Shown here: positions 1 through 64,000 of the stretch, piece by piece
Numbering within the stretch: the first letter of the stretch is position 1
Layout of the letters: every line of letters begins with the position of its first letter
NCBI RefSeq assembly: GCF_003627815.1
Contig: NZ_CP032698.1
Location: 4,588,001 to 4,652,000, forward strand
DNA length: 64,000 bases
DNA from: Streptomyces hundungensis
GTDB taxonomy: Bacteria > Actinomycetota > Actinomycetes > Streptomycetales > Streptomycetaceae
Direction: 5' to 3'
Position numbers and translations under genes: made by a program
Notes under the pieces: generated by a model
Told to the model about the DNA's origin: nothing
The model's input: the letters and a program-made list of their open reading frames with translations, nothing else
Database searches by the model: none

Positions 1-96
1 GGAGTTGCTCAAGTGTGCTTTGGCGCCGGGTGGCCAAGGGCATCCCCCTTCCACGCGGGCCGACGGGGGACCCGCACCACGGAAGGACGGTGGGGG

Positions 97-432
97 ATGG
101 GCATCGCGATCGGGGTGGGGATCCTGGCACTGATCGTGCTGGGTGTCGCGGTCGGACCGGCGGCGCGCAGGCGACGGCGTGCGCGCGGGCGCCGCGGCCC
201 GGTGTCGCGCCGGCGACGGGCCGCGGCGTCGTCCGCGGGAACGTCCAGCTGGTGGGCCGGCGGATCGGACGGATCGAGCGCGTCGTGCGGAAGCGGAAGC
301 GGCGGCCACCACGGCCACGGGGGCGGCCACGGGCACTCCTGCGGCGGCGGGCACTCCTGCGGGGGCGGCAGCCACTCCTCCTGCGGCGGCGGCTCCTCGT
401 GCGGGGGAGGGGGAGGCTGCGGTTCGAGCTGA
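97..432 (+). CDS. Small membrane protein with Cys/His/Gly/Ser-rich tail
   Basis: A 111-residue protein of unknown function. One hydrophobic segment fills residues 2-18 and is followed by a very basic stretch (RRRRRARGRR), so the tail should stay on the cytoplasmic side. From about residue 60 the sequence is almost only Gly, Ser, Cys and His, with repeated HSCGGG and SSCGGG units, which suggests metal binding or a disordered low-complexity tail. I chose the ATG at 97 because it starts right at the membrane segment and has a GGAAGG-like site about 10 nt upstream; the frame is open to position 13. Similar GCGGGSS tails occur in some actinobacterial membrane proteins, but I cannot name the family. 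Confidence 0.55.
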   Translation: MGIAIGVGILALIVLGVAVGPAARRRRRARGRRGPVSRRRRAAASSAGTSSWWAGGSDGSSASCGSGSGGHHGHGGGHGHSCGGGHSCGGGSHSSCGGGSSCGGGGGCGSS

Positions 433-816
433 GGGACCCGGATGGCCCAACGCGCCCGGATGGACCGGGCGGCGGGTCATCCAGAGCGACGGGTGGCGGT
501 CGACGCGCGGTCGCGGCTGACACGGGGCAGCCGATTCCGCCGCGGGCGCCGCCCGTTGGCGCCCGGTCGGTCACGCCCGGCCGGGCGCCTTCTTTCACGC
601 CTGTAGTTGAACGTTTGAACCGAGTGGCCCCCGAGGGGATGGAAACCCCATCAAGTTGGGTAAAAAAGCTGTGAGCGCCGCGCACTTCATGATTCCCTCG
701 CAAATGAGAAACCACGCACCTCGGACCTCGGGCGATCAGAGAGCGGCCCCCGTCCCGCGCTTCCGAGGGGACCTCGGTCACCCACCCGCCACATGTGTGT
801 TTTGCGGAGCCCACCC
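433..816. other. Gene-free stretch upstream of the DUF2617 gene
   Basis: No convincing coding frame. It contains a short GGGG/CCCC inverted repeat around 636-652, a tandem TTGAACG/TTTGAAC pair near 606-620, and three ACCTCGG direct repeats (718, 725, 771) leading into the next gene. It probably holds that gene's promoter, but I see no convincing -10/-35 pair. Confidence 0.4.
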
Positions 817-1341
817 ATGCTCACGACCCTCCAGACCGCCTACACCGACACGCGTGCCGCCGACCTCGCCTGGGCGCTGGGCCGCGAGCCGCTGCCCGCC
901 CTGGCCGTCCTCGACCTCGAACTCGACGGCGCCAAGCTCCAGTTGAGACTCCTGGGCGCCTCGCACCAGGTGCTCCTCGACGAGGAGCGCGGCACCTGTT
1001 CGGAGACCGTCGCCTGTATGCCCGGCAGCAGTACGCCGCTGCCGCTCGGCGTGGCGAAACGTCTCGGGGACTGGGACTACGAGTTCGCCGCGCGCGTCGA
1101 GACGCTCTCGCAGGGCTCGTTCGCGGGCCGCGCCCAGGAACTCCTGGCCCTCGTCGCCGACCACCCCAACGGACTCGCCGGAACGTTTCCGGGATCGCCG
1201 CACGCGTTCACCGCGATGCTCGCCCAGCGCGTCGAGGGACAGGTGTGGTGGCGCACCTGGCACGCCTACCCGCAGGAGGGCCAGCTCGTGGTGACCCGCA
1301 CCCGGGTCGGCGTCCGGGTGGCCGCGACCGCGGGCCTCTGA
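817..1341 (+). CDS. DUF2617 family protein
   Basis: A 174-residue soluble protein that I recognise as the DUF2617 family, usually found in Streptomyces just upstream of the membrane-fused spermidine synthase, as here. Conserved-looking parts are the LDLELDGAKLQLRLLGASHQV segment near the N-terminus and the C-terminal WRTWHAYPQEGQLVVTRT segment. Its biochemical role is unknown. The ATG at 817 is preferred over the ATG at 793 because GCGGAG lies 7-8 nt upstream. The gap to the next gene is about 85 bp and carries a strong inverted repeat, so the two genes may have separate promoters. Confidence 0.75.
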   Translation: MLTTLQTAYTDTRAADLAWALGREPLPALAVLDLELDGAKLQLRLLGASHQVLLDEERGTCSETVACMPGSSTPLPLGVAKRLGDWDYEFAARVETLSQGSFAGRAQELLALVADHPNGLAGTFPGSPHAFTAMLAQRVEGQVWWRTWHAYPQEGQLVVTRTRVGVRVAATAGL

Positions 1342-1385
1342 GGCGCTCGATTCACCGCCGGTTGGCTCCAGTTGCACCCGTGTGG

Positions 1386-1425
1386 GTGACAGGATGCGAA
1401 CGGAGTGTCACGTAGCGTTCGCATC
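1386..1425. promoter_or_regulatory. Nested inverted repeats abutting the spermidine synthase start
   Basis: GATGCGAACG (1393-1402) and its exact reverse complement CGTTCGCATC (1416-1425) are separated by 13 bp and end directly at the ATG at 1426. A second exact inverted repeat, GTGACA (1386-1391) and TGTCAC (1406-1411), overlaps it. This looks like an operator or an RNA hairpin that would mask the start; no good ribosome site is visible. Confidence 0.5.
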
Positions 1426-3051
1426 ATGATCGAACCGCTCCCCGCTCCCGTGAGTAGTGCGCGGTCGGGCCGGTTCCTCGTCCTGGCCGTCGTGTTCGTC
1501 TGCGCCGCCTGCGGTCTCGTCTACGAGCTCGAACTGGTCGCCCTCGCCTCGTACTTGATCGGCGACTCCGTAACCCAGGCCTCCGTGGTCCTTTCGGTGA
1601 TGGTCTTCGCCATGGGGGTCGGCTCGCTGCTCGCCAAGCGGCTGCGCTGCCGGGCCGCCGTCGGCTTCGGCCTCATCGAGGCCGCCCTCGCCCTGGTGGG
1701 CGGCTGCTCGGCGATCGTGCTCTACGCCACGTTCGCCTGGTTCGGCGGCTCGCGCTACGCGCTGGTCGCGTTCTCGCTCGCGATCGGCATACTGATCGGC
1801 GCCGAGATCCCGCTCCTGATGACCCTCATCCAACGGGTCTCGCGGCGCGCCGCGGGCGACGCGAGCGGCACGGTGGCCGACCTGTTCGCCGCGGACTACG
1901 TGGGCGCCCTCGTCGGCGGCCTCGCCTTCCCGTTCCTGCTGCTGCCCCAACTCGGCCAGCTCACCAGCGCCTTGCTCACCGGCTCGGTGAACGCGGTGGC
2001 GGGCGGCGCGCTCGTACTGCTGCTCTTCGGCCGCGACCTGTCCCCGCGCGCCCGCTGGGCGCTGCTCGGCGCCAACGCGCTCGTCCTGCTGGTCCTCGCC
2101 CTGACCACCGTCATGGTCGACGACTTCGAACAGGCCGCGCGGCGCGCCGTCTACGGAGGCCAGGTGCGGGTCGCCGTCCAGACCCGCGTCCAGGAGATCG
2201 TCCTGACCGGCAAGGCCGGCGCCCCGCTCGACCTGTTCCTCGACGGGCGGCTGCGCATCAACGGCCTCGACGAGTCCCGCTACCACGCGGCCCTGGTGGG
2301 GCCCGCGCTCGACGCGGGCCCGCACGGCCGTGTCCTGATCCTGGGCGGCGGCGACGGCCTCGCCGCCCGTGAAGTGCTGCGCCACCGGGACGTGCGCTCG
2401 GTGACCCTCGTCGAGCGCGACCCGGGCCTGCTCCAACTGGCGCGCGACGACCCGAGGTTGGCGGCCCTCAACGCCCACGCCCTGCGCGACCCGAGGCTGC
2501 GCCCGGTGACCGGGGACGCCTTCGGCTGGCTGCGCGGCGAGGGCCGCCTCTCTGGCCCGTACGACGTCGTCGTGTCCGACCTGCCCGACCCCGGCATCAC
2601 CGCCAGCACCAAGCTCTACTCGCAGGAGTTCTACGGGCTCGCCCGGCGGGTCCTGGCGCCCGGCGGCCGGCTCGTGGTGCACGCGGGGCCGGTCGCGGGC
2701 CGGCCGCGCACGTTCTGGACGGTCGCCTCGACGGTGCGGGCGGCCGGTCTCACCACCTTCGCCTACCGGGCCACCGGCCGCAGCGCCGGGTTCACCGCGG
2801 GACCCGACCGCGCCCTCGGCTCGGCGAAGTCCCCGCACGACTGGGGCTTCGTCCTGGCGGCCCGCCCCGCCCCGCACCCGTTCGCCGCGGGAGCCGCACC
2901 GGACCGGCCCGGCGCCGAGGACCGGGCGGGCGCGGGGACCTGGGCCGCGGCGGGGGTGCGGCTGCCGGCCGGAAGCCTCGCGCTGACCCCGCCCTCGGAG
3001 GCGGCCGGCTATCCGCCCTCGACGCTGGTGCACCCCCGGTACGCGGACTGA
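1426..3051 (+). CDS. Spermidine synthase-like protein with N-terminal membrane domain
   Basis: A 541-residue fusion. Residues about 15-230 hold seven or so hydrophobic segments resembling half of a transporter. The C-terminal half is a class I methyltransferase-fold aminopropyltransferase domain: [16 protein letters not shown] near residue 302 (cofactor loop), [19 protein letters not shown] near 380 (catalytic Asp region) and YSQEFY. The family transfers the aminopropyl group of decarboxylated S-adenosylmethionine to putrescine, but membrane-fused members are poorly characterised and their true substrate is uncertain. ATG at 1426 is preferred; a GTG at 1405 would add seven residues. Gly/Pro/Ala-rich tail after residue 480. 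Confidence 0.8.
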
Positions 3052-3171
3052 GGCGGCCGGGGGCAGGGGCGGCCTCTTGCGCGGGGCGCGATCGGGGCGG
3101 CCCGGGCAAGGGCGGCCTGCGCGGTGCGCGATCGGGGCCGCGTTCACGCAGACGTGACGGCCGGCGCTGAG

Positions 3172-3177
3172 TAGGCT
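3172..3177 (+). promoter_or_regulatory. -10 box TAGGCT, leaderless promoter
   Basis: TAGGCT lies exactly 7 nt before the ATG at 3185, placing the transcription start at or next to the start codon. No ribosome-binding site is visible, in keeping with leaderless translation. Confidence 0.55.
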
Positions 3178-3184
3178 CAAGACC

Positions 3185-4120
3185 ATGGAGCATGAGGTGT
3201 TCGTTCCGGTTGAGAGCCACTCCCTGCGGCAGACGCTGCGCGACCCCGCCCGGGTCGCGCGCTGTGTGCCGGGGTTCCAGCAGGATGCGGGCGAGCCGCC
3301 CATCGCGGGCCGTCTGAAGGTCCGCCTCGGCGGCCACACCATCACCTACCGGGGCGCCCTGCGCGTCACCGAGCGGGACGGTGACGTGTTCGCCCTGGAG
3401 GGCGAGGGTGTCGAGGTCCGCGGCGCGGGCGCCGCCAAGCTCACCCTGACCGTACGGCTGGAAGCGGCCCCCGGCGGCACCACGCTGGCCTTCGCGGGCA
3501 CGGCGCTCGCGGAGGGCCGGGCCACCGAGGTGCCGCAGGAGGCCGTCAACGCGTCGGCCGTGCGGCTGCTCGACCGGTTCGCGGCCCAGCTGGCCCACCC
3601 GGCCCGTACGGAGCAACCGGAGGCGGCGGACCTCGCGGCCGCGGCCGAGGACCCCACGGCCCCGCCGGACGCCGCCGACACGGACCTCAACACCGACCTC
3701 GACCCCGAAGGTCCGGCGCGGCGGCGCCCGGCCCCCGGACCCGTCGGCCAGGACCCGGACCTCGACGCGGCCCCCGGTCCCGGCCCGGTCCCGGACGCCG
3801 AACTCGGCGCCATCCTGGGGGACGAAGACCTCGCGTCGGTCTTCGACGCCGAGGTGCCCCCGCCCTCCCTCGACCCGCTCGCCGACGACGAATTCGCCAT
3901 CGAGGTCGGCGCGCCCGCCGAGGCCGCGCACGCCCGCCGCACCATGATCGGCCGCAGCGCCGAGGAGGTCGACCACGCCCCGCCGCGCGGCCGTTACGCC
4001 CCCGTGCCCGCGCCCTCGGGCAGCAACGCCGGTGCCACACTGCGCTGGGCCGCGCCGGCCGCGGCCCTCGCGCTCGCCTCCGCGGTCGTCGTCGGGCGCG
4101 CGCTCAGGCGCCGGCGCTGA
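3185..4120 (+). CDS. CoxG-like SRPBCC protein with C-terminal membrane anchor
   Basis: A 311-residue protein. Residues 1-140 resemble the CoxG/SRPBCC lipid-binding-like fold: MEHEVFVPVESHSLRQTLRDPARVARCVPGFQ matches the typical 'VPASPEEVWALLNDPEVLARCIPG' start of carbon monoxide dehydrogenase subunit G proteins, followed by KVRLGGHTITYRGALRV. Residues 140-280 are acidic, Pro/Ala-rich and probably disordered. A single hydrophobic segment (about 287-305) followed by RALRRRR is a C-terminal anchor. There is no molybdenum hydroxylase nearby, so a CO dehydrogenase role is unlikely. Function unknown. Confidence 0.65.
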   Translation: MEHEVFVPVESHSLRQTLRDPARVARCVPGFQQDAGEPPIAGRLKVRLGGHTITYRGALRVTERDGDVFALEGEGVEVRGAGAAKLTLTVRLEAAPGGTTLAFAGTALAEGRATEVPQEAVNASAVRLLDRFAAQLAHPARTEQPEAADLAAAAEDPTAPPDAADTDLNTDLDPEGPARRRPAPGPVGQDPDLDAAPGPGPVPDAELGAILGDEDLASVFDAEVPPPSLDPLADDEFAIEVGAPAEAAHARRTMIGRSAEEVDHAPPRGRYAPVPAPSGSNAGATLRWAAPAAALALASAVVVGRALRRRR

Positions 4121-4187
4121 GCTTCGCGGCACCGCGCACTTCGCGCCCCGGGCGCGAGCGCCCGCCCCACACCGGCGGGCCACCGGC

Positions 4188-4193
4188 TAGGGT
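4188..4193 (+). promoter_or_regulatory. -10 box TAGGGT, leaderless promoter
   Basis: TAGGGT is followed by 7 nt and then the GTG at 4201. The spacing matches other leaderless starts in this window and supports this GTG as the start. Confidence 0.55.
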
Positions 4194-4200
4194 CGACGGC

Positions 4201-4989
4201 GTGAGCAGTGACCAGATCAAATTGGGCGTCGGCGCCGCTGAATTGACCGTCGACGCGGGCAACGGCTGCCGGATCAGCAGCCTGGTGATCGACGGCACCG
4301 AGGTGCTGCGCCAGGGCGACAAGTACGGCTGCTTCCCGATGGTGCCGTGGTGCGGCCGCGTCGAGAACGGCCAGTTCCGCGACGGCGGGGTGAAGCACCA
4401 GCTCCCCCTCAACTCGCCACCGCACGCCATCCACGGCACCGGCCGCGACCACGCGTGGCACACCGCGCGCGTCTCGGACACCGAGGCCGTGTTCACCTAC
4501 GAGCTGGCCGAACCCTGGCCGTACACCGGCCGGGTCACCCAGATCTTCGAGCTGACCCCGGACGCGCTGACCGTGCGGATGGGCGTGGAGACGTACGACA
4601 ACTCCTTTCCGGCGCAGGTCGGTTGGCACCCCTGGTTCGTGCGGGAGATCGACGGCAGCCGGGTCGGGCTCGCCTTCGACGCCGCCTGGCAGGAGGAGCG
4701 CGGCGACGACCACCTGCCCACCGGACGGCGGATCGAGCCGCTCCCCGGCCCCTGGGACGACTGCTTCGGGATGCCCGACGGCGTCGACGTCACCCTCACC
4801 TGGCCCGGTCGCCTCGAACTGAAGGTGACCAGCCCCGGCGAGTGGGTCGTCATCTACGACGAGCAGGCCGAGGCGGTGTGCGTGGAGCCGCAGTCCGGCC
4901 CGCCCAACGGCCTCAACACGCTGCCCCGCCTGGTCACCCCGATCGAACCGCTGGAGCTGGCGACGACATGGAGCTGGCGGCGGCTGTGA
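4201..4989 (+). CDS. Aldose 1-epimerase family protein
   Basis: A 262-residue galactose mutarotase-like protein. It shows the beta-sandwich family marks: NSPPHAIHGTGRDHAW (His near residue 79 as candidate proton donor), VGWHPWF near residue 140 (second His) and AVCVEPQSGPPNGLN near 225 (the Glu that acts as catalytic base in the family). The fold interconverts anomers of sugars or acts on related phospho-sugars; the exact sugar cannot be read here. It stands alone between the CoxG-like gene and pyrE, with its own leaderless promoter. Start is GTG. Confidence 0.8.
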   Translation: MSSDQIKLGVGAAELTVDAGNGCRISSLVIDGTEVLRQGDKYGCFPMVPWCGRVENGQFRDGGVKHQLPLNSPPHAIHGTGRDHAWHTARVSDTEAVFTYELAEPWPYTGRVTQIFELTPDALTVRMGVETYDNSFPAQVGWHPWFVREIDGSRVGLAFDAAWQEERGDDHLPTGRRIEPLPGPWDDCFGMPDGVDVTLTWPGRLELKVTSPGEWVVIYDEQAEAVCVEPQSGPPNGLNTLPRLVTPIEPLELATTWSWRRL

Positions 4990-4992
4990 GCT

Positions 4993-5046
4993 GACGGCAC
5001 CTCTGCGCCGTCGGCGCCCGTGAGCTGACGGCGGCTGTGAGCCGTC
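4993..5046 (+). repeat. Tandem duplicated hairpin upstream of pyrE
   Basis: Two near-identical units 34 bp apart, each starting GTGAGCTGACGGC. Each can fold as GACGGC-8 nt-GCCGTC (4993-5012 and 5027-5046). They fill the gap between the epimerase stop and the pyrE -10 box. Confidence 0.55.
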
Positions 5047-5054
5047 GGCGCCTT

Positions 5055-5060
5055 TAAGCT
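5055..5060 (+). promoter_or_regulatory. -10 box TAAGCT of pyrE, leaderless
   Basis: TAAGCT, then 7 nt, then the pyrE ATG at 5068. No Shine-Dalgarno-like sequence in between. Confidence 0.55.
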
Positions 5061-5067
5061 GGCGGGC

Positions 5068-5616
5068 ATGACTGATGTACGCGCTGACCTGCTCCAGCAG
5101 ATCAAGGACAAGGCCGTGGTGCACGGCAAGGTGACCCTCTCCTCGGGAATCGAGGCCGACTACTACGTCGACCTGCGCCGGGTCACCCTTGACGGCGTCG
5201 CCGCGCCGCTGGTCGGCCAGGTGATGCTCGACATCACGGCCGCGTTCGACTTCGACGCGGTCGGCGGCCTGACCATGGGCGCCGACCCGGTGGCCGGCGC
5301 CATGCTGCACGCCGCCGCCGCCCGCGGCCGCACCCTGGACGCCTTCGTCGTCCGCAAGGCCGCCAAGGCGCACGGCATGCAGCGTCAGGTCGAGGGCCCG
5401 GACATCAAGGGCCGCCGGGTCCTGGTCGTCGAGGACACCTCCACCACCGGCGGCTCGCCGCTGACCGCCGTCGAGGCGGTCCGCGCGGCCGGCGCCGAGG
5501 TCGTCGCCGTGGCGACCATCGTGGACCGGGCGACCGGCGCCGCCGAGAAGATCACCGAGGGCGCGGGCGTGCCGTATGTCTTCGCGTTCTCCTCGGAGGA
5601 GCTGGGCCTGGCGTAG
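5068..5616 (+). CDS. pyrE: Orotate phosphoribosyltransferase
   Basis: A 182-residue type I phosphoribosyltransferase of the usual size. The PRPP-binding motif RVLVVEDTSTTGGS sits near residues 115-128, and KVTLSSGIEADYYVDLRRVTL near residues 20-40 is the typical N-terminal OPRTase block. The enzyme joins orotate to PRPP to give orotidine 5'-phosphate in pyrimidine biosynthesis. It is not beside the other pyr genes; its neighbours are the epimerase gene and fba, the usual streptomycete setting. A leaderless promoter precedes it and a terminator-like hairpin carrying a parS site follows. Confidence 0.93.
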   Translation: MTDVRADLLQQIKDKAVVHGKVTLSSGIEADYYVDLRRVTLDGVAAPLVGQVMLDITAAFDFDAVGGLTMGADPVAGAMLHAAAARGRTLDAFVVRKAAKAHGMQRQVEGPDIKGRRVLVVEDTSTTGGSPLTAVEAVRAAGAEVVAVATIVDRATGAAEKITEGAGVPYVFAFSSEELGLA

Positions 5617-5722
5617 ACGCGTCAGGGCGTCACGGCGTCAGGTGGCGAGGCTCCGTCAGCACGTCAGGCGTCAGGTGCCGAGGCTCGTACCCCCGGCCCC
5701 TCCCTGACCTGCGCGTTCTTCT

Positions 5723-5758
5723 GAGGGCGGGTTGTTTCACGTGAAACAGCCCGCCCTC
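5723..5758. terminator. Terminator-like hairpin after pyrE with parS as its upper stem
   Basis: GAGGGCGGG (5723-5731) pairs with CCCGCCCTC (5750-5758) and the 16-bp parS palindrome forms the top of the stem, so the whole 36 bp is almost perfectly self-complementary apart from one T/G pair. No T-tract follows. Confidence 0.6.
5733..5748. other. parS centromere-like site (ParB binding)
   Basis: TGTTTCACGTGAAACA is an exact 16-bp palindrome identical to the canonical bacterial parS consensus bound by ParB. In Streptomyces, parS sites cluster around oriC and organise chromosome segregation during sporulation. Sequence identity is the evidence; occupancy is not shown. Confidence 0.9.
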
Positions 5759-5878
5759 GGTGCGTCCAGCGGGTGGAGCCGCTGCCAGAGTCTGGAAAGA
5801 TAGGCCGCGACGATGACGTCGCCCCCAGGTCAGGGCCAGCACATATCGCACACCCCGCACATCACAAGGAGCGGACAG

Positions 5879-6901
5879 ATGCCCATCGCAACCCCCGAGG
5901 TCTACAACGAGATGCTCGACCGGGCGAAGGCAGGCAAGTTCGCCTACCCGGCCATCAATGTGACCTCGACCCAGACCCTGCACGCTGCGCTGCGCGGCTT
6001 CGCGGAGGCCGAGAGCGACGGCATCATCCAGATCTCCACCGGTGGTGCGGAGTTCCTGGGTGGCCAGTACAACAAGGACATGGTCACGGGCGCGGTCGCG
6101 CTGGCCGAGTTCGCGCACGTCGTCGCCGCCAAGTACGACATCACGGTCGCGCTGCACACCGACCACTGCCCCAAGGACAAGCTGGACGGCTATGTCCGCC
6201 CGCTCCTCGAGGTCTCCGCCGAGCGCGTGGCCAGGGGCCTGAACCCGCTGTTCCAGTCGCACATGTGGGACGGCTCCGCCGAGACCCTCGCGGACAACCT
6301 CGCCATCGGCCAGGAGCTGCTCGCCAAGGCCGCCGCCGCGAAGATCATCCTTGAGGTCGAGATCACCCCGACCGGCGGCGAGGAGGACGGCGTCAGCCAC
6401 GAGATCAACGACGAGCTGTACACGACCGTCGACGACGCGCTGCGCACCGCGGAGGCCCTGGGCCTGGGCGAGAAGGGCCGCTACCTGCTCGCCGCGTCCT
6501 TCGGCAACGTCCACGGCGTCTACAAGCCGGGCAACGTCGTGCTCCGCCCCGAGCTGCTCAAGGACCTCCAGGCGGGCGTCGCCGAGAAGTACGGCAAGCC
6601 CTCCCCGTTCGACTTCGTCTTCCACGGCGGCTCGGGCTCCTCGGCCGAGGAGATCGCGACGGCCCTGGAGAACGGCGTCGTGAAGATGAACCTCGACACC
6701 GACACCCAGTACGCCTTCACCCGGCCGGTCGCGGACCACATGTTCCGCAACTACGACGGTGTCCTGAAGGTCGACGGCGAGGTCGGCAAGAAGTCGACCT
6801 ACGACCCGCGCACCTGGGGCAAGCTGGCCGAGGCCGGCATGGCCAAGCGGGTGACCGAGGCGTGCGCCAACCTGCGCTCGACCGGTACGAAGCTGAAGTA
6901 G
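5879..6901 (+). CDS. fba: Fructose-bisphosphate aldolase, class II
   Basis: A 340-residue zinc-dependent aldolase that cleaves fructose 1,6-bisphosphate to dihydroxyacetone phosphate and glyceraldehyde 3-phosphate in glycolysis and gluconeogenesis. Visible family marks: LHTDHCPK near residue 95 (zinc His and catalytic Asp), ILEVEITPTGGEEDGV near 158-172, ASFGNVHGVYKPGNV near 208-222 (zinc His) and FVFHGGSGSS near 245 (zinc His and phosphate loop). The ATG at 5879 has AAGGAG 7 nt upstream. An upstream in-frame start at 5813 has no such site. Housekeeping gene. Confidence 0.95.
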   Translation: MPIATPEVYNEMLDRAKAGKFAYPAINVTSTQTLHAALRGFAEAESDGIIQISTGGAEFLGGQYNKDMVTGAVALAEFAHVVAAKYDITVALHTDHCPKDKLDGYVRPLLEVSAERVARGLNPLFQSHMWDGSAETLADNLAIGQELLAKAAAAKIILEVEITPTGGEEDGVSHEINDELYTTVDDALRTAEALGLGEKGRYLLAASFGNVHGVYKPGNVVLRPELLKDLQAGVAEKYGKPSPFDFVFHGGSGSSAEEIATALENGVVKMNLDTDTQYAFTRPVADHMFRNYDGVLKVDGEVGKKSTYDPRTWGKLAEAGMAKRVTEACANLRSTGTKLK

Positions 6902-6959
6902 GCGTTTCTCGTTCGCCGATGTTCGTTCAACGGCGGCGAACCTCCGCCTAGGGTCGTTC

Positions 6960-6993
6960 GGGCCCGGTATCCCCTCGCGGGGGTGCCGGGCCC
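6960..6993 (+). terminator. Hairpin between fba and the aminotransferase gene
   Basis: GGGCCCGG (6960-6967) and CCGGGCCC (6986-6993) flank an inner CCCC/GGGG pair. A TAGGGT -10-like hexamer lies just before it (6949-6954), so the hairpin is either the fba terminator or a 5' UTR stem of the next gene. Confidence 0.55.
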
Positions 6994-7016
6994 GTGCCGT
7001 TTCCAGGGGAGGCCCC

Positions 7017-8165
7017 ATGACCACGTACGACTTCGACACACCCGTTGACCGGCGCGGCACCTGGAGCATCCAGTGGGACGGGGCGGCCGAGCGGTTCGGG
7101 GCGGACGGACTGCTGCCGTTCACCATCTCCGACATGGACTTCCGCTGCCCGCCACCGGTGCTCGCGGCGCTCCAGGAGCGGGTCGCGCACGGGGTGTTCG
7201 GCTACACCGACTGGCAGAACGAGGAGTTCCGCTCGGCGGTACGCGACTGGTACCGCGACCGGCACGACACGGAGCTGGACACGACGCGGCTGGTGTACGC
7301 CCCGTCCGTCCTCAGCCAGCTCTCCCAGCTCCTGCGCATGTGGACCGAACCGGGCGACGCGGTCGTCGTCCACACCCCGGTGTACGACGGCTTCCGCAGG
7401 ACGGTCACCGGGCTCGGCCGTGAGCTGCGCGAAGTCCCGCTCGACGACCCGGCGGCCCTCGATGCGGCGCTGGCCGGTCCGCGCGCCCGGGTGCTGCTGC
7501 TGTGCTCGCCGCACAACCCGACGGGCCGGGTGTGGACGGAGGCCGAACTGACGTCCTTCGCCTCGCTCGCGCAGCGGTACGGGGCCGCGGTGATCAGCGA
7601 CGAGATCCACGCGGACTTCGTCCACGCGGGCCGCCGCCATCTGCCCTGGTCGCGCTTCGGGCAGGGCCGCTGGGCGCTGATCACCTCCGGCACCAAGGCG
7701 TTCAACTTCCCCTCCCTCACCGGCTCCTACGGAATCCTCGGGGACGCGGCGGACCACGCGGAGTTCGTCCGCCGCATGCAGACGGGCGAGGGCCTCGGCT
7801 CCCCGGCGGTCCTCTCGCTGACCGCGCACATCGCGGCGTACCGGGAGGGGGCGGGGTGGCTGGACGCGGTGCGGGCGTACGTGGCGGGGAACCTCGCGCT
7901 GGTCGCCTCGACCCTCAACTCGGCCTTCCCCGAGCTCAGTTGGGCTCCTCCGCAGGCCGGGTACCTCGCGTGGATCGATCTGCGGGCGCTCGGGGTGGAG
8001 GAGGGGGCGTTGCAGCGGGAGCTGGTGGAGGGGGAGCGGGTGGCGGTCATGCCGGGTGGGGTGTACGGGGCGCCGGGGTTCGTTCGGCTGAACGTGGGGT
8101 GTGCGCGGGGGAAGGTGGGGGTGGGGGTGGCGGCGCTGGTGCGGGCGCTGGGTCGGCTGACCTGA
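7017..8165 (+). CDS. MalY/PatB-type PLP aminotransferase (probable cystathionine beta-lyase)
   Basis: A 382-residue fold-type I PLP enzyme. The N-terminus (RRGTWSIQWDGAAERF, then LPFTISDMDFRCPPPVLAAL) is the MalY/PatB signature. VLLLCSPHNPTGRVW carries the NPTG motif near residue 165, AVISDEIHADFV the PLP-binding Asp near 195, and ITSGTKAFNFPSL the Schiff-base Lys near 226. MalY/PatB enzymes usually carry out C-S beta-lyase chemistry on cystathionine or cysteine conjugates, so a lyase role is more likely than transamination. GGGGAGG lies about 7 nt before the ATG. A repeat array follows it. Confidence 0.82.
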   Translation: MTTYDFDTPVDRRGTWSIQWDGAAERFGADGLLPFTISDMDFRCPPPVLAALQERVAHGVFGYTDWQNEEFRSAVRDWYRDRHDTELDTTRLVYAPSVLSQLSQLLRMWTEPGDAVVVHTPVYDGFRRTVTGLGRELREVPLDDPAALDAALAGPRARVLLLCSPHNPTGRVWTEAELTSFASLAQRYGAAVISDEIHADFVHAGRRHLPWSRFGQGRWALITSGTKAFNFPSLTGSYGILGDAADHAEFVRRMQTGEGLGSPAVLSLTAHIAAYREGAGWLDAVRAYVAGNLALVASTLNSAFPELSWAPPQAGYLAWIDLRALGVEEGALQRELVEGERVAVMPGGVYGAPGFVRLNVGCARGKVGVGVAALVRALGRLT

Positions 8166-8216
8166 GTTTCTCCCCACCCCGCCCCTTCCCGAGACCCTCC
8201 GGGGGTGAGTGGGTGG

Positions 8217-8487
8217 TGCGCGGACCGTGCGTGGCTGGTCGCGCAGTTCCCCGCGCCCCTAAAAGCCCTCGGTCGTGTGCGGACCGTGCCCGCGTCTCGC
8301 GCAGTTCCCCGCGCCCCTTGGCTACTCGGTGCTGGCCAGCACCTCAGCCTGTCATGGGGGTCCCCCTGGCCCTTAAGGCCTTGGGGGAGATTGAGGACGA
8401 GCGCCCTTAAGGCGCGACACGGGGTCTGGGGCGGAGCCCCAGGGACCCGGAACCAACCTCGGGGTCTGGGGCGGAGCCCCAGGGGGT
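8217..8487 (+). repeat. Modular intergenic repeat array A (two cores plus long tail)
   Basis: Two copies of the 20-bp core (8241-8260, 8299-8318), each preceded by a CGGACCGTGC linker, then the tail: a perfect palindrome GGTGCTGGCCAGCACC (8328-8343), the long variant with ATGGGGGTCCCCCTGG, and GGGGTCTGGGGCGGAGCCCC, the last part repeated once more at 8461-8484. It fills the gap between two + strand genes. Confidence 0.85.
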
Positions 8488-8503
8488 TTGGGGGGAGGGT
8501 GGG

Positions 8504-9994
8504 GTGGGGGACAGGTGGGCTGTGGCGGACAACGTACGCATGGGCACCCGCCCCGCCCGCTGGGTGCTCCTCACCACCGTTCTGGGCTCGGGCATGGCCC
8601 TCCTCGACTCGACCGTCGTCAACGTCGCGCTGCCCCACATCGGCACCGACCTCGACGCCGACATGGCCGTCCTGCAATGGACCGTCAACGCCTACATGCT
8701 CACCCTGGCCGGCCTCATCCTGCTGGGCGGCGCCCTGGGCGACCGCTACGGACGCCGGAAGGTGTTCGTGATCGGCGTGGTGTGGTTCGCCGCCGGATCG
8801 CTGCTGTGCGGCGTCGCCCCGACCGCCGGCGTGCTGATCGCCGCCCGCGCCCTCCAGGGCATCGGCGGAGCCCTGCTCACCCCCGGCTCGCTCGCGATCA
8901 TCCAGTCGGGCTTCCACCCGGACGACCGGGCCCGCGCGGTCGGCGTGTGGTCCGGGCTGGGCGGGGTGGGCGCCGCCGTGGGCCCGTTCCTCGGGGGCTG
9001 GCTGGTGGACGGCCCCGGCTGGCGCTGGGTGTTCCTGATCAACGTGCCGCTCGCGGCGCTCTGCGTGGCCGTCGCCCTAGGCCACGTACCGGAGACACGG
9101 GACCCGCGGGTCCACACGGGCCGTTTCGACGCGGCGGGCGCGGCCCTGGGGGCGCTGGCGCTGGCCCTGGTGACGTACGCCCTGATCGAGGCGCCCGGTC
9201 AGGGCTCCTCGGGCGTGGTCGTGGGGGCCGGGGTCGCCGGTCTCGGGCTCGGCGTGGTCTTCGTCCGGCGCGAGCGGCGGCTGCCCGACCCGATGCTGCC
9301 GCCCGCCATCTTCCGCTCCCGGATCTTCACCGCGGTGAACTGCGTGACGGTCTGCGTGTACGCCGCCTTCGGCGGGTTCTTCTTCCTCGCCGCCCTCCAA
9401 CTTCAGGTCGTCGCCGGATACTCGGCGCTGGGCGCGGGCGCCGCGCTGCTGCCGACGACGGTGCTGATGCTGCTGCTCTCGGCGCGTTCGGGTGAGCTGG
9501 GCCGCCGGATCGGCCCGCGCGTCCCGCTCACCGTGGGGCCGCTGCTGTGCGCGGCCGGGATGCTGCTGATGCTGCGGGTCGGGGAGCACGCGGCGTACGT
9601 GAGTGACGTGCTGCCCGCGCTCGTCGTGCTCGGCCTCGGCATGGTCACCCTGGTGGCGCCGCTCACCGCGACGGTGCTGGCCTCGGTCGACGAGGGGCGG
9701 GCCGGGCTGGCCAGCGGCATCAACAACGCCGCCGCGCGCGCCGCGGGTCTGCTCGCGGTGGCCGCGTTGCCGCTGGCCGCGGGGATGGGGCCGGAGGCGT
9801 ACCGGTCGGCGGCGGAGTTCGGGGCGACGTTTCGGCGGGCCATGCCGATGTGCGCGGGGGCGTTGGTGCTGGCCTCGGGGGTGGCGTTCTTCGCCGTGCG
9901 GCGGGCGGGGCGGGGGGTGGTGCCGGAGTGTCGGATGCAGTGCGGGGTCTCCGCCCCGGCCCTGGAGCCCAACCCCAACCCCTCCACCCCGTAA
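8504..9994 (+). CDS. MFS transporter, DHA2 (EmrB/QacA) drug-export family
   Basis: A 496-residue polytopic membrane protein with about 14 hydrophobic segments. It has the family signatures LDSTVVNVALPHIGTDL near residue 30, LGDRYGRRKVFVIG (motif A) near 75-90, and ALQGIGGALLTPGSLAII near 110-125. DHA2 members export drugs or secondary metabolites by proton antiport. Candidate starts are GTG 8504 (GGGGGAGG upstream), GTG 8522 and ATG 8540; the first is given. The last 25 residues are unlike the family and low-complexity. No adjacent regulator gene; flanked by repeat arrays on both sides. Confidence 0.85.
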   Translation: MGDRWAVADNVRMGTRPARWVLLTTVLGSGMALLDSTVVNVALPHIGTDLDADMAVLQWTVNAYMLTLAGLILLGGALGDRYGRRKVFVIGVVWFAAGSLLCGVAPTAGVLIAARALQGIGGALLTPGSLAIIQSGFHPDDRARAVGVWSGLGGVGAAVGPFLGGWLVDGPGWRWVFLINVPLAALCVAVALGHVPETRDPRVHTGRFDAAGAALGALALALVTYALIEAPGQGSSGVVVGAGVAGLGLGVVFVRRERRLPDPMLPPAIFRSRIFTAVNCVTVCVYAAFGGFFFLAALQLQVVAGYSALGAGAALLPTTVLMLLLSARSGELGRRIGPRVPLTVGPLLCAAGMLLMLRVGEHAAYVSDVLPALVVLGLGMVTLVAPLTATVLASVDEGRAGLASGINNAAARAAGLLAVAALPLAAGMGPEAYRSAAEFGATFRRAMPMCAGALVLASGVAFFAVRRAGRGVVPECRMQCGVSAPALEPNPNPSTP

Positions 9995-10010
9995 CCCCGG
10001 CCCCGCCGTC

Positions 10011-10156
10011 GTCCGCAGACCGTGGGTGGCTGGTCGCGCAGTTCCCCGCGCCCCTAGCTGCTCGGTGCTGGCCCGCATCGGGTACCTCAGCCCGTCCGGC
10101 GATTGAGGACGAGCGCCCTTTAGGCGCGATACGGGGTCTGGGGCGGAGCCCCAGGG
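10011..10156 (+). repeat. Modular intergenic repeat array B (one core plus short tail)
   Basis: One core (10036-10055) with its linker, then the short tail variant (CCGGCGATTGAGGACGAGCG, then GGGGTCTGGGGCGGAGCC). It starts about 15 bp after the MFS stop and ends about 25 bp before the next gene. Confidence 0.85.
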
Positions 10157-10183
10157 CTTGGCGGGGTGGGGGAAACTGGCCGC

Positions 10184-10597
10184 ATGTCCCTTCACGAGAA
10201 CCTGCTGGGCGGCCCCGCCCCGACCCTCCTGCCCGACGACCCCGAGCCCCGCGACCTGCTCGCCCAGGGCACCGCCCCCGCCGACGTCGCCGCGAAGTAC
10301 CCCACCTCCTCCCTCGCCTGGGCGCAGCTCGCCGACGACGCCTTCGACGGCGGCCGCACCGTCGAGTCGTACGCCTACGCCCGTACCGGATACCACCGCG
10401 GCCTCGACTCGCTGCGCCGCGCCGGGTGGAAGGGCCACGGCCCGGTGCCGTGGGAGCACGAGCCCAACCGCGGCTTCCTGCGGGCCCTGCACGCCCTCGC
10501 GCGCGCCGCGCAGGCGATCGGTGAGGACGCCGAGTACGAGCGCTGCACGACCTTCCTGCGGGATTCCTCCGAGCTCGCCGCCGAGACCCTGGGCTGA
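10184..10597 (+). CDS. DUF3151 family protein
   Basis: A 137-residue soluble protein matching my memory of DUF3151, a family nearly confined to actinobacteria: LLGGPAPTLLPDDPEP near the start, then DVAAKYPTSSLAWAQLADDAF, SYAYARTGYHRGLDSLRRAGWKGHGPVPW and a helical C-terminus. The spacing of short helices suggests a TPR-like helical repeat. Function unknown. The ATG at 10184 is preferred to 10166. The gene begins just after repeat array B. Confidence 0.75.
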   Translation: MSLHENLLGGPAPTLLPDDPEPRDLLAQGTAPADVAAKYPTSSLAWAQLADDAFDGGRTVESYAYARTGYHRGLDSLRRAGWKGHGPVPWEHEPNRGFLRALHALARAAQAIGEDAEYERCTTFLRDSSELAAETLG

Positions 10598-10775
10598 TCC
10601 ACTCCCGGTCCAGAGGCAACGCCCCGGCCGTCCGTGACATCTGTATGGCTGACACGGACGGCCCGGTCCGCCGCCACCCCAACGGTCGCGCGCACCGGCC
10701 GGCATCGACAGGCTGGCGCGGAGGCCCCACTCCTCTCCCCCCAACTCCAGCCGGGGACCAGGGGAGAACTCCGTC

Positions 10776-11852
10776 TTGGGCAAGCGAGGCGCCCGCAGCA
10801 CCACCAAGAGAACCGGCCGCACCGACCAAACCGGCCGAGCCAGCCGATTCAGCCAGACCGGCCGAGCCAGCCGATTGAGCCAGACCGGCCGAGCCGGCGA
10901 ACCCGGCCGAACCAGCCGCTCCCGTACCGCCAGAACCACCAGCAACAGCACCACCAGCAACAGCACCACCAGCAACAGCACCACCAGCAACAGCACCACC
11001 AGCAACAGCACCACCAGCACCGCCACCACCAGCGCCCTCACCACCCCGCGCTCACGCACGCTGCTCGTGGTCGCGGCGCTCCTCGGGACCACCCTGCTGG
11101 GCGGGGTCGCGCTCGCGCAGTGGCCCGGCGGGCACGGAAAGGCCGTGGAGGCGGGCAACACCGTGGCGAGCCCCATGGAGGAGCAGTCCCCGCGGCCCGT
11201 CGAGCCGTCGCCGCCGCCGACGCCCGCCAAGGCCTCGGGCGACCCCGGCCGTCCCGCCGACCCCGGCACCCCGGAGGAACCGTCCGTACCACCGTCCGGC
11301 CCCGGCACCTTCACCGCCGCCCGGGCCGCCGGAAAGGTCGTCGGCACCGGTGGCCCGCTGCGCCGCTACCAGGTGCAGGTCGAGGACGGCGCGGGAGTCT
11401 CCGCCACGCAGGCCGCCGTCGACGTCCAGGCGATCCTGTCCGACGGGCGCAGCTGGGCCGCGCACGGAAAGGGCCGTTTCCAGCTGGTCGCGGACGGCGC
11501 CGACGTCGTCATCAAGATCGCCACCCCTAAGACCACCGACAAGCTGTGCGCCTCCGTAGGCGACACCGGCGGCGAGCTGAACTGCGAGGTCGCGGGCGGT
11601 GTCGTCGTCAATCTCAAGCGGTGGGCGAAGGGGTCCCCGCAGTACGCCGGGCCGCCCGCCGAGTACCGCCATCTCATCATCAACCACGAGATAGGCCACT
11701 TGATCGGCTACCACCAGCACATGGGCTGCCCGGGCCCGGGCAGGGCCGCCCCGGTGATGATGCAGCAGATCAAGGGGCTCGACGGCTGCACGTCCAACGC
11801 CTGGCCGTACACCGCGCAGGGGACCTTCGTCACGGGGCCCCCGGCGCCCTGA
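10776..11852 (+). CDS. DUF3152 secreted/membrane protein with metalloprotease-like motif
   Basis: A 358-residue protein. Residues 1-90 are a basic, Thr/Ser/Arg-rich tail built from two different in-frame tandem repeats, so the N-terminus probably stays cytoplasmic. A hydrophobic segment follows (about 95-113, TLLVVAALLGTTLLGGVALA), then a Pro-rich linker and the DUF3152 domain (about 180-355). The domain contains HEIGHLIGYHQH near residue 303, the HExxHxxGxxH pattern of metzincin-type zinc peptidases, and paired Cys residues near 264/275 and 315/334 that could form disulfides. Likely an extracytoplasmic, membrane-tethered putative protease; substrate unknown. The TTG/GTG-type start at 10776 is uncertain because of the repeats. 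Confidence 0.7.
   Translation: MGKRGARSTTKRTGRTDQTGRASRFSQTGRASRLSQTGRAGEPGRTSRSRTARTTSNSTTSNSTTSNSTTSNSTTSNSTTSTATTSALTTPRSRTLLVVAALLGTTLLGGVALAQWPGGHGKAVEAGNTVASPMEEQSPRPVEPSPPPTPAKASGDPGRPADPGTPEEPSVPPSGPGTFTAARAAGKVVGTGGPLRRYQVQVEDGAGVSATQAAVDVQAILSDGRSWAAHGKGRFQLVADGADVVIKIATPKTTDKLCASVGDTGGELNCEVAGGVVVNLKRWAKGSPQYAGPPAEYRHLIINHEIGHLIGYHQHMGCPGPGRAAPVMMQQIKGLDGCTSNAWPYTAQGTFVTGPPAP
10935..11039 (+). repeat. 15-bp tandem repeat coding for TTSNS units
   Basis: Five exact copies of ACCACCAGCAACAGC (10935-11009) followed by two degenerate copies. It lies in frame inside the DUF3152 gene. A 27-bp repeat (CAGACCGGCCGAGCCAGC core) precedes it at about 10825-10900. Confidence 0.9.
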
Positions 11853-11954
11853 CCAAGCGGGCACGAGCGTGCTTATGATGCCGGTGGGGACCGGGGCTCC
11901 GATGCCGACCAAGGAAGGGGCGGACCGCTACCCGGACACATCGAGGAGACAGCG

Positions 11955-12815
11955 ATGTCATCAAAGATGTCCGAACCGGTCACGCCGCCCGAGGGCGGCG
12001 ACGCGCCGGAGACCCCGAACCTGGACTTCGCGGGCACCACACCGTACGAGGACTACGTCCAGGCGGACGTGCTCACCCACCTCCAGCACCTGCGCTCGGA
12101 CGACCCGGGCGAGATGGTCTTCCTGGTCACCACCCAGGTCATGGAGTTGTGGTTCACCGTCATCGTGCACGAGTGGGAGACCGCCTCGCGCGCGCTGCGC
12201 GAGGACCGGGTGCCGGTCGCGGTCGACGCCCTGAAGCGCTCGGTGCGGGAGCTGGAGGCGCTCAACGCCTCGTGGACGCCGCTGGCGCAGCTGACCCCCG
12301 CCCAGTTCAACTCCTACCGGTCCGCGCTCGGCGAGGGCTCCGGGTTCCAGTCGGCGATGTACCGGCGGATGGAGTTCCTGCTCGGGGACAAGTCCGCGTC
12401 GATGCTGGTGCCGCACCGCGGCGCCCCGCGCGTCCACGCCGAGCTGGAGAAGGCGCTCGGCGAGCCCAGCCTGTACGACGAGGTGCTCGCGCTCCTCGCC
12501 CGCCGCGGCCACGCCGTACCGGCCTCCGTGCTCCAGCGCGACCTGACCCGCAAGTACGAGCCGAGCCCCGAGGTCGAGGCGGTCTGGGCCGAGCTGTACG
12601 CGGGCGACCAGAACGGTGAACTGGTGCGCCTGGGCGAGGCGTTGACCGATGTCGGCGAGCTCGTGTGGCGCTGGCGCAACGACCACCTCGTGGCAACCCG
12701 GCGCGCCATGGGCGCCAAGGCCGGCACGGGCGGCTCGGCCGGAGTGGCCTGGCTGGAGAAGCGCGCCACCAAGAACGTCTTCCCCGAGCTGTGGACGGCC
12801 CGCAGCCATGTCTGA
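11955..12815 (+). CDS. kynA: Tryptophan 2,3-dioxygenase
   Basis: A 286-residue heme dioxygenase that opens the indole ring of L-tryptophan to N-formylkynurenine. Family marks: NLDFAGTTPYEDYV near residue 22, ELWFTVIVHEWETA near 64, SGFQSAMYRRMEFLLGDKS near 133-150, and the C-terminal RNDHLVATRRAMGAKAGTGGSAG (proximal heme His and the GTGGS substrate loop). The position of the distal His in the Xanthomonas enzyme (HQTSELW) is Thr60 here (TQVMELW). The stop overlaps the kynureninase start by 8 bp, so the two are translationally coupled. A TATGAT -10-like box lies at 11873-11878. Confidence 0.92.
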   Translation: MSSKMSEPVTPPEGGDAPETPNLDFAGTTPYEDYVQADVLTHLQHLRSDDPGEMVFLVTTQVMELWFTVIVHEWETASRALREDRVPVAVDALKRSVRELEALNASWTPLAQLTPAQFNSYRSALGEGSGFQSAMYRRMEFLLGDKSASMLVPHRGAPRVHAELEKALGEPSLYDEVLALLARRGHAVPASVLQRDLTRKYEPSPEVEAVWAELYAGDQNGELVRLGEALTDVGELVWRWRNDHLVATRRAMGAKAGTGGSAGVAWLEKRATKNVFPELWTARSHV

Positions 12816-13998
12816 GGCGCTGGCCGGCCAGGCCGCGGCGCTGGACGCCGCAGACGAACTCGCCGCGTGCCGCGCCCTGTTCGCGCTCGACGACGACGTG
12901 GTCTACCTCGACGGGAACTCGCTGGGCGCGCTGCCCCGCCACGTCCCGGCCCGGATGCAGGACGTCATCGCCCGAGAGTGGGGTCAACTGCGCATCCGCT
13001 CCTGGGAGGAGAGCGGCTGGTGGACCGCGCCGGAACGCATCGGTGACCGCATCGCCCCGCTCGTCGGCGCGGACCGCGGCACCGTCGTGGTCGGCGACTC
13101 CACCAGTGTGAACGTCTTCAAGGCGCTGGTGGGCGCGGTGCGGCTGGCCGGCGATGACCGGGACGAGATCCTGGTGGACGCCTCGACGTTCCCCACCGAC
13201 GGTTACGTCGCCGAGTCCGCGGCGCGCATGACGGGCCGGCGCATCCGTGCCCTGGCGCCGCAGGAGATCGTCGGGGCGCTCGGCCCGCGCACGGCGGCGG
13301 TCCTGGTCAACCACGTCGACTACCGCTCGGGCCGGCTCAACGACCTGCCCGCGATGACGGCGGCGATCCACGCGGCCGGCGCCCTCGCCGTCTGGGACCT
13401 GTGCCACAGCGCGGGCGCGCTGCCGGTCGGTGTCGGCGCGCACGGCGTCGACTTCGCGGTGGGCTGTACCTACAAGTACCTGAACGGCGGCCCGGGTTCA
13501 CCGGCGTACCTGTACGTACGCGGCGACCACCAGGCCCGCTTCGACACCCCGCTGCCCGGCTGGAACTCGCACGAGGACCCCTTCGGGATGCGGTCGGCGT
13601 ACGCGCCGGGCGACGGCGCGGTACGCGGCCGGGTCGGCACCCCGGACATCCTGTCGATGCTGGCCCTGGAGTCCGCCCTCGACGTGTGGGACGGCGTCTC
13701 CATCGACGCGGTGCGGGCCAAGTCCCTCGCCCTGACGGACTTCTTCCTGGAGTGCGTCGAGGCGTACGTTCCGGCCGGACGGGTCTCGTCGGTGACACCG
13801 GCCGCGCACGCGGAACGCGGCAGCCAGGTGTCGCTGAGCTGCGAGAAGGCGGGCGAGGTGATGCGCGCCCTCATCGAGCGGGGCGTGGTGGGCGATTACC
13901 GCCGCCCCGACGTCCTCCGCTTCGGCTTCACCCCGCTGTACGTGGGCTTCGCCGACGCGGAGCGGGCGGCGGGAGAGCTCGCGGCGCTGCTGGACTGA
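12808..13998 (+). CDS. kynU: Kynureninase
   Basis: A 396-residue PLP enzyme that cleaves kynurenine to anthranilate and alanine. VVYLDGNSLGALPR near residue 31 is the family's start motif, ALAVWDLCHSAGALPV near 193 carries the PLP Asp, and GCTYKYLNGGPGSPAYLYV near 220-237 holds the Schiff-base lysine. The length is typical. The ATG at 12808 overlaps the end of the dioxygenase gene in an ATGTCTGA junction, giving coupled expression. Product flow is tryptophan to formylkynurenine to kynurenine to anthranilate with the neighbouring genes. Confidence 0.93.
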   Translation: MSEALAGQAAALDAADELAACRALFALDDDVVYLDGNSLGALPRHVPARMQDVIAREWGQLRIRSWEESGWWTAPERIGDRIAPLVGADRGTVVVGDSTSVNVFKALVGAVRLAGDDRDEILVDASTFPTDGYVAESAARMTGRRIRALAPQEIVGALGPRTAAVLVNHVDYRSGRLNDLPAMTAAIHAAGALAVWDLCHSAGALPVGVGAHGVDFAVGCTYKYLNGGPGSPAYLYVRGDHQARFDTPLPGWNSHEDPFGMRSAYAPGDGAVRGRVGTPDILSMLALESALDVWDGVSIDAVRAKSLALTDFFLECVEAYVPAGRVSSVTPAAHAERGSQVSLSCEKAGEVMRALIERGVVGDYRRPDVLRFGFTPLYVGFADAERAAGELAALLD

Positions 13999-14017
13999 GC
14001 CCAGCGGCCGGCGGGGA

Positions 14018-14048
14018 TGCCCCGGGCGCCCTGGTAGCGTCCGGGGCA
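14018..14048 (+). terminator. Hairpin between kynureninase and hydrolase genes
   Basis: TGCCCCGG (14018-14025) and CCGGGGCA (14041-14048) form an 8-bp stem with a 15-nt loop. The loop contains TAGCGT, a possible -10 box for the hydrolase, so the structure could be a terminator or part of a promoter. Confidence 0.4.
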
Positions 14049-14092
14049 CCCGGGTGATCAACCGGCTTGGCCTGGCGAAAGGTTGGGGAACG

Positions 14093-14980
14093 ATGGATCC
14101 CGCAGAGCGTGACGCGGTCGAGGAAGCCTCCGTCTTCTCCCATCCCCCGGTCGCCCCCGACGCCACCGCCGCGTACGGCGACCACCCCGACCAGGTGATC
14201 GACTTCTACGCCCCCCGGGGCGCCCGCGCCGGCGCCCCGCTGGTCGCGCTGCTGCACGGCGGCGCGTGGCGCGCCACGTACGACCGCGCGCACATGACCC
14301 CGTTCGCCGACTTCCTGGCCCGGCGCGGGTTCGCCGTGGCCAACATCGAGTACCGGCGCGGCACTCTGCTGCCGCGGCAGGGCGACGGCTCGGGGGCTCC
14401 CGCCACCGGGCAGCCGGTGGCCGGGCGCTGGCCGGACACCTTCGACGACGTGGCGGCCGCGGTGGACGCGCTGCCCCTGCTCGTACGGGACGCCGTACCC
14501 GGGGCCGACCCCCGCCGCACCGTCCTCACCGGCCACTCGGCGGGCGGCCACCTCGCGCTGTGGGCCGCGGCCCGACACGTCCTGCCGGAGGGCTCACCCT
14601 GGCGGACCCCCGCGCCCGCCCCCCTGCGCGGAGTCGTGGCGCTGGCGCCGATCGCCGACTTCGCCACGGCGGTCGACCTGGCGGTCTGCTCGGACGCGGT
14701 GGCCCAACTCCTGGGCGGCCCGCCCCAGTTGGGCCTCCGTTTCCCCCACGCCGACCCCTCCGCGCTCCTTCCCACGGGCATCGCCACGGCCGTCGTGCAG
14801 GGCAGGGAGGACATCGTGGTGCCGCGGGCGGTGGCGGAGGCGTATGTGGGGGCGGCGGCGCGGGCGGGGGAGGTGGTGGGGTTGACCCTGCTGGACGAGG
14901 TGGGTCACTTTCCGCTCATCGATCCGGCGGCGGATGCGTGCGCGGTGGTCGCCGACGAACTGGCCCAACTAGCGTACTGA
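14093..14980 (+). CDS. Alpha/beta hydrolase, candidate kynurenine formamidase
   Basis: A 295-residue alpha/beta hydrolase. LVALLHGGAWRATY near residue 52 carries the HGG oxyanion-hole motif, and TGHSAGGHLALWAAARH near 145 the nucleophile elbow G-H-S-A-G-G; DIVVP near 242 and GHFPLID near 267 supply the likely Asp and His. This matches the esterase-like (KynB2/arylformamidase) form of kynurenine formamidase, the one step missing between the two genes upstream. That assignment rests on position and fold. The ATG at 14093 has GGGGAACG upstream. Repeat array C begins 5 bp after the stop. Confidence 0.75.
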   Translation: MDPAERDAVEEASVFSHPPVAPDATAAYGDHPDQVIDFYAPRGARAGAPLVALLHGGAWRATYDRAHMTPFADFLARRGFAVANIEYRRGTLLPRQGDGSGAPATGQPVAGRWPDTFDDVAAAVDALPLLVRDAVPGADPRRTVLTGHSAGGHLALWAAARHVLPEGSPWRTPAPAPLRGVVALAPIADFATAVDLAVCSDAVAQLLGGPPQLGLRFPHADPSALLPTGIATAVVQGREDIVVPRAVAEAYVGAAARAGEVVGLTLLDEVGHFPLIDPAADACAVVADELAQLAY

Positions 14981-14984
14981 GCTC

Positions 14985-15303
14985 CTCCTGGGGCTCCGCC
15001 CCAGACCCCGTATCGCGCCTTAAGGGCGCTCGTCCTCAATCTCCCCAAGGCCTTAAGGGCCAGGGGGGACCCCCATGACGGGCTGAGGTGCTGGCCAGCG
15101 CCGAGCAGTTAAGGGGCGCGGGGAACTGCGCGACCAGCCCCCCACGGCCCGCAGCCGAAAACGGGTTTCCAGGGGCGCGAGGAACTGCGCAAAAAGCGAG
15201 CACGGTCCGCAGAATCGAGGGGGTTCAGGGGCGCGGGGAACTGCGCGAGAAGCGAGCACGGTCCGCAGGATCGAGGGGGTTTAGGGGCGCGGGGAACTGC
15301 GTG
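14985..15303 (-). repeat. Modular intergenic repeat array C (long tail plus four cores)
   Basis: Reverse orientation: tail module first (14985-15110, long variant), then four cores at 15112, 15171, 15227 and 15283 (period 56-59). It fills the gap between two convergent genes and ends about 10 bp from the TetR stop codon. Confidence 0.85.
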
Positions 15304-15311
15304 GGAGGGGG

Positions 15312-15881
15312 TTATGGGGTGGGCCAGGTGCGTAGCAGGGTGTCGAGTGCCGACAGCGTCCGCTCCCACGTCTCCTGCGTATCAGGCGCACTGTGGCTGA
15401 ACCCCCCACCCATCTCCAGGCTGATATAGCCGTGAAACACACTCCCCAACAACCGCACCGCATGCACCTCCTCCCGCTCCGGCAGGTCGTACCCCCGCAG
15501 AATCGCCCGTGTCATCTGGGAGTGCCGACGCCCCGCACTCGCCGCCGCCGCCTCCGGATCCAGCCGCAGCTGGGCGGCGGCATAACGCCCGGGGTGCTCG
15601 CGGGCGTAGTCGCGGTACACGTTCCCGAGCGCCGCGAGCGCGTCCTTGCCGGAGCGTCCGGCCACCGCGTCGGCGGCCTGGTCCGCGAGCTCCTCCAGGG
15701 CGAGCAGGGCGAGCCGGGTCTTAAGGTCCTGGGAGTTCTTGACGTGCGAGTACAGACTCGCGACCTTGACGTCGAACCGTCTGGCCAGCGCCGAGACGGT
15801 CACCTGCTCGAAGCCGACCTCGTCGGCGAGCTCGGCGCCCGCCCGCACCAGACGGTCGGTGGTCAGTCCCACCCGTGCCAT
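15312..15881 (-). CDS. TetR family transcriptional regulator
   Basis: A 189-residue regulator. The N-terminal helix-turn-helix (residues 6-50: LVRAGAELADEVGFEQVTVSALARRFDVKVASLYSHV) is typical of TetR. The C-terminal part (HPGRYAAAQLRLDP, then RLLGSVFHGYISLEMGGGF) matches the WHG-type ligand domain. It is transcribed away from the FusB-like gene at 16035, and the shared intergenic region contains a 9-bp inverted repeat and three direct repeats that could be its operators. The ligand is unknown. Confidence 0.87.
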   Translation of the reverse strand: MARVGLTTDRLVRAGAELADEVGFEQVTVSALARRFDVKVASLYSHVKNSQDLKTRLALLALEELADQAADAVAGRSGKDALAALGNVYRDYAREHPGRYAAAQLRLDPEAAAASAGRRHSQMTRAILRGYDLPEREEVHAVRLLGSVFHGYISLEMGGGFSHSAPDTQETWERTLSALDTLLRTWPTP

Positions 15882-15896
15882 GCGTACCCCTTCCGT

Positions 15897-15944
15897 CCCA
15901 CTGTCTCTATCTGTCCCGTCCCACTATCTCTGGCCCACTGTCTC
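15897..15944. promoter_or_regulatory. Three CCCACTRTCTC direct repeats before the TetR gene
   Basis: CCCACTGTCTC (15897), CCCACTATCTC (15920) and CCCACTGTCTC (15934) lie just upstream of the TetR start codon. Candidate autoregulatory operator. Confidence 0.45.
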
Positions 15945-15997
15945 GGTCGGGCGGGCGTGCCCCACCGCCGGGCCGGGCAGCCTGAAGTAAGTATGTG

Positions 15998-16020
15998 TTT
16001 GCCTAATACCTTTAGGCAAA
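15998..16020. promoter_or_regulatory. Inverted repeat before the FusB-like gene
   Basis: TTTGCCTAA (15998-16006) and TTAGGCAAA (16012-16020) are exact complements separated by 5 bp, ending 14 bp before the ATG at 16035. This AT-rich palindrome stands out from its surroundings and fits a repressor site, most simply for the divergent TetR. Confidence 0.6.
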
Positions 16021-16034
16021 TTACCGTGGGCCAT

Positions 16035-16580
16035 ATGAAGCCGCTGACCGAACAAGACATCCGCGCCTCCTTCGTGAACTGCACCAAGGGCGAGGCCAAG
16101 CGCCTGTCCGTGCCGCGCGACCTGGCCGAACGTCCCTGGGACGATCTGGACTACCTCGGCTGGCGCGACCCGCAGGCCCCCGACCGCGGCTACCTCGTCG
16201 TCGAGCTGGACGGCCGCCCGCACGGCCTCGCGCTGCGCTGCTCCAGCGCGCTCTGGGGTCGGCAGCGGCGCAGCATGTGCTCGATGTGCCTGACCACCCA
16301 CTCCGGCGGCGTCTCGCTCATGGTGGCGCCGAAGGCGGGCAAGGCCGGCAAGCAGGGAAACTCGGTCGGCGCCTACATCTGCGCCGACCTCGACTGCTCG
16401 CTCTACGTACGCGGCAAGAAGGACGCGGGCATCGGAGCGCGACTGCACGAGACGCTCACGGTGGAGGAGAAGATCGAGCGAACGGTCCTGAACGTGGCGG
16501 CGTTCGTCGCGAAGGTGACGGGATCGCCGGACGCCCCGGTCGCACCCGAGGCGATGGGCACCCCGAGCCCGACCGCCTGA
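16035..16580 (+). CDS. FBP-domain (FusB/FusC-like) EF-G-binding zinc protein
   Basis: A 181-residue protein with the treble-clef zinc-finger domain known from the C-terminus of FusB-type proteins (EF-G-binding, FBP family). Two Cys pairs are visible: RRSMCSMC near residues 81-84 and ICADLDC near 115-120. The N-terminus (MKPLTEQDIRASFVNCTKGEAKRLSVP) is typical. Staphylococcal relatives bind EF-G and release it from fusidic-acid-stalled ribosomes; actinobacterial members are generally uncharacterised, so resistance is only a possibility. Divergent from a TetR gene with an inverted repeat between them, which suggests regulated expression. Confidence 0.8.
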   Translation: MKPLTEQDIRASFVNCTKGEAKRLSVPRDLAERPWDDLDYLGWRDPQAPDRGYLVVELDGRPHGLALRCSSALWGRQRRSMCSMCLTTHSGGVSLMVAPKAGKAGKQGNSVGAYICADLDCSLYVRGKKDAGIGARLHETLTVEEKIERTVLNVAAFVAKVTGSPDAPVAPEAMGTPSPTA

Positions 16581-16676
16581 ACCGGCGGGCGCGGGGCCGG
16601 GGCCACGCCGCGTAGTCCCTGAGGTGGACCCCCCGGAATCCGCATCGCGCCGGACGCCCCGGCCCATCCCGCCGCC

Positions 16677-16682
16677 TACCGT
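16677..16682 (+). promoter_or_regulatory. -10 box TACCGT of the sensor kinase gene, leaderless
   Basis: TACCGT, then 7 nt, then GTG 16690. This spacing is the reason for choosing GTG 16690 over the in-frame GTGs at 16624, 16681 and 16684. Confidence 0.45.
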
Positions 16683-16689
16683 GGTGGAC

Positions 16690-18090
16690 GTGAACGAGAC
16701 GACGACCAGCCCCCGGCAGGGGAGCGGCAGCAGCACAGTGGCGGGCGGCGGCGCCGCCGAACGCACCCCCGAGTTCCGGCTGGCGATGGATGCGTACGGA
16801 GGGCTGTGCAAGGACCTGCTCCATGACGCCTTCGCCTACCGGCCGCTCCCGCCGATGCGGACGGACGGAGTGATCACCCGCCGGCTCCCGGGCCGGATAC
16901 GCGAGGCCGCGGCCTGGACCCCCCACGCGGTGGTCTGCTTCTTCGCCTTCCTCGCGATGCTGTTCGGCTACACCGGCAGCCTGAGCGGAATCGGCGGAGG
17001 CCTGGCCTTCATGCTGAGCGGGCTGTTCGTCGCGGTGCCGGTGATCGTGACGCTGGTGCGCCCCATCGGCGCGTTCTGGCTGTCCTGCGCGGCGATCGTG
17101 ATCACCGGCCTGATGGGCTACCACGGCAGCATGACGCCCTGGACGCCCGGCTCGGTCTTCATGCACCTGACCGTCCTGGTCGTGGTGGCGCTGCGCACCC
17201 GGCCCCGGGTCGCGCTCGGGATGTGGGGCGTCACCTTCGCCCTGGGCGTGATGGTAGGCGTGGTCCGCGGCCGCTCGGACGCGTTCGGTACCGGTGTGCA
17301 GATGGCGATCTTCTACGGGATGGTCCTGCTGGTCATCTCGGTCGTCCACATCCGCAAGGACGCCGAACGCCAGGTCAGCGCGGAGAAGTCGGTGACCGCG
17401 GTCGAACGTGACCGGCGGACGGTCCTGGAGGAGCGCACCAACATCGCCCGCGAGCTGCACGATGTGGTGGCGCACCACATGTCGGTCGTCGCCATCCAGG
17501 CCGAGGCCGCGCCCTACCGCGTGGAGAACCCGCCGCCCGAGCTCGCCCAGGCCTTCGCGACGATCCGCGAGAACGCGGTGTCCGCCCTCACCGAACTGCG
17601 CCGGGTCCTCGGTGTCGTACGCGCCGAGGACTACGAGGCTCCGGACGCCCCCCAGCCCACCCTCGCCGACCTCGACGGCCTCCTCGCGAACGTCCGCGAG
17701 GCCGGGCTGGACGTGGAGAAGGTCGTCACCGGTGCGGTACGGGAACTCCCGCAGGGCGTCGAACTCTCCGCGTACCGGATCATTCAGGAGGCCCTCAGCA
17801 ACACCCTGCGGCACGCGCCCGGGGCGGCGGCGCGGGTGGAGATCGGGTACGTACTGGGCGGGCTCGGCCTGCGTGTGATCAACGGCCGCCCGACCACCGA
17901 GGCGGGGCCCTCGCAGGGGTCCGGGCACGGGATCACGGGCATGGCGGAGCGGGTGGCGATGCTCGGCGGCGCGATGACCGCGGAGCGGACGGCGGAGGGC
18001 GGCTACGAGGTGACGGTCTTCATCCCCGTCGCCCCCGCCGAGCCGGAGTCCACGGTGGACCTGGCCAAGGGAACGGACGAGCGGGCATGA
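16690..18090 (+). CDS. Sensor histidine kinase, NarL/DesK (HisKA_3) type
   Basis: A 466-residue membrane sensor kinase. Six hydrophobic segments span about residues 75-225. The dimerisation/phosphoacceptor helix reads ERTNIARELHDVVAHHMSVVAIQAEAAPYR (phospho-His near residue 256), and the C-terminal ATPase domain has AYRIIQEALSNTLRHAPGA (N-box) and SGHGITGMAERVAMLGG (G-box). It should phosphorylate the response regulator encoded immediately downstream; the signal is unknown because there is no sizable extracellular domain. The ATGA junction with the next gene shows coupling. Confidence 0.9.
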   Translation: MNETTTSPRQGSGSSTVAGGGAAERTPEFRLAMDAYGGLCKDLLHDAFAYRPLPPMRTDGVITRRLPGRIREAAAWTPHAVVCFFAFLAMLFGYTGSLSGIGGGLAFMLSGLFVAVPVIVTLVRPIGAFWLSCAAIVITGLMGYHGSMTPWTPGSVFMHLTVLVVVALRTRPRVALGMWGVTFALGVMVGVVRGRSDAFGTGVQMAIFYGMVLLVISVVHIRKDAERQVSAEKSVTAVERDRRTVLEERTNIARELHDVVAHHMSVVAIQAEAAPYRVENPPPELAQAFATIRENAVSALTELRRVLGVVRAEDYEAPDAPQPTLADLDGLLANVREAGLDVEKVVTGAVRELPQGVELSAYRIIQEALSNTLRHAPGAAARVEIGYVLGGLGLRVINGRPTTEAGPSQGSGHGITGMAERVAMLGGAMTAERTAEGGYEVTVFIPVAPAEPESTVDLAKGTDERA

Positions 18091-18752
18091 CCATCAGGGT
18101 TTTGATCGTCGACGACCAGATGATGGTGCGCGAGGGCTTCTCCGTACTGCTCGGCGCGCAACCGGACATCGAGGTCGTCGGCGAGGCGGTCGACGGACGC
18201 GAGGCGGTCGCCCAGGTGCGGGCGCTGCGGCCCGACGTGGTCCTCATGGACATCCGGATGCCCGGCATGAACGGCATCGAGGCGACGCGGGAGATCGTGG
18301 CGTCGGACGACTCCTCGAAGGTGCTCGTCCTGACCACCTTCGACCTCGACGAGTACGTCTACCAGGCGCTGCGGGCGGGCGCGTCCGGCTTCCTCCTCAA
18401 GGACGCCTCGGCGCGTCAACTCGCGGACGGGGTACGGGTGGTGGCGTCCGGGGAGGCACTGCTCGCCCCCTCGGTGACCCGGCGTCTGATCAACGAGTTC
18501 GCCCGGGTCGTGCCGGTGGCTCGCGGCGGGTCCTCGCCCACCGGCCAGGTCGAGGAGCTGACCGACCGCGAGACGGAGGTCCTCGTCCTGATCGCCCAGG
18601 GCCTCTCGAACCAGGAGATCGCGGATCGGCTGGTGGTGGCGGAGTCGACGATCAAGACGCATGTGAGCCGGGTGTTGGTGAAGCTGGGGTTGCGGGACCG
18701 TACGCAGGCGGCGGTATACGCCTACGAAACCCGCCTAGTAACCCCGTCCTAG
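18087..18752 (+). CDS. LuxR/NarL-family response regulator
   Basis: A 221-residue response regulator. The receiver domain (1-120) shows VLIVDDQMMVREG, the phosphoacceptor Asp in PDVVLMDIRMPG near residue 54, and the conserved Lys in FLLKDA near 104. The C-terminal LuxR helix-turn-helix is ELTDRETEVLVLIAQGLSNQEIADRL. The start overlaps the kinase stop (ATGA), so the two form one operon and a cognate pair. Targets are not evident locally; the P450 downstream is separated by repeat array D. Confidence 0.93.
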   Translation: MTIRVLIVDDQMMVREGFSVLLGAQPDIEVVGEAVDGREAVAQVRALRPDVVLMDIRMPGMNGIEATREIVASDDSSKVLVLTTFDLDEYVYQALRAGASGFLLKDASARQLADGVRVVASGEALLAPSVTRRLINEFARVVPVARGGSSPTGQVEELTDRETEVLVLIAQGLSNQEIADRLVVAESTIKTHVSRVLVKLGLRDRTQAAVYAYETRLVTPS

Positions 18753-18830
18753 CCCCCACCCCCTGAGCTCCGCCCCAGCCCCCTTGCCCACCCACCCACC
18801 CGCCCGTGACGGGGGTTGAAGGGTTCGGCC

Positions 18831-19237
18831 CCTGGGGCTCCGCCCCAGACCCCTGCGGGGGCTCCGCCCCCTGCACCCCCGTATCGCGCCTGAACGGCGC
18901 TCGTCCTCAATCTCCCCCAAGGCCTTAAGGGCCAGGGGGGACCCCCATGACAGGCTGAGGTGGCCCGTGCGGGCCCGTACCGAGCATTTAAGGGGCGCGG
19001 GGAACTGCGCGACCAGCCACGCACGGCCCGCAGTCGAAAGGGGGTTTTGGGGGCGCGGGGAACTGCGCGAGAAGCGAGCACGGTCCGCACATGACCGAGG
19101 GTTTTGGGGGCGCGGGGAACTGCGCGGCAATCGAGCACGGCCCGCAGGCCGAAGGGGGTTAGGGGCGCGGGGAACTGCGCGAGCAGCCGCGCGCGGCTCG
19201 CAGGCCGGAGGGGGGTTAGGGGCGCGGGGAACTGCGC
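18831..19237 (-). repeat. Modular intergenic repeat array D (long tail plus five cores)
   Basis: Reverse orientation: tail (18831-18990, long variant), then five cores at 18991, 19049, 19106, 19161 and 19218 (period 55-58). The last core ends 12 bp before the P450 start codon, so the array must contain or replace that gene's promoter. Confidence 0.87.
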
Positions 19238-19249
19238 AAAGGTCAAGCC

Positions 19250-20476
19250 ATGACGACCCGCAACCCCTTCGCCCCGGGCAACCCCGACTTCGTCGCCAAC
19301 CCCTACCCCGCGTACGCGGAACTGAGAGCAACCGCCCGAGCCCACCACTACGCCCCCACCAACCAATGGCTGATCCCCCACCACGCCGACATCCGCACCC
19401 TCCTGAAGGACCGCCGCCTGGGCCGGAGTTATCGACACCGGTTCACCCACGAGGAGTTCGGCCGCACCTCACCCCCCGCCGCGCACGAGCCCTTCCACAC
19501 CCTCAACGACCACGGCATGCTCGACCTGGAACCCCCGGACCACACCCGCATCCGCCGCCTCGTCTCGCAGGCGTTCACCCCGCGGACCGTGGAGCGGCTC
19601 GCTCCGACCGTGCGGCGGCTCGCCGGGCGCCTCGTGGACGACTTCCGCGCGGCCGGCGGTGGCGATCTCGTCGCCGAGGTCGCCGAGCCGCTCCCCGTCG
19701 CGGTCATCGCCGAGATGCTCGGCATCCCCGACGTGGACCGCCCCCTCCTGCGCCCCTGGTCGGCTGCGATCTGCGGCATGTACGAGCTCAACCCCGACGA
19801 GGACACCGCCGCCCGCGCGGTCCTCGCCTCGCGCGAATTCAGCGCGTACTTGCGGGAGTTGATCGGGGCGCGGCGCAAGAACCCGGGCGGGGACCTGATC
19901 TCCGCGCTCATCGCGGCGTACGACGACGAGAGCGAAGGGGGGAGCCGGCTCACCGAGCAGGAGATGGTCTCCACCTGTGTCCTGCTCCTCAACGCCGGCC
20001 ACGAGGCCACCGTCAACACCACCGCCAACGGGTGGTGGGCGCTGCTGCGCAACCCCGAGCAGCTCGCCGCGCTCAGGGCCGCGCCCGACGCGCTGTTGCC
20101 CACCGCGATCGAGGAGTTGATGCGGTACGACACGCCGCTCCAGCTCTTCGAACGCTGGGTGCTCGAAGACATCGAGTTCGCCGGGCAGATGCTGAGGCGA
20201 GGGAGCGAGGTGGCCCTGTTGTTCGGCTCGGCCAACCGCGACCCGGCGCGGTTCGCCGACCCCGACACGCTGGATCTCACCCGTGCCGACAACCCGCACG
20301 TCTCCTTCGGTGCGGGCATCCACTACTGCCTGGGCGCGCCGCTGGCCCGGCTCGAACTGCACGCGTCGTTCAGCGAGTTGCTGAAGAAGGCGCCCCGGAT
20401 GCGGTTGGCGGCCGAGCCGGAGTGGGGACCGGGGTTCGTGATCCGAGGCCTCAAGGAACTCCGCGTGCAATGCTGA
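19250..20476 (+). CDS. Cytochrome P450 (CYP107-like)
   Basis: A 408-residue bacterial P450. Visible marks: LLLNAGHEATVNTTANGWW (I-helix oxygen-activation motif A-G-H-E-A-T) near residue 246, EELMRYD (ExxR region) near 289, and the heme loop VSFGAGIHYCLGAPLARLEL near 350-369 with the thiolate Cys. Overall similarity is to the CYP107 group, which oxidises macrolides and other polyketides; from memory the syntenic S. coelicolor gene is CYP107U1. No ferredoxin gene is adjacent. Putative ribosome site AAAGG lies 10 nt upstream of the ATG, abutting the last repeat core. Substrate unknown. Confidence 0.9.
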   Translation: MTTRNPFAPGNPDFVANPYPAYAELRATARAHHYAPTNQWLIPHHADIRTLLKDRRLGRSYRHRFTHEEFGRTSPPAAHEPFHTLNDHGMLDLEPPDHTRIRRLVSQAFTPRTVERLAPTVRRLAGRLVDDFRAAGGGDLVAEVAEPLPVAVIAEMLGIPDVDRPLLRPWSAAICGMYELNPDEDTAARAVLASREFSAYLRELIGARRKNPGGDLISALIAAYDDESEGGSRLTEQEMVSTCVLLLNAGHEATVNTTANGWWALLRNPEQLAALRAAPDALLPTAIEELMRYDTPLQLFERWVLEDIEFAGQMLRRGSEVALLFGSANRDPARFADPDTLDLTRADNPHVSFGAGIHYCLGAPLARLELHASFSELLKKAPRMRLAAEPEWGPGFVIRGLKELRVQC

Positions 20477-20494
20477 CCCCCAGGACCCCGACCC

Positions 20495-20708
20495 GCGCAG
20501 TTCCCCGCGCCCCCAAAAACCCGTCTTCGTCCGCGGACCGTGCGTGGCTGGTCGCGCAGTTCCCCGCGCCCCTTAAATGCTCGGTACGGGCCCGCACAGG
20601 CCACCTCAGCCCGTCATGGGGGTCCCCCCTGGCCCTTAAGGCCTTGGGGAGATTGAGGACGAGCGGCCTTCAGGCGCGATACGGGGTCCGGGGCGGAGCC
20701 CCAGGGGT
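20495..20708 (+). repeat. Modular intergenic repeat array E (two cores plus long tail)
   Basis: Cores at 20495 and 20554 with linkers, then a long-variant tail to about 20708. The tail overlaps the 3' end of the convergent minus-strand gene and contains its stop codon. Confidence 0.85.
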
Positions 20709-21509
20709 GGGGAGGACCAGTTGCCACGCCTCGGCGGCCGCCACCCACGTCCGCGTACGAACCGGCCCCCCCACCACCGCATCCGCCCGATACCGAAACC
20801 CCCCCACCGGCCCGGAAACCGTCACCGCCCGGGCCGCCGCCCGCACCCGCTCACCCGTCCGCCCGTACACCACCACCTGCGCGAGCCCGTCGCCCGACGC
20901 CACCGACACCCCGGCCACCGGCAGGTCGAGGTCGCTCAGGAGCACCCCGTCCGCCTCCACCCGCAGCCGGTGCGCCATGGCCGCCGCGACCGGGGCCGGG
21001 GCCCGCACCAGGGTGCGGACGAGGGAGCGGGCCGCGCCCCACACCGTGGGTGGCGCGGACGGCACCCGGACCGGGCTCAGGGCGGGAATGCGCAGCGCGC
21101 CGAGGACCACCTGGTCGCAGTCGTCGACCAGGAGGTCGAGTGGCTGCGCCACACCGTCCAGGGCGACCCGCGCGGCCGCCACCGCGCCCATCGGCACGCC
21201 GAGCGCCCGGGCCAGCTCCAGGGAGTCGGCCGGGCCCACCGGGACCATGGCCAGCGCCCCCCGGTCGAGCTCACGCTTCTTGTGGAGCAGCGTCACCGTG
21301 CGTAGCAGGGTGTGGTCGTCGCCGACCACCACGGTGCGCCGGCCGCCCCGGCGGGCCAGTGCCCCGGCAAAGTCCTGCGGGTCTTGTGGCCAGCAGATTT
21401 TCGCCTGTGCTCCCGCACACAACACATCTTTCGCGATCCGTACGGACTCGCCGTCAATCCGGCGGGCGACCGGGTCGATGAGCACGACGAGCTGGTGCGC
21501 AGCCGACAC
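20670..21509 (-). CDS. Diacylglycerol kinase-like (lipid kinase fold) protein
   Basis: A 279-residue protein resembling the diacylglycerol kinase/sphingosine kinase catalytic fold: HQLVVLIDPVARRIDGE at the start, RTVVVGDDHTLLRTVTLLHKKRELDRGALAMVPVGPADSLELARALGVP (counterpart of the GGDGT...NDLAR nucleotide region), then a beta-rich C-terminal domain. The usual GGDGT motif is VGDDHT here and the usual GTGND is VGPADS, so it may be catalytically altered or inactive. GTG 21509 is chosen because GAGGAAGGA lies 4-5 nt upstream; a TTG at 21542 would add 11 residues. About the last 12 codons and the stop come from repeat array E. Confidence 0.6.
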   Translation of the reverse strand: MSAAHQLVVLIDPVARRIDGESVRIAKDVLCAGAQAKICWPQDPQDFAGALARRGGRRTVVVGDDHTLLRTVTLLHKKRELDRGALAMVPVGPADSLELARALGVPMGAVAAARVALDGVAQPLDLLVDDCDQVVLGALRIPALSPVRVPSAPPTVWGAARSLVRTLVRAPAPVAAAMAHRLRVEADGVLLSDLDLPVAGVSVASGDGLAQVVVYGRTGERVRAAARAVTVSGPVGGFRYRADAVVGGPVRTRTWVAAAEAWQLVLPTPGAPPRTPYRA

Positions 21510-21543
21510 CTCGGTCCTTCCTCGGGTAGCATCTTTGTGCAAG

Positions 21544-21571
21544 AGCCCCTTGCGCTATTGCGCCAGGGGCT
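21544..21571 (+). promoter_or_regulatory. Strong hairpin in the purA upstream region
   Basis: AGCCCCT (21544-21550) and AGGGGCT (21565-21571) plus an inner GCGC/GCGC pair around a TATT loop give a near-perfect 12-bp stem. It lies between the divergent lipid-kinase-like gene and purA, about 115 bp before the purA start. Confidence 0.5.
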
Positions 21572-21685
21572 TCGTCTATTCCGGGGCAGCGGTTCTACGG
21601 TTCAGGCCCATGGCGTACGCATCCACCTATGGAGCGCGTACGCCCCTGACCTTGGACATGCCCCGCCCGGAAGGGGTGTACGCCT

Positions 21686-22969
21686 GTGCCCGCACTTGTG
21701 CTGCTCGGTGCTCAGTGGGGTGACGAGGGCAAGGGAAAGGCCACCGACCTCCTCGGTGGATCCGTTGACTATGTGGTGCGCTACCAGGGCGGCAACAATG
21801 CCGGCCACACGGTTGTCGTAGGCGACCAGAAGTACGCGCTGCATCTTCTCCCTTCCGGGATCCTCTCGCCGGGGTGCACCCCGGTGATCGGTAACGGAGT
21901 CGTCGTCGACCCGGCGGTCCTGCTCTCCGAGCTGAGCGGGCTGAACGAGCGCGGCGTGGACACGTCCAAGCTCCTGATCAGCGGCAATGCTCACCTGATC
22001 ACGCCGTACAACGTCACGCTCGACAAGGTCTCCGAGCGCTTCCTCGGCAAGCGGAAGATCGGCACCACCGGTCGCGGCATCGGCCCGACCTACGCCGACA
22101 AGATCAACCGCGTCGGCATCCGCGTCCAGGACCTCTACGACGAGTCGATCCTGGAGCAGAAGGTCGAGGCGGCCCTTGAGGGCAAGAACCAGCTGCTCGC
22201 CAAGGTCTACAACCGCCGCGCGATCGAGGTCGGCAAGATCGTCGAGGAGATGCTCCAGTACGCGGAGAAGCTCCGGCCGTTCGTCGCCGACACCACGCTG
22301 ATCCTGAACCAAGCGCTCGACGACGACAAGGTCGTGCTCTTCGAGGGCGGCCAGGGCACCCTGCTCGACGTCGACCACGGCACGTACCCCTTCGTCACGT
22401 CCTCGAACCCGACGGCGGGCGGCGCCTGCACGGGTGCCGGAGTCGGCCCGACGAAGATCAGCCGCGTCATCGGCATCCTCAAGGCGTACACGACCCGGGT
22501 CGGCGCCGGCCCGTTCCCGACCGAGCTCTTCGACGAGGACGGCGAGGCGCTGCGCCGCATCGGTGGCGAGCGCGGTGTCACCACCGGCCGTGACCGTCGC
22601 TGCGGCTGGTTCGACGCGCCGATCGCCCGGTACGCGACGCGCGTCAACGGTCTCACCGACTTCTTCCTCACCAAGCTGGACGTGCTGACCGGCTGGGAGG
22701 AGATCCCGGTGTGTGTCGCGTACGAGATCGACGGCAAGCGCGTCGAGGAACTCCCGTACTCCCAGACCGACTTCCACCACGCGAAGCCGATCTACGAGAA
22801 GCTGCCGGGATGGTCCGAGGACATCACCAAGGCCAAGACCTTCGACGAGCTGCCGAAGAACGCGAAGGCGTATGTGAAGGCCCTTGAGGAGATGTCGGGC
22901 GCGCCGATCTCCGCGATCGGCGTCGGCCCCGGCCGCACCGAGACGATCGAGATCAACTCCTTCCTCTAG
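21686..22969 (+). CDS. purA: Adenylosuccinate synthetase
   Basis: A 427-residue housekeeping enzyme of standard length that joins IMP and aspartate with GTP to give adenylosuccinate, the first committed step to AMP. The N-terminal [21 protein letters not shown] carries the GDEGKGK P-loop. GGNNAGHTV near residue 37, [14 protein letters not shown] near 127-140, [25 protein letters not shown] near 218-242 and [12 protein letters not shown] near 296 are the active-site loops. The GTG start has GGAAGGGG about 10 nt upstream. The original terminator directly downstream is split by an IS element. Confidence 0.96.
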
Positions 22970-23000
22970 GCGTTCCCGAGGTAGGTGTGTGTGCCTGAGG

Positions 23001-23011
23001 GCCCCCGGTGA
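23001..23011 (+). terminator. Left half of the purA terminator, interrupted by the IS
   Basis: GCCCCCGGTGA here pairs with TCGCCGGGGGC at 24822-24832 once the IS and one copy of the 8-bp target repeat are removed, giving a palindrome typical of a terminator. The two arms are now 1.8 kb apart. Confidence 0.7.
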
Positions 23012-23051
23012 CCACTTGGTGACGCTGTTGGTTAATTCGGGGGTTCGCGTG

Positions 23052-23094
23052 ACGTCGGCCTTCAAGACCCGGTTGTGGTCTTGAAGGCCGACGT
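23052..23094 (+). promoter_or_regulatory. 18-bp perfect hairpin at the left end of the IS
   Basis: ACGTCGGCCTTCAAGACC (23052-23069) pairs perfectly with 23077-23094 across a 7-nt loop. It ends 6 bp before the transposase start and would fold in any transcript entering from purA, probably terminating it or hiding the transposase start. Confidence 0.7.
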
Positions 23095-23100
23095 TGTTGT

Positions 23101-24783
23101 GTGGGGTGGATGTCGATGTCGATGCAGCCGATGGAGTCGGGGGAGATTCCGGCGGAAACGGTGCGGGTGGCGTGGGCCGCGTTCCCGAAGGGGAGTTTGG
23201 CGATCCGGGTCCGGGACGAGCTGGGGCCGCTGTTTCGTGACGAGGAGTTCGCGGATCTGTTCCCTGCGCGGGGGAAGCCCGCCTGGTCACCAGGCCGGTT
23301 GGCGCTCGTGCTGGTGTTGCAGTTCGTGGAGGGACTCACCGACCGGCAGGCAGCGGAGGCGGTGAGGGCGCGGATCGACTTCAAGTACGCGCTCGCGCTG
23401 GAACTGAGCGATCCTGGGTTCGACTTCTCGGTACTGTCGGAGTTCCGGGACCGCCTGGTGAAAGCGGAGGCCGGGCGGCGGGTACTGGATAGCATCCTGG
23501 CCGCGGCCGGGGAAAGCGGGCTGCTGAAGACCGCCGGCCGGGCACGGACCGACTCCACCCATGTGCAGTCCGCGGCCCGTCAGCTGTGCTGGCTGGAGCA
23601 GGTCGCCGAGACCCTGCGGGCGGCGCTCAACGAGATTGCCCAGGCCGCCCCCGACTGGCTGCTGACCGTGGCGGAACCGGACTGGTTCAAGCACTACGCC
23701 ACCAGGGCCGAGGACTCCCGTTTCCCCAAGTCCCGCGCCAAACGAGACGAGCTGGGCCTGCGAATCGGGCGGGACGGGACACGACTGCTCGAAGCCGTCT
23801 TCTCACCCGGGGCACCCGGAGAGCCGCGCGCGCTGGAGCAGGTGGAAACCCTGCGCCAGGTCTGGGTCCAGCACTTCCAGCAGGTGGAGGGCGAGGTGAG
23901 GCGGCGGGACCCAAAAGACCGGCCGCCGGGCGCGACACGCCTGGTCACGCCCTATGACACCGAAGCACGCGGCAGCGTCAAACGCGACACCATGTGGGAC
24001 GGATACAAGGTCCACCTCACCGAGACCTGCGAGCCGGACATCCCGAACCTGATCACGAACGTGGCCACCACCGTGGCGACGGTTCCCGACATCTCGATGA
24101 CCGATATCGTGCACGCCCAGTTCGCCCAGGACGGGCGCCTGCCCGGCGAGCATCTGGTCGACGCCGGATACGTCGACGCACATCTGCTCGTGCAGGCCCG
24201 CCGCGAGTACGGCATCACGCTCACCGGGCCGGTCGCTGGCGTCGTCAGCCACCAGACCACCGCGAACAGCGGCTTCACCGGCGACGACTTCACCATCGAC
24301 TGGGACCACGAGCAGGTCACCTGCCCCGGCGGGGAGACCACCACCCGCTGGAATCCCGACCGCTCGCCCGAAGGCACCCCCGTGATCCGGGTCCGTTTCA
24401 ACGGCGGCCAGTGCCGTCCCTGCCCGGTCCGTGAGCAGTGCACCACCTCCAGCGCCGGCCGCCGCCTGACCCTGCGGCCCCGCGAAGAACACCAAGCGCT
24501 CCGCCAGGCCCGCGCCGAGCAGGACACCGACACCTGGAAGGACCGCTACAAGACCCGCGCCGGAGTCGAGGGCACCATCTCCCAGGCCGTCCAGCGCTGC
24601 GGCCTGCGCAGATCCCGCTACCGCGGCCTCGCGAAAACCAGCCTCCAGCACCAGCTCACCGGCGCCGCGATCAACCTCGCCCGCATCGACGCCCACCTCA
24701 CCGACACACCCCGGGCCCGCACCCGCACCAGCTACTTCGCAGCACTTCGCCCCGCCGAGCTCATGCTCGGCGGGGCGAAGTAG
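23101..24783 (+). CDS. IS1182 family transposase
   Basis: A 560-residue DDE transposase. The N-terminal helical region (PAWSPGRLALVLVLQFVEGLTDRQAAEAVRARIDFKYALALELSDPGFDFSVLSEFRDRL, residues about 60-118) is the DUF772-type domain of this family. TDSTHVQSAARQ near residue 151 holds the first catalytic Asp, EHLVDAGYVD near 350 the second, and KTRAGVEGTISQAVQRCGLRRSRYRG near 484-508 the catalytic Glu. A CRPCPVREQC zinc-like cluster sits between. Start is GTG 23101; ATGs at 23110, 23116 and 23122 are alternatives. Confidence 0.9.
   Translation: MGWMSMSMQPMESGEIPAETVRVAWAAFPKGSLAIRVRDELGPLFRDEEFADLFPARGKPAWSPGRLALVLVLQFVEGLTDRQAAEAVRARIDFKYALALELSDPGFDFSVLSEFRDRLVKAEAGRRVLDSILAAAGESGLLKTAGRARTDSTHVQSAARQLCWLEQVAETLRAALNEIAQAAPDWLLTVAEPDWFKHYATRAEDSRFPKSRAKRDELGLRIGRDGTRLLEAVFSPGAPGEPRALEQVETLRQVWVQHFQQVEGEVRRRDPKDRPPGATRLVTPYDTEARGSVKRDTMWDGYKVHLTETCEPDIPNLITNVATTVATVPDISMTDIVHAQFAQDGRLPGEHLVDAGYVDAHLLVQARREYGITLTGPVAGVVSHQTTANSGFTGDDFTIDWDHEQVTCPGGETTTRWNPDRSPEGTPVIRVRFNGGQCRPCPVREQCTTSSAGRRLTLRPREEHQALRQARAEQDTDTWKDRYKTRAGVEGTISQAVQRCGLRRSRYRGLAKTSLQHQLTGAAINLARIDAHLTDTPRARTRTSYFAALRPAELMLGGAK
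24745..24780 (+). terminator. 16-bp hairpin overlapping the transposase 3' end
   Basis: CTTCGCCCCGCCGAGC (24745-24760) pairs perfectly with 24765-24780 around a TCAT loop, within the last codons of the transposase gene. Likely terminator of the IS. Confidence 0.7.
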
Positions 24784-24862
24784 GACCAACCCCCGAATTA
24801 ACCAACAGCGTCACCACTTGGTCGCCGGGGGCCCCTCGCGTGGCGGGGACCCGTCGGGGCGT

Positions 24863-25798
24863 TCAGCGGGACGTCGCCCAGCCCGGCGCCCACGTACCGG
24901 CGGCGTCGTGGCCGCCCGTCGCCGCGGCGAGATGGGCGCGGAGGGTGGCGAGGGCCGGGTGGGGGTTGTCGCGGCGCCAGAGGAGCGAGTGCGGGTAGAC
25001 GGGCGTCGGGTCGGTCACCGGGATGCGGCGCAGACCGTGGCCGGCGGGCCAGATCAGGCGGGTGTGTTCGCCCATGAAGGTGGCGAGGGCCGGGGTGTCG
25101 GCGATGGTGTCGAGGAGCGCGTCGGAGCCGAAGTTGGGGCCCGTCGCCTCGATGGTGAGCCCGAATTCGGCGACGAGGTCGTCGTAGTAGGCGCCCCACT
25201 CGGTTCCGGGGGCGATGCCGGGCATCCAGATCCGGTGCCCGGTGAGCTGCGCGACGGTCACCGACCGGGCGCCCGCCAGTGCGTGGGCGGGCCCGGTGAG
25301 GAGCTGGAGCGGTTCGTCCAGCACCCGTACGGAGGCGATGTCCTCGGGGAGGGGCCGGCCGGGCGCGGCGACGGCGCGGAACGACGCGTCGATCGTGCCG
25401 GAGCGGATGGCGGCGACGGCGCTCTCGATGTCGAACAGCATCAGCACGTCGAGGTCGATCTCGGGGTGCGCGCGGTGGAAGCCGCGCATCAGGTTCGACT
25501 GGGCGCTGCGCGAGGCGAGCACGTCGACGCGCAGGGGCCGGCGGCCGGGTCGCACGGACGCGCTCGCGCGGTCGGCGACGCGCAGCAGCTCGCGTGCGTG
25601 CGGCAGGAACGCCTGGCCGTCGATGGTGAGCTCGGCGCCGCGAGGGGCACGGGTGTACAGCCGCACGCCGAGGCTGCGCTCAAGGGCGGCGATGCGCTTG
25701 GAGACGGCCTGCTGGGTGATCGCCAGGTCGGCGGCGGCCTTCTGGAACCGGCCCGTTTCCGCGACGGCGACGAAGGTGCGTACTGCTTCGAGATCCAT
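24863..25798 (-). CDS. LysR family transcriptional regulator
   Basis: A 311-residue regulator. The winged helix-turn-helix (residues 1-60: MDLEAVRTFVAVAETGRFQKAAADLAITQQAVSKRIAALERSLGVRLYTR) is canonical LysR, followed by a periplasmic-binding-protein-like ligand domain (about 90-290). It is divergently transcribed from the MFS gene starting at 25946, the classical arrangement for LysR control of a transporter. Repeated GGTTGT boxes lie in the shared region. Its 3' end is about 40 bp from the IS; it may have lost the shared terminator arm that the IS displaced. Confidence 0.9.
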   Translation of the reverse strand: MDLEAVRTFVAVAETGRFQKAAADLAITQQAVSKRIAALERSLGVRLYTRAPRGAELTIDGQAFLPHARELLRVADRASASVRPGRRPLRVDVLASRSAQSNLMRGFHRAHPEIDLDVLMLFDIESAVAAIRSGTIDASFRAVAAPGRPLPEDIASVRVLDEPLQLLTGPAHALAGARSVTVAQLTGHRIWMPGIAPGTEWGAYYDDLVAEFGLTIEATGPNFGSDALLDTIADTPALATFMGEHTRLIWPAGHGLRRIPVTDPTPVYPHSLLWRRDNPHPALATLRAHLAAATGGHDAAGTWAPGWATSR

Positions 25799-25816
25799 GC
25801 CGACCCACCCTACGGA

Positions 25817-25868
25817 ACAACCCCTGGTTGTGGGGAAGCGCCGAATTGGTTGTTTGACCCGCGGTTGT
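25817..25868. promoter_or_regulatory. GGTTGT boxes between the LysR and MFS genes
   Basis: ACAACC-CCT-GGTTGT forms a perfect inverted repeat at 25817-25831, and GGTTGT recurs at 25848 and 25863. Candidate LysR binding region controlling both divergent genes. Confidence 0.5.
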
Positions 25869-25945
25869 CCGCCCGCTTAGCTCTCCCCGGTCACCTTCCG
25901 CTTGTCCGGTCGGAACGTGAGGGGATCGAGGGGAGCGTGCTCGGC

Positions 25946-27217
25946 ATGGTGGGCATGGTGGGCAACAGGCCGTTGGGCCGGAGGTTCGGCTGGCTGTGGG
26001 CGTCGTATGCGGTCAGCGCGTACGGGTCCGGCCTGGGATTCGGGGCGTTGCCCCTGGTGGCCGTGCTGGCTCTGCACGCCGGACCCGCGGAGGTGTCGGC
26101 GCTGGCCGCGGTGGGGCCCGCGGTGGGCGCGCTGATCGCGGTGCCGCTCGCGCCGTGGGTGGAGTTCCGGCGCAAGCGCCCGGTCATGATCATGATGGAT
26201 CTGGTCCGGTTCGCGGCCATGGCGACGATCCCGGTCGCCTACGCCCTCGGGTGGCTGGGCTTCGTCCACCTGCTCGTCGTCTCGGCCGTGGTCGCCGCCG
26301 CCAAGATCGCTTTCAACGCGGCGAGCGGCGCCTACCTCAAGGCCATCGTGTCGCCGGACGACCTCCTCGTGGCCAACGCGCGCTTCGAGTCCACGAACTG
26401 GAGCTCCATCGCGGTGGGGCCACCGCTGGGCGGCGCGGCGATCGGCCTGCTCGGACCGGTCGCCACCGTGCTGGCCGACGCGCTCAGCTATCTGCTCTCC
26501 GCGCTGGGCCTCACCGCGATCGGCGGCGGGGCGTCGGCGGTAGGGGGTAAGGGCCCTGCCCCAGTGGGCGGCAAGGGACCTGTCCGGGCGGGGGCGCTGC
26601 TCGATGGCTGGCGACACATCCTGGGCCATCCCGTTCTGCGGTCGCTCTACCTCAACAACCTGCTCGTCTCCGGTCTGATCATGGCCACGGAGCCCCTGCT
26701 GGCCGTGCTGTTGATCCGCCAACTCGGCTTCCCGCCGTGGCAGTACGGCCTCGCCTTCGCGGCCCCCTGCCTCGGCGGACTCGTCGGCTCCCGGCTGGCC
26801 CGCCGCGTCGTGGCCCGCTTCGGCCGGCCCTGGGTCTTCCGCACCGTCGGCACCCTGCGGGCCGTCTGGCTGATCGGGCTGGTCTTCGTGGGGCCCGGCG
26901 TCGTGGGCCTCGTCACCGTCATGGTGGTCGAGCTGGCGATCATCATCAACATGAGCCTGTACACCCCGGTGCTGGCCACGTATCGGCTCGAACAGACCCC
27001 TGAGCATCTCGTTGCCCGCACCCTGACGGCCTGGTCGATCGGGCAGCAGACGTCCATCGCCGTCCTCACCGCCCTCGCCGGCCTGCTGGCCGACGCCACG
27101 GGGCCCCGCGCCGCCCTCGCCGTCGCGGGCCTGCTCATTTTGATCACGCCGCTGTTGCTGCCGCGTCGGGGGCGGGCGGTGTGGACGGAGCGGGAACTTT
27201 TTCGCGGGGCGTCGTGA
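25946..27217 (+). CDS. MFS transporter, 12-TM exporter type
   Basis: A 423-residue membrane protein with about 12 hydrophobic segments. The N-terminus (RRFGWLWASYAVSAYGSGLGFGALPLVAVLAL), the loop EFRRKRPVMIMMDLVRFAAM and the ANARFESTNWSSIAVGPPLGGAAIGLLGP segment match the enterobactin-exporter/macrolide-efflux-like MFS group. A VGGKGP sequence is duplicated in the cytoplasmic loop near residues 197-210. The ATG at 25946 is about 11 nt after GGGGAG; the frame is open upstream without other support. The divergent LysR regulator probably controls it. Substrate unknown. Confidence 0.85.
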   Translation: MVGMVGNRPLGRRFGWLWASYAVSAYGSGLGFGALPLVAVLALHAGPAEVSALAAVGPAVGALIAVPLAPWVEFRRKRPVMIMMDLVRFAAMATIPVAYALGWLGFVHLLVVSAVVAAAKIAFNAASGAYLKAIVSPDDLLVANARFESTNWSSIAVGPPLGGAAIGLLGPVATVLADALSYLLSALGLTAIGGGASAVGGKGPAPVGGKGPVRAGALLDGWRHILGHPVLRSLYLNNLLVSGLIMATEPLLAVLLIRQLGFPPWQYGLAFAAPCLGGLVGSRLARRVVARFGRPWVFRTVGTLRAVWLIGLVFVGPGVVGLVTVMVVELAIIINMSLYTPVLATYRLEQTPEHLVARTLTAWSIGQQTSIAVLTALAGLLADATGPRAALAVAGLLILITPLLLPRRGRAVWTERELFRGAS

Positions 27218-27231
27218 GGGGGTGCGAATCC

Positions 27232-27500
27232 GCGCAGTTCCCCGCGCCCCTGAACCCCCCTGATCCTGCGGACCGTGCCCGCGTCCCGCGCAGTTCCCCG
27301 CGCCCCCAAAAAACCCGCCTTCGCCTGCGAGCCGTGCGTGGCTGGTCGCGCAGTTCCCCGCGCCCCTAGCCACTCGGTGCTGGCCGGCACCTCAGCCTGT
27401 CCGGCGTTTGAGGACGAGCGCCCTTAGGGCGCGAACGGGGTCTGGGGCGGAGCCCCAGGGGCTTCGGCTGCGGACCGTGCCCGCGTCTCGCGCCCCCAAA
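27232..27500 (+). repeat. Modular intergenic repeat array F (three cores plus short tail)
   Basis: Cores at 27232, 27288 and 27348 (period 56-60), then the short tail variant (27376-27460) and a partial linker to 27500. It lies between convergent genes and overlaps the last roughly 105 bp of the minus-strand DUF218 gene. Confidence 0.85.
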
Positions 27501-28093
27501 GCCCCCTCCGCCCTGAGGCCACGCAGTGTCCACAGCCCGTACGCCGCCAGCAACGGCTTGACGGCAATCCACTCCCCAGGGCGGTAGTCACCCGCCCGCA
27601 CCAGCCTCGCTGCAAGATCGGGCCGCTGCCGCCACAAGTACGCACGAGCCTTGAGCGCATGGGCCGGCTGGGAGGCGATCTTGATGCGCTCCACGTCTTC
27701 AAGCAAGGGGATCACGTTCGCGACGTTCTCCCACGTCGTCGCACTTTGGTCTTCGCGGAGCACCGTGCCGCCGAACCCAAGCACCAACTCCGCGTACTCA
27801 GCCATCAGTTGGGCCTCCGTGGCACCGCCGCCGGTCGCACCACCGCTGAAGATCACGCGGGTCCCGTGCACACCGTCGGCAGCGATGGATCGGATTCCGG
27901 CACGGACTCGCCATCGGTTGATCAGGTTCGCCGTCGCCTGGGGATTCCGATACCCCAACACCACCACGGCCGTGGAGGCGCCCCTGGCACCCCTGCTCCT
28001 CCCCACGAGCGTGCGGGACCAGCGCCAGTTCAACCACTCGCCCCAGGCCAGGGCCGCAACCCCAGCCATCGCCAGTCCCGTCCTTCGCCGCAT
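27392..28093 (-). CDS. YdcF/SanA-like DUF218 protein
   Basis: A 233-residue protein. A short hydrophobic N-terminal segment (GLAMAGVAALAWGEWL) precedes a DUF218 domain: TAVVVLGYRNP near residue 41, RVIFSGGATGGGATEAQLMAEYA near 78-100, VLREDQSATTWENVANVIPLLE near 110-131, and IKIASQPAHALKARAYLWRQRP near 137-158. The family (YdcF, SanA, ElyC) is membrane-associated and linked to envelope functions; one member binds S-adenosylmethionine. The last 34 residues, from GARDAGTVRS onward, are encoded by repeat array F and are probably not part of the fold. Confidence 0.75.
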   Translation of the reverse strand: MRRRTGLAMAGVAALAWGEWLNWRWSRTLVGRSRGARGASTAVVVLGYRNPQATANLINRWRVRAGIRSIAADGVHGTRVIFSGGATGGGATEAQLMAEYAELVLGFGGTVLREDQSATTWENVANVIPLLEDVERIKIASQPAHALKARAYLWRQRPDLAARLVRAGDYRPGEWIAVKPLLAAYGLWTLRGLRAEGALGARDAGTVRSRSPWGSAPDPVRALRALVLKRRTG

Positions 28094-28136
28094 GCGCCGA
28101 CTCTAGGACACCAGCCCCCTGCACGGGCCGGACAGC

Positions 28137-28445
28137 TCAACGCGCCGCAGCGCCGCCCCAGTTGAGGAACGCGTCCCAGGCCTGCGCGCCCACCGCGAAC
28201 GAGGGCCCGTCCGCCACCTTGGAGTCCCGCACGTGGACGGCTTCGCAGCAGGGGGCCACTTCTACGCAGTTGCCGCCGCTGTCGCTGCTGTACGTTGACT
28301 TACGCCAGGGGAGGGCGACCTCTATGCATTCGCCGCCGCTGTCGCTGCTGTACGAGGACTTGCGCCAGGCGACCGCGACCTCGATGCATTGGCCGCCCCC
28401 GCTGTCGCTGTAGCTGGACTTGAACCACCGGAGGGTGCTGCTCAT
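28137..28445 (-). CDS. DUF397 protein with a triplicated motif
   Basis: A 102-residue small protein of the DUF397 family, which in Streptomyces accompanies WhiJ-like XRE regulators. The usual single WRKSSYS...C.EVA motif occurs three times in tandem (KSSYSDSGGGQCIEVAVAW, KSSYSSDSGGECIEVALPW, KSTYSSDSGGNCVEVA), followed once by the normal second half VHVRDSKVADGPSFAVGAQAWDAFL. The start ATG overlaps the XRE gene stop in an ATGA junction, so it is coupled. Family members are thought to antagonise or modulate the cognate regulator. Confidence 0.85.
   Translation of the reverse strand: MSSTLRWFKSSYSDSGGGQCIEVAVAWRKSSYSSDSGGECIEVALPWRKSTYSSDSGGNCVEVAPCCEAVHVRDSKVADGPSFAVGAQAWDAFLNWGGAAAR
28261..28440 (-). 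repeat. 60-bp tandem repeat inside the DUF397 gene
   Basis: Three successive 60-bp units (28261-28320, 28321-28380, 28381-28440) encode 20-residue repeats. The first two units are close to identical and the third carries small indels. Confidence 0.9.
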
Positions 28446-29278
28446 CTCTGCTCTCCTGCCAACTCCTCGAAGAGGCCCATCGTTTCCCGTGGACCCAGGG
28501 CCTGTGCCCGGATCTTCGCATAGCGCCGGGCGTACGCACTCACCTTTGCAGGGTCGGAGATCAACAGGCCCTCGCCCTGGACTTCCAGGAAGGCCAGGTG
28601 GTCGTGTTCCGGAGTCTCCACGAGTGTCATTCCTCCACGGTCTCCGGCGTACTCGCCGTTCACGCCGCATGCCAGGGGAAGCACGTCAAGTGTCACGTTG
28701 CGCCTGCGTGAGCAGGCGAGGAGATGTTGGAGCTGTCCGCGCATGATCTCTCGGCTGCCGATGACCCGCCGCAGTACCGCCTCCTCCAGGATCAGCTCGA
28801 TCGAAGCGATGGGCTGTCGGTCGAAGAGGGCTTGCCTTTCCATGCGTGCTTGGACCAGTTCCTCGACCCTCTGCTCGGGAAGAGGCGGAAAGCCGCCGCC
28901 GATGAGGGCGCGTGCGTAATCCTCCGTCTGGAACAGCCCGTTCACGACGAGGATCTCGTACATCTGGATCACCAGCGACTGCTGCTCCACGGGCGCGAAG
29001 TCCTTGAATTGCTCCGGATACTTCTCCAGGCGCACCGACGCGCGCGCGTCCTCGAAGATGCCCATGCCATCACCCAGCACCCGCTCCAGCTGGACCAGCA
29101 TCTCGTCGCTGGCGGGCTGAGCCAGCGTCTCCATAGCGCTGACCGCCGCAGCGGAGAAGCCAATCTCGCTCCCCAATTGCTCCTGCGTCCACCCCTTCCT
29201 TACCCGCAATTTGCGGGCGAGGTTGGCCACCATCTGAGCCGTCGGCCCCGCCGTCACCTTGTTTTCCGCTCGTGCCAT
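28442..29278 (-). CDS. XRE-family (WhiJ-like) regulator with DUF5753
   Basis: A 278-residue regulator. An N-terminal Xre helix-turn-helix spans residues about 18-72 (ANLARKLRVRKGWTQEQLGSEIGFSAAAVSAMET), followed by the DUF5753 domain (about 95-270) with FKDFAPVEQQSLVIQMYEILVVNGLFQTEDYARALI and the conserved VLPLACG...GGMTLVETP section. This is the WhiJ-like class, whose genes come in many copies per Streptomyces genome paired with DUF397 proteins and affect development. The ATG at 29278 has GGAG 10 nt upstream; a TTG at 29299 is possible. Confidence 0.9.
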   Translation of the reverse strand: MARAENKVTAGPTAQMVANLARKLRVRKGWTQEQLGSEIGFSAAAVSAMETLAQPASDEMLVQLERVLGDGMGIFEDARASVRLEKYPEQFKDFAPVEQQSLVIQMYEILVVNGLFQTEDYARALIGGGFPPLPEQRVEELVQARMERQALFDRQPIASIELILEEAVLRRVIGSREIMRGQLQHLLACSRRRNVTLDVLPLACGVNGEYAGDRGGMTLVETPEHDHLAFLEVQGEGLLISDPAKVSAYARRYAKIRAQALGPRETMGLFEELAGEQR

Positions 29279-29294
29279 TTCAATCACGCTCCGA

Positions 29295-29325
29295 CTCAAC
29301 CGATCTCAACCGGTCACAACTCAAC
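29295..29325. promoter_or_regulatory. Three CTCAAC boxes upstream of the XRE gene
   Basis: CTCAAC at 29295, 29305 and 29320 (GTTGAG on the coding strand), spaced 10 and 15 bp, i.e. about one turn apart. They lie just upstream of the XRE start and could be its autoregulatory operator. Confidence 0.45.
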
Positions 29326-29430
29326 CCCGCCGAATTCGACCCCGCTCCAAGGGCGTTGGGGCTGGTCAACGGCTGCCCGACGGTCCCTTCGAGGCCATGG
29401 AAAACGCTAGCCGGACGGGCCGAGACTGTC

Positions 29431-29838
29431 CCCGTGGATACGCAAATCGGCGAGGTAAACCTGGACTGGATTCCGCTTTCCGGCATCCGGTTGGGAAAAG
29501 CGGGCGTGCAATTCGACGCGGTACGGATCGACGGGGACGCGGGGCGGTGCGTGGCGGATTTGATGGAGGAGCTGACCGGGGGCGACCCGGGGCCGATCGT
29601 CGCGGACGCGCTGGGGCGTAGGCCGGTGTACTTCCTGGTGCCGCCGCGCAGCACCTCGCACCGGCCGTGGCCCCGCGTGGCGAGGCCGTTCAACTCGGGC
29701 GGGGGGCGGGTGAGTTACGTACCCGTACCGGCGCTGAGCGGACGCACATGGCCGCTGTCGTGGCGGTTCCCGCCCTCGGAGGCGGACCGGTTCGTGCACA
29801 CACCGCTGCTGAACTCGGTGGCGTGGCAGCTTCGTTGA
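29431..29838 (+). CDS. Hypothetical protein next to the WhiJ-like pair
   Basis: About 135 residues; not recognised. It is divergent from the XRE gene. The sequence starts VDTQIGEVNLDWIPLSGIRLGKAGVQFDAVRIDGD and contains GRRPVYFLVPPRSTSHRPWPRV and RTWPLSWRFPPSEADRFVHTPLL, with no signal peptide or membrane segment. The frame shows coding-like third-position GC from about 29431; the GTG there is the chosen start, although the frame is open back to 29272. It may belong with the XRE/DUF397 unit, since such clusters often carry a third variable gene. Confidence 0.5.
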   Translation, partial: PVDTQIGEVNLDWIPLSGIRLGKAGVQFDAVRIDGDAGRCVADLMEELTGGDPGPIVADALGRRPVYFLVPPRSTSHRPWPRVARPFNSGGGRVSYVPVPALSGRTWPLSWRFPPSEADRFVHTPLLNSVAWQLR

Positions 29839-29899
29839 GGGTGGATTGGCCCAAGGATCCGGTGCGGAAATGGCCTGGTGGGGAGGACGCTCATGATCA

Positions 29900-29905
29900 T
29901 AAAGT
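29900..29905 (+). promoter_or_regulatory. -10 box TAAAGT, leaderless promoter of the cupin gene
   Basis: TAAAGT, then 6 nt, then ATG 29912. Confidence 0.5.
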
Positions 29906-29911
29906 CGAGCC

Positions 29912-30430
29912 ATGACCACTCAGGAAACACCCTCGCCCGCCGCCGCGCCGTTCCCGCCCGTGCTGACCCGTTGTGCCGACGCCGAGACCTGCGCGGACCC
30001 GAGCAGCGTGATGACGCTGTTCGCCGACTCGGACGGTACGGCCGACGGGTTCACCAGCTATCGCTCGACGTTCGCGAAGGGGGCGGTGGGCGCGCCCGCG
30101 CACTTCCACACCAAGGCGACGGAGCTGTTCTTCGTGATCAGCGGGTCGCTCCAGGTGCTGGTGGGTGAGGAGGTGACCGTCCTGGGGGCGGGCGACTTCC
30201 TGGCCGTGCCGCCGCACACCCCGCACGCGTTCGCCGCCGCGCCGGGCAGCGAGGCGGACGTCCTGTTCGTGTTCACGCCGGGCATGGGCCGCTTCGACTA
30301 TCTGCGGCTGCTGGGCCGGGTCATGCGGGGCGAGGCGGACCCGAGCGAGATCGCGGAGTCGGCCGAACGGTTCGACAACCACTACGTGGACAGCCCCGCG
30401 TGGCGTGCCGCTCTGGAGGCGTCGGCGTGA
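29912..30430 (+). CDS. Cupin-domain protein
   Basis: A 172-residue single-domain cupin. The first cupin motif is GAPAHFHTKATELFFVISGSLQV near residues 62-84 (metal-binding H-x-H...E) and the second is PPHTPHAFAAAPG near 99-111. Such proteins range from dioxygenases and isomerases to sensors, and nothing here decides between them. A C-terminal helical stretch (RLLGRVMRGEADPSEIAESAERFDNHYVDSPAWRAAL) resembles the quercetin-dioxygenase-like cupin group. It overlaps the VOC gene by 4 bp (GTGA), so the two act as an operon. Confidence 0.8.
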   Translation: MTTQETPSPAAAPFPPVLTRCADAETCADPSSVMTLFADSDGTADGFTSYRSTFAKGAVGAPAHFHTKATELFFVISGSLQVLVGEEVTVLGAGDFLAVPPHTPHAFAAAPGSEADVLFVFTPGMGRFDYLRLLGRVMRGEADPSEIAESAERFDNHYVDSPAWRAALEASA

Positions 30431-30825
30431 TCGACGCGAGGGCCCATGTGCGCGTGGCCAGGCCCTCGCGGGACCTGGCCGCCGCCGAACGCTTCTACGT
30501 GGACGGCCTCGGCCTGGACGTGCAGTGGCGCAGCACCGAGCACGTCCCGGGCGAGCACGACCTGCTGATGGTGGGACCGACGGGCGGCTCCTGGCACTTC
30601 GAGCTGACCCGCGACCCCGAACACCCGCTGGAGCCCACCCCCACGGTGGACGACCTGTTCGTGATCTACCTCGGCGCCCCGGTCGACGAGACCCTGGTCG
30701 ACCGCCTGGTCACCTCCGGCGGCACCCGCGTCCGCGCGCACAACCCGTACTGGGACGAGCACGGCGTCACCGTCACCGACCCCGACGGCTACCGCCTGGT
30801 CCTCTGCTCCCGCACCTGGAACTGA
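30427..30825 (+). CDS. VOC (glyoxalase/bleomycin resistance) superfamily protein
   Basis: A 132-residue single VOC domain. It begins IDARAHVRVARPSRDLAAAERFYVDGLGLDVQWR and ends GVTVTDPDGYRLVLCSRTW, both typical of the fold with paired beta-alpha-beta-beta-beta modules. Members include glyoxalases, extradiol dioxygenases and antibiotic-binding proteins. Metal-ligand residues cannot be assigned with confidence. The GTG start overlaps the cupin stop, which implies coupled translation and perhaps a shared small-molecule pathway. Confidence 0.82.
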   Translation: MIDARAHVRVARPSRDLAAAERFYVDGLGLDVQWRSTEHVPGEHDLLMVGPTGGSWHFELTRDPEHPLEPTPTVDDLFVIYLGAPVDETLVDRLVTSGGTRVRAHNPYWDEHGVTVTDPDGYRLVLCSRTWN

Positions 30826-31073
30826 CCGAAATCCAAAAGCCGGCCTCCCGGCCGTGCGTGACATCACTCACAGGGATTTCACAGCCGGTGAGAGCAACTT
30901 TCCGAATTTGACCGGATTCCGCTTTGCCGACCGTTTGAGGAGGAGTCGCCAGGTCCGCTTATCGCCCTTTTCCGGAGCGGGTTGGCGCTTACGATCTGCG
31001 AACTGTCGCATCCGCGTGGAGACCTACCGCCCGCGACATCTCACTTTCTTTCGGACCCAGAAGAGGGCTGCTC

Positions 31074-32354
31074 GTGCAGATCCGCCGCATTCTCGCCACC
31101 GCCGTCGTGGCCGCCGTGACCGCTCCGGCCGCCATGCTCTCCGTTTCTCCGGCATTCGCCGACACCAAGCCGGCCGCCCAGACCCAGAACAAGCCCTCCG
31201 TCGCCGAGTTGGAGCAGGCCGCCAAGGACGCGCAGAAGGCGTACGACGCCGCCGTCGTCGCCGAGAAGGCGCTCGTGCGGTCGCTGGAGGACACCGACGC
31301 GCCGACCTACCCGCTTGAGGCGGCATTCCAGGCCGCGACGAAGACGGCGAAAGAAGCCGCGGCCAAGAAGGCCACCGCCGATGCGGCCGTCACCGACGCC
31401 AAGGCGAAGCTCGACGCCGCCGTGAGCGACGACGACAAGGCCGCCGCGCAGAAGGCCCTCACCGAGGCCGAGGGTGTCGCCAAGACCGCCGCCGACGCGA
31501 AGGCCGCCGCCGACGCCAAGCAGGCCGAGGCGAGCAAGGCCGTGTCCGACGTCAGGGTCGAGATCTCGAAGAAGATCTACAAGGCGCAGCTCGCCATCAA
31601 GGAGACGCTCGCCAAGAAGACGGCCGCCGACAAGGCGCTCGCCGACGCCAAGAAGGCGGAGGGAAGCGGGTCCTGCGTGTCCCAGGACGCGCTGAGCGCC
31701 GTGGCGGTCGGACTGCCGTCCAAGATCGCCGCCGGCTCCACGGTCGACTTCACGCTCCGTCTGGGCAACACCACGGGCCGGACCCTCGACAACGTCTTCC
31801 CGATCGCCTACCCGCACGGGACCGACAAGAGCGGCATGAAGGACATCGACAAGCTGCTGCACCTGAAGTGGTCCAACGGCTCGGGCTGGCAGGACCTCGA
31901 CGGCCGGCACCACGCGGGCGTCGTCAAGGCGCTGCGGACGGGTGCGCACGCCGACGTCAAGCTGCGCCTGACCGTCGACGCCTCCGCTCCCGCCGAGGGC
32001 ACGGGTGTGGTGTTCGTCAACGCCGACTACACGAACAACGACGGGTCGTGCGGCGGGGTCCCGGACTCCACCATGTACGAGTTCCGGCTCACCCCGGTCG
32101 GCAGCAAGCCCTCCGCCGAGCCGGCCAAGCCGGCCTCCAAGCCGTCGCCGCAGGGCAGCAAGTCCCCGGTTCCCGTCGCTTCCGGCGGCGCCACCGGCGG
32201 CGCCTCGGGCACGGGCGGCGCCAACGGCTCGCTCGCCCACACCGGTTCCTCGTCCGCGCTGCCGCAGTTCGCCCTCGCGGGCGGCGCCGCGGTCGTCATC
32301 GGTGCCGGCGCCGTGTACTTCGTACGTCGCCGCAAGGCCGCCGACAACGCCTGA
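31074..32354 (+). CDS. Sortase-anchored (LAXTG) coiled-coil surface protein
   Basis: A 426-residue exported protein. The signal peptide is MQIRRILATAVVAAVTAPAAMLSVSPAFA, cut before DTKPA. Residues about 38-190 are Ala/Lys/Asp/Glu-rich with heptad-like spacing and should form a long alpha-helical coiled coil. Residues 195-345 look like a beta-rich domain with Cys196 and Cys319. A Pro/Ser/Gly spacer leads to LAHTG near residue 387, a hydrophobic segment and VRRRK. LAXTG is the motif preferred by class E sortases of Streptomyces, so the protein is probably linked to the cell wall. GTG start with AGAGGG upstream. Binding partner unknown. Confidence 0.82.
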   Translation: MQIRRILATAVVAAVTAPAAMLSVSPAFADTKPAAQTQNKPSVAELEQAAKDAQKAYDAAVVAEKALVRSLEDTDAPTYPLEAAFQAATKTAKEAAAKKATADAAVTDAKAKLDAAVSDDDKAAAQKALTEAEGVAKTAADAKAAADAKQAEASKAVSDVRVEISKKIYKAQLAIKETLAKKTAADKALADAKKAEGSGSCVSQDALSAVAVGLPSKIAAGSTVDFTLRLGNTTGRTLDNVFPIAYPHGTDKSGMKDIDKLLHLKWSNGSGWQDLDGRHHAGVVKALRTGAHADVKLRLTVDASAPAEGTGVVFVNADYTNNDGSCGGVPDSTMYEFRLTPVGSKPSAEPAKPASKPSPQGSKSPVPVASGGATGGASGTGGANGSLAHTGSSSALPQFALAGGAAVVIGAGAVYFVRRRKAADNA

Positions 32355-32368
32355 CGTTCAGGCGTCGG

Positions 32369-32415
32369 CACCCCGGGCCTGTCCTGTCGCGTTCGTCGCG
32401 GGGCAGGCCCGGGTG
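32369..32415. terminator. Bidirectional terminator hairpin
   Basis: CCCGGGCCTG and CAGGCCCGGG form the stem, extended by CAC/GTG with a one-base bulge. It lies between the convergent LAXTG and serine hydrolase genes. Confidence 0.6.
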
Positions 32416-32486
32416 CGTTCGTCCCCGCCCCCGCCCGGGTCCGTTCGCCCCCGCCCCGCGGGCCCCGCGGCTCTCCGGAAGCAGCG

Positions 32487-33653
32487 TCACGCCCCTTCGG
32501 GGAAGCCCGCGCCGGCGGCGTACTCCCAGAACGCGTTCATCAGGGTGGGCGGGGTCGGCCCGGTCATCTCCACCTGGGTCAGCAAGATGGTGACCTCGCC
32601 GGTGGAGGGCACCACATACGCGGCGGTGCCGGTGCCGCCGACCCAGCCGTAGCGCCCCTTCACGTTCCACGGTTCGACGCGCTCAATGTCGACCGAACCG
32701 CCGTACCCCCAGCCCTGGCCGCCCAGGAACAGCGCGGCGGCGGAGCGCTGGGCCGGGGTGAGGTGGTCGGTGGTCATCTGCCGTACCGCCTCGGCCGAGA
32801 GCAGCCGGCGCCCGCCGGCCGTTCCCTCGCCGAGCAGCAGCCGGGCGAAGGCGTGCAGGTCGTCGACGGTGGAGACGAGTCCGCCCGCGCCGGAGGGGAA
32901 GGGCGGCGGGCTGCTCCAGTGTCCGTCGGGGCCGTCGACGAGTTCGAGGCCGCCCTGCGGACGGGGCGCGTACAGGCTGGTGAACCGGTCGAGATCGCGG
33001 GCCGGGACCGAGAATCCGGTGTCCACCATGCCGAGCGGCTCCAAGAGGCGCTCCGCCAGGAAGGCGGGCAGCGTACGCCCCGAGACCCGCGCGATCAGGA
33101 TGCCCTGGAGGTCGGAGCAGGCGTTGTACAGCCAGGCCTCGCCGGGCTGGTGCAGCAGCGGGACACGGCTGAGCCGGGCGAGCCATTCGTCCGGCTCCGG
33201 CACCGTCCGGGGCCGCGGGGGCGCCTGGTGCAGCTCGCTGAAGAGGGGCTGGACGGCGGGCAGTGAGAAGTCGGACGGGAAGCCGTATCCGGCGCGGAAG
33301 TCCAGCAGGTCGGCCACCGTGATCGGCCGCGCTGCGGGGACGACGTCGTCGACGGGCGAGGACGGCGTGCGCACGACCATGGGGGAGGCCAGTTCCGGCA
33401 GCCAGGTGGCGATCGGGTCGTCCAGGGCGAGGTGTCCGTCGTCGATCAGCATCATGACCGCGGCGGCGGTGACGGGCTTGGCGAGCGAGGCGACCCGGAA
33501 GATCGAGTCCCTGGTCATCGGGGAGGCGCCGTCGAGCGCACGGGAACCGGCGACCGCCACCTCCACCGACTCGCCCCGGGCCACCAGGCCCACCGCGCCT
33601 GGAACCGTGCCGTCACCGACGTACGCGTCGAGGATCTTCCGCAACCCGCTCAT
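32487..33653 (-). CDS. Serine hydrolase, beta-lactamase (class C-like) family
   Basis: A 388-residue protein of the beta-lactamase/D-alanyl carboxypeptidase-like fold. SIFRVASLAKPVTAAAVMML near residues 56-75 carries the S-x-x-K nucleophile motif (SLAK), WLYNACSDLQG near 169 the Y-x-N motif, and YGWVGGTGTAAYV near 347 stands in for the third (KTG/HxG-type) motif. There is no signal peptide, so it is probably a cytoplasmic esterase or hydrolase of the EstB-like group rather than a secreted resistance enzyme. ATG at 33653 with AAGGTGG upstream. Confidence 0.85.
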   Translation of the reverse strand: MSGLRKILDAYVGDGTVPGAVGLVARGESVEVAVAGSRALDGASPMTRDSIFRVASLAKPVTAAAVMMLIDDGHLALDDPIATWLPELASPMVVRTPSSPVDDVVPAARPITVADLLDFRAGYGFPSDFSLPAVQPLFSELHQAPPRPRTVPEPDEWLARLSRVPLLHQPGEAWLYNACSDLQGILIARVSGRTLPAFLAERLLEPLGMVDTGFSVPARDLDRFTSLYAPRPQGGLELVDGPDGHWSSPPPFPSGAGGLVSTVDDLHAFARLLLGEGTAGGRRLLSAEAVRQMTTDHLTPAQRSAAALFLGGQGWGYGGSVDIERVEPWNVKGRYGWVGGTGTAAYVVPSTGEVTILLTQVEMTGPTPPTLMNAFWEYAAGAGFPEGA

Positions 33654-33821
33654 GGCCCACCTTCTCGAACTCCGCTGCTCAAGGTCCCCCGGTCGCCCGA
33701 GGGCCGCTCGAAGAAGAGACCCTCGCGGAGGCGGGAAGTCATCGCTCCCGAAGAGGTGCCGCCGGGCGGCCGAAACGGTGAGATCCTGAAAGCGGGACAT
33801 TTCCCCCCGAGGAGGCATCTC

Positions 33822-34007
33822 ATGCGCAAGGTCGCCGACTGTCGGGACTACCCGAGCGAATCGAATTGCAGCCTGACGATTTCCGGCGAGGAAGACGAAG
33901 TCGTACGGGCAGCGGCCGAGCACGCGGCATCGGTGCACGGCCACACGGACTCCGCCGAACTACGGGAGCAGTTGAGGACGATGCTGAAGGACGAGGCGAC
34001 GGTCTGA
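33822..34007 (+). CDS. DUF1059 family small protein
   Basis: A 61-residue protein matching the DUF1059 family: MRKVADCRDYPSESNCSLTISGEEDEVVRAAAEHAASVHGH. Two conserved Cys residues (7 and 16) and a His-containing helix suggest possible metal binding, but the function is unknown. It is divergent from the serine hydrolase gene and has a strong GAGGAGG site 7 nt before the ATG. Family members are common in actinobacteria and archaea as stand-alone genes. Confidence 0.8.
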   Translation: MRKVADCRDYPSESNCSLTISGEEDEVVRAAAEHAASVHGHTDSAELREQLRTMLKDEATV

Positions 34008-34064
34008 CGGGCCCTGGGGGGGGCGGGCCGTCCTTCGCGGAACGGCCCGGTCGCTCGTCGGGTG

Positions 34065-35642
34065 CTAGTCGCCCGCCCTGGTGTAGTCGAGGAACTCGCC
34101 CGTGCCGTCGGTCTGGCGGTGCAGGCGGCCGTCCGGAAGGAGGGTGATGGTGCTGGGCCTGCCCGGATCGCAGGCGCCCGTCGAGCCGGGGCCCACCTCG
34201 GAGGGGCCGATCCGCAGGGGGGCGTCGAAAGAGGCGGGGGCCTCGGTGAGGCGGGCCTGGAAGACGCAGTGGTAGCCGCTGCCGTCGGCGGTGAGCGTGA
34301 GCACCTCGTCACCGGGCCGGCCCGCCCGGATGACCAAGTGGCGTGTTCCGTCAAGGGAGTTGCCCGCGATCGCCGCCGTCCAGCCGCCCACGTACCGCTG
34401 CGGTACGCCGTCGGAGGTCACCGGCTGCGAGGTACCCGCGGTCGTCGGGCTCGTGCTCGAACCGGCCGAAGGGGTGGGGGAGTTGGTGGGTTTCGCGGTG
34501 CCCGTGACACCGCCCTTGGGTGGGCCGCCGCTCATGTACGCGTACACCGAGCCGCCCGCGCCGACCGCCACCACCAGGGCCACCGCGATCAGCGCCGCCG
34601 TGGACTTGGCGCTGCGGCGCGGCGGGGGCTCGGCGTCGGGCGCGTAGTACGGCTCGTACGGGGGCGGCGGGGTCTCGGGTGCGCGGGGCGGCGGCGGGGC
34701 TATCGCGGTGTCGGCGGCGTCGGGGGCCTCTGTGCCGGGGGCCTCTATGTCGAGCAACTGGACGGCGTGGCTGCCCAGTTGGGCCACGAGCGGCGCGGGC
34801 AGCCAGGGGTCGGGGACGGCGGCGGGGACCCGTTCCAGGATGCGGTCCAGGCCCGGGCGGGCCGCCGGGTCCTTGTGCAGGCAGTCGCCGATCAGCTCCT
34901 GGAGGGACTCGGGTACGCCGTCGAGGTCCGGCTCCTCCTGCGCGATGCGGAACATCAGCGCGTGCACCCCGCCCGACGCCTCCCCGAACGGCAGCCGGCC
35001 GCTCGCCGCGTAGGTGAGGACCGAGCCGAGGCAGAACACGTCGCAGGCCGGGGTGATCCGGTCGCCCCGCACCTGCTCGGGGGCCATGAAGCCCGGCGAT
35101 CCGACGAGCGCGCCCGTCAGGGTCAGTCCGGCGTCCGTGCCGGTGTCCAGGGCGCGGGCGATGCCGAAGTCGATGACGCGGGGGCCGTCGATGGTGATCA
35201 GGACGTTGGAGGGCTTGAGGTCGCGGTGGACGAGCCCGGCCTCGTGGATGTCCTTGAGGGCGTGGGCGAGGCCGCGGGCGAGGGCGCGTACGGAGTGCTC
35301 GGGGAGGGGGCCGTGCGGGCCCGCCACCACGGACTGGAGGGAGGGGCCCGCGACGTAGCCGGTCGCGACCCAGGGCACCGGGGCCTCGGTGTCGGCGTCC
35401 AGGACCGGCGCGGTCCACGGGCCGCCCACGCGGCGGGCGGCGAGGACCTCCGCGCGGAAGCGGGCGCGGAACTCGTCGTGCGCCGCCAGGGCGGGGCGGA
35501 CCAGTTTGACCGCGACGGTGCGGCCGCGGTCGGAGCGGGCGAGGTAGACCTGGCCCATGCCGCCCGCGCCCAGCCGGCCAAGCAGCCGGTAGGCGCCTAT
35601 CCGCTCCGGGTCGTCCGGCTCCAGGTGCTGCATACGTTCCAT
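34065..35642 (-). CDS. Membrane Ser/Thr protein kinase (PASTA-less PknB-like)
   Basis: A 525-residue eukaryotic-type kinase. The kinase domain (about 15-270) has LGRLGAGGMGQVYLA (glycine loop), AVKLVRP (ATP Lys), HRDLKPSNVLI (catalytic loop, near residue 141) and DFGIAR, followed by GSPGFMAPEQV. A Pro-rich linker, one membrane segment (about 355-377, AALIAVALVVAVGAGGSVYAY) and a 145-residue extracellular domain follow. This sensor domain has two Cys residues and no PASTA repeats. It probably phosphorylates cytoplasmic targets in response to an external cue. The gene starts about 100 bp from repeat array G. Confidence 0.9.
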   Translation of the reverse strand: MERMQHLEPDDPERIGAYRLLGRLGAGGMGQVYLARSDRGRTVAVKLVRPALAAHDEFRARFRAEVLAARRVGGPWTAPVLDADTEAPVPWVATGYVAGPSLQSVVAGPHGPLPEHSVRALARGLAHALKDIHEAGLVHRDLKPSNVLITIDGPRVIDFGIARALDTGTDAGLTLTGALVGSPGFMAPEQVRGDRITPACDVFCLGSVLTYAASGRLPFGEASGGVHALMFRIAQEEPDLDGVPESLQELIGDCLHKDPAARPGLDRILERVPAAVPDPWLPAPLVAQLGSHAVQLLDIEAPGTEAPDAADTAIAPPPPRAPETPPPPYEPYYAPDAEPPPRRSAKSTAALIAVALVVAVGAGGSVYAYMSGGPPKGGVTGTAKPTNSPTPSAGSSTSPTTAGTSQPVTSDGVPQRYVGGWTAAIAGNSLDGTRHLVIRAGRPGDEVLTLTADGSGYHCVFQARLTEAPASFDAPLRIGPSEVGPGSTGACDPGRPSTITLLPDGRLHRQTDGTGEFLDYTRAGD

Positions 35643-35739
35643 GGCGGCTGGGCCTCCCCGGGGTTCCCGTTCGACGGGCTGACAATAATGCGGGGTCGCT
35701 GGCCGCTGTGGCCTGGGGGTTGGGGCTGGGCTTGATCGT

Positions 35740-36277
35740 GGGGTGCCCCGCGCCCCTCCTGCCCCTCTGTCATCCGCGGACCGCGGCCGGCTGGTCGCGC
35801 AGTTCCCCGCGCCCCTGGGGGGTTGGGGGCTGGGTTCGATCGGGGGGTGCCCCGCGCCCCTCTTGGCCCTCTGTCGTCCGCGGACCGTGGACGGCTGGTC
35901 GCGCAGTTCCCCGCGCCCCTGGGAGGTTGGGGGCTGGGCTCGCTCGTGGGGTGCCCCGCGCCCCTCCTGCCCCCTGTCGTCCGCGGACCGTGGCCGGCTG
36001 GTCGCGCAGTTCCCCGCGCCCCTGGGGGGTTGGGGTTGAGCTGGGTCGCTGGGTGCCCCTTCCAGCCCGCCGGCCCCGGCAAACCAGGGGCGCGGGGAAC
36101 TGCGCGAGACGCGAGCACGGTCCGCAGGCGGGGGAGGGTTTTCAGGGGCGCGGGGAACTGCGCGAGAAGAGGGCACGGTCCGCGGACGACGGCGGGTTTT
36201 GGGGGCGCGGGGAACTGCGCGAGATGCGGGCACGGGCCGGAGGCGACAGGGGGTGCACGGGGCGCGGGGAACGGCGC
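35740..36277. repeat. Modular intergenic repeat array G, facing cores without tail
   Basis: Three + oriented cores (35797, 35901, 36004; period about 104) face four minus-oriented cores (36086, 36144, 36201, 36259, the last degenerate). No tail module. The array fills the region between the divergently transcribed kinase and aminotransferase genes. Confidence 0.85.
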
Positions 36278-36345
36278 GACATCTTGCCGAGGTGGGGCGG
36301 GGTCCGTGGACAGGATGGCCATGGTTGGGCCGACCTGGGCCTACT

Positions 36346-36351
36346 TACCCT
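36346..36351 (+). promoter_or_regulatory. -10 box TACCCT, leaderless promoter of the aminotransferase
   Basis: TACCCT, then 6 nt, then ATG 36358; supports this ATG although the frame is open from 36199. Confidence 0.5.
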
Positions 36352-36357
36352 GGACGC

Positions 36358-37719
36358 ATGACCCCTCAACGCACCCCCGACCCCCAAACCGGCGCCGCCG
36401 TGAAGGCCGCAGACCGTGCGCACGTGTTCCACTCCTGGTCCGCCCAGGGCCTGATCGACCCGCTCGCCGTGGCCGGCGCCGAGGGCTCGTACTTCTGGGA
36501 CTACGAGGGCAACCGCTTCCTCGACTTCACCAGTGGGCTCGTGTTCACCAACATCGGCTACCAGCACCCGAAGGTCGTCGCCGCGATCCAGGAGCAGGCC
36601 GCGACGATGACGACCTTCGCGCCCGCGTTCGCCGTGGAGGCGCGCTCGGAGGCGGCCCGGCTGATCGCCGAGCGCACCCCGGGCGACCTCGACAAGATCT
36701 TCTTCACCAACGGGGGCGCGGAGGCCGTCGAGAACGCCATCCGGATGGCCCGGCTGCACACCGGGCGCCACAAGGTGATGAGCGCCTACCGCTCGTACCA
36801 CGGGGGGACGAACACCGCGATCAACCTGACGGGTGATCCCCGGCGCTGGGCCTCGGACAGCGGCTCGGCCGGCGTGACCCGGTTCTGGGCGCCGTTCCTG
36901 TACCGCTCGCCGTTCCACGCCACCACCGAGGCGGAGGAGTGCGCGCGCGCCCTGAAGCACCTTGAGGAGACGATCACCTTCGAGGGGCCGGCGACCATCG
37001 CCGCGATCATCCTGGAGTCCGTGCCGGGCACCGCCGGGATCATGACGCCGCCGGCCGGCTATCTGCCCGGGGTGCGCGCGCTCTGCGACCGGTACGGGAT
37101 CGTCCTCGTCCTGGACGAGGTGATGGCCGGGTTCGGGCGGACCGGGAAGTGGTTCGCCTGCGAGCACTTCGACGTCGTGCCGGATCTGCTGACCTTCGCC
37201 AAGGGCGTCAACTCCGGGTACGTGCCGCTCGGCGGCGTCGCCATCAGCCGGAAGATCGCCGAGACCTTCGAGCACCGGCCCTTCCCCGGCGGCCTCACCT
37301 ACTCCGGGCACCCGCTGGCCTGCGCCGCCGCCGTCGCCACCATCAACGTGATGGAGGAGGAGGGCGTGGTCGAGCAGGCCGCGCACCTCGGGGCGACGGT
37401 CCTGGAGCCCGGCCTGCGCGAGCTCGCCGAGCGGCACCCCTCGGTCGGCGAGGTGCGCGGCCTGGGCGCGTTCTGGGCGCTGGAGCTGGTGCGCAGCAAG
37501 GAGACCCGCGAGCCGCTGGTTCCGTACAACGCGAGCGGCGCGGACAACGCGCCGATGGCCGCGTTCGGCGCCGCTTGCAAGAAGCGCGGTCTCTGGCCCT
37601 TCATCAACATGAACCGCACCCATGTGGTGCCGCCCTGCAACATCACCGAGGCGGAGGCCAAGGAAGGGCTCGCCGTCCTCGACGAGGCGCTGACGGTGGC
37701 GGACGAGTACACCGTGTGA
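36358..37719 (+). CDS. Class III PLP aminotransferase
   Basis: A 453-residue omega-type aminotransferase. FFTNGGAEAVENAIRMAR near residue 118 is the PLP phosphate loop, IVLVLDEVMAGFGRTGKWFACEHFDVVPDLLTFAKGVNSGYVPLGG near 248-296 holds the PLP Asp and the Schiff-base Lys282, and GGLTYSGHPLACAAA follows. Members use amino-group donors such as beta-alanine, 4-aminobutyrate, taurine or diamines; the substrate cannot be fixed. The GntR regulator immediately downstream is a possible controller. It has a leaderless promoter next to repeat array G. Confidence 0.88.
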   Translation: MTPQRTPDPQTGAAVKAADRAHVFHSWSAQGLIDPLAVAGAEGSYFWDYEGNRFLDFTSGLVFTNIGYQHPKVVAAIQEQAATMTTFAPAFAVEARSEAARLIAERTPGDLDKIFFTNGGAEAVENAIRMARLHTGRHKVMSAYRSYHGGTNTAINLTGDPRRWASDSGSAGVTRFWAPFLYRSPFHATTEAEECARALKHLEETITFEGPATIAAIILESVPGTAGIMTPPAGYLPGVRALCDRYGIVLVLDEVMAGFGRTGKWFACEHFDVVPDLLTFAKGVNSGYVPLGGVAISRKIAETFEHRPFPGGLTYSGHPLACAAAVATINVMEEEGVVEQAAHLGATVLEPGLRELAERHPSVGEVRGLGAFWALELVRSKETREPLVPYNASGADNAPMAAFGAACKKRGLWPFINMNRTHVVPPCNITEAEAKEGLAVLDEALTVADEYTV

Positions 37720-37836
37720 CCTCCGGTCCGAGCCGAAGGTGATCGTCCCTGGTCGGAAAGGAAAAAGCCCGCTCTCCTTTGTCCGGTTTCCGGGCACCCC
37801 ATAGGGTGGCCCGGAGCCGGAGAAGGGGAGCGAGTC

Positions 37837-38508
37837 ATGCCCGCGAGCGGAGCGGTCACCCGCAACACCCTTCGACAACAGATCGCGGACGCGCTGCGTG
37901 ACGAGGTGCTCGCGGGGCGTATGCGGCCCGGTGAGGAATTCACGGTCAAGCAGATAGCCGAGCAGTACGGGGTCTCCGCCACGCCCGTGCGCGAGGCGCT
38001 CGTCGACCTCTGCGCTCAGGGGCTGCTCGACTCCGACCAGCACCGGGGCTTTCGGGTGCGGGTGTTCACCGTCGAGGACTACAAGGGCATAGTCGAGGCC
38101 CGGGCGCTGGTGGTCGACGGGATATTCCGGCGGGCCGCGGTCCCTGGGAACTTCGAGGCCCACGGCCCCGCCCTGGTGTCGGTGCGCAGACGCGGCGAGG
38201 AGGCCGCGCGGGCCGCCCGCGGCGGTGACCTGAACATCCTGGTCGGCTACGACCTGCGGTTCTGGCGCGAGCTGTGCGCGCTCGCCGGCAACACCTACAT
38301 CTCCGACTTCCTGCACCGGCTGCGCATGCAGAGCTGGGTGTTCGCGGTGCCCCATCTGCGCGGCCACAGCGACCTCAGCGACTGGCTGTGGACCGGCCAC
38401 GACGAGGTCGTCTCGGCGCTCGCCCTCGGCGACTTCGAGGCCGCACGGGTGCTGATCGGCGCCTACAACGAGGAATCCCTGGTGTGGGCGGAGCGGCTGC
38501 CCCGGTGA
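37837..38508 (+). CDS. GntR family regulator, FCD (FadR) subfamily
   Basis: A 223-residue regulator. The winged helix-turn-helix is TLRQQIADALRDEVLAGRMRPGEEFTVKQIAEQYGVSATPVREALVDLCAQGLLD (about 10-65), and the C-terminal all-helical FCD ligand domain spans about 85-220. FCD regulators sense small organic acids or amino acids. It may control the aminotransferase gene upstream. An AAGGGGAG site precedes the ATG and a TAGGGT -10-like box lies near 37803. Its stop overlaps the glycosyltransferase start (GTGA). Confidence 0.9.
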   Translation: MPASGAVTRNTLRQQIADALRDEVLAGRMRPGEEFTVKQIAEQYGVSATPVREALVDLCAQGLLDSDQHRGFRVRVFTVEDYKGIVEARALVVDGIFRRAAVPGNFEAHGPALVSVRRRGEEAARAARGGDLNILVGYDLRFWRELCALAGNTYISDFLHRLRMQSWVFAVPHLRGHSDLSDWLWTGHDEVVSALALGDFEAARVLIGAYNEESLVWAERLPR

Positions 38509-40931
38509 GCACCGAGCCGGCCGGACAGGTCGAACTGAGCGTTATCGTCCCCGCCTTCAACGAGGAGCAGCGCCTCGCCCCCACCCTCGACGCGATCCGC
38601 GGCCACCTCGGCGCCAGTTGCGTCTGGGAGCTGATCGTCGTCGACGACGGCTCGGGCGACGAGACCGTACGGGTGGCGAAGGAAGCCGCCGCCCGTGATG
38701 CGCGCATCCATGTCGTCGTCGGCGAGAGCAACCGCGGCAAGGGGCACGCGCTGCGTCTGGGGGTGCTCGCCTCCCGGGGGCGGCGCGTCCTGATCACGGA
38801 TGCCGATCTGGCCACCCCCATCGAGGAGTTGGACCATCTCGCCAAGGCGATGACGGAGGGCGAGACGGCCGCCGCGATCGGTTCGCGGGCCCTGCCCGAG
38901 GCCCGTATCGACGTCCACCAGAGCCGGCTGCGCGAGACGCTCGGCCGGATGGGCAACCGGCTCATCCGGGCCGTGGCCGTGCCCGGGATCCACGACACCC
39001 AGTGCGGCTTCAAGCTGTTCGACGGCGACAAGGCGCGCACCGCGTTCGCCGACGCGCGCCTGGACGGCTGGGGCATCGACGTGGAGATCCTCCAGTTCTT
39101 CCGCCGCGCCGGCTGGCCGGTCGCCGAGGTGCCGGTGCGCTGGTCGCACCAGGAGGGCTCGAAGGTGGGCGCGGCCGACTACGGCAAGGTGCTGTGGGAA
39201 CTGGCCCGCCTCAAGGCGCGCGCGGTGCGCCGCGTCGACCTGGTGCTCGGCGCCCTCTATCTGCTGGCGTCCGTGCTGCTCTACAAGAACCTGTGGGGGG
39301 ACCTCGGGCGGAGTTACCTCAGCGACTCGATGCAGGACCAGAACCAGTGGGAGTGGTTCTTCGCGGTCACCGCGGACAACGTGAGTCATCTGCGAGACCC
39401 CCTGTTCACCACCGTCCAGAACTTCCCCGACGGCGTGAACCTGATGGGCAACACCCCGATGCTGGGGCTCTCCGCGCCCCTCACCCCGGTGACGCTGGCC
39501 TTCGGGCCGACGGTCACCTGGGCGCTCGTCCTCACCCTGGGGATCGCGGTGACCGCGTACTGCTGGTACTGGCTGTTCGCCCGCCGGGTGACGGAGAACC
39601 GGTGGGCGGCCGGGCTCGGCGGGGCGCTCGCGGCGTTCGCGCCGCCGGTGATCTCGCACGCCAACGCGCACCCGAACTTCTGCGTCCTGTTCATGATCCC
39701 GCTCATCATCGACCGCGCACTGCGGCTCTGCGAGGGCCATGACGTACGCCGCAACGGGCTTGTCCTCGGCCTGTTCACGGCGTACCAGATCTTCCTCGGC
39801 GAGGAGGTGCTGCTGCTCGCCTCGCTCGGCATGACCCTGTTCGCGCTGTCGTACGCGCTGGCCCGGCGCGATGTCGCCCGGGCCGCGGTCCGCCCGCTGG
39901 CCACGGGCATGGCGTACGCGATCGGGGTCTGTCTGGCGCTGGTCGCCTACCCGCTGTACCGGCAGTTCGCGGGGGCGCAGAGCTATCACAGCGTGCTGCA
40001 CGGCGACAACGCGGGCAATTCTCCGCTCGCGCTGATCGAGTTCGCGGGGCGCTCGCTCCTGGGTGACGACGCCACCGCCGACAAGCTGGCCCTCAACCGC
40101 ACCGAGCAGAACGCGTTCTACGGCTGGCCGCTCGTGGCCCTCGCCGTCGCGCTCGTCGTACGGCTGTGGCGCCGACCGCTGGTCAAGGCGCTCGCGTTCA
40201 CGGGCGTGGCGGCGGCGGTCCTGTCGCTCGGGCAGAAGATCCGCGTGCCGTACACGGACGTGGTGTTCCCCGGCCCCTGGAAGCTGCTGGCCCACAAGCC
40301 GCTCTTCGAGTCGGTGATCGAGGGCCGGGTCGCGATCGTCTGCGCGCCGGTGCTCGGCGCGCTCCTCGCGCTGGCCGCGGGCCGTCTCGCGCTCAGCCGC
40401 ACACGCGCCAACCAGGTGGTCGGCTTCACCGCGATCGCGCTCGCCCTCCTGCCCATCGTTCCGACGTCGTTCCCGACCCACGCGCGCCCCGAGGTGCCCG
40501 AGTTCATCTCCTCGGGCCTGTGGAAGAAGTACGTGAAGCCGGGCGAGTCCCTGGTCCCGGTGCCGCTGCCCGACCCCGGCTCGGCCGAGGCGCTGCACTG
40601 GCAGTCCTCGACCGGCCTCGGCTTCCCGGTGCCGGGCGGCTACTTCAACGGGCCCTGGGGTCCTGACCGCATCGGCATCTACGGGGCCTCCCCGCGCTGG
40701 ACGTCGAACCTCTTCGCCGACGTCGGTTCCGGTAAGCCGATCCCGGACATCGGCACCGACTGGCAGAACCAGGCCCGGGCGGACCTCGCGTACTGGCACG
40801 CCGGCGTCCTGGTCCTGACGCCCCAGCCGCAGGCACCCGAGCTGTACGAGACGGTGACCCGGCTCCTCGGCGGACGCACCGGCACCAAGGTCGGCGGGGT
40901 CTGGATCTGGGACGTGTCGGACGTGCGCTGA
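38505..40931 (+). CDS. Family 2 glycosyltransferase fused to a polytopic membrane domain
   Basis: An 808-residue fusion. Residues 1-245 are a GT2 domain of the dolichol/polyprenyl-phosphate sugar synthase type: LSVIVPAFNEEQRLAPTLDAI near residue 10, VVDDGSGDETV near 46, RVLITDADLATPIEELDHL near 93 (metal-binding DAD) and TQCGFKLFDG near 164. Residues about 250-650 carry ten or so membrane segments like a GT-C-type or YfhO-like transferase, and residues 655-808 look like a soluble extracytoplasmic domain. It may make a polyprenyl-phosphate sugar and use or transfer it in one polypeptide. GTG start coupled to the GntR gene. Confidence 0.82.
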   Translation: MSTEPAGQVELSVIVPAFNEEQRLAPTLDAIRGHLGASCVWELIVVDDGSGDETVRVAKEAAARDARIHVVVGESNRGKGHALRLGVLASRGRRVLITDADLATPIEELDHLAKAMTEGETAAAIGSRALPEARIDVHQSRLRETLGRMGNRLIRAVAVPGIHDTQCGFKLFDGDKARTAFADARLDGWGIDVEILQFFRRAGWPVAEVPVRWSHQEGSKVGAADYGKVLWELARLKARAVRRVDLVLGALYLLASVLLYKNLWGDLGRSYLSDSMQDQNQWEWFFAVTADNVSHLRDPLFTTVQNFPDGVNLMGNTPMLGLSAPLTPVTLAFGPTVTWALVLTLGIAVTAYCWYWLFARRVTENRWAAGLGGALAAFAPPVISHANAHPNFCVLFMIPLIIDRALRLCEGHDVRRNGLVLGLFTAYQIFLGEEVLLLASLGMTLFALSYALARRDVARAAVRPLATGMAYAIGVCLALVAYPLYRQFAGAQSYHSVLHGDNAGNSPLALIEFAGRSLLGDDATADKLALNRTEQNAFYGWPLVALAVALVVRLWRRPLVKALAFTGVAAAVLSLGQKIRVPYTDVVFPGPWKLLAHKPLFESVIEGRVAIVCAPVLGALLALAAGRLALSRTRANQVVGFTAIALALLPIVPTSFPTHARPEVPEFISSGLWKKYVKPGESLVPVPLPDPGSAEALHWQSSTGLGFPVPGGYFNGPWGPDRIGIYGASPRWTSNLFADVGSGKPIPDIGTDWQNQARADLAYWHAGVLVLTPQPQAPELYETVTRLLGGRTGTKVGGVWIWDVSDVR

Positions 40932-40997
40932 ACCGGGGGTGGCGGACGTGCGTTGAACCGGGGCGTGGCGGGCGTGCGCTGAATCGGGGCGTGGTGG
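40921..40997 (+). repeat. Three tandem 25-26 bp repeats at the glycosyltransferase stop
   Basis: Units begin ACGTGCGCTGAACCGGGG (40921), ACGTGCGTTGAACCGGGG (40946) and GCGTGCGCTGAATCGGGG (40972). The first unit includes the gene's own last codons and stop, so the array looks like a 3'-end duplication. Confidence 0.75.
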
Positions 40998-41210
40998 ATG
41001 GGCGCCGAGCGCTCGCGCCCCGCGCGCGGGACGGTCCCGCGCGTCGCCCAGTCCGAGTAACGGACGGCCTCGTGGGTAAACCCTCCGGGCCGGGGCGCGG
41101 GGGGAATCGGTCACCGCGCACCGGGAGTTGACGGGCGCTCTTCGCGCGGCGTGCCCGGCGCATTACGCTGTCCCGACCATCGCACGAAACGAGTTGAGAG
41201 CGAGCCCGTC

Positions 41211-41861
41211 TTGGCCTGTGACCTGTGGCTGGTCCCCCTCGTCGACGTGCTGTGCCACAGCCCCGACAACCCGTTCGCGGAGGAGATCGCCTCGTACGAC
41301 AAGGCGCTCGGCGACGCCGGGCTCCCGCCCGTACCGGTCTTCGCGTACATGCCGGGCCTCTCCGGGGATGTGGCCCCGGTCGCCGGATTCGACTACGACG
41401 CGCTGCACTTCCTGCGCCGCGCCTACCTCCTCCAGCTGTGCGGCCTCGCGGTGACGCCCGTCGACGAACTCGGCGGCGACTACGAGCAGCTCCTGGAGAT
41501 GTTCGAGTCGACGGCCCAGCAGTCGCACCTGGTCTGGCACTACGACCACGCGGGCGCCTACGTCCCGGTCGACTTCGCGATGCCGCTCTCCAACGAGGAG
41601 CTGCTCGCGGGCGGCGGTCCGCTCGGTTCCGCGCAGGGACTGCTGAGGGAGCTCCAGTTCGTGGGGCCCGCGATCGGCATAGATCCGGCCAACCCGCCGA
41701 CCGCGCCCGCCCCGCCGGCCCGGCCCACCTCGCTGGAGGAACCGGCCGGTCCCATCCCGTACGACGAGAGCCCGTTCGCCCGCGAGCGGCATGTGTGGCT
41801 GGGGCTGCACGCGGCGGCGACGCGCAGCCTCGCCCAGGGCTCGATGATCATCTTCAGCTGA
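41211..41861 (+). CDS. Conserved streptomycete protein of unknown function
   Basis: A 216-residue protein not assigned to a named family. It starts ACDLWLVPLVDVLCHSPDNPFAEEIASYDKAL, continues VFAYMPGLSGDVAPVAGFDYDALHFLRRAYLLQLCG, and has an internal acidic helix (EQLLEMFESTAQQSHLVWHYDHAGAYVPVDF). A Pro-rich stretch near 165-185 precedes a conserved tail ERHVWLGLHAAATRSLAQGSMIIFS. No signal peptide. TTG 41211 is the chosen start because the sequence before it is not family-like; I recall close homologues starting MACDLW. It is convergent with the SLATT gene 24 bp away. Confidence 0.7.
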   Translation: MACDLWLVPLVDVLCHSPDNPFAEEIASYDKALGDAGLPPVPVFAYMPGLSGDVAPVAGFDYDALHFLRRAYLLQLCGLAVTPVDELGGDYEQLLEMFESTAQQSHLVWHYDHAGAYVPVDFAMPLSNEELLAGGGPLGSAQGLLRELQFVGPAIGIDPANPPTAPAPPARPTSLEEPAGPIPYDESPFARERHVWLGLHAAATRSLAQGSMIIFS

Positions 41862-41885
41862 CGGCGTCCGCCCCGCGCACCACCC

Positions 41886-42626
41886 TCAGCGCGGGCCCTC
41901 CGGCGGGCGCTGGCGCGGCATGTTCGGCCGGGTGGCCGGGGGCAGCGGGAAGCGCCCGGGGCCGGGGGCGGCGTCCGTGCGCGGGGCCGCCGTGCTCAGG
42001 GTCTGCATGACCAGCGGGGCCGGCCCCGAGCGGAACTCCACCATCCAGTCCGCGGTCTCCGAGCGGACCAGGTCCATGACGTCCTCGGTGAACCGGCGCA
42101 GCACCGAAAGACAGCGCTCGGCGGCCTCCCCCGCGGTGCCGTCGGTCGGCCCGAGCACCTCGCGCACGCTCTCCGAGGCCCAGTCGAACTGGAGCCCCTG
42201 GAGTCTGCGCTGCACGGCCTGCGCGGTGGCCACGTCCCTTATCCAGCCCGAGGTCAGCCCGAAGTAGCGGTCGCAGGCCATGCACGCGGCGGCGAGCAGC
42301 AGACACAGATAGCCCCAGCCCGCCGCCCCCTTCAACGCCTCGGTCAGATCGAGCAGCGGCAGCACGGCCCCCGCGATCGCGCCGCTCGCCGTGCCGCAGC
42401 GCAGCACGCGCGCGCCGCGCCGCTTCCACAGCCGGTCCGCCAGGTACCACTCGGCCGTGCGCAGCGCGCCCGTCTCGACCCAGCGGTACAGCTCGTCGAG
42501 GCGCTCGGCGGGCTCCCCCCAGTCGCCGCGCGGGAACGGCCTCCCGGTCAGATCGCCCGTCTGCGCGCCCTCGTCCCGCCGGGCCTGACCCGGGGGCCCT
42601 TCGGGCTGCATGTCCGGCTGGCTCAC
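41886..42626 (-). CDS. SLATT-domain two-TM protein
   Basis: A 246-residue protein with two adjacent membrane segments (about 80-98 GTASGAIAGAVLPLLDL and 105-122 GYLCLLLAAACMACDRY) flanked by helical regions: LDELYRWVETGALRTAEWYLADRLWKRRGARVLR before and TAQAVQRRLQGLQFDW...FTEDVMDLVRSETADW after. This is the SLATT (2TM effector) layout. SLATT proteins are predicted pore-forming effectors of nucleotide-sensing immunity systems, but this version sits beside ybaB-recR as in other streptomycetes and no sensor gene is adjacent, so a housekeeping role is equally possible. Pro-rich C-terminus. Confidence 0.65.
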   Translation of the reverse strand: MSQPDMQPEGPPGQARRDEGAQTGDLTGRPFPRGDWGEPAERLDELYRWVETGALRTAEWYLADRLWKRRGARVLRCGTASGAIAGAVLPLLDLTEALKGAAGWGYLCLLLAAACMACDRYFGLTSGWIRDVATAQAVQRRLQGLQFDWASESVREVLGPTDGTAGEAAERCLSVLRRFTEDVMDLVRSETADWMVEFRSGPAPLVMQTLSTAAPRTDAAPGPGRFPLPPATRPNMPRQRPPEGPR

Positions 42627-43012
42627 CCGGCCGCTCCCTCCGCAACTGCTGCTGTGACCCTCTGTGCCGTCGAGTGACGCACGGGCACCTGGACGTGTAC
42701 GCGGCCGCGGTGGACGCGTACGGACGCAGTAAAGGGCCTCGCGTCTGCCGCCACCCGCGGTGTGCGGGTGCGTAGTGACGCGTCCTGCGGCGCCCGACCG
42801 CCATTCCTACCGCCGAATGGTGGGCTCGGGAGGCGACGACGCGGCCTCTTTGCCCGGAAGTGGCCCTTGATCAGGTATACGGACACGCACCGCGTCACTC
42901 GAAAGAGTTGCGGAGCAGGGGGCCCTTGGACCACGTAGGCTCGGAGTGCCGAAAGCGGCAGCGAAGCCGAGCTGTCGCGGCGAACCCGTCCCGACGAAAC
43001 CCGGAGTGCACC
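42627..43012. other. Gene-free stretch between the SLATT and ybaB genes
   Basis: Divergent promoter region. A TAGGCT -10-like hexamer at 42936-42941 would give ybaB a leader of about 65 nt. No 4.5S RNA signature or dnaX is found here, unlike the ybaB-recR setting of enterobacteria. Confidence 0.4.
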
Positions 43013-43348
43013 GTGATCCCTGGTGGTGGCCAGCCCAACATGCAGCAGCTTCTCCAGCAGGCCCAGAAGATGCAGCAGGACCTCGCCGTGGCCCAGGAGG
43101 AGCTCGCGGCGACCGAGGTCGAGGGCCAGGCCGGTGGCGGTCTGGTCAAGGCGACCGTGACCGGGTCGGGGGAGCTGCGCGCCCTCGCCATCGACCCGAA
43201 GGCGGTCGACCCGGAGGACACCGAGACCCTCGCGGACCTGATCGTCGCGGCCGTGCAGGCGGCCAACGACAACGCCCAGCAGCTCCAGCAGCAGAAGCTC
43301 GGCCCGCTGGCGCAGGGCCTGGGCGGCATGCCCGGCCTGCCGTTCTAG
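43013..43348 (+). CDS. ybaB: YbaB/EbfC nucleoid-associated protein
   Basis: A 111-residue DNA-binding protein. It has [59 protein letters not shown], the standard helix then beta-sheet core of the family, followed by a long Gln-rich helix. YbaB dimers bind DNA and influence nucleoid structure; the gene is nearly always next to recR, as here. GTG start; a promoter probably lies about 65 nt upstream. A GCGCAC/GTGCGC palindrome and a TACCGT box separate it from recR. Confidence 0.93.
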
Positions 43349-43462
43349 GGCCCGGTCCCCGGGCGCGGGTCCACCTCGCGCACCGATACGTGCGCCCGCC
43401 CTACTGAGGCGGACGCGCACCAACTACCGTAGGCGTCAGAGCAACCCACGAGAGGCGTTCCG

Positions 43463-44062
43463 TTGTACGAAGGCGTGGTTCAGGACCTCATCGACGAACT
43501 GGGCAGGCTGCCCGGCGTCGGTCCCAAGAGCGCGCAGCGGATCGCCTTCCACATCCTTCAGACCGAGCCGACCGATGTGCGCCGCCTCGCGCACGCGCTC
43601 CTCGAAGTCAAGGACAAGGTCCGCTTCTGCGCGGTCTGCGGCAATGTGGCGCAGGAGGAGCGGTGCGCGGTCTGCCGCGACCCGCGCCGCGACCAGACGG
43701 TCATCTGCGTCGTGGAGGAGCCCAAGGACGTGGTGGCCATCGAGCGGACCCGTGAGTTCCGCGGCCGCTACCACGTGCTGGGCGGAGCCATCAGCCCGAT
43801 CGAGGGCGTCGGCCCGGACGACCTGCGCATCCGCGAGCTGCTCGCGCGCCTCGCGGACGGCACGGTCACCGAGCTGATCCTGGCCACCGACCCGAACCTG
43901 GAGGGCGAGGCCACGGCGACCTACCTCGCCCGCATGATCAAGCCCATGGGGCTCAGGGTCACCCGGCTCGCCAGCGGCCTGCCGGTCGGCGGCGACCTGG
44001 AGTACGCCGACGAGGTCACCCTGGGCCGCGCCTTCGAAGGAAGGCGGCTGCTCGATGTGTGA
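43463..44062 (+). CDS. recR: Recombination protein RecR
   Basis: A 199-residue protein of standard length that acts with RecF/RecO in loading RecA at gaps. The helix-hairpin-helix [24 protein letters not shown] is at residues 8-31, the C4 zinc finger [16 protein letters not shown] at 56-71, and the Toprim domain [20 protein letters not shown]...[19 protein letters not shown] follows. TTG start with GAGAGG upstream. Its stop overlaps a 25-codon ORF that leads to the DUF5063 gene. Confidence 0.95.
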
Positions 44063-44132
44063 CGTCCAGCAGGATCACGCCCAGCAGGAGTACGCCCGGC
44101 AGGGCTACGAGGAAGGCCGACTCGATGTCTGA
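44055..44132 (+). CDS. Possible 25-residue bridging ORF between recR and the DUF5063 gene
   Basis: ATG 44055 overlaps the recR stop by 8 bp and the TGA (44130-44132) overlaps the DUF5063 start by 8 bp. It has its own GGAAGG site 10 nt upstream. Three near-identical 15-bp units code for repeats of the type QQ-D/E-H/Y-A. Both junctions share the sequence CTCGATGTSTGACG. It could serve only to carry ribosomes from recR to the next gene. Real translation is unproven. Confidence 0.4.
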
Positions 44133-44784
44133 CGCAACGCTGCACGCGACCACCCAGGACCCGGACTCCTTCGCGGTCCAGATCGCCGACCAGGTCGAGT
44201 CCTTCATCGTCGCGGTCACGGAAGTGGCCAAGGGCGACGAGCCCGACAGTGCCGTGCCGTTCCTGCTCCTGGAGTTCTCCCAGCTGCTGCTCGCCGGCGG
44301 CCGGCTCGGCGCGCACGAGGACATCGTCCCCGACGAGCCCTACGAGCCGGACCTCGGTCCCGAGGCCGACGTGGACGAGCTGCGCGAGCGCTTCGCCCGC
44401 CTGCTCGAACCCATCGACGTCTACTCCGAGGTCTTCGACCCGTACGAGCCGCGCAAGGCGCCGGTGCCGTGCCGGATCTCCGACGACATCGCCGACGTCG
44501 TCACCGACCTGCGCCACGGCCTGGCCCACTACCGGGCCGGCCGCATCTCCGAGGCGCTGTGGTGGTGGCAGTTCTCCTACTTCTCCAACTGGGGCTCGAC
44601 GGCCTCCGCCGCGCTGCGCGCCCTCCAGTCGCTGGTCGCCCACGTCCGTCTCGACCAGCCGCTTCCGGAGCTCGACGGCCTCGACACCGACGAGGACCTG
44701 GCGGAGGGCGCCCTGGAGGAGGAGGCGGGCCGCGTCATGGCCGAGGAGCTGGCGGGCCCGCTGGGTCTGCACGACCTCAAATAG
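44125..44784 (+). CDS. DUF5063 domain protein
   Basis: A 219-residue acidic soluble protein of the DUF5063 family, regularly found between recR and lysC in streptomycetes. Conserved-looking parts are FAVQIADQVESFIVAVTEVA at the N-terminus, VPFLLLEFSQLLLAGGRLGA near residue 45, and the Trp-rich GRISEALWWWQFSYFSNWGSTASAALRALQSLVAH near 143-177. The position in a recR operon suggests a link to DNA repair or replication, but no activity is known. GAGGAAGG lies 8 nt upstream of ATG 44125. Confidence 0.8.
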   Translation: MSDATLHATTQDPDSFAVQIADQVESFIVAVTEVAKGDEPDSAVPFLLLEFSQLLLAGGRLGAHEDIVPDEPYEPDLGPEADVDELRERFARLLEPIDVYSEVFDPYEPRKAPVPCRISDDIADVVTDLRHGLAHYRAGRISEALWWWQFSYFSNWGSTASAALRALQSLVAHVRLDQPLPELDGLDTDEDLAEGALEEEAGRVMAEELAGPLGLHDLK

Positions 44785-44998
44785 CTAGCCCGGGAGGCCC
44801 GCAGTCCGGCGGGCCTGTGACCCCGCCCACAAACCGCGTACGACCGGACGGCTCGGGCAGGCGGACCTCGCGAGCGGTCCGGAGGACGCCCGGTGATCAT
44901 CCAGTGAGCGGGACATCTCACGAGGTGATACGACCCGGGCGATTCCGGCCCGCTCGTTAAACTGAGCCGACCCAGCAAGAACTGAGCTAGGAGCGCAC

Positions 44999-46279
44999 GT
45001 GGGCCTTGTCGTGCAGAAGTACGGAGGCTCCTCCGTTGCCGATGCCGAGGGCATCAAGCGCGTCGCCAAGCGGATCGTGGAAGCCAAGAAGAACGGCCAC
45101 CAGGTGGTCGTCGTGGTTTCCGCGATGGGCGACACGACGGATGAGTTGATCGAGCTCGCGGAGCAGGTGTCTCCCATGCCTGCCGGGCGGGAGTTCGACA
45201 TGCTGCTGACCGCCGGAGAGCGGATCTCCATGGCGCTGCTCGCCATGGCGATCAAAAGCCTGGGCCACCAGGCCCAGTCGTTCACGGGCAGCCAGGCCGG
45301 TGTCATCACCGACTCGGTCCACAACAAGGCGCGGATCATCGACGTCACCCCCGGCCGCATCCGGACCTCGATCGACGAGGGCAACATCGCCATCGTCGCC
45401 GGGTTCCAGGGCGTCAGCCAGGAGGGGAAGAACATCACCACGCTGGGGCGCGGTGGTTCGGACACGACGGCCGTCGCGCTCGCGGCCGCCCTCGACGCCG
45501 AGGTCTGCGAGATCTACACCGACGTCGACGGCGTCTTCACCGCCGACCCCCGCGTCGTGAAGAAGGCGAAGAAGATCGAGTGGATCTCCTTCGAGGACAT
45601 GCTGGAGCTGGCCGCGTCCGGCTCCAAGGTGCTGCTGCACCGGTGCGTCGAGTACGCCCGCCGTTACAACATCCCGATCCATGTGCGGTCGTCCTTCAGC
45701 GGACTTCAGGGCACCTGGGTCAGCAACGAACCACGTTCCCAGTCGGAGGGTCAGCAGGTGGAGCACGCCATCATCTCCGGAGTCGCCCACGACGTCTCCG
45801 AGGCGAAGGTCACGGTCGTCGGAGTGCCCGACAAGCCGGGCGAGGCCGCGGCGATCTTCCGCACCATCGCGGACGCCGAGATCAACATCGACATGGTGGT
45901 GCAGAACGTCTCCGCCGCGTCGACGGGCCTCACCGACATCTCGTTCACGCTGCCCAAGGCCGAGGGCCGCAAGGCCATCGACGCCCTGGAGCGCTCCAAG
46001 CCGACCATCGGCTTCGAGTCGCTGCGCTACGACGACCAGATCGCCAAGATCTCCCTGGTCGGCGCGGGCATGAAGACCAACCCCGGCGTCACGGCGGGCT
46101 TCTTCGAGGCGCTCTCGGACGCGGGCGTCAACATCGAGCTCATCTCGACCTCCGAGATCCGCATCTCGGTGGTCACCCGCGCCGATGACGTCAACAACGC
46201 CGTGCGCGCCGTGCACTCCGCCTTCGGCCTCGACTCCGACAGCGACGAGGCCGTCGTCTACGGAGGCACCGGGCGATGA
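44999..46279 (+). CDS. lysC: Aspartokinase (alpha subunit)
   Basis: A 426-residue enzyme phosphorylating aspartate at the entry of the lysine, threonine, methionine and diaminopimelate pathways. [20 protein letters not shown] at residues 4-23 is the KYGGSS nucleotide site, followed by [40 protein letters not shown] near 148 and [15 protein letters not shown] near 172-186. Two ACT domains (about 265-420) bind feedback effectors. GTG start with TAGGAG upstream. The 3' part contains a second start for a separate beta subunit, as in Corynebacterium. Overlaps the asd-like gene by 4 bp (ATGA). Confidence 0.95.
45745..45750 (+). promoter_or_regulatory. Internal ribosome site for the aspartokinase beta subunit
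   Basis: GGAGGG lies 7 nt before an in-frame GTG at 45758 (residue 254). This is the position where the C. glutamicum beta subunit begins. Confidence 0.7.
45758..46279 (+). CDS. lysC: Aspartokinase beta subunit (internal in-frame start)
   Basis: A 173-residue product equal to the C-terminal ACT-domain part of LysC, starting [22 protein letters not shown]. In corynebacteria the alpha2beta2 aspartokinase uses exactly such an overlapping beta subunit to form the lysine/threonine feedback site. The in-frame GTG and well-placed GGAGGG support the same design here; this is inferred from family knowledge plus the ribosome site. Confidence 0.7.
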
Positions 46280-47334
46280 CCCCCAGACCGGCGCTCACGG
46301 TCGTCGGAGCGACCGGGGGCGCCGGTGCGGTGATGCTCCAGATCCTGACCCAGCACGCGGATGTCTGGGGCGAGGTGCGCCTCGTCGCGTCCGCGCGCTC
46401 GGCCGGACGCAAGTTGCTGGTGCGGGGCGCGGAGTGCGAGGTGCTCGCGCTCGGCGAGGAGGCCCTGGAAGGGGCCGACGTCGTCGTCTTCCTCGTGCCC
46501 GCCGAGGTCGCCGCCCGGTGGGCGCCGGTCGCGGCCGCCAAGGGCGCGGTGGTGGTGGACAGTTCCGCCGCCTTCCGGATGGACCCCGACGTGCCGCTCG
46601 TGGTGCCCGAGCTCAATCCCCATGCCGTACGGATGCGTCCGCGCGGCATCGTCGCGAGCCCGCACGCCACCACCCTCGCCATGAGCGTGGCCGTCGGCGC
46701 GCTGCACGCCGAGTTCTGCCTGAGCGAGCTGGTCGTGTCGACCTATCAGGCCGCCAGTGGGGAGGGGCAGCCCGGAGTCGAGGCGCTGCGCCGGCAGGTC
46801 TCGCTGGTGGCCGGCACCCAGCTCGGCACCAACCCGGGCGATGTGCGCCGGGCCGTCGGCGACGAGCTCGGCCCCTTCCCCGCGCCCCTCGCCCTGAACG
46901 TGGTGCCCTGGACCGGGGAGCTCGCCGACGACGGCTGGTCCTCGCAGGAGCTGGGCATCCGCGACGAGCTGCGCAAGGTGCTCGGCCTGCCGCGCCTTCC
47001 GGTCTCCGCCACCTGTGTCCGGGTCCCCGTGGTGACCACGCACTCGGCCTCCGTGCACGCGCGCTTCGAGAACGAGGTGGAGGTGGCGCGGGCCCACGAG
47101 ATCCTGGCGACCGCCCCGGGCGTGGTGCTCTTCGACAACCCGGCGGTCGGCGAGTTCCCGACCCCCGCGGACGTGGTGGGCACCGACCCCACCTGGGTCG
47201 GCCGGGTGCGCCGTTCGCCGGACGATCCGCGCGTACTGGAACTTTTCGTCTGCGGCGACAACCTCCGCAAGGGCACGGCCCTGAACGCGGCCCACATCGC
47301 CGAGTTGGCGGCCCGCGAATTCAACGGGCGCTGA
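46276..47334 (+). CDS. Aspartate-semialdehyde dehydrogenase-like protein lacking the catalytic Cys
   Basis: A 352-residue member of the ASADH family. The N-terminal Rossmann motif [16 protein letters not shown] and the later [21 protein letters not shown] (substrate Gln), [19 protein letters not shown] (catalytic-site Arg and His) and [13 protein letters not shown] are all present. The motif that carries the nucleophile in the family (NPNCTT type) reads [10 protein letters not shown] here, so the cysteine is Ala131. Without it the usual thioester mechanism cannot run. It is coupled to lysC by an ATGA overlap, the normal asd position, so it may be a pseudo-enzyme or a changed paralogue, with a true Asd encoded elsewhere. 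Confidence 0.85.
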
Positions 47335-47602
47335 CCCCTACCCCGTTTGTAGGATCCGTGAACGCTCTGTGAGCAAGTCGCTGGTCTGTACCACTTGTAC
47401 TGCGCCGACGCCTTGTTACACGATTCATGTCCGTGTCCCCGCAACCGCGGCCCGGCATGGAGCGTCTATGCGGTCGCCCCTCAAGGTGCCGTAAAAATCG
47501 GGGCATTGGGGAAGATCGGGTACGGATGAGGGCATGTGGTGCACCGCCAAAAACAGTGTCGTACGCGTACAACCCTGACGGGGAGGAACGTGTCCAACAG
47601 GC

Positions 47603-48274
47603 GTGGCAGAGGTACTCGAGTTCAGAGCGGTACCGGTGCGCGGCGGCATGGCGGTCCGCCCGCGTCGGCGCCCCGGCGCACCCGGTGGCATGCCGGTGAT
47701 CGCGCCCATGCCCGCCCCCCGTACGGTCCGCCCACCCGCGCAGGCGACCTCGCGCGAGAGCGCTGACGAGGTCATGGCGGCCGGCACCACTGTTGATCAC
47801 CTCACCGAGACCTACCGCGCGCACTACCGCTCGCTGCTCGGCCTCGCGGCGCTGCTCCTGGACGACATCGCTTCCTGCGAGGACGTCGTGCAGGAGGCGT
47901 TCATCCGGGTCCACTCGGCGCGCAGCCGCGTGCGCGAACCCGAGAAGACCCTCGCCTACCTCCGCCAGACGGTGGTCAACCTCTCCCGCTCCGCGCTGCG
48001 CCGGCGCATCCTCGGGCTCAAGCTGCTCTCCAAGCCGATGCCCGACATGGCGAGCGCCGAGGAGGGCGCGTACGACCAGTTGGAGCGCGACGCGCTCATC
48101 AAGGCGATGCGCGGACTCCAGCGCCGCCAGCGCGAGGTGCTGGTGCTGCGCTACTTCGCCGACATGACCGAGGCCCAGGTCGCCGAGACGCTCGGCATAT
48201 CCCTGGGCTCGGTCAAGGCGTACGGATCGCGCGGCATAGCCGCCCTGCGCGTCGCCATGGAGGCGACGGCGTGA
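47603..48274 (+). CDS. RNA polymerase sigma-70 family (ECF-like) sigma factor
   Basis: A 223-residue sigma factor. After a 60-residue Pro/Arg-rich extension, region 2 reads YRAHYRSLLGLAALLLDDIASCEDVVQEAFIRVHSA (about 70-105) and region 4 reads AMRGLQRRQREVLVLRYFADMTEAQVAETLGISLGSVKAYGSRGIAALR (about 165-215). This is the SigE-like ECF layout of actinobacteria. The start is uncertain: the strong GGGGAGGAAC site at 47579-47588 suits an out-of-frame GTG at 47590, while third-position GC supports this frame from 47603; ATG 47774 begins the core. Coupled by a GTGA overlap to the next gene. Confidence 0.82.
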   Translation: MAEVLEFRAVPVRGGMAVRPRRRPGAPGGMPVIAPMPAPRTVRPPAQATSRESADEVMAAGTTVDHLTETYRAHYRSLLGLAALLLDDIASCEDVVQEAFIRVHSARSRVREPEKTLAYLRQTVVNLSRSALRRRILGLKLLSKPMPDMASAEEGAYDQLERDALIKAMRGLQRRQREVLVLRYFADMTEAQVAETLGISLGSVKAYGSRGIAALRVAMEATA

Positions 48275-49503
48275 AGGGGTCCGACAGGAACGACGAAAGG
48301 TTTCCGGGAGAGCACGGACAACGCGGGCAGCGCGGGGAACACGGCAAGAGCGGGTCGGACCAGCGGCCCAGGAACGACCTGAACGACCTGACTGGATACG
48401 GATTCGTGGACAAGACGCCGGAAACGAACAACACCGGCACCCCTCCCTTCGGCTTTCCGCCCGCCCCGGGCAGCACCGACGCGGCCGACGAACGGGCCCT
48501 GCGCAGACTGCTGCACGGCACCGTCGAGGACCTGAAGCCCTCGGAGGGGGCGCTCGAACACCTGCGGGCCGCGGTGCCCCTGCGCCGGGCCCGCAAACGC
48601 CAGGCCGTCGTCGGCTCGATCGCGGCCGCCCTCCTGGTGGCCACCGCGGTGCCCGCGTTCCTGCACGTCGCCAACACGGCCGGCAGCGCCGACGACCTGC
48701 CCGCCGTCGCCGGACACGGCGAGCGGACCCACGGCACGCCCGACCCCGCCTCCGACACGGTCGAGGCCACGGACGCGGGCGGCCGGCCCTCCAGCGCGGG
48801 CAGCGCGCCCGGCACGCCCGGCGGCAAGGGGCCCAGGGCCACGCCCACCAAGGGTGCGACCGGCGGCACCGCCGGCGGCGCGACCGGCGCGGGCAGCGGC
48901 CCCGTGAAGGCGAACTCGCCGGTGTGCGAGGCGGCCGAGCTGAGCGTGAAGTCGGCGAAGGTCGGCAAGCCCGACTCCACCGGCAAGGTGTACGGCGCGT
49001 TCCGCATCGTCAACGCCTCCGACAAGCAGTGCGCGATCGGTGGGGTCGGCAAGTTCAACGTGCGGGCGCAGGGCGCCGCCGACCCGGCGAAGATCACCGT
49101 CGTCGAGCACGCGGTGGGCGACCCGGCCCCGGGCCTGCCCGACCCCTCCCAGGACGCCACGGCCCTGGTCCTCCAGCCCGCCGCGGCCTACGAGGTGCGG
49201 TTCGCATGGGTCCCCTCGGACACCTGCCCCAAGGCGACCCCGACGCCCGACCCGACACCGTCCAACGGCGGCTCCAGCAGCAGCGGGATCGTCGCCCCCA
49301 CGACGGGCGGCTCCACCGGGACCTCGCAACTCGCCCCGAACGGCGGCACCCCCACCGCCACGGCGGACGGCACGGTCGCGGTGACCCACGTCGCGGAGCC
49401 CGGCGCGCCGTCGGCGGAGGCGAAGATCCCCAACGCGTGCGCGGGGACGATCTACAAGACGGGCGTACTGGACGCGGGAGCGTCGGCGTCGTCGACGCCG
49501 TAA
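48271..49503 (+). CDS. Membrane protein coupled to the sigma factor (candidate anti-sigma)
   Basis: A 410-residue single-pass protein. Residues 1-108 are cytoplasmic, with a helical part DERALRRLLHGTVEDLKPSEGALEHLRAAVPLRRARKRQ that resembles the short N-terminal region of membrane anti-sigma factors. A membrane segment follows (about 112-132), then an extracellular Gly/Thr/Pro-rich linker and a beta-rich domain with three Cys residues (CEAAELSVKSAK...DKQCAIGG...SDTCPK). No zinc-type HxxxCxxC motif is present. GTG start overlaps the sigma gene stop, so coupled expression supports a sigma/anti-sigma pair. Its 3' end overlaps the SURF1 gene by 52 bp. Confidence 0.7.
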   Translation: MKGSDRNDERFPGEHGQRGQRGEHGKSGSDQRPRNDLNDLTGYGFVDKTPETNNTGTPPFGFPPAPGSTDAADERALRRLLHGTVEDLKPSEGALEHLRAAVPLRRARKRQAVVGSIAAALLVATAVPAFLHVANTAGSADDLPAVAGHGERTHGTPDPASDTVEATDAGGRPSSAGSAPGTPGGKGPRATPTKGATGGTAGGATGAGSGPVKANSPVCEAAELSVKSAKVGKPDSTGKVYGAFRIVNASDKQCAIGGVGKFNVRAQGAADPAKITVVEHAVGDPAPGLPDPSQDATALVLQPAAAYEVRFAWVPSDTCPKATPTPDPTPSNGGSSSSGIVAPTTGGSTGTSQLAPNGGTPTATADGTVAVTHVAEPGAPSAEAKIPNACAGTIYKTGVLDAGASASSTP

Positions 49504-50333
49504 GGGCCTCCCGGCGTCTCGGAGCCCTCCGGGGCCGCGGCCCCTTCCGGCGTCGGCTGGGAGGCCGGCGGCGTCTCGGAGCCGCCCTCCGGGGCGAGGC
49601 CGAGTTCGGCGTCCTCCAGGGCCTCGGCCTCGCGCCGGACCAGGCGGAACCACATGAACACCACGAACCCCGCGAAGACGAACCACTCACCGGTGTAGCC
49701 GAGGTTCTGGAACGCCTTGAGGTCGAGCCCGCTGTTCTGCGGGGCGCTGGCCGGCACCGCGGTCATGCCGGCGTCGGCGGTGGGCAGTGTCACCCAGGCG
49801 TCGTACACCGGGTACGGCACGAGGTTGACGAGGGCGGCCGCGCTGATCACGCCGACCTGGCCCCGGGGGAGCCCGCCCTGGGCGTGCACCCCGTCGGAGC
49901 CCACGGTCTCGGACGCCTGGAGTACGCCGGTCACCTCGACCTCGCCGCTCGGCGCGGCCGGGGCCTGGGCGCCCCGCGGGATCCAGCCCCGCACGACGGG
50001 CAGCGCCTTCGCGCCGTCGGTGCGCAGCAGGGTCAGGACGTAGCTGCCCGACGCGCCGTCGACCTCGCGGCCCGGCACCAGGAACTGCTCGGCGTACCGG
50101 CCGTGCGCGACGGCGGGGCGGCCGGAGGTGCGCTGGTCCACGGGGAGCAGCGAGGCGAGGGGCTCGGCCTTCAGGGAGGCGGGGTCGGGTGCCTTCGTGG
50201 CGGCGTCGTGGGACTGCACGCGGTCCTCGAAGCGGCCGAGCTGCCAGGAGCCCATGAAGACGCAGACGGGGATGGCGAGCAGGACGAAGGCGTGGATTGC
50301 CCACCAGCGGGGTGTGAGCAGGAACCGGTACAC
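49452..50333 (-). CDS. SURF1 family cytochrome oxidase assembly protein
   Basis: A 293-residue membrane protein. YRFLLTPRWWAIHAFVLLAIPVCVFMGSWQLGRFEDRV at the N-terminus gives the first membrane segment and the family's GxWQLxR motif. The middle (about 50-205) is the extracytoplasmic SURF1 domain with VLTLLRTDGAKALPVVRGWIP, and a second membrane segment is near 222-240 (GEWFVFAGFVVFMWFRLVRR). SURF1 aids heme a insertion into aa3-type oxidase. GTG start with a TACCGT box 6 nt upstream (leaderless). The last 50 residues are Pro/Glu-rich, with the 3' end overlapping the sigma-linked gene. Confidence 0.9.
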   Translation of the reverse strand: MYRFLLTPRWWAIHAFVLLAIPVCVFMGSWQLGRFEDRVQSHDAATKAPDPASLKAEPLASLLPVDQRTSGRPAVAHGRYAEQFLVPGREVDGASGSYVLTLLRTDGAKALPVVRGWIPRGAQAPAAPSGEVEVTGVLQASETVGSDGVHAQGGLPRGQVGVISAAALVNLVPYPVYDAWVTLPTADAGMTAVPASAPQNSGLDLKAFQNLGYTGEWFVFAGFVVFMWFRLVRREAEALEDAELGLAPEGGSETPPASQPTPEGAAAPEGSETPGGPYGVDDADAPASSTPVL

Positions 50334-50339
50334 ACCTCC

Positions 50340-50345
50340 ACGGTA
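50340..50345 (-). promoter_or_regulatory. -10 box TACCGT of the SURF1 gene, leaderless
   Basis: On the minus strand TACCGT is followed by 6 nt (GGAGGT) and the GTG at 50333. The GGAGGT is too close to work as a ribosome site. Confidence 0.5.
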
Positions 50346-50449
50346 CGGAATCCCGCCGGGGGGCTGGGCTGCGGGGTGCCCGCAACTCCCCGGGGCCAAG
50401 CCCCCGGCCCCCCGGCCCCCGGGGCCGAGCCCCCGACCCCCCGCGTCTT

Positions 50450-50820
50450 GCGCAGTTCCTCGCGCCCCTGAAAACCCGTTTTCGTCTGCGGGCCGTGTGT
50501 GGCTGGTCGCGCAGTTCCCCGCGCCCCTAGACCGTCTCGATCCTGCGGGCCGTGCGTGGCTGGTCGCGCAGTTCCCCGCGCCCCTAAACCCTCTCGATCC
50601 TGCGGGCCGTGCGTGGCTGGTCGCGCAGTTCCCCGCGCCCCTAACTACTCGGTGCTGGCCAGCGCAGGCATCTTCAGCCTGTCCGGCGATTGAGGACGAG
50701 CGCCCTTTAGGCGCGATACGGGGTCTGGGGCGGAGCCCCAGGGGGCCCGAACCCTTCAACGCGCTGCACGGGCGGGTGGGCGGGCGAACGGGCCGGGGTC
50801 TGGGGCGGAGCCCCAGGGGG
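50450..50820 (+). repeat. Modular intergenic repeat array H (four cores, short tail, extra tail piece)
   Basis: Cores at 50450, 50509, 50566 and 50623 (period 57-59), then the short tail variant to about 50741 and a second GGGGTCTGGGGCGGAGCCCC copy at 50795-50814. It reaches to within 8 bp of the S9 peptidase stop. Confidence 0.87.
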
Positions 50821-50827
50821 TTGGGGG

Positions 50828-52600
50828 TCAGCTCAAGTGGCGGCTGGCGAAGTCGAGTTCGAGGCGGACTTGTTTGATGCGCTCCTCGACCACGAGCGAG
50901 CCATGCCCCGCGTCATACCGGTACACCTCATGCACCGCCCCCCGCGCAACCAACCGCTCCACATAGTTCTCCACCTGCCGGATCGGACAGCGCGGATCAT
51001 TGACCCCGGCCGAGATGTACACCGGCGCCGCGACCGCGTCGACGTACGTCAGCGGGGACGAGGCCCGGAACCGCTCCGGGACCTCCTCCGGGGTGCCGCC
51101 CAGCAACGTACGGTCCATCGCCTTCAGCGCCTCCATCTCGTCGTGGTACGCCGTGACGTAGTCCGCGACCGGCACCGCCGCGAGCCCGAGCGCCCACGCC
51201 TCGGGCTGCGTGCCGAGGCCGAGCAGGGTGAGGTAGCCGCCCCAGGAGCCGCCCGCGAGGACCAGGCGCTCGGGGTCGGCGAGCCCCGAGGAGACCGCCC
51301 AGTCGCGGACCGCCGCGATGTCCTCCAGCTCGATGAGCCCGACCCGGTGCTTGAGCGCGTCCGTCCACGCCCGCCCGTACCCGGTGGAGCCGCGGTAGTT
51401 GACCCGTACCACCGCGTACCCGTGGTCGATCCAGGCCGCGGGACCGGAGGCGAACGCGTCGCTGTCGTGCCAGGTGGGCCCGCCGTGGATCTCGAAGAGG
51501 GTGGGGAAGGGGCCCTCACCGGCGGGCCGCTGCACGAGCGCGTGGATACGCCCGCCCGGCCCCTCCACCCACGCGTCCGTCACCGGCACGGAGCCGGGCG
51601 CCTTGAAGCCGGGGGGATCGAGCACGACCTCGCCGGTCGTGGAGCGCACCTCGGAGGGGCTGGCCGCCGACGACCACAGGTACTCCACCGTGCCGTCGGG
51701 CCGCGCCGTCGCACTGGACACCGAACCGGCCGGTGTCTCGATCTCGATGAGGGAGCGCGTCGCGAGGTCGAAGCGGAACAGACCGCTGCGGGCCTCGAAG
51801 CTGTGGACGACGAGCAGCCCGGAACCGTCGGGGTACCACTCGGCGGAGACGTCGCCCGGCAGGTCGAGCGCGAGGTCGCTCTCCTCGCCGGAGGCCACGT
51901 CCCAGATCATCGGCTCCCAGCGGCCGCGCCGCTGGTGGGCGACGAGCAGCCGGGTGTCGCCCGCCAGCGGCGCGAACCCGAGCACTTCGAGGCCGAGCTC
52001 CTCGGTGCCGCCCTTGGTGTCGTCGAGCTCGGCGACCGCGGAGCCGTCCGGGCGCACCACGCGCAGCGCCGAGTGCATGGCGTCGCCGTGCTCGGTGTGT
52101 TCCAGCGCGATCAGCGTCCCGTCGTGCGAGAGGTCGCCCACCCCCGCCGACTCGCGGTGGCGGTAGATCTCCACGGGGTCCGCGCCGGGGCGTACGACAT
52201 GGATCGTCGAGCCGTCCTCGTCGGTGGAGCGGCCGACGACCGCCGTGCCGTCCCGGCCGAGCGCGAGGCCCGCCGGGTAGGACGGGGCGAGCCCGGGGAC
52301 GGCGTGCTCGTCGGCGCCGCCCGTGAACGGCTGGCGCCGCCACACGCCGAACTCGTCGCCGTCGGTGTCGTCGAACCACCAGATCCATGCGCCGTCGGGG
52401 GTCAGCACCCCGTCCGTCGTGCCGTTGGGGCGGTCGGTGGCCCGGCGCTGCTCGCCGGTCGTCCGGTCCCATGCGTACAGCTCGTACGTCCCCGTCGCGT
52501 TCGACACGAACAGAGAGCGGTCCGGGGCGTCCTCCGCCCAGTCGGGGAGCCCCACCCTCGGCGCCCTGAACCGCTTCTCCCAATCCGGCATATCGTTCAT
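50828..52600 (-). CDS. S9 family (prolyl oligopeptidase-like) serine peptidase
   Basis: A 590-residue cytoplasmic peptidase. Residues 1-330 are a beta-propeller gate built of WD-like repeats (ATGTYELYAWDRTTGEQRRATD and similar). The C-terminal alpha/beta-hydrolase domain has RLVLAGGSWGGYLTLLGL near residue 447 (nucleophile Ser in GGSWGG), VNDPRCPI near 544 (Asp) and YDAGHGSL near 570 (His). The family cleaves short peptides, often acyl-aminoacyl or dipeptidyl substrates. No signal peptide. ATG 52600; repeat array H adjoins its stop. Confidence 0.9.
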   Translation of the reverse strand: MNDMPDWEKRFRAPRVGLPDWAEDAPDRSLFVSNATGTYELYAWDRTTGEQRRATDRPNGTTDGVLTPDGAWIWWFDDTDGDEFGVWRRQPFTGGADEHAVPGLAPSYPAGLALGRDGTAVVGRSTDEDGSTIHVVRPGADPVEIYRHRESAGVGDLSHDGTLIALEHTEHGDAMHSALRVVRPDGSAVAELDDTKGGTEELGLEVLGFAPLAGDTRLLVAHQRRGRWEPMIWDVASGEESDLALDLPGDVSAEWYPDGSGLLVVHSFEARSGLFRFDLATRSLIEIETPAGSVSSATARPDGTVEYLWSSAASPSEVRSTTGEVVLDPPGFKAPGSVPVTDAWVEGPGGRIHALVQRPAGEGPFPTLFEIHGGPTWHDSDAFASGPAAWIDHGYAVVRVNYRGSTGYGRAWTDALKHRVGLIELEDIAAVRDWAVSSGLADPERLVLAGGSWGGYLTLLGLGTQPEAWALGLAAVPVADYVTAYHDEMEALKAMDRTLLGGTPEEVPERFRASSPLTYVDAVAAPVYISAGVNDPRCPIRQVENYVERLVARGAVHEVYRYDAGHGSLVVEERIKQVRLELDFASRHLS

Positions 52601-52684
52601 GCCCCCATCATGCGCCGAACCGCCGACGATCCGTTCGCGCCCCCTTCGGCCTGTGGACAACTCGATGGCCGGGGCGACCCCGGG

Positions 52685-53647
52685 TCACTTCGAAAGCAGC
52701 TCCGCGAACCGGGCCATGTCGACGTTGCCGCCGCTGAGGATCACGCCGACCCGGCCGCCCCGGTACCGCTCGGCCAGGTCGCGGGCGCCGGCCAGGCCGA
52801 GGCAGCCGGTCGGTTCGGCGACGATCTTCATCCGGGAGCCCAACAGCCGCATGGAGTCGACCAGTTGGGCGTCCGAGACGGTGATGATGTCGCTCACGTG
52901 GTCCCGGATCACCGGGAACGTGTGGGCGCCCAGCTGCTGCGTCTGGGCCCCGTCGGCGATGGTCGCCGGGGTGTCGATGCGGACGATCTCGCCCGCCCGC
53001 AGCGAGCGGAGCCCGTCGTCGCCCGCCTCCGGCTCGACCCCGTACACCGCGCACGACGGGGCGAGCGCGTTCGCCGCGAGCAGACTGCCCGACAGGAGTC
53101 CGCCGCCGCCGAGCGGTACGAACAGGGCGTCCAGCGGGCCGGTCTCCTCGAAGAGTTCCTTCGCGGCGGTGCCCTGGCCCGCCATCACATGGGGGTGGTC
53201 GAAGGGCGGGATCAGCGTCAGGCCGTGCCGGTCGGCCAGCGCCCTGCCGATCTCCTCGCGGCTCTCCGTCCAGCGGTCGTACGAGACCACGTTCGCCCCG
53301 TACCCCTTGGTCGCGGCGAGCTTGGAGGCGGGGGCGTCGTGCGGCATGACGATGGTCACCGGAATGCCGAGCAGCGCGCCGGAGAGCGCCAGGGCCTGGG
53401 CGTGGTTGCCGGAGGAGTAGGCGACGACGCCCGCACGGCGCTGCTCCGCGTCGAACCGGGACAGCGCGTTGAACGCGCCGCGGAACTTGAACGCCCCCAT
53501 GCGCTGGAGGTTCTCGCACTTGAGGAAGAGGCTCAGACCGAGCTCGGCGTCGGTGAGCCGCGAGGTGAGGACCGGGGTGCGGTGGGCGTGGCCCGTGATC
53601 CGCTCGTGTGCGCGGACCACGTCGTCGTACGTCGGCAGCTTCTCCAT
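52685..53647 (-). CDS. Threonine/serine dehydratase (PLP fold-type II)
   Basis: A 320-residue enzyme. RMGAFKFRGAFNALS near residues 49-63 carries the PLP lysine, VAYSSGNHAQALALSG near 75-90 the substrate loop, and VPLGGGGLLSGSLLAA near 170-185 the glycine phosphate cup. It lacks the C-terminal ACT domain of biosynthetic IlvA, so it is the short catabolic or serine-racemase-like type that deaminates threonine or serine to 2-oxo acids. It stands alone, with the TatA-like gene upstream on the same strand 23 bp away. Confidence 0.88.
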   Translation of the reverse strand: MEKLPTYDDVVRAHERITGHAHRTPVLTSRLTDAELGLSLFLKCENLQRMGAFKFRGAFNALSRFDAEQRRAGVVAYSSGNHAQALALSGALLGIPVTIVMPHDAPASKLAATKGYGANVVSYDRWTESREEIGRALADRHGLTLIPPFDHPHVMAGQGTAAKELFEETGPLDALFVPLGGGGLLSGSLLAANALAPSCAVYGVEPEAGDDGLRSLRAGEIVRIDTPATIADGAQTQQLGAHTFPVIRDHVSDIITVSDAQLVDSMRLLGSRMKIVAEPTGCLGLAGARDLAERYRGGRVGVILSGGNVDMARFAELLSK

Positions 53648-53670
53648 GCCTGCCGAGCCTACGACGTGGG

Positions 53671-53919
53671 CTACGCAGTGGTGCGCGGGGGAGCGTCCGC
53701 GGGGGCGACCGGGGCCGGGGCGACCTGCGGGGCGGGGGCCGCGGCGGGCACGGGCCCTTCGGATTCCTCGCGCATCGCCTTGGTCTCGCTCTTGAGGATG
53801 CGCAGGGACTTGCCCAGCGCCCGTGCGGTGTCGGGCAGCTTCTTCGAGCCGAACAGCAGGATCAGTACTACGCCCACGATCAGCAGGTGCCAGGGCTCAA
53901 GGCCGTTGCGCAGGAACAT
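53671..53919 (-). CDS. TatA/TatE-like twin-arginine translocase subunit
   Basis: An 82-residue protein: a short N-terminal membrane helix ([17 protein letters not shown], residues 8-24), the conserved hinge [27 protein letters not shown] as amphipathic helix, and an Ala/Pro-rich tail. This is the complete TatA architecture. The main tatAC genes of streptomycetes are elsewhere, so this may be an extra TatA/TatE copy. Upstream lies a four-copy 13-bp tandem repeat. It is probably co-transcribed with the dehydratase gene. Confidence 0.88.
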
Positions 53920-53947
53920 CCCGCCGTCCTCTCTCGTTCGCGTCCTA

Positions 53948-53999
53948 CAGCCGTTGTCGACAGCCGGTGTGGACAGCTGTTGTCGTCAGCCGTTGTCGT
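53948..53999. repeat. 13-bp tandem repeat upstream of the tatA-like gene
   Basis: Four units of the type CAGCCGTTGTCGW (53948, 53961, 53974, 53987) and a partial fifth. It lies in the divergent region between the tatA-like and LCP genes. Confidence 0.8.
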
Positions 54000-54119
54000 C
54001 AGCCGCGCTCATCGCACGGCTGGGGCTGATGACTCTCCATGAGACTTGCTACATTGCGCAACTGTACAACCAGAGGGTGCGACTCACCGTCTCCTCTACA
54101 GAAGAGGCGCGAATGAGGG

Positions 54120-55646
54120 ATGAGGGGTCCGATGGCCGGCAGCCACAAAGCGGGAGCGGCAAGCAGGGGTGAGAGCGGTGGTTCGGCCATGCCACGGGGG
54201 CGGGACAAGCGCAGCCGGGCCCGTATCGCCGGCATCACGGGCCTGTCGGTCGTCGTCCTCGCGGTGGCCGGCGGCGGCTGGATCTACCTCAAGCTGAACG
54301 GCGACATCAAGACCTTCGACGACGGCGGCGTCTCCGCCGACCGCCCGGCCGCCTCGACCGAGGGCTCCAACGTCCTGGTCATCGGCTCCGACACGCGCTC
54401 CGGCGACAACGCCCAGTACGGCCACGGCAAGGGCGACATCGGCCGCTCGGACACCGCGTTCCTGCTGCATGTGTACGGGGACCAGAAGCACGCCGTCGCC
54501 GTCTCCATACCCCGCGACTCGCTGGTCGACATACCCCCGTGCAAGCTCCCCGACGGCAACTGGACCAAGGAGAAGCACCGGGTGATGTTCAACTCGGCCT
54601 TCGAGGTGGGCGAGACGGTGCAGGGCAACCCCGCCTGCACCCAGAACACCGTCGAGAAGCTCACCGGGCTGCGCGTCGACCACACCGTGATCGTGGACTT
54701 CGCGGGCTTCGCGAAGATGACCGAGGCCGTCGGCGGCGTCGGGGTGTGCGTGCCCAACAACGTCTACCAGGGCGACCTCAACCCCAAGCTGGGTCACAAG
54801 GGCTCCCTGGTCTTCGCCAAGGGCGAGCAGAACGTCTCCGGCCAGAAGGCGCTCGACTACGTACGGATCCGCCACGGCATCGGCGACGGCTCCGACATAG
54901 GACGCATCCAGCGCCAGCAGGCCTTCGTGGGCAGCCTGATCAAGAAGGTGAAGGGCAACGGGCTCGACCCGACCAGCCTGCTGCCGCTCGCCAGCGCCGC
55001 CACCAAGTCGATGACCGTCGACTCGGGCCTCGGCTCCGCCAACAAGCTCATCTCGTTCGCGATGTCGATGAAGAACATAGACCTCCACAACACCAAGTTC
55101 GTGACCCTGCCCTGGCGTTACGAGGGTGAGCGCGTCGCCGTCGTCAAGCCGGAGGCCGACGCGCTGTTCGCGGCGCTGCGCGCGGACCGCACCATCGACG
55201 GCAAGGACGCCGCGGGCAAGTCCGCCGCGAGCGCGTCGCCGACCCCGACCGCCGCGGCCGCGCCGCCCGCGTCCGGCAAGGGGGTCAGCGTCGCCGTCTA
55301 CAACGGGACCACCACCAAGGGCCTGGCGAGCAAGGTCGCCACGTCCCTGAGGTCCGCGGGCTTCACGGTGACCGGTGCCACGACCGCCGCCACCCAGGAC
55401 TACACCCAGACCGTCATCGAGTACGGCGCGAGCTCCGAGGCCAAGGCCAAGACGCTCGCCACCCACTTCCCCGGCGCGGTGCTGCGCCAGGCCAAGGCGC
55501 CGGGCCTGAACGTCATCGTCGGCACCGAGTACAAGGCGGACGGCGCGGACGCGGCGCCCAGCGCGGCCGCCTCGGTCCCGCCGGCCGTCGCCGAGAAGGC
55601 CCGCTCGGCCGACGACAGCATCTGCTCCAACCTCTCCTACGGGTGA
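54120..55646 (+). CDS. LytR-CpsA-Psr (LCP) family protein
   Basis: A 508-residue membrane-anchored protein. A basic N-terminus leads into one membrane segment (about 35-55, IAGITGLSVVVLAVAGGGWIYL). The LCP domain follows (about 85-260): VLVIGSDTRSGDN, AVSIPRDSLVDIPPC, GLRVDHTVIVDFAGFAKMTEAVGGVGVCV, and RIRHGIGDGSDIGRIQRQQAF carry the Arg/Asp residues that bind the polyprenyl pyrophosphate. A C-terminal LytR_C domain lies near 390-460 (VSVAVYNGTTTKGLASKVATSLRSAGF). LCP enzymes attach teichoic acids or other glycopolymers to peptidoglycan. The start could also be ATG 54132. Confidence 0.9.
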   Translation: MRGPMAGSHKAGAASRGESGGSAMPRGRDKRSRARIAGITGLSVVVLAVAGGGWIYLKLNGDIKTFDDGGVSADRPAASTEGSNVLVIGSDTRSGDNAQYGHGKGDIGRSDTAFLLHVYGDQKHAVAVSIPRDSLVDIPPCKLPDGNWTKEKHRVMFNSAFEVGETVQGNPACTQNTVEKLTGLRVDHTVIVDFAGFAKMTEAVGGVGVCVPNNVYQGDLNPKLGHKGSLVFAKGEQNVSGQKALDYVRIRHGIGDGSDIGRIQRQQAFVGSLIKKVKGNGLDPTSLLPLASAATKSMTVDSGLGSANKLISFAMSMKNIDLHNTKFVTLPWRYEGERVAVVKPEADALFAALRADRTIDGKDAAGKSAASASPTPTAAAAPPASGKGVSVAVYNGTTTKGLASKVATSLRSAGFTVTGATTAATQDYTQTVIEYGASSEAKAKTLATHFPGAVLRQAKAPGLNVIVGTEYKADGADAAPSAAASVPPAVAEKARSADDSICSNLSYG

Positions 55647-55753
55647 GACCGGCCTCCTCCACGGCTGAGTCCGACCTGAGTCCGACTCCGTGAAAGCCGG
55701 AGGCGTTCGCCTCGCCGTCGCCCGGTCCTCCCGAACCGTTCACATGGGACTCA

Positions 55754-55759
55754 TAGCTT
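55754..55759 (+). promoter_or_regulatory. -10 box TAGCTT of the phosphatase gene, leaderless
   Basis: TAGCTT, then 7 nt, then ATG 55767. GTTCAC at 55738-55743 lies in the -35 area and matches the first half of a Streptomyces PHO box, but a good second unit 11 bp on is missing. Confidence 0.45.
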
Positions 55760-55766
55760 CACCGCC

Positions 55767-57290
55767 ATGAGACAGAAGGCAATGAAGGTGCTCGCGGTCG
55801 TCGCGGCGGCCTCCGCGGTCGCCGCCGGCTCGGCCGTCACCGCCAACTCCGCGCCCGCGCACGGCGATCACGGCGGCAACGACCGCGAGATACGCAACGT
55901 CATCTACCTGCTGGGCGACGGCATGGGCCGCACCCACGTCACCGCGGGCCGCGAGCGCTTCTACGGCGCCCAGGGCAAGCTCAACATGGAGCGCCTGCCC
56001 TACACCGGCGCGGTCGCCACCTACGCCGTCGAGAAGGGCACCGACCAGCCCTCCCTGGTGACGGACTCGGCGAGCTCCGCGACCGCTTGGTCCTCGGGCG
56101 TCAAGACGTACAACGCCGCGATCGGCGTGGACAGTTACGAGAAGCGGCGCGTCACGCTGATGGAGCAGGCCAAGGCGGCCGGCTTCGCCACCGGCAACGT
56201 CTCGACCGCCGAGATCACCGACGCCACGCCCGCCGCCCAGTTCAGCCACGCGCTGTTGCGCGGCTGCCAGGGCCCGACGTACTCGGACGCGGCCTGTCTG
56301 CCCAAGAACGCCGACGGCAGCTACGAGAAGGCGCCCGCCGACAAGACGCTGATCACCCCGATCGCCGAGCAGATCGCCCGCAACGGCACCGCCGACGTGG
56401 TCCTCGGCGGCGGTCTGGCCCGCTTCGAGCCGGACGACCAGAAGGCGCTCCAGAAGCAGGGCTACCAGGTGCTCGGCTCCTTCGGCGACCCGAAGCTGCC
56501 CGCGCAGAACGCCGATTCGCAGAAGGTCGCCACCAAGGCCGACCTCGACAAGGCGCGCGGACGCAAGGTCGTCGGCCTCTTCAACCGGGGCAACCTGACC
56601 GTCGAGCAGGCCAAGGCCGGTCTCCCCGCGAACGCCCCCCAGAAGCAGGAGCCGACGCTCGCCGAGATGGCGAAGAAGTCGATCGACCTCCTTGACGGCC
56701 GTTCCAGGAAGGGCTTCTTCCTCCAGATCGAGGGCGCCCAGATCGACAAGCGCAGCCACGCCAACGACGCCGCGCAGACGCTCGGCGAGGTCAAGGCGTT
56801 CGACGACGCGGTCAAGGCGGCCACCGACTTCGCGAAGCGGGACGGCCACACCCTGGTCATCGTCACCGCGGACCACGAGTGCGCGGGCTTCAACATCGTC
56901 GAGAAGGGCACCTACACCAACGCGGAAGCGGTGGCGCCCCCGGCCAACACCGACGCGGGCAACCCCGCCAACAACTCCGGTACCTCGCGGCCGAGTTCGG
57001 GTGCCAAGGACCCGGCCCGCTCGACCGGCATCGCCAACGGCACGGGCGCGGGCGACGTCAAGAACTTCGCCCCGGCGACCTTCCGCACCCCCGACGACCC
57101 CAAGAACGTCAAGGACGGCAGCCCCGAGGCGAGCCTGTGGCTGACCTACCTCTCGGGCAACCACACCGGCGCTGACGTGCCGATCTTCGCCTACGGCCCC
57201 GGCGCCGACCGCTTCGCGGCCAGCCAGATCAACACCGACCTGTACAAGAAGATGTACGGCTCGCTGTTCGGCCGCTCCCCGCGCGGCTGA
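55767..57290 (+). CDS. Secreted alkaline phosphatase (PhoA family)
   Basis: A 507-residue exported phosphomonoesterase. The signal peptide spans about 1-30 (MKVLAVVAAASAVAAGSAVTANSAPA). NVIYLLGDGMGRTHV near residue 44 carries the metal-binding Asp, LVTDSASSATAWSSGVKTYN near 97-116 the phosphorylated Ser in D-S-A, VTADHECAGFN near 370 and GNHTGADVPIFAYGPGA near 458 the zinc ligands. A 60-residue Pro/Asn/Ser insertion near 385-440 is longer than in E. coli PhoA. It scavenges phosphate from organic esters; PhoP control is likely from the family but only weakly supported by the promoter. Confidence 0.92.
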   Translation: MRQKAMKVLAVVAAASAVAAGSAVTANSAPAHGDHGGNDREIRNVIYLLGDGMGRTHVTAGRERFYGAQGKLNMERLPYTGAVATYAVEKGTDQPSLVTDSASSATAWSSGVKTYNAAIGVDSYEKRRVTLMEQAKAAGFATGNVSTAEITDATPAAQFSHALLRGCQGPTYSDAACLPKNADGSYEKAPADKTLITPIAEQIARNGTADVVLGGGLARFEPDDQKALQKQGYQVLGSFGDPKLPAQNADSQKVATKADLDKARGRKVVGLFNRGNLTVEQAKAGLPANAPQKQEPTLAEMAKKSIDLLDGRSRKGFFLQIEGAQIDKRSHANDAAQTLGEVKAFDDAVKAATDFAKRDGHTLVIVTADHECAGFNIVEKGTYTNAEAVAPPANTDAGNPANNSGTSRPSSGAKDPARSTGIANGTGAGDVKNFAPATFRTPDDPKNVKDGSPEASLWLTYLSGNHTGADVPIFAYGPGADRFAASQINTDLYKKMYGSLFGRSPRG

Positions 57291-57305
57291 CCTTCCCCGC
57301 ATTCG

Positions 57306-57343
57306 GCGGCCGGCCCGGGGGCACTACTACCCGGACCGGCCGC
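57306..57343 (+). terminator. Hairpin after the phosphatase gene
   Basis: GCGGCCGG (57306-57313) pairs with CCGGCCGC (57336-57343), extended inward by a CCGGG/CCCGG pair with small mismatches. Likely rho-independent type terminator without T-tract. Confidence 0.5.
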
Positions 57344-57390
57344 AGCGGACCGCCACCAACTACCCAATCCGGCAATGGAGTTGATACGCC

Positions 57391-57909
57391 ATGAGACGTA
57401 CCGCCGTCCCGGCAGTCCCGGCCGTCCTGGCCGCCCTCGGCCTCGCCCTGGTGACCGGCTGTGGCGGCGGGTCCGGCGAACGGGCCGACGACACCCCGGA
57501 CCCGGTCCCCTCGGTGAGCTTCGCCGCACCCCGGCACGCCGCCGAGCCCGCCGCGTACCAGAAGCTCTCCCGCGGTGAAGTGCGCCTGGAACAGGGTCCG
57601 TTCACGGACCGGGTGAAGGTCACCGGTCAGGCGCTGGGCGCTGGGCCCGCCGTGACCGGGCACCTCGCCGTCACCTCGGACGTCAGCGAGCTGATCGCCC
57701 TGGAGCTGCGCGCCGCCTACTACGACGCGAACGGCAAGCTGCTCGGCACCGGCTCGTTCCAGTACGCCGAGGAGGGCCACGAGGAACACCCCGGCGGCCA
57801 TGCCCCGGCCGCCGAAGGAGCCGGGATCGACTTCGCGGTGCGGCCCTCGGCCCTGACCGGCACGCCGACCAGCGCGGTGCTGTCCATCCCCGTGCTGGTC
57901 AACGAGTAG
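57391..57909 (+). CDS. Lipoprotein of unknown function
   Basis: A 172-residue exported lipoprotein: signal peptide RRTAVPAVPAVLAALGLALVTGC with lipobox LVTGC at Cys24. After a short disordered linker the domain (about 45-170) is beta-rich (VRLEQGPFTDRVKVTGQALGAGPAVTGHLAVTSDVSELIALELRAAYYDANGKLLGTG), reminiscent of FxLYD/DUF-type immunoglobulin-like lipoprotein domains that describe added-phrase changes to a base state. A His-containing loop EEGHEEHPGGHAP might bind metal. It follows the phosphatase gene after a hairpin and is convergent with rppA 15 bp away. Confidence 0.75.
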   Translation: MRRTAVPAVPAVLAALGLALVTGCGGGSGERADDTPDPVPSVSFAAPRHAAEPAAYQKLSRGEVRLEQGPFTDRVKVTGQALGAGPAVTGHLAVTSDVSELIALELRAAYYDANGKLLGTGSFQYAEEGHEEHPGGHAPAAEGAGIDFAVRPSALTGTPTSAVLSIPVLVNE

Positions 57910-57924
57910 CGTCCCGGCGGCAGT

Positions 57925-59016
57925 TCACGCCTGGGCGGTCAGGGCGCTCAGCTCACGGTCGATGCCCGGGCCCGCGTTCCAGCGGCCCACCCCCATCTCC
58001 GCGGTGATGCCGGGCCCGAACCCGGCGATCAGACCCCGGGCGCCGTCCTCCATACCGCCCTCGTCGAAGAGCCGGGCGAGCGCGTCGAAGACGACCGAGC
58101 TCGCGATGTTGCCGCGTTCGGTGAGCGTGGCGCGGCTGAAGCGGAACATCTCCGGGCCCAGTTCCAGGAAGTGGCACAGGTCGTCCAGGATGCGCGGGCC
58201 GCCCGCGTGCACGATGTAGAAGTCGAGCCCGCCGACCTCCCAACTGTGCTGCGCCACCAGGGTTTTGAGGGCCGGGGCCAGCATTTCCATGGTGCCGGGC
58301 ACCCGCTTGTCGAGCTGGAAGTGGAAGCCCGTCTCGCGCACCGCGTAGGAGATCCAGTTCTCGGTGTCCGGCACCAGGTGCGAGCCGTTGCGCTCGATCC
58401 GCATGCCGGTGCCGCCCTCACCGCGTACCACCGCGGCCGAGACGGCGTCCCCGAACAGGCCGTTGGAGAGCAGCGAACCCACCCCGATGTCGGTGGGCTG
58501 GTACAGCAGCGAGCAGAACTCGCACGACACGATCAGCACGTTGGAGCCCGGGTAGGCCGTGATGAAGTCGTGCGCGCGGTTGATCGCCGCGCCGCCCGCC
58601 GCGCAGCCGAGCTGGGCGATGGGGAGCTGACGGGTGTCGGAGCGGAACCCCATCGTGTTGATCAGCCAGGCGGTCAGCGAGGGCATCATGAAGCCCGTGC
58701 ACGACACGTAGACGATCAGGTCGATGTCGCCGGGCTCGACGTCGGCGTGGGCGAGCGCCTCACGCACCACGTCGGGCACCCGCCGTTTGGCCTCGGCCTC
58801 GTACACCTGGTTGCGCAGCTCGAACCCGGGGTGGTCCAGGGTGACGTCGAGCGGCTGGACCAGATGGCGGGTCAGGACGCCGGTGTTCTCGATGAGGCGC
58901 AGTACCAGATCGCGCTGCGGGTGCCCGGCGTGCATCTCGCGAGCGAGCGCCAGGGTCTGCTCCTGCGTGATGACGTGTTCGGGTACGGCTACCGCCGGGC
59001 GGCACAGGGTGGCCAT
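57925..59016 (-). CDS. rppA: Type III polyketide synthase, tetrahydroxynaphthalene synthase
   Basis: A 363-residue chalcone-synthase-like enzyme. The catalytic triad falls at exactly the positions known for RppA: Cys138 (AQLGCAAGG), His270 (YIVHAGGP) and Asn303 (ERGNIAS). Also conserved are YVSCTGFMMPSLTAWLINTMGF and VSCEFCSLLYQ. RppA condenses five malonyl-CoA units to 1,3,6,8-tetrahydroxynaphthalene, which oxidises to flaviolin and polymerises to HPQ melanin. The P450 gene lies 28 bp upstream in the same direction. The start ATG has an AGAAGGGAAG site. Confidence 0.93.
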   Translation of the reverse strand: MATLCRPAVAVPEHVITQEQTLALAREMHAGHPQRDLVLRLIENTGVLTRHLVQPLDVTLDHPGFELRNQVYEAEAKRRVPDVVREALAHADVEPGDIDLIVYVSCTGFMMPSLTAWLINTMGFRSDTRQLPIAQLGCAAGGAAINRAHDFITAYPGSNVLIVSCEFCSLLYQPTDIGVGSLLSNGLFGDAVSAAVVRGEGGTGMRIERNGSHLVPDTENWISYAVRETGFHFQLDKRVPGTMEMLAPALKTLVAQHSWEVGGLDFYIVHAGGPRILDDLCHFLELGPEMFRFSRATLTERGNIASSVVFDALARLFDEGGMEDGARGLIAGFGPGITAEMGVGRWNAGPGIDRELSALTAQA

Positions 59017-59044
59017 CGGACTTCCCTTCTGAGGTGGGTGTCGG

Positions 59045-60250
59045 TCACCAGGCGACCGGAAGGCTGAGCGGGTGGCGCCAGATGGAGTGGGTGTTCCACG
59101 GCACGTCGGAGGGTTCGCCCGCCGCCCGGATCCCCGGGAAACGGGTGAGCAGGGAGGTGAACGCCACCTCCAGTTCCATCTGGGCGAGCGGGGCGCCGAG
59201 GCAGTGGTGAGCGCCCCAGCCGAACGTCATGTGCGGCACCGATCCCCGCTCCGGATCGATCTCGTGGGGCCGGTCGAACTTGCGGTCGTCCCGGTTGGCG
59301 GTGAGGTAGGAGACGTGGACGATGTCCCCGGCCCGGATGAGCACTCCGCTCAGCTCGACGTCCTCGGTGGCGACGCGGGGGATGCCGACGCCCTTGCGGA
59401 ACGGGATGAAGCGGAGCAGCTCGTCGAGGACGGCGGGGAAGCGGTCGGGGCGCGCACGCAGGCCATCGAGGATGTCAGGCCTGGTCAACAGCGTGTACGC
59501 GATGTTCCCGAGCTCGTAGGTGGTGGTGTCCTGGCCGGTGATGAGCAGCACCATCGCCATCACGGCGAGCTCCTGGTCGTCCAGGAGCTCGTCGCCGTCG
59601 CGGGCGGTGGCGAGGGTGGAGATGAGGTCGTCGCCCGGGGAGCGGCGACGGGCGGCGGTGAGGTCGGTGAAGTAGGCGCGCAGTTCGGCCTTGGCCCGCA
59701 CGGCGGCCTCCCGGCCCGCGGCGCCGATGTTCATCATGGTCAGCGCGTGGGCGCGCAGCCAGTCCCGTTCGCCGTCCGGGATGGCCAGGACCTCGCAGAT
59801 CGTCACGAGCGGCAGCGGGGCGGCGATGTGCTCGACGAAGTCGGCGGGGGAGCCGTGCGCGGCCATCGTGTCGAGCAGCTCGTCCACGACCCGCTGGGTG
59901 CGCTCGCGCATACGGGCCACGTGCTTGGGGGCGAAGCTCTTGGCGACCAGACTGCGCAGCCGGCTGCTGGCGGGCGGGTCCATGAGGTTGATCGACTCGG
60001 CCTGCACGATGGGCTCGGGCGTCATCCGCGGAAAGTCCCGGCCGATGACGGCGCTGCGGCTGAACCGCCGGTCGGTGGTCACCGTCCGCACGTCCTCGTA
60101 CCGGGTGACGAGCCACGCCTCGCCCTCCCCGTACGCCATCCGGATCCGCGCGACCGGCTCCTCGGCCAGCATGCGCCGGAGCTGCGGGTCGAATTCGAGC
60201 GCGTCGGCGTAGTCGAAGGGGCAGCTCCACACGGTGTCTGTGGTCTCCAC
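59045..60250 (-). CDS. Cytochrome P450 of the rppA pigment pair (P-450mel/CYP158-like)
   Basis: A 401-residue bacterial P450. LLITGQDTTTYELGNIAYTLL near residue 238 is the I-helix with the oxygen-activation Thr, ELLRFIPF near 281 the ExxR region, and TFGWGAHHCLGAPLAQMELEVAF near 343-365 the heme-thiolate loop. In S. griseus and S. coelicolor the rppA-linked P450s couple tetrahydroxynaphthalene or flaviolin units into HPQ melanin/biflaviolin. Here the P450 is the first gene of the pair, then rppA. GTG start with GGAG 9 nt upstream. The assignment to CYP158 is by context, not alignment. Confidence 0.85.
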   Translation of the reverse strand: METTDTVWSCPFDYADALEFDPQLRRMLAEEPVARIRMAYGEGEAWLVTRYEDVRTVTTDRRFSRSAVIGRDFPRMTPEPIVQAESINLMDPPASSRLRSLVAKSFAPKHVARMRERTQRVVDELLDTMAAHGSPADFVEHIAAPLPLVTICEVLAIPDGERDWLRAHALTMMNIGAAGREAAVRAKAELRAYFTDLTAARRRSPGDDLISTLATARDGDELLDDQELAVMAMVLLITGQDTTTYELGNIAYTLLTRPDILDGLRARPDRFPAVLDELLRFIPFRKGVGIPRVATEDVELSGVLIRAGDIVHVSYLTANRDDRKFDRPHEIDPERGSVPHMTFGWGAHHCLGAPLAQMELEVAFTSLLTRFPGIRAAGEPSDVPWNTHSIWRHPLSLPVAW

Positions 60251-60464
60251 GAGGCGTACTCCGGTATGTCAGTAACAGGCTGAGCAGCGGACTAGCCCTG
60301 TATCCCCGAGGGGGGGCGTGGGCATGTGCGGGGGGCGGTGAATTAACCGATTAGAGGGAGAGTGGGTGTGGGGGGCGCGGGGATGGTCCGTGCGGGCGGC
60401 CTCGGGGTGCCTGGCGCCGCCGGGCCCCGGGGGTGGGGGGGCTTGGCTTTGCGGCTCGGCCGGG

Positions 60465-60697
60465 TGGTTTGGGCCTGGGGGCGGTCCCGGTTGCTTGGCC
60501 CAGCGGGTCGGGGCTGGTGGTTTGGCCGTGGGGGCCGGGGCTGGTGGTTCGGGCCGGGGGGCCGGGCCGGGTGGTTGGCCCAGCGGGCCTGGGTTGGTGG
60601 TTTGGCCCTGGGGGCCGGGCTGGTTGCTTTGCCGTGCGGGCTGGGGTTGGCGGTTTGGCTCTGGGGGCCGAGTTGGGTGGTTTGGCCCTGCGGGCCG
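60465..60697. repeat. Degenerate G/T-rich minisatellite, about nine units
   Basis: Units of about 23-30 bp with core GGTTTGGCCCTGGGGGCCGG start near 60465, 60489, 60519, 60546, 60573, 60599, 60622, 60652 and 60679. The + strand is almost free of adenine: three A in the 280 bases 60421-60700. It leads straight into repeat array I. Confidence 0.8.
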
Positions 60698-60709
60698 TGC
60701 CTGCGTCTT

Positions 60710-61152
60710 GCGCAGTTCCCCGCGCCCCCAAAACCCCCGGTCATGTGCGGGTCGGGGTCGCTTCTCGCGCAGTTCCTCGCGCCCCTGAAAACCCGCGTTC
60801 GTCTGCGGACCGTGCCCGCTTCTCGCGCAGTTCCCCGCGCCCCTGGAAACCCGTGTTCGTCTGCGGACCGTGCCCGCTTCTCGCGCAGTTCCCCGCGCCC
60901 CTGGAAACCCGCGTTCGTCTGCGGACCGTGCCCGCTTCTCGCGCAGTTCCCCGCGCCCCTGGAAACCCGTGTTCGTCTGCGAGTCGCGGGTGGCTGGTCG
61001 CGCAGTTCCCCGCGCCCCGAGCTACTCGGTGCTGGGCCGCGTCGGCCACCTCAGCCTGTCATGGGGGTCCCCCCTGGCCCTTAAGGCCTTGGGGGAGATT
61101 GAGGACGAGCGCCGTTCAGGCGCGATACGGGGTCTGGGGCGGAGCCCCAGGA
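60710..61152 (+). repeat. Modular intergenic repeat array I (six cores plus long tail)
   Basis: The most regular array: cores at 60710, 60767, 60825, 60883, 60941 and 61000 (period 57-59), with nearly identical linkers (CTGCGGACCGTGCCCGCTTC), then a long-variant tail from 61027 to 61152. No cas genes or unique spacers, so it is not a CRISPR. Confidence 0.9.
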
Positions 61153-61326
61153 AGGCCCGGAACCATCCAACCCTGCGCCTACGGGCGGGCGGGTGGGCCA
61201 ACCCCCGAGAACTACACGGACCGGCTCATCAACTGGACGTCCCCTTGGGCAAGTTGGCGAGCCCGAACCACCCAACACCCAAACACCGCACCGCCACCGC
61301 GACCACGTCGGCGACGGCGACCGCGA
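61153..61326. other. Short gene-free stretch after array I
   Basis: No convincing coding frame between the repeat tail and the LuxR stop codon. The sequence is C/A-rich on the + strand (61240-61330) and offers no clear hairpin. Confidence 0.35.
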
Positions 61327-61998
61327 TCACCCAACGTGCCCGCCCTCCAGCTCACGAGCCCGCAACCCCGCCTGGAAGCGCGAGGTGGCCCCCAGCATCT
61401 CCATCAGCTCGGCAACCCGTCTGCGGTACGTCCGCAAGGACATGCCGAGGTGTCGCGAGGCCGCCTCGTCGGTGTGCCCGGCACCAAGCGTGCGCAGGAT
61501 GCGACGCGCGTCCGCCCCCAGCACGGGAGCCCGCCGCAGCAGATGGGCGTCGAGGTCAGGCGAGGCCTCCCACGCGGCCTGGACCAGGGACCTGAGCCCC
61601 GCGACGACGTCCGGCGTACGGATCACCGTGTAGGTGCGCGGCCCGGCGCCCGGCGCCCCCGCGAGGATCGCGACCCGGCGGTCCAGGACGATCGTCTCCT
61701 GGCCGAGCGGAGCCGAGCAGATGCGGATGTGGGCCCCACCGGCGGCCATCCTGGTGAGTCGCCGCTCGGCCCGGGCGTCGGGGAGCGCCTCGGGGGTGTA
61801 GAGCTTGCGCAGGGCGAGTCCGCCGGGTTCCGTGGCGGGGCGCAGCCCGGCGGCGAAGGCGGTGCGGACCCCCGCCGACCAGGTCAGCGGGTCGGCCGCA
61901 GCGACCAGGAACTCGTGCCGCACCCCCGCGAACAGATGCCCCGCCCGGTCGATGAGGGCGCGTTCCCCGTGCAGGGTCACCATCGGTTCGTCATTCAT
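61327..61998 (-). CDS. LuxR-type helix-turn-helix regulator
   Basis: A 223-residue regulator. The C-terminal DNA-binding domain is RRILRTLGAGHTDEAASRHLGMSLRTYRRRVAELMEMLGATSRFQAGLRAREL (about 160-215), a LuxR/FixJ-like HTH with RTYRRRV in the recognition helix. The N-terminal 150 residues (RALIDRAGHLFAGVRHEFLVAAADPLTW...ETIVLDRRVAILAG) match the TrmB/HTH-effector-like sensor region common in orphan streptomycete LuxR proteins. Target genes unknown; the rppA-P450 pair is downstream on the same strand but far away. ATG 61998 chosen, ATG 61983 possible. Confidence 0.8.
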   Translation of the reverse strand: MNDEPMVTLHGERALIDRAGHLFAGVRHEFLVAAADPLTWSAGVRTAFAAGLRPATEPGGLALRKLYTPEALPDARAERRLTRMAAGGAHIRICSAPLGQETIVLDRRVAILAGAPGAGPRTYTVIRTPDVVAGLRSLVQAAWEASPDLDAHLLRRAPVLGADARRILRTLGAGHTDEAASRHLGMSLRTYRRRVAELMEMLGATSRFQAGLRARELEGGHVG

Positions 61999-62282
61999 GA
62001 TCCGGCCAGTGTGAGCGGCCCGTCCGCCCCGGTCAACGTGCCCCGGATCGAGCCGACCGGGGAAGCCGGGACGCGGCGGTGATCGACGCGCTCGCCGCCA
62101 TCCGCCACTGCGACACCGCCCGACGAAAGCCTCGGGCGCGCCCGGCGAAAGCCTCCGGCACGTCCGCAAAGGCGTCGCGCCCACCCCCGCATACCCTCTC
62201 CCCTCCCGCATTTCCTCCCCCCTCTTCCCCTCTCCTCCTCTCCCCTGTTCCGAGAACCGCCGTGACCTGCCACGCTGTTGCG

Positions 62283-62834
62283 ATGACAGAGGTGTTCTTG
62301 CGGCGGCTGTCCCGATGGCAGGCCGAGCAGCAACGGGAATCCGTCGCGGACCTGTACGTAGCGGCGTACGAAGAGGTGCCGGGCGCGCAGTCGCCGGGCC
62401 GGAGCGGCTTCCTGCGCCGCTTCGAGGAGGATGTGCAACGCCCCGGCTTCGACATGATCATCGCGGGCGACCCGTTCCTGGTGGGCTGCGCCTACGGATA
62501 TCCGCCCGGACGCGAGGGCGAGTGGTGGCACGGCTTCCGCGGCGCCGAGACCGACGGGACCGAGGAACTGGCCGCCTCCGACCGGGTGTTCGCGCTGGCC
62601 GAGCTCATGGTGCTTCCCGATCGTCGTCGCATGGGCATCGCGACCCGCCTTCAGGAGCGACTCCTGGAACGCCAGGAAGCCGACCTCCTCACCACCCTGA
62701 TCGCCGCCACCAACACCCCCGCGGCGGCGGCGTACACCTCCTGGGGCTGGACCAGATCGCACCGCCCCCCGACCGCCCCGGCCCCCGTAGAGGGCGAGCG
62801 CATGGAGGCCTGGACCCGACGCCCGGCGGGTTGA
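62283..62834 (+). CDS. GNAT-family N-acetyltransferase
   Basis: A 183-residue acetyltransferase. The acetyl-CoA motif is VFALAELMVLPDRRRMGIATRLQERLLERQEADLLTTLIAATNTPAAAAYTSWGW (about 99-153), with R-R-M-G-I-A as the pyrophosphate loop. The N-terminal half (VADLYVAAYEEVPGAQSPGRSGFLRRFEEDVQRPGFDMIIAGDPFLVGCAYGY) is typical of streptomycete GNAT proteins. Acceptor unknown. It is divergent from the LuxR gene. The ATG at 62283 has no clear ribosome site; CACGCT 6 nt upstream resembles the leaderless pattern loosely. Confidence 0.8.
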   Translation: MTEVFLRRLSRWQAEQQRESVADLYVAAYEEVPGAQSPGRSGFLRRFEEDVQRPGFDMIIAGDPFLVGCAYGYPPGREGEWWHGFRGAETDGTEELAASDRVFALAELMVLPDRRRMGIATRLQERLLERQEADLLTTLIAATNTPAAAAYTSWGWTRSHRPPTAPAPVEGERMEAWTRRPAG

Positions 62835-62905
62835 GAAGGGAGCCGGCGGGAGGGCGTCCCCCGCGCCAGAGCCCTCCCGCGCGAGGCCGCCCCGGGAGTC
62901 CCTCC

Positions 62906-64000
62906 TCACCGGACTCCCTCCCTCACCCCCCGCGCACGCCGGGCGAAAACCGCCGGGACGACGTAGATCATCGCGAGCGAGCCCAGGGCGAGGAAGAAGG
63001 AGAACACGCCGTTCAGGGAGTCCACCAGGTTCTGGTAACCGGTCACCACGCCGTGGTGACGCGCGGCCACACCCATCGCGTCGTACGTGCTGATCCCCCA
63101 CCAGCCCTGCACCTCGAAGAAGGCGAGGACCAGCCAGAACACCTGGTTCAGCCGACACCACTGCCCGACCGGCATCCGCCCCCGAACCGCCGTGAGCCAA
63201 CCGCACAGCGCGAGCAGCCCCGGTACGACGACGACCCGCAGCCAGCCCATGAAGCTGGGCTCCGCGAACACCACCAGATACGAACCGATCCCCAGCGGAA
63301 GCAGCCAGAGCAACCCGAACAACGGCTGCCCGATGAGCCCGCCGTACACCCAGGAATGGTCACGGGCGTCGGCCATGGGGGAGCCGGAGGCGGGGGAGGA
63401 GGAGTACGAGTACGGGTGTGAGTACGGGGACGAGGGCGTGGGCCCCGGCCCGGACCTGGACTCCGACCCGGCCCCGGCCCCGGACGAGTAGGGCGGCGGG
63501 GTGCGGGGCGGAGGCGGGGGAGCGGAGGGCCGTCCCGTCCCGGGCCCCTGCGTCGCGGCACCGAAGAACCCGTCCGTGGCCCCGAACGGTGCCCCGGGCC
63601 GACCGAACGGCGCCCCGGACCCACCGCGGGGCGACTCCGCCCCAGGATCAGGCTCGGTCTCCACCCCCGCCCGCCCGCGGCCGCCCCCCGCCTCCAGGTC
63701 GTCCCGCGCCTCCAGATTCAGCAACTGCTCCGACGTACGGGCGATCGCGGACGCCACCGCCGCGGGCAGCCACGTGTCGGAGGTGGTGTCCAACGCCCGC
63801 GCCTGGACGTGTAGTTGAGCGGCAGAAGGACGCCGCTCAGGATCCTGGTCAAGGCAGTGGGAGATAAGGAGAGCCAACTGCTCGGACACGCCCGGGAGTT
63901 CGGCGGGACGCGTGCCGCGCCGCGGAGTGATGCCGGTCGCGGCGAAGACCAGCGTCAGGCCGTAGCTGTAGATGTCACTCGCAGCCGTGACGCGCTCCCC
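62906..64000 (-). CDS. Ser/Thr protein kinase with polytopic membrane domain, 5' end outside the window
   Basis: The minus-strand frame is open through the window edge at 64000, so the kinase N-lobe and catalytic loop are missing here. The visible part starts GERVTAASDIYSYGLTLVFAATGITP, matching the kinase helix F region (D-x-x-S-x-G), and includes CLDQDPERRPSAAQL (helix H-I Arg). A Pro/Gly/Ser-rich linker of about 110 residues follows, then a membrane domain with five hydrophobic segments (LIGQPLFGLLWLLPLGIGSYLVVF and others) and a basic tail. A multi-pass C-terminal domain instead of a single anchor is unusual for bacterial kinases. Confidence 0.8.
   Translation of the reverse strand, partial: GERVTAASDIYSYGLTLVFAATGITPRRGTRPAELPGVSEQLALLISHCLDQDPERRPSAAQLHVQARALDTTSDTWLPAAVASAIARTSEQLLNLEARDDLEAGGGRGRAGVETEPDPGAESPRGGSGAPFGRPGAPFGATDGFFGAATQGPGTGRPSAPPPPPRTPPPYSSGAGAGSESRSGPGPTPSSPYSHPYSYSSSPASGSPMADARDHSWVYGGLIGQPLFGLLWLLPLGIGSYLVVFAEPSFMGWLRVVVVPGLLALCGWLTAVRGRMPVGQWCRLNQVFWLVLAFFEVQGWWGISTYDAMGVAARHHGVVTGYQNLVDSLNGVFSFFLALGSLAMIYVVPAVFARRARGVREGVR

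Follow-up and report, generated by a model that had tools for sequence, protein, structure and literature searches.

A lysC-linked aspartate-semialdehyde dehydrogenase-like gene without its catalytic cysteine in Streptomyces hundungensis, a putative pseudoenzyme with eroded relatives in the genus

The lysC locus and the altered active site

Within the aspartate pathway, which serves lysine and threonine synthesis, aspartate-semialdehyde dehydrogenase (ASADH) is both essential and a drug target. In the window, the whole 64,000-nucleotide stretch of S. hundungensis DNA analysed here, an asd-like gene follows the aspartokinase gene lysC (Table 1), which is the sole match of its kind in the genome at E ≤ 1e-60. 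A sequence-only reading had described the gene as an intact frame coupled to lysC, and this agrees with the 352-residue ORF and with the overlap of its ATG and the lysC stop codon by 4 nt, an arrangement consistent with translational coupling. Downstream, at 47603-48274 (+), lies a gene for a SigE-family ECF sigma factor (TIGR02983, 186.5 bits against a cut-off of 141.6).

Table 1. Genes and active-site positions at the locus, with counts from the 141 lysC-linked copies of the genus set (Mtb, M. tuberculosis)
Feature	Position	Strand	Basis or count
lysC, aspartokinase, 426 aa, GTG start	44999..46279	+	ORF and translation
ATGA, lysC stop/asd-like start overlap, 4 nt	46276..46279	+	sequence; translational coupling inferred
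asd-like gene (pseudo-ASADH) without catalytic Cys, 352 aa, ATG start	46276..47334	+	ORF, profile matches
Arg101 (Mtb Arg99, phosphate site), kept	46576..46578	+	141/141 genus set
SPHATT replacing NPNCTT, residues 128-133; Ala131 codon GCC at 46666-46668	46657..46674	+	alignment to 3TZ6
Gln158 (Mtb Gln157), kept	46747..46749	+	138/141 genus set
Gln224 replacing amino-group-binding Glu (Mtb Glu224)	46945..46947	+	Glu retained in 118/141
Gly227 replacing phosphate-site Lys (Mtb Lys227)	46954..46956	+	Lys retained in 77/141
Arg249, carboxylate-binding, kept in window copy	47020..47022	+	107/141 genus set
His256, acid-base His, kept	47041..47043	+	140/141 genus set

Alignment to the M. tuberculosis enzyme (3TZ6) bore out the central claim of that reading, namely that Ala131 occupies the place of the Cys nucleophile and that both flanking Asn residues are changed as well, Asn128 to Ser and Asn130 to His. 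The remaining active-site residues that it had listed as present, together with Arg101 and the Rossmann GATGxxG motif, are likewise retained, and three further changes had been missed: Gln stands for Glu224, Gly for Lys227, and Ser at position 96, which is Asn in intact copies. The phosphate-site trio of Arg, Asn and Lys is incomplete, with only the Arg kept.

The roles of these residues were taken from the accessible text of PMC3276109 and PMC8648042, the latter reporting docking in which R99, K227, E224, R249, N94, N129, C130, T131 and Q157 surround the M. tuberculosis ligand site. Table 1 of PMC3276109 gives the activities of H. influenzae ASADH mutants relative to wild type as <0.01% for C136S, 1.2% for E243D, 3.3% for K246R, 0.1% for R270K, 1.0% for H277N and 0.4% for R103K, so that even conservative changes of the Glu and the Lys cost approximately 80- and 30-fold, respectively. 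Because of these mutant activities, the ASADH reaction is not expected to proceed at a useful rate in the window protein, in which formation of the acyl-enzyme would be abolished by the absence of Cys131, with Asn130, Lys227 and the amino-group Glu gone too. Structure prediction for the window protein from 21 close relatives gave a poor model, with a mean pLDDT of 62 and residues 98-131 below 50, which was set aside.

A sequencing or assembly error at the Cys codon was ruled out, since neighbours that are 89-100% identical to the window protein are also without Cys. The motif was SPHATT or SPHAST in 8/8 of the closest database proteins read (P0002-P0005 and P0007-P0010, P0006 being unread), and the six nearest named genomes were all Cys-less, S. 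violascens having Pro and the other five Ala.

Family models place the window protein within the ASADH family over its whole length, with 93.8 bits to PF01118 and 139.4 bits to PF02774 (cut-off 26), and it passes the NF011456 equivalog model (355 bits, cut-off 223), as does the E. coli paralogue Usg (292 bits). The asd_B model TIGR01296, with a cut-off of 324.2 bits, is reached neither by the window protein (311.1) nor by the S. clavuligerus copy (299.7), and is passed by an intact relative of the lysC-linked type, P0082 (381), and by a second, distal Asd of S. hundungensis (412). Compared with the bacterial enzyme represented by 3TZ6, the window protein is alike in full-length homology, both Pfam domains, GATGxxG, the four residues Arg101, Gln158, Arg249 and His256, and the position of its gene after aspartokinase, but differs in the lost Cys, Asn130 and Lys227, the Gln for Glu224 and the score below the asd_B cut-off.

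A second Asd and the erosion of linked copies

The sequence-only reading had anticipated a true Asd elsewhere, and a search of the 8,393,044-base contig at E ≤ 0.01 found exactly one other asd, at 5640518-5641516 (-), 1.0 Mb away and unlinked to the window lysC. Its product, which shares family and genome with the window protein, has the canonical NPNCTT and is intact at every other residue checked; it is 47% identical to the window protein and of the M. tuberculosis type, scoring 442 bits to 3TZ6 vs 237 for the window protein. Extra asd genes in Streptomyces are already known, since ASADH is listed in PMC5801464 (Schniete and others) among the enzyme functions expanded in the genus; in the accessible text of that paper only two of the listed expansions stem from duplication, and ASADH is not one of them.

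To place the window copy among its relatives, 159 genomes of the genus were sampled, of which 157 gave data (the incomplete G001 and G050 gave none). They contained 141 linked copies, 139 found by threshold plus two with inserts (G127 and G100), and the alignment of one of the 141, L207, begins at residue 41. For loci with flanks the linkage to lysC was read directly, and for gene-only stretches it was assigned by sequence type. No asd was found beside lysC in 14/157 genomes within the 1.5 kb searched (less in one short contig), and the frame of the linked copy was disrupted in two more (G005 and G119). Thus, the linked gene is dispensable over evolution. The two disrupted copies (L222 and L221) yet retain SPNCTT, and the disruption may be a real loss or an assembly error.

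The comparison of streptomycete lysC-linked genes for C131A, which the sequence-only reading had proposed as a check, showed that this state is not universal in Streptomyces: Cys was kept in 130/141 linked copies and replaced in 11, by Asp in six, Ala in two (the window copy and L205), Ser in two and Thr in one. Over all loci read, the replacements were of six kinds (Ala, Asp, Gly, Pro, Ser and Thr). Erosion of the site as a whole was much more widespread, with 70/141 copies lacking at least one of Cys131, Asn130, Glu224 and Lys227. Lys227 was lost in 64, Asn128 in 58, Asn130 in 53, Arg249 in 34 and Glu224 in 23, and at the other extreme Arg101 and Pro129 were kept in all 141, His256 in 140, Gly11 and Gly14 in 140 (the other being a gap) and Gln158 in 138. 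Asn130 and Lys227 were gone from all 11 Cys-less copies, which indicates that the nucleophile tends to go last. The aligned frame was unbroken in each of these 11, and the single stop (L122) lay at the C-terminal end. In L097 (Streptomyces sp. 150FB; SPCSLT) a Cys stands one residue before the lost nucleophile, and in L004 (G006; CPGDTT) three residues before it. A FastTree phylogeny from which the motif columns were left out, with 179 rows (6 distal, 22 family-set, 141 genus and 10 named rows added as Cys-less), requires at least 7 changes in the presence of Cys and at least 10 in the residue itself, several inner branches being weakly supported.

These data also bear on whether the linked protein could be a working ASADH that uses another residue, which we regard as exceedingly improbable. 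His256, Arg249, Arg101 and Gln158 are retained in the window protein, and the ask-asd genes of S. clavuligerus, where the copy found has Asp for Cys, were reportedly cloned and heterologously expressed by Tunca in 2004. Against this stand the concurrent loss of Asn130 and Lys227 in every Cys-less genus copy and the H. influenzae values of PMC3276109 for the Cys, Glu and Lys mutants given above.

An intact distal Asd was present in 11/11 genus genomes with a Cys-less linked copy and also in the 14 genomes without a linked copy, where the distal type is the sole type, and 29/29 distal copies read were intact at every residue checked. One genome without a linked copy, G121, carries two equal-score distal-type asd genes back to back in opposite orientation (C140:564361-566414), possibly an assembly fold. 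For the 51 genomes of the family outside the genus, with asd types assigned by match identity, 14 had the lysC-linked type alone, 18 had the distal type alone and 19 had both. A first family set of 22 rows (21 from outside the genus and L245 from within it) was intact throughout, but its choice favoured loci that resemble the query most closely; of 12 additional family loci, seven were eroded, two of them Cys-less. The latter two, L306 (G204; SPASTT) and L311 (G161; GPRGTT), lie beside lysC in family members outside the genus, and L307-L310 (G192, G196, G199 and G205), also from outside the genus, have APRCAT together with Leu for Gln158. Erosion therefore extends beyond Streptomyces.

The linked genes of genomes with a single asd were all intact (15/15; 14 in the family and G008 in the genus), while in genomes with two copies 39/73 were eroded (7/19 in the family and 32/54 in the genus) and 8/73, including the window copy, were Cys-less. 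At the level of the class, 26/26 loci read, these being 26 among the best 30 matches and biased toward those most like the query, were intact and, like the window gene, beside lysC, and 25 of them were the only asd of their genome at E ≤ 1e-40. Erosion in one-copy genomes read was thus 0/15 for the family and 0/25 for the class. The association of a second copy with erosion in the family gave a Fisher p of 7e-5 with kinship ignored; just five phylogenetically independent pairs were available, which gives no power, and none ran in the opposite direction. Taken together, the distribution suggests that catalysis was abandoned repeatedly where a second Asd is present, with the protein retained.

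The same distribution weighs on a different proposal, that the linked protein is a dead subunit of a mixed ASADH oligomer that tunes or stabilises the distal Asd. The Asd dimerisation domain PF02774 would permit such an arrangement, and the dead paralogues of trypanosomatid AdoMet decarboxylase and deoxyhypusine synthase, so far as the accessible literature describes them, offer a precedent, but linked and distal copies are just 47% identical and the distal type occurs alone in 14 genus genomes and in 18/51 genomes of the rest of the family. We consider a mixed oligomer quite unlikely.

Selection on Cys-less copies and the Cys-to-Asp clade

Selection was estimated with a codon model (GY+F3X4) in IQ-TREE, using the lysC of matching loci as a linked control gene. 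Omega was 0.073 for the Ala/Pro clade around the window (7 Cys-less sequences) and 0.058 for the Asp clade (7 sequences), and for three other eroded groups it was 0.064, 0.049 and 0.110, where the first and last include a few Cys-less members and the last is the GPDC group. Twelve intact genus copies (those heading the list, a non-random choice) gave 0.044, 12 family copies 0.032 and 12 distal copies 0.042. For lysC in the same loci omega ranged from 0.019 to 0.044: the genes next to the Ala clade gave 0.019, those next to the Asp clade 0.028 and those next to the intact genus copies 0.044. Fixing omega at 1 was worse by 213 (Ala), 488 (Asp) and 424 (GPDC) log-likelihood units, with kappa fixed at 2, and the claim that the gene is maintained without its Cys is in this respect supported. 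Constraint is relaxed, however, since omega in the Ala clade is approximately four times that of the adjoining lysC, whereas the intact copies equal theirs. Constraint thus persists on the dead versions, but is weaker than on the adjacent lysC.

At 204 positions at least 97% of 149 intact rows share one residue, and the Ala clade keeps that residue, scored as its commonest, at 185 of them; the 19 departures include 96, 130, 131, 224 and 227. In a scan for relaxed sites, which is circular at 130, 131, 224, 227 and 249, the positions defining the eroded class, 96 (21 changes vs 1) and 132 (10 vs 0) stood out, and 235, 76 and 213 were flagged among sites with no recognised active-site role.

For the Asp clade 77 sequences were counted, 7 from loci and 70 from database clusters, with some genes possibly represented twice. 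They are a non-random set, having come from the genus sample or from similarity to either the window protein or the S. jumonjinensis copy. Its members include S. clavuligerus, S. peucetius, S. pristinaespiralis, S. katsurahamanus and S. jumonjinensis. The antibiotic producers S. clavuligerus (P0158), S. peucetius (P0094, P0143) and S. pristinaespiralis (P0086) have proteins with Asp for Cys that are yet named aspartate-semialdehyde dehydrogenase, and in three Asp-type proteins of S. qinzhouensis and S. tsukubensis (P0168, P0170 and P0175) low-complexity inserts rich in Gly and Ala, of variable length, follow at about residue 194. Within the clade H130, D131, G227 and Q158 were each found in 76/77 sequences, E224 and R249 each in 75/77, and R101, T132 and H256 in 77/77. 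The derived residues H130, D131 and G227 showed 3 changes vs 25 expected from other derived sites of the clade (p 0.008), and nine active-site positions showed 7 changes vs 31 expected from random sites (p 0.027); compared with all sites of the clade, H130, D131 and G227 were not unusually fixed (p 0.25).

The near fixation of these residues might be read as a sign of new catalysis, in which the pocket is re-specialised, with the His-Asp of the Asp clade taking the place of Asn-Cys, for a reaction that needs no Cys thioester. The retention there of Gln158, H256 and Arg101 and the low number of changes at the nine active-site positions are in keeping with this. Outside the Asp clade, however, Cys has given way to Ala, Pro, Ser, Thr, Gly or a separate Asp with no common chemistry, and the Ala of the window protein is incapable of acting as a nucleophile, so that we find a new activity very doubtful.

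Alternatively, the linked gene may be a redundant relic, decaying since a second Asd was gained and with its loss still to come, in which case low omega would reflect slow relaxation and the cost of misfolding. The 14 genomes without the gene and the two with a disrupted frame are what such decay would leave behind, and omega exceeds that of the same-locus lysC in both Cys-less clades and, at 0.110, is highest in the GPDC clade. This explanation is nevertheless rather unlikely. The estimates of 0.073 and 0.058 come from within all-Cys-less clades and so post-date the loss if each clade lost Cys once, the likelihood deficits of 213 and 488 units speak against omega = 1, no aligned frame is broken among the 11 Cys-less genus copies, and among the 77 sequences the derived H130-D131-G227 set has come close to fixation. 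Omega and these fixed residues weigh against free pseudogene decay, which is retained here as a rival. Selection still appears to keep the altered gene, and it probably has another role.

Putative roles and known parallels

Our preferred reading, to which we give about an even chance, is that the window protein is an ASADH-dead, selectively kept pseudo-ASADH with a non-catalytic job, most likely as a non-covalent ligand-binding partner of aspartokinase. The linked copy would have been relieved of catalysis by the second, Mycobacterium-type Asd and then retained for this other job, in which, co-translated with aspartokinase, it may bind a small ligand without chemistry and so tune entry into the pathway. 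The putative ligand would be an aspartate-family amino acid, held through Arg249 and Glu/Gln224, and/or NADP(H). We place moderate to low confidence in the step that makes it a partner of aspartokinase.

A ligand-binding partner is favoured over a channelling role on account of the lysC coupling, the carboxylate Arg kept in both Cys-less clades, the conserved NADP motif and the damaged phosphate site. Of the two roles that the sequence-only reading had put forward, regulation of aspartokinase or channelling of aspartyl phosphate, the second is less likely because it is the phosphate-site residues Asn130 and Lys227 that have gone. One ligand shared by all eroded copies is doubtful, since some eroded clades kept Cys but lost Arg249 (34/141 copies are without it). 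The 4-nt overlap with lysC is no argument that Cys-less copies have a special tie to LysC: it was found in 14/17 Cys-less, 15/33 eroded but Cys-containing and 69/127 intact distinct loci, in a count for which the nearest start codon was picked by script, 9 loci were dropped and kinship was left uncorrected. In a somewhat unlikely variant, the non-catalytic role as a co-translated, ligand-sensing LysC partner would be a second function older than the catalytic loss, with the repeated losses following the gain of a second Asd and a new conserved His-Asp pocket arising in the Asp clade. Industrial producers of beta-lactams, anthracyclines and streptogramins would on this variant possess a control subunit, so far unrecognised, where the lysine/threonine pathway begins.

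Public annotation names the lysC-linked Streptomyces gene ASADH. For catalysis, this name looks wrong in a good part of the genus, where activity is likely to reside in the unlinked copy. Control of aspartokinase by the protein, if correct, would be relevant to lysine-derived antibiotics. The parallel catalytic losses in one protein also amount to a natural experiment, in which close relatives have versions that are intact, half-eroded or dead, and the origin and upkeep of a pseudoenzyme should be directly testable with such a series of linked copies. A literature search, with most subscription journals outside its reach, found no paper joining aspartate-semialdehyde dehydrogenase with pseudoenzyme and none joining it with Streptomyces and catalytic cysteine.

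Among known systems, the trypanosomatid prozyme is alike in being a catalytically dead paralogue retained beside a live enzyme, and the accessible literature describes activation of the live partner by the dead paralogue for both AdoMet decarboxylase and deoxyhypusine synthase. The prozyme differs from the window protein in fold, and for the window protein a complex is hypothetical.

Within the ASADH family itself, E. coli Usg (b2319, PRK08040) resembles the window protein as a paralogue with Ser for Cys, encoded in an operon-like row. We know of no function for Usg. It keeps the acid-base His and has Gln for Arg249, a loss shared with part of the eroded Streptomyces copies, but it is only 32% identical to the window protein and, unlike it, has Arg101 changed to Ala and Gln158 to Ile. 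Common descent with Usg was rejected on profile scores, the window protein reaching 146.6 bits against the Usg family model NF005957 (cut-off 273), to which Usg itself scores 683.5, and on this basis the Streptomyces pseudo-ASADH is an independent case, of separate origin and arising more than once. Usg is the closest precedent. The usg gene adjoins truA and pdxB, whereas the window gene adjoins lysC, and Usg is annotated as a 'putative semialdehyde dehydrogenase'.
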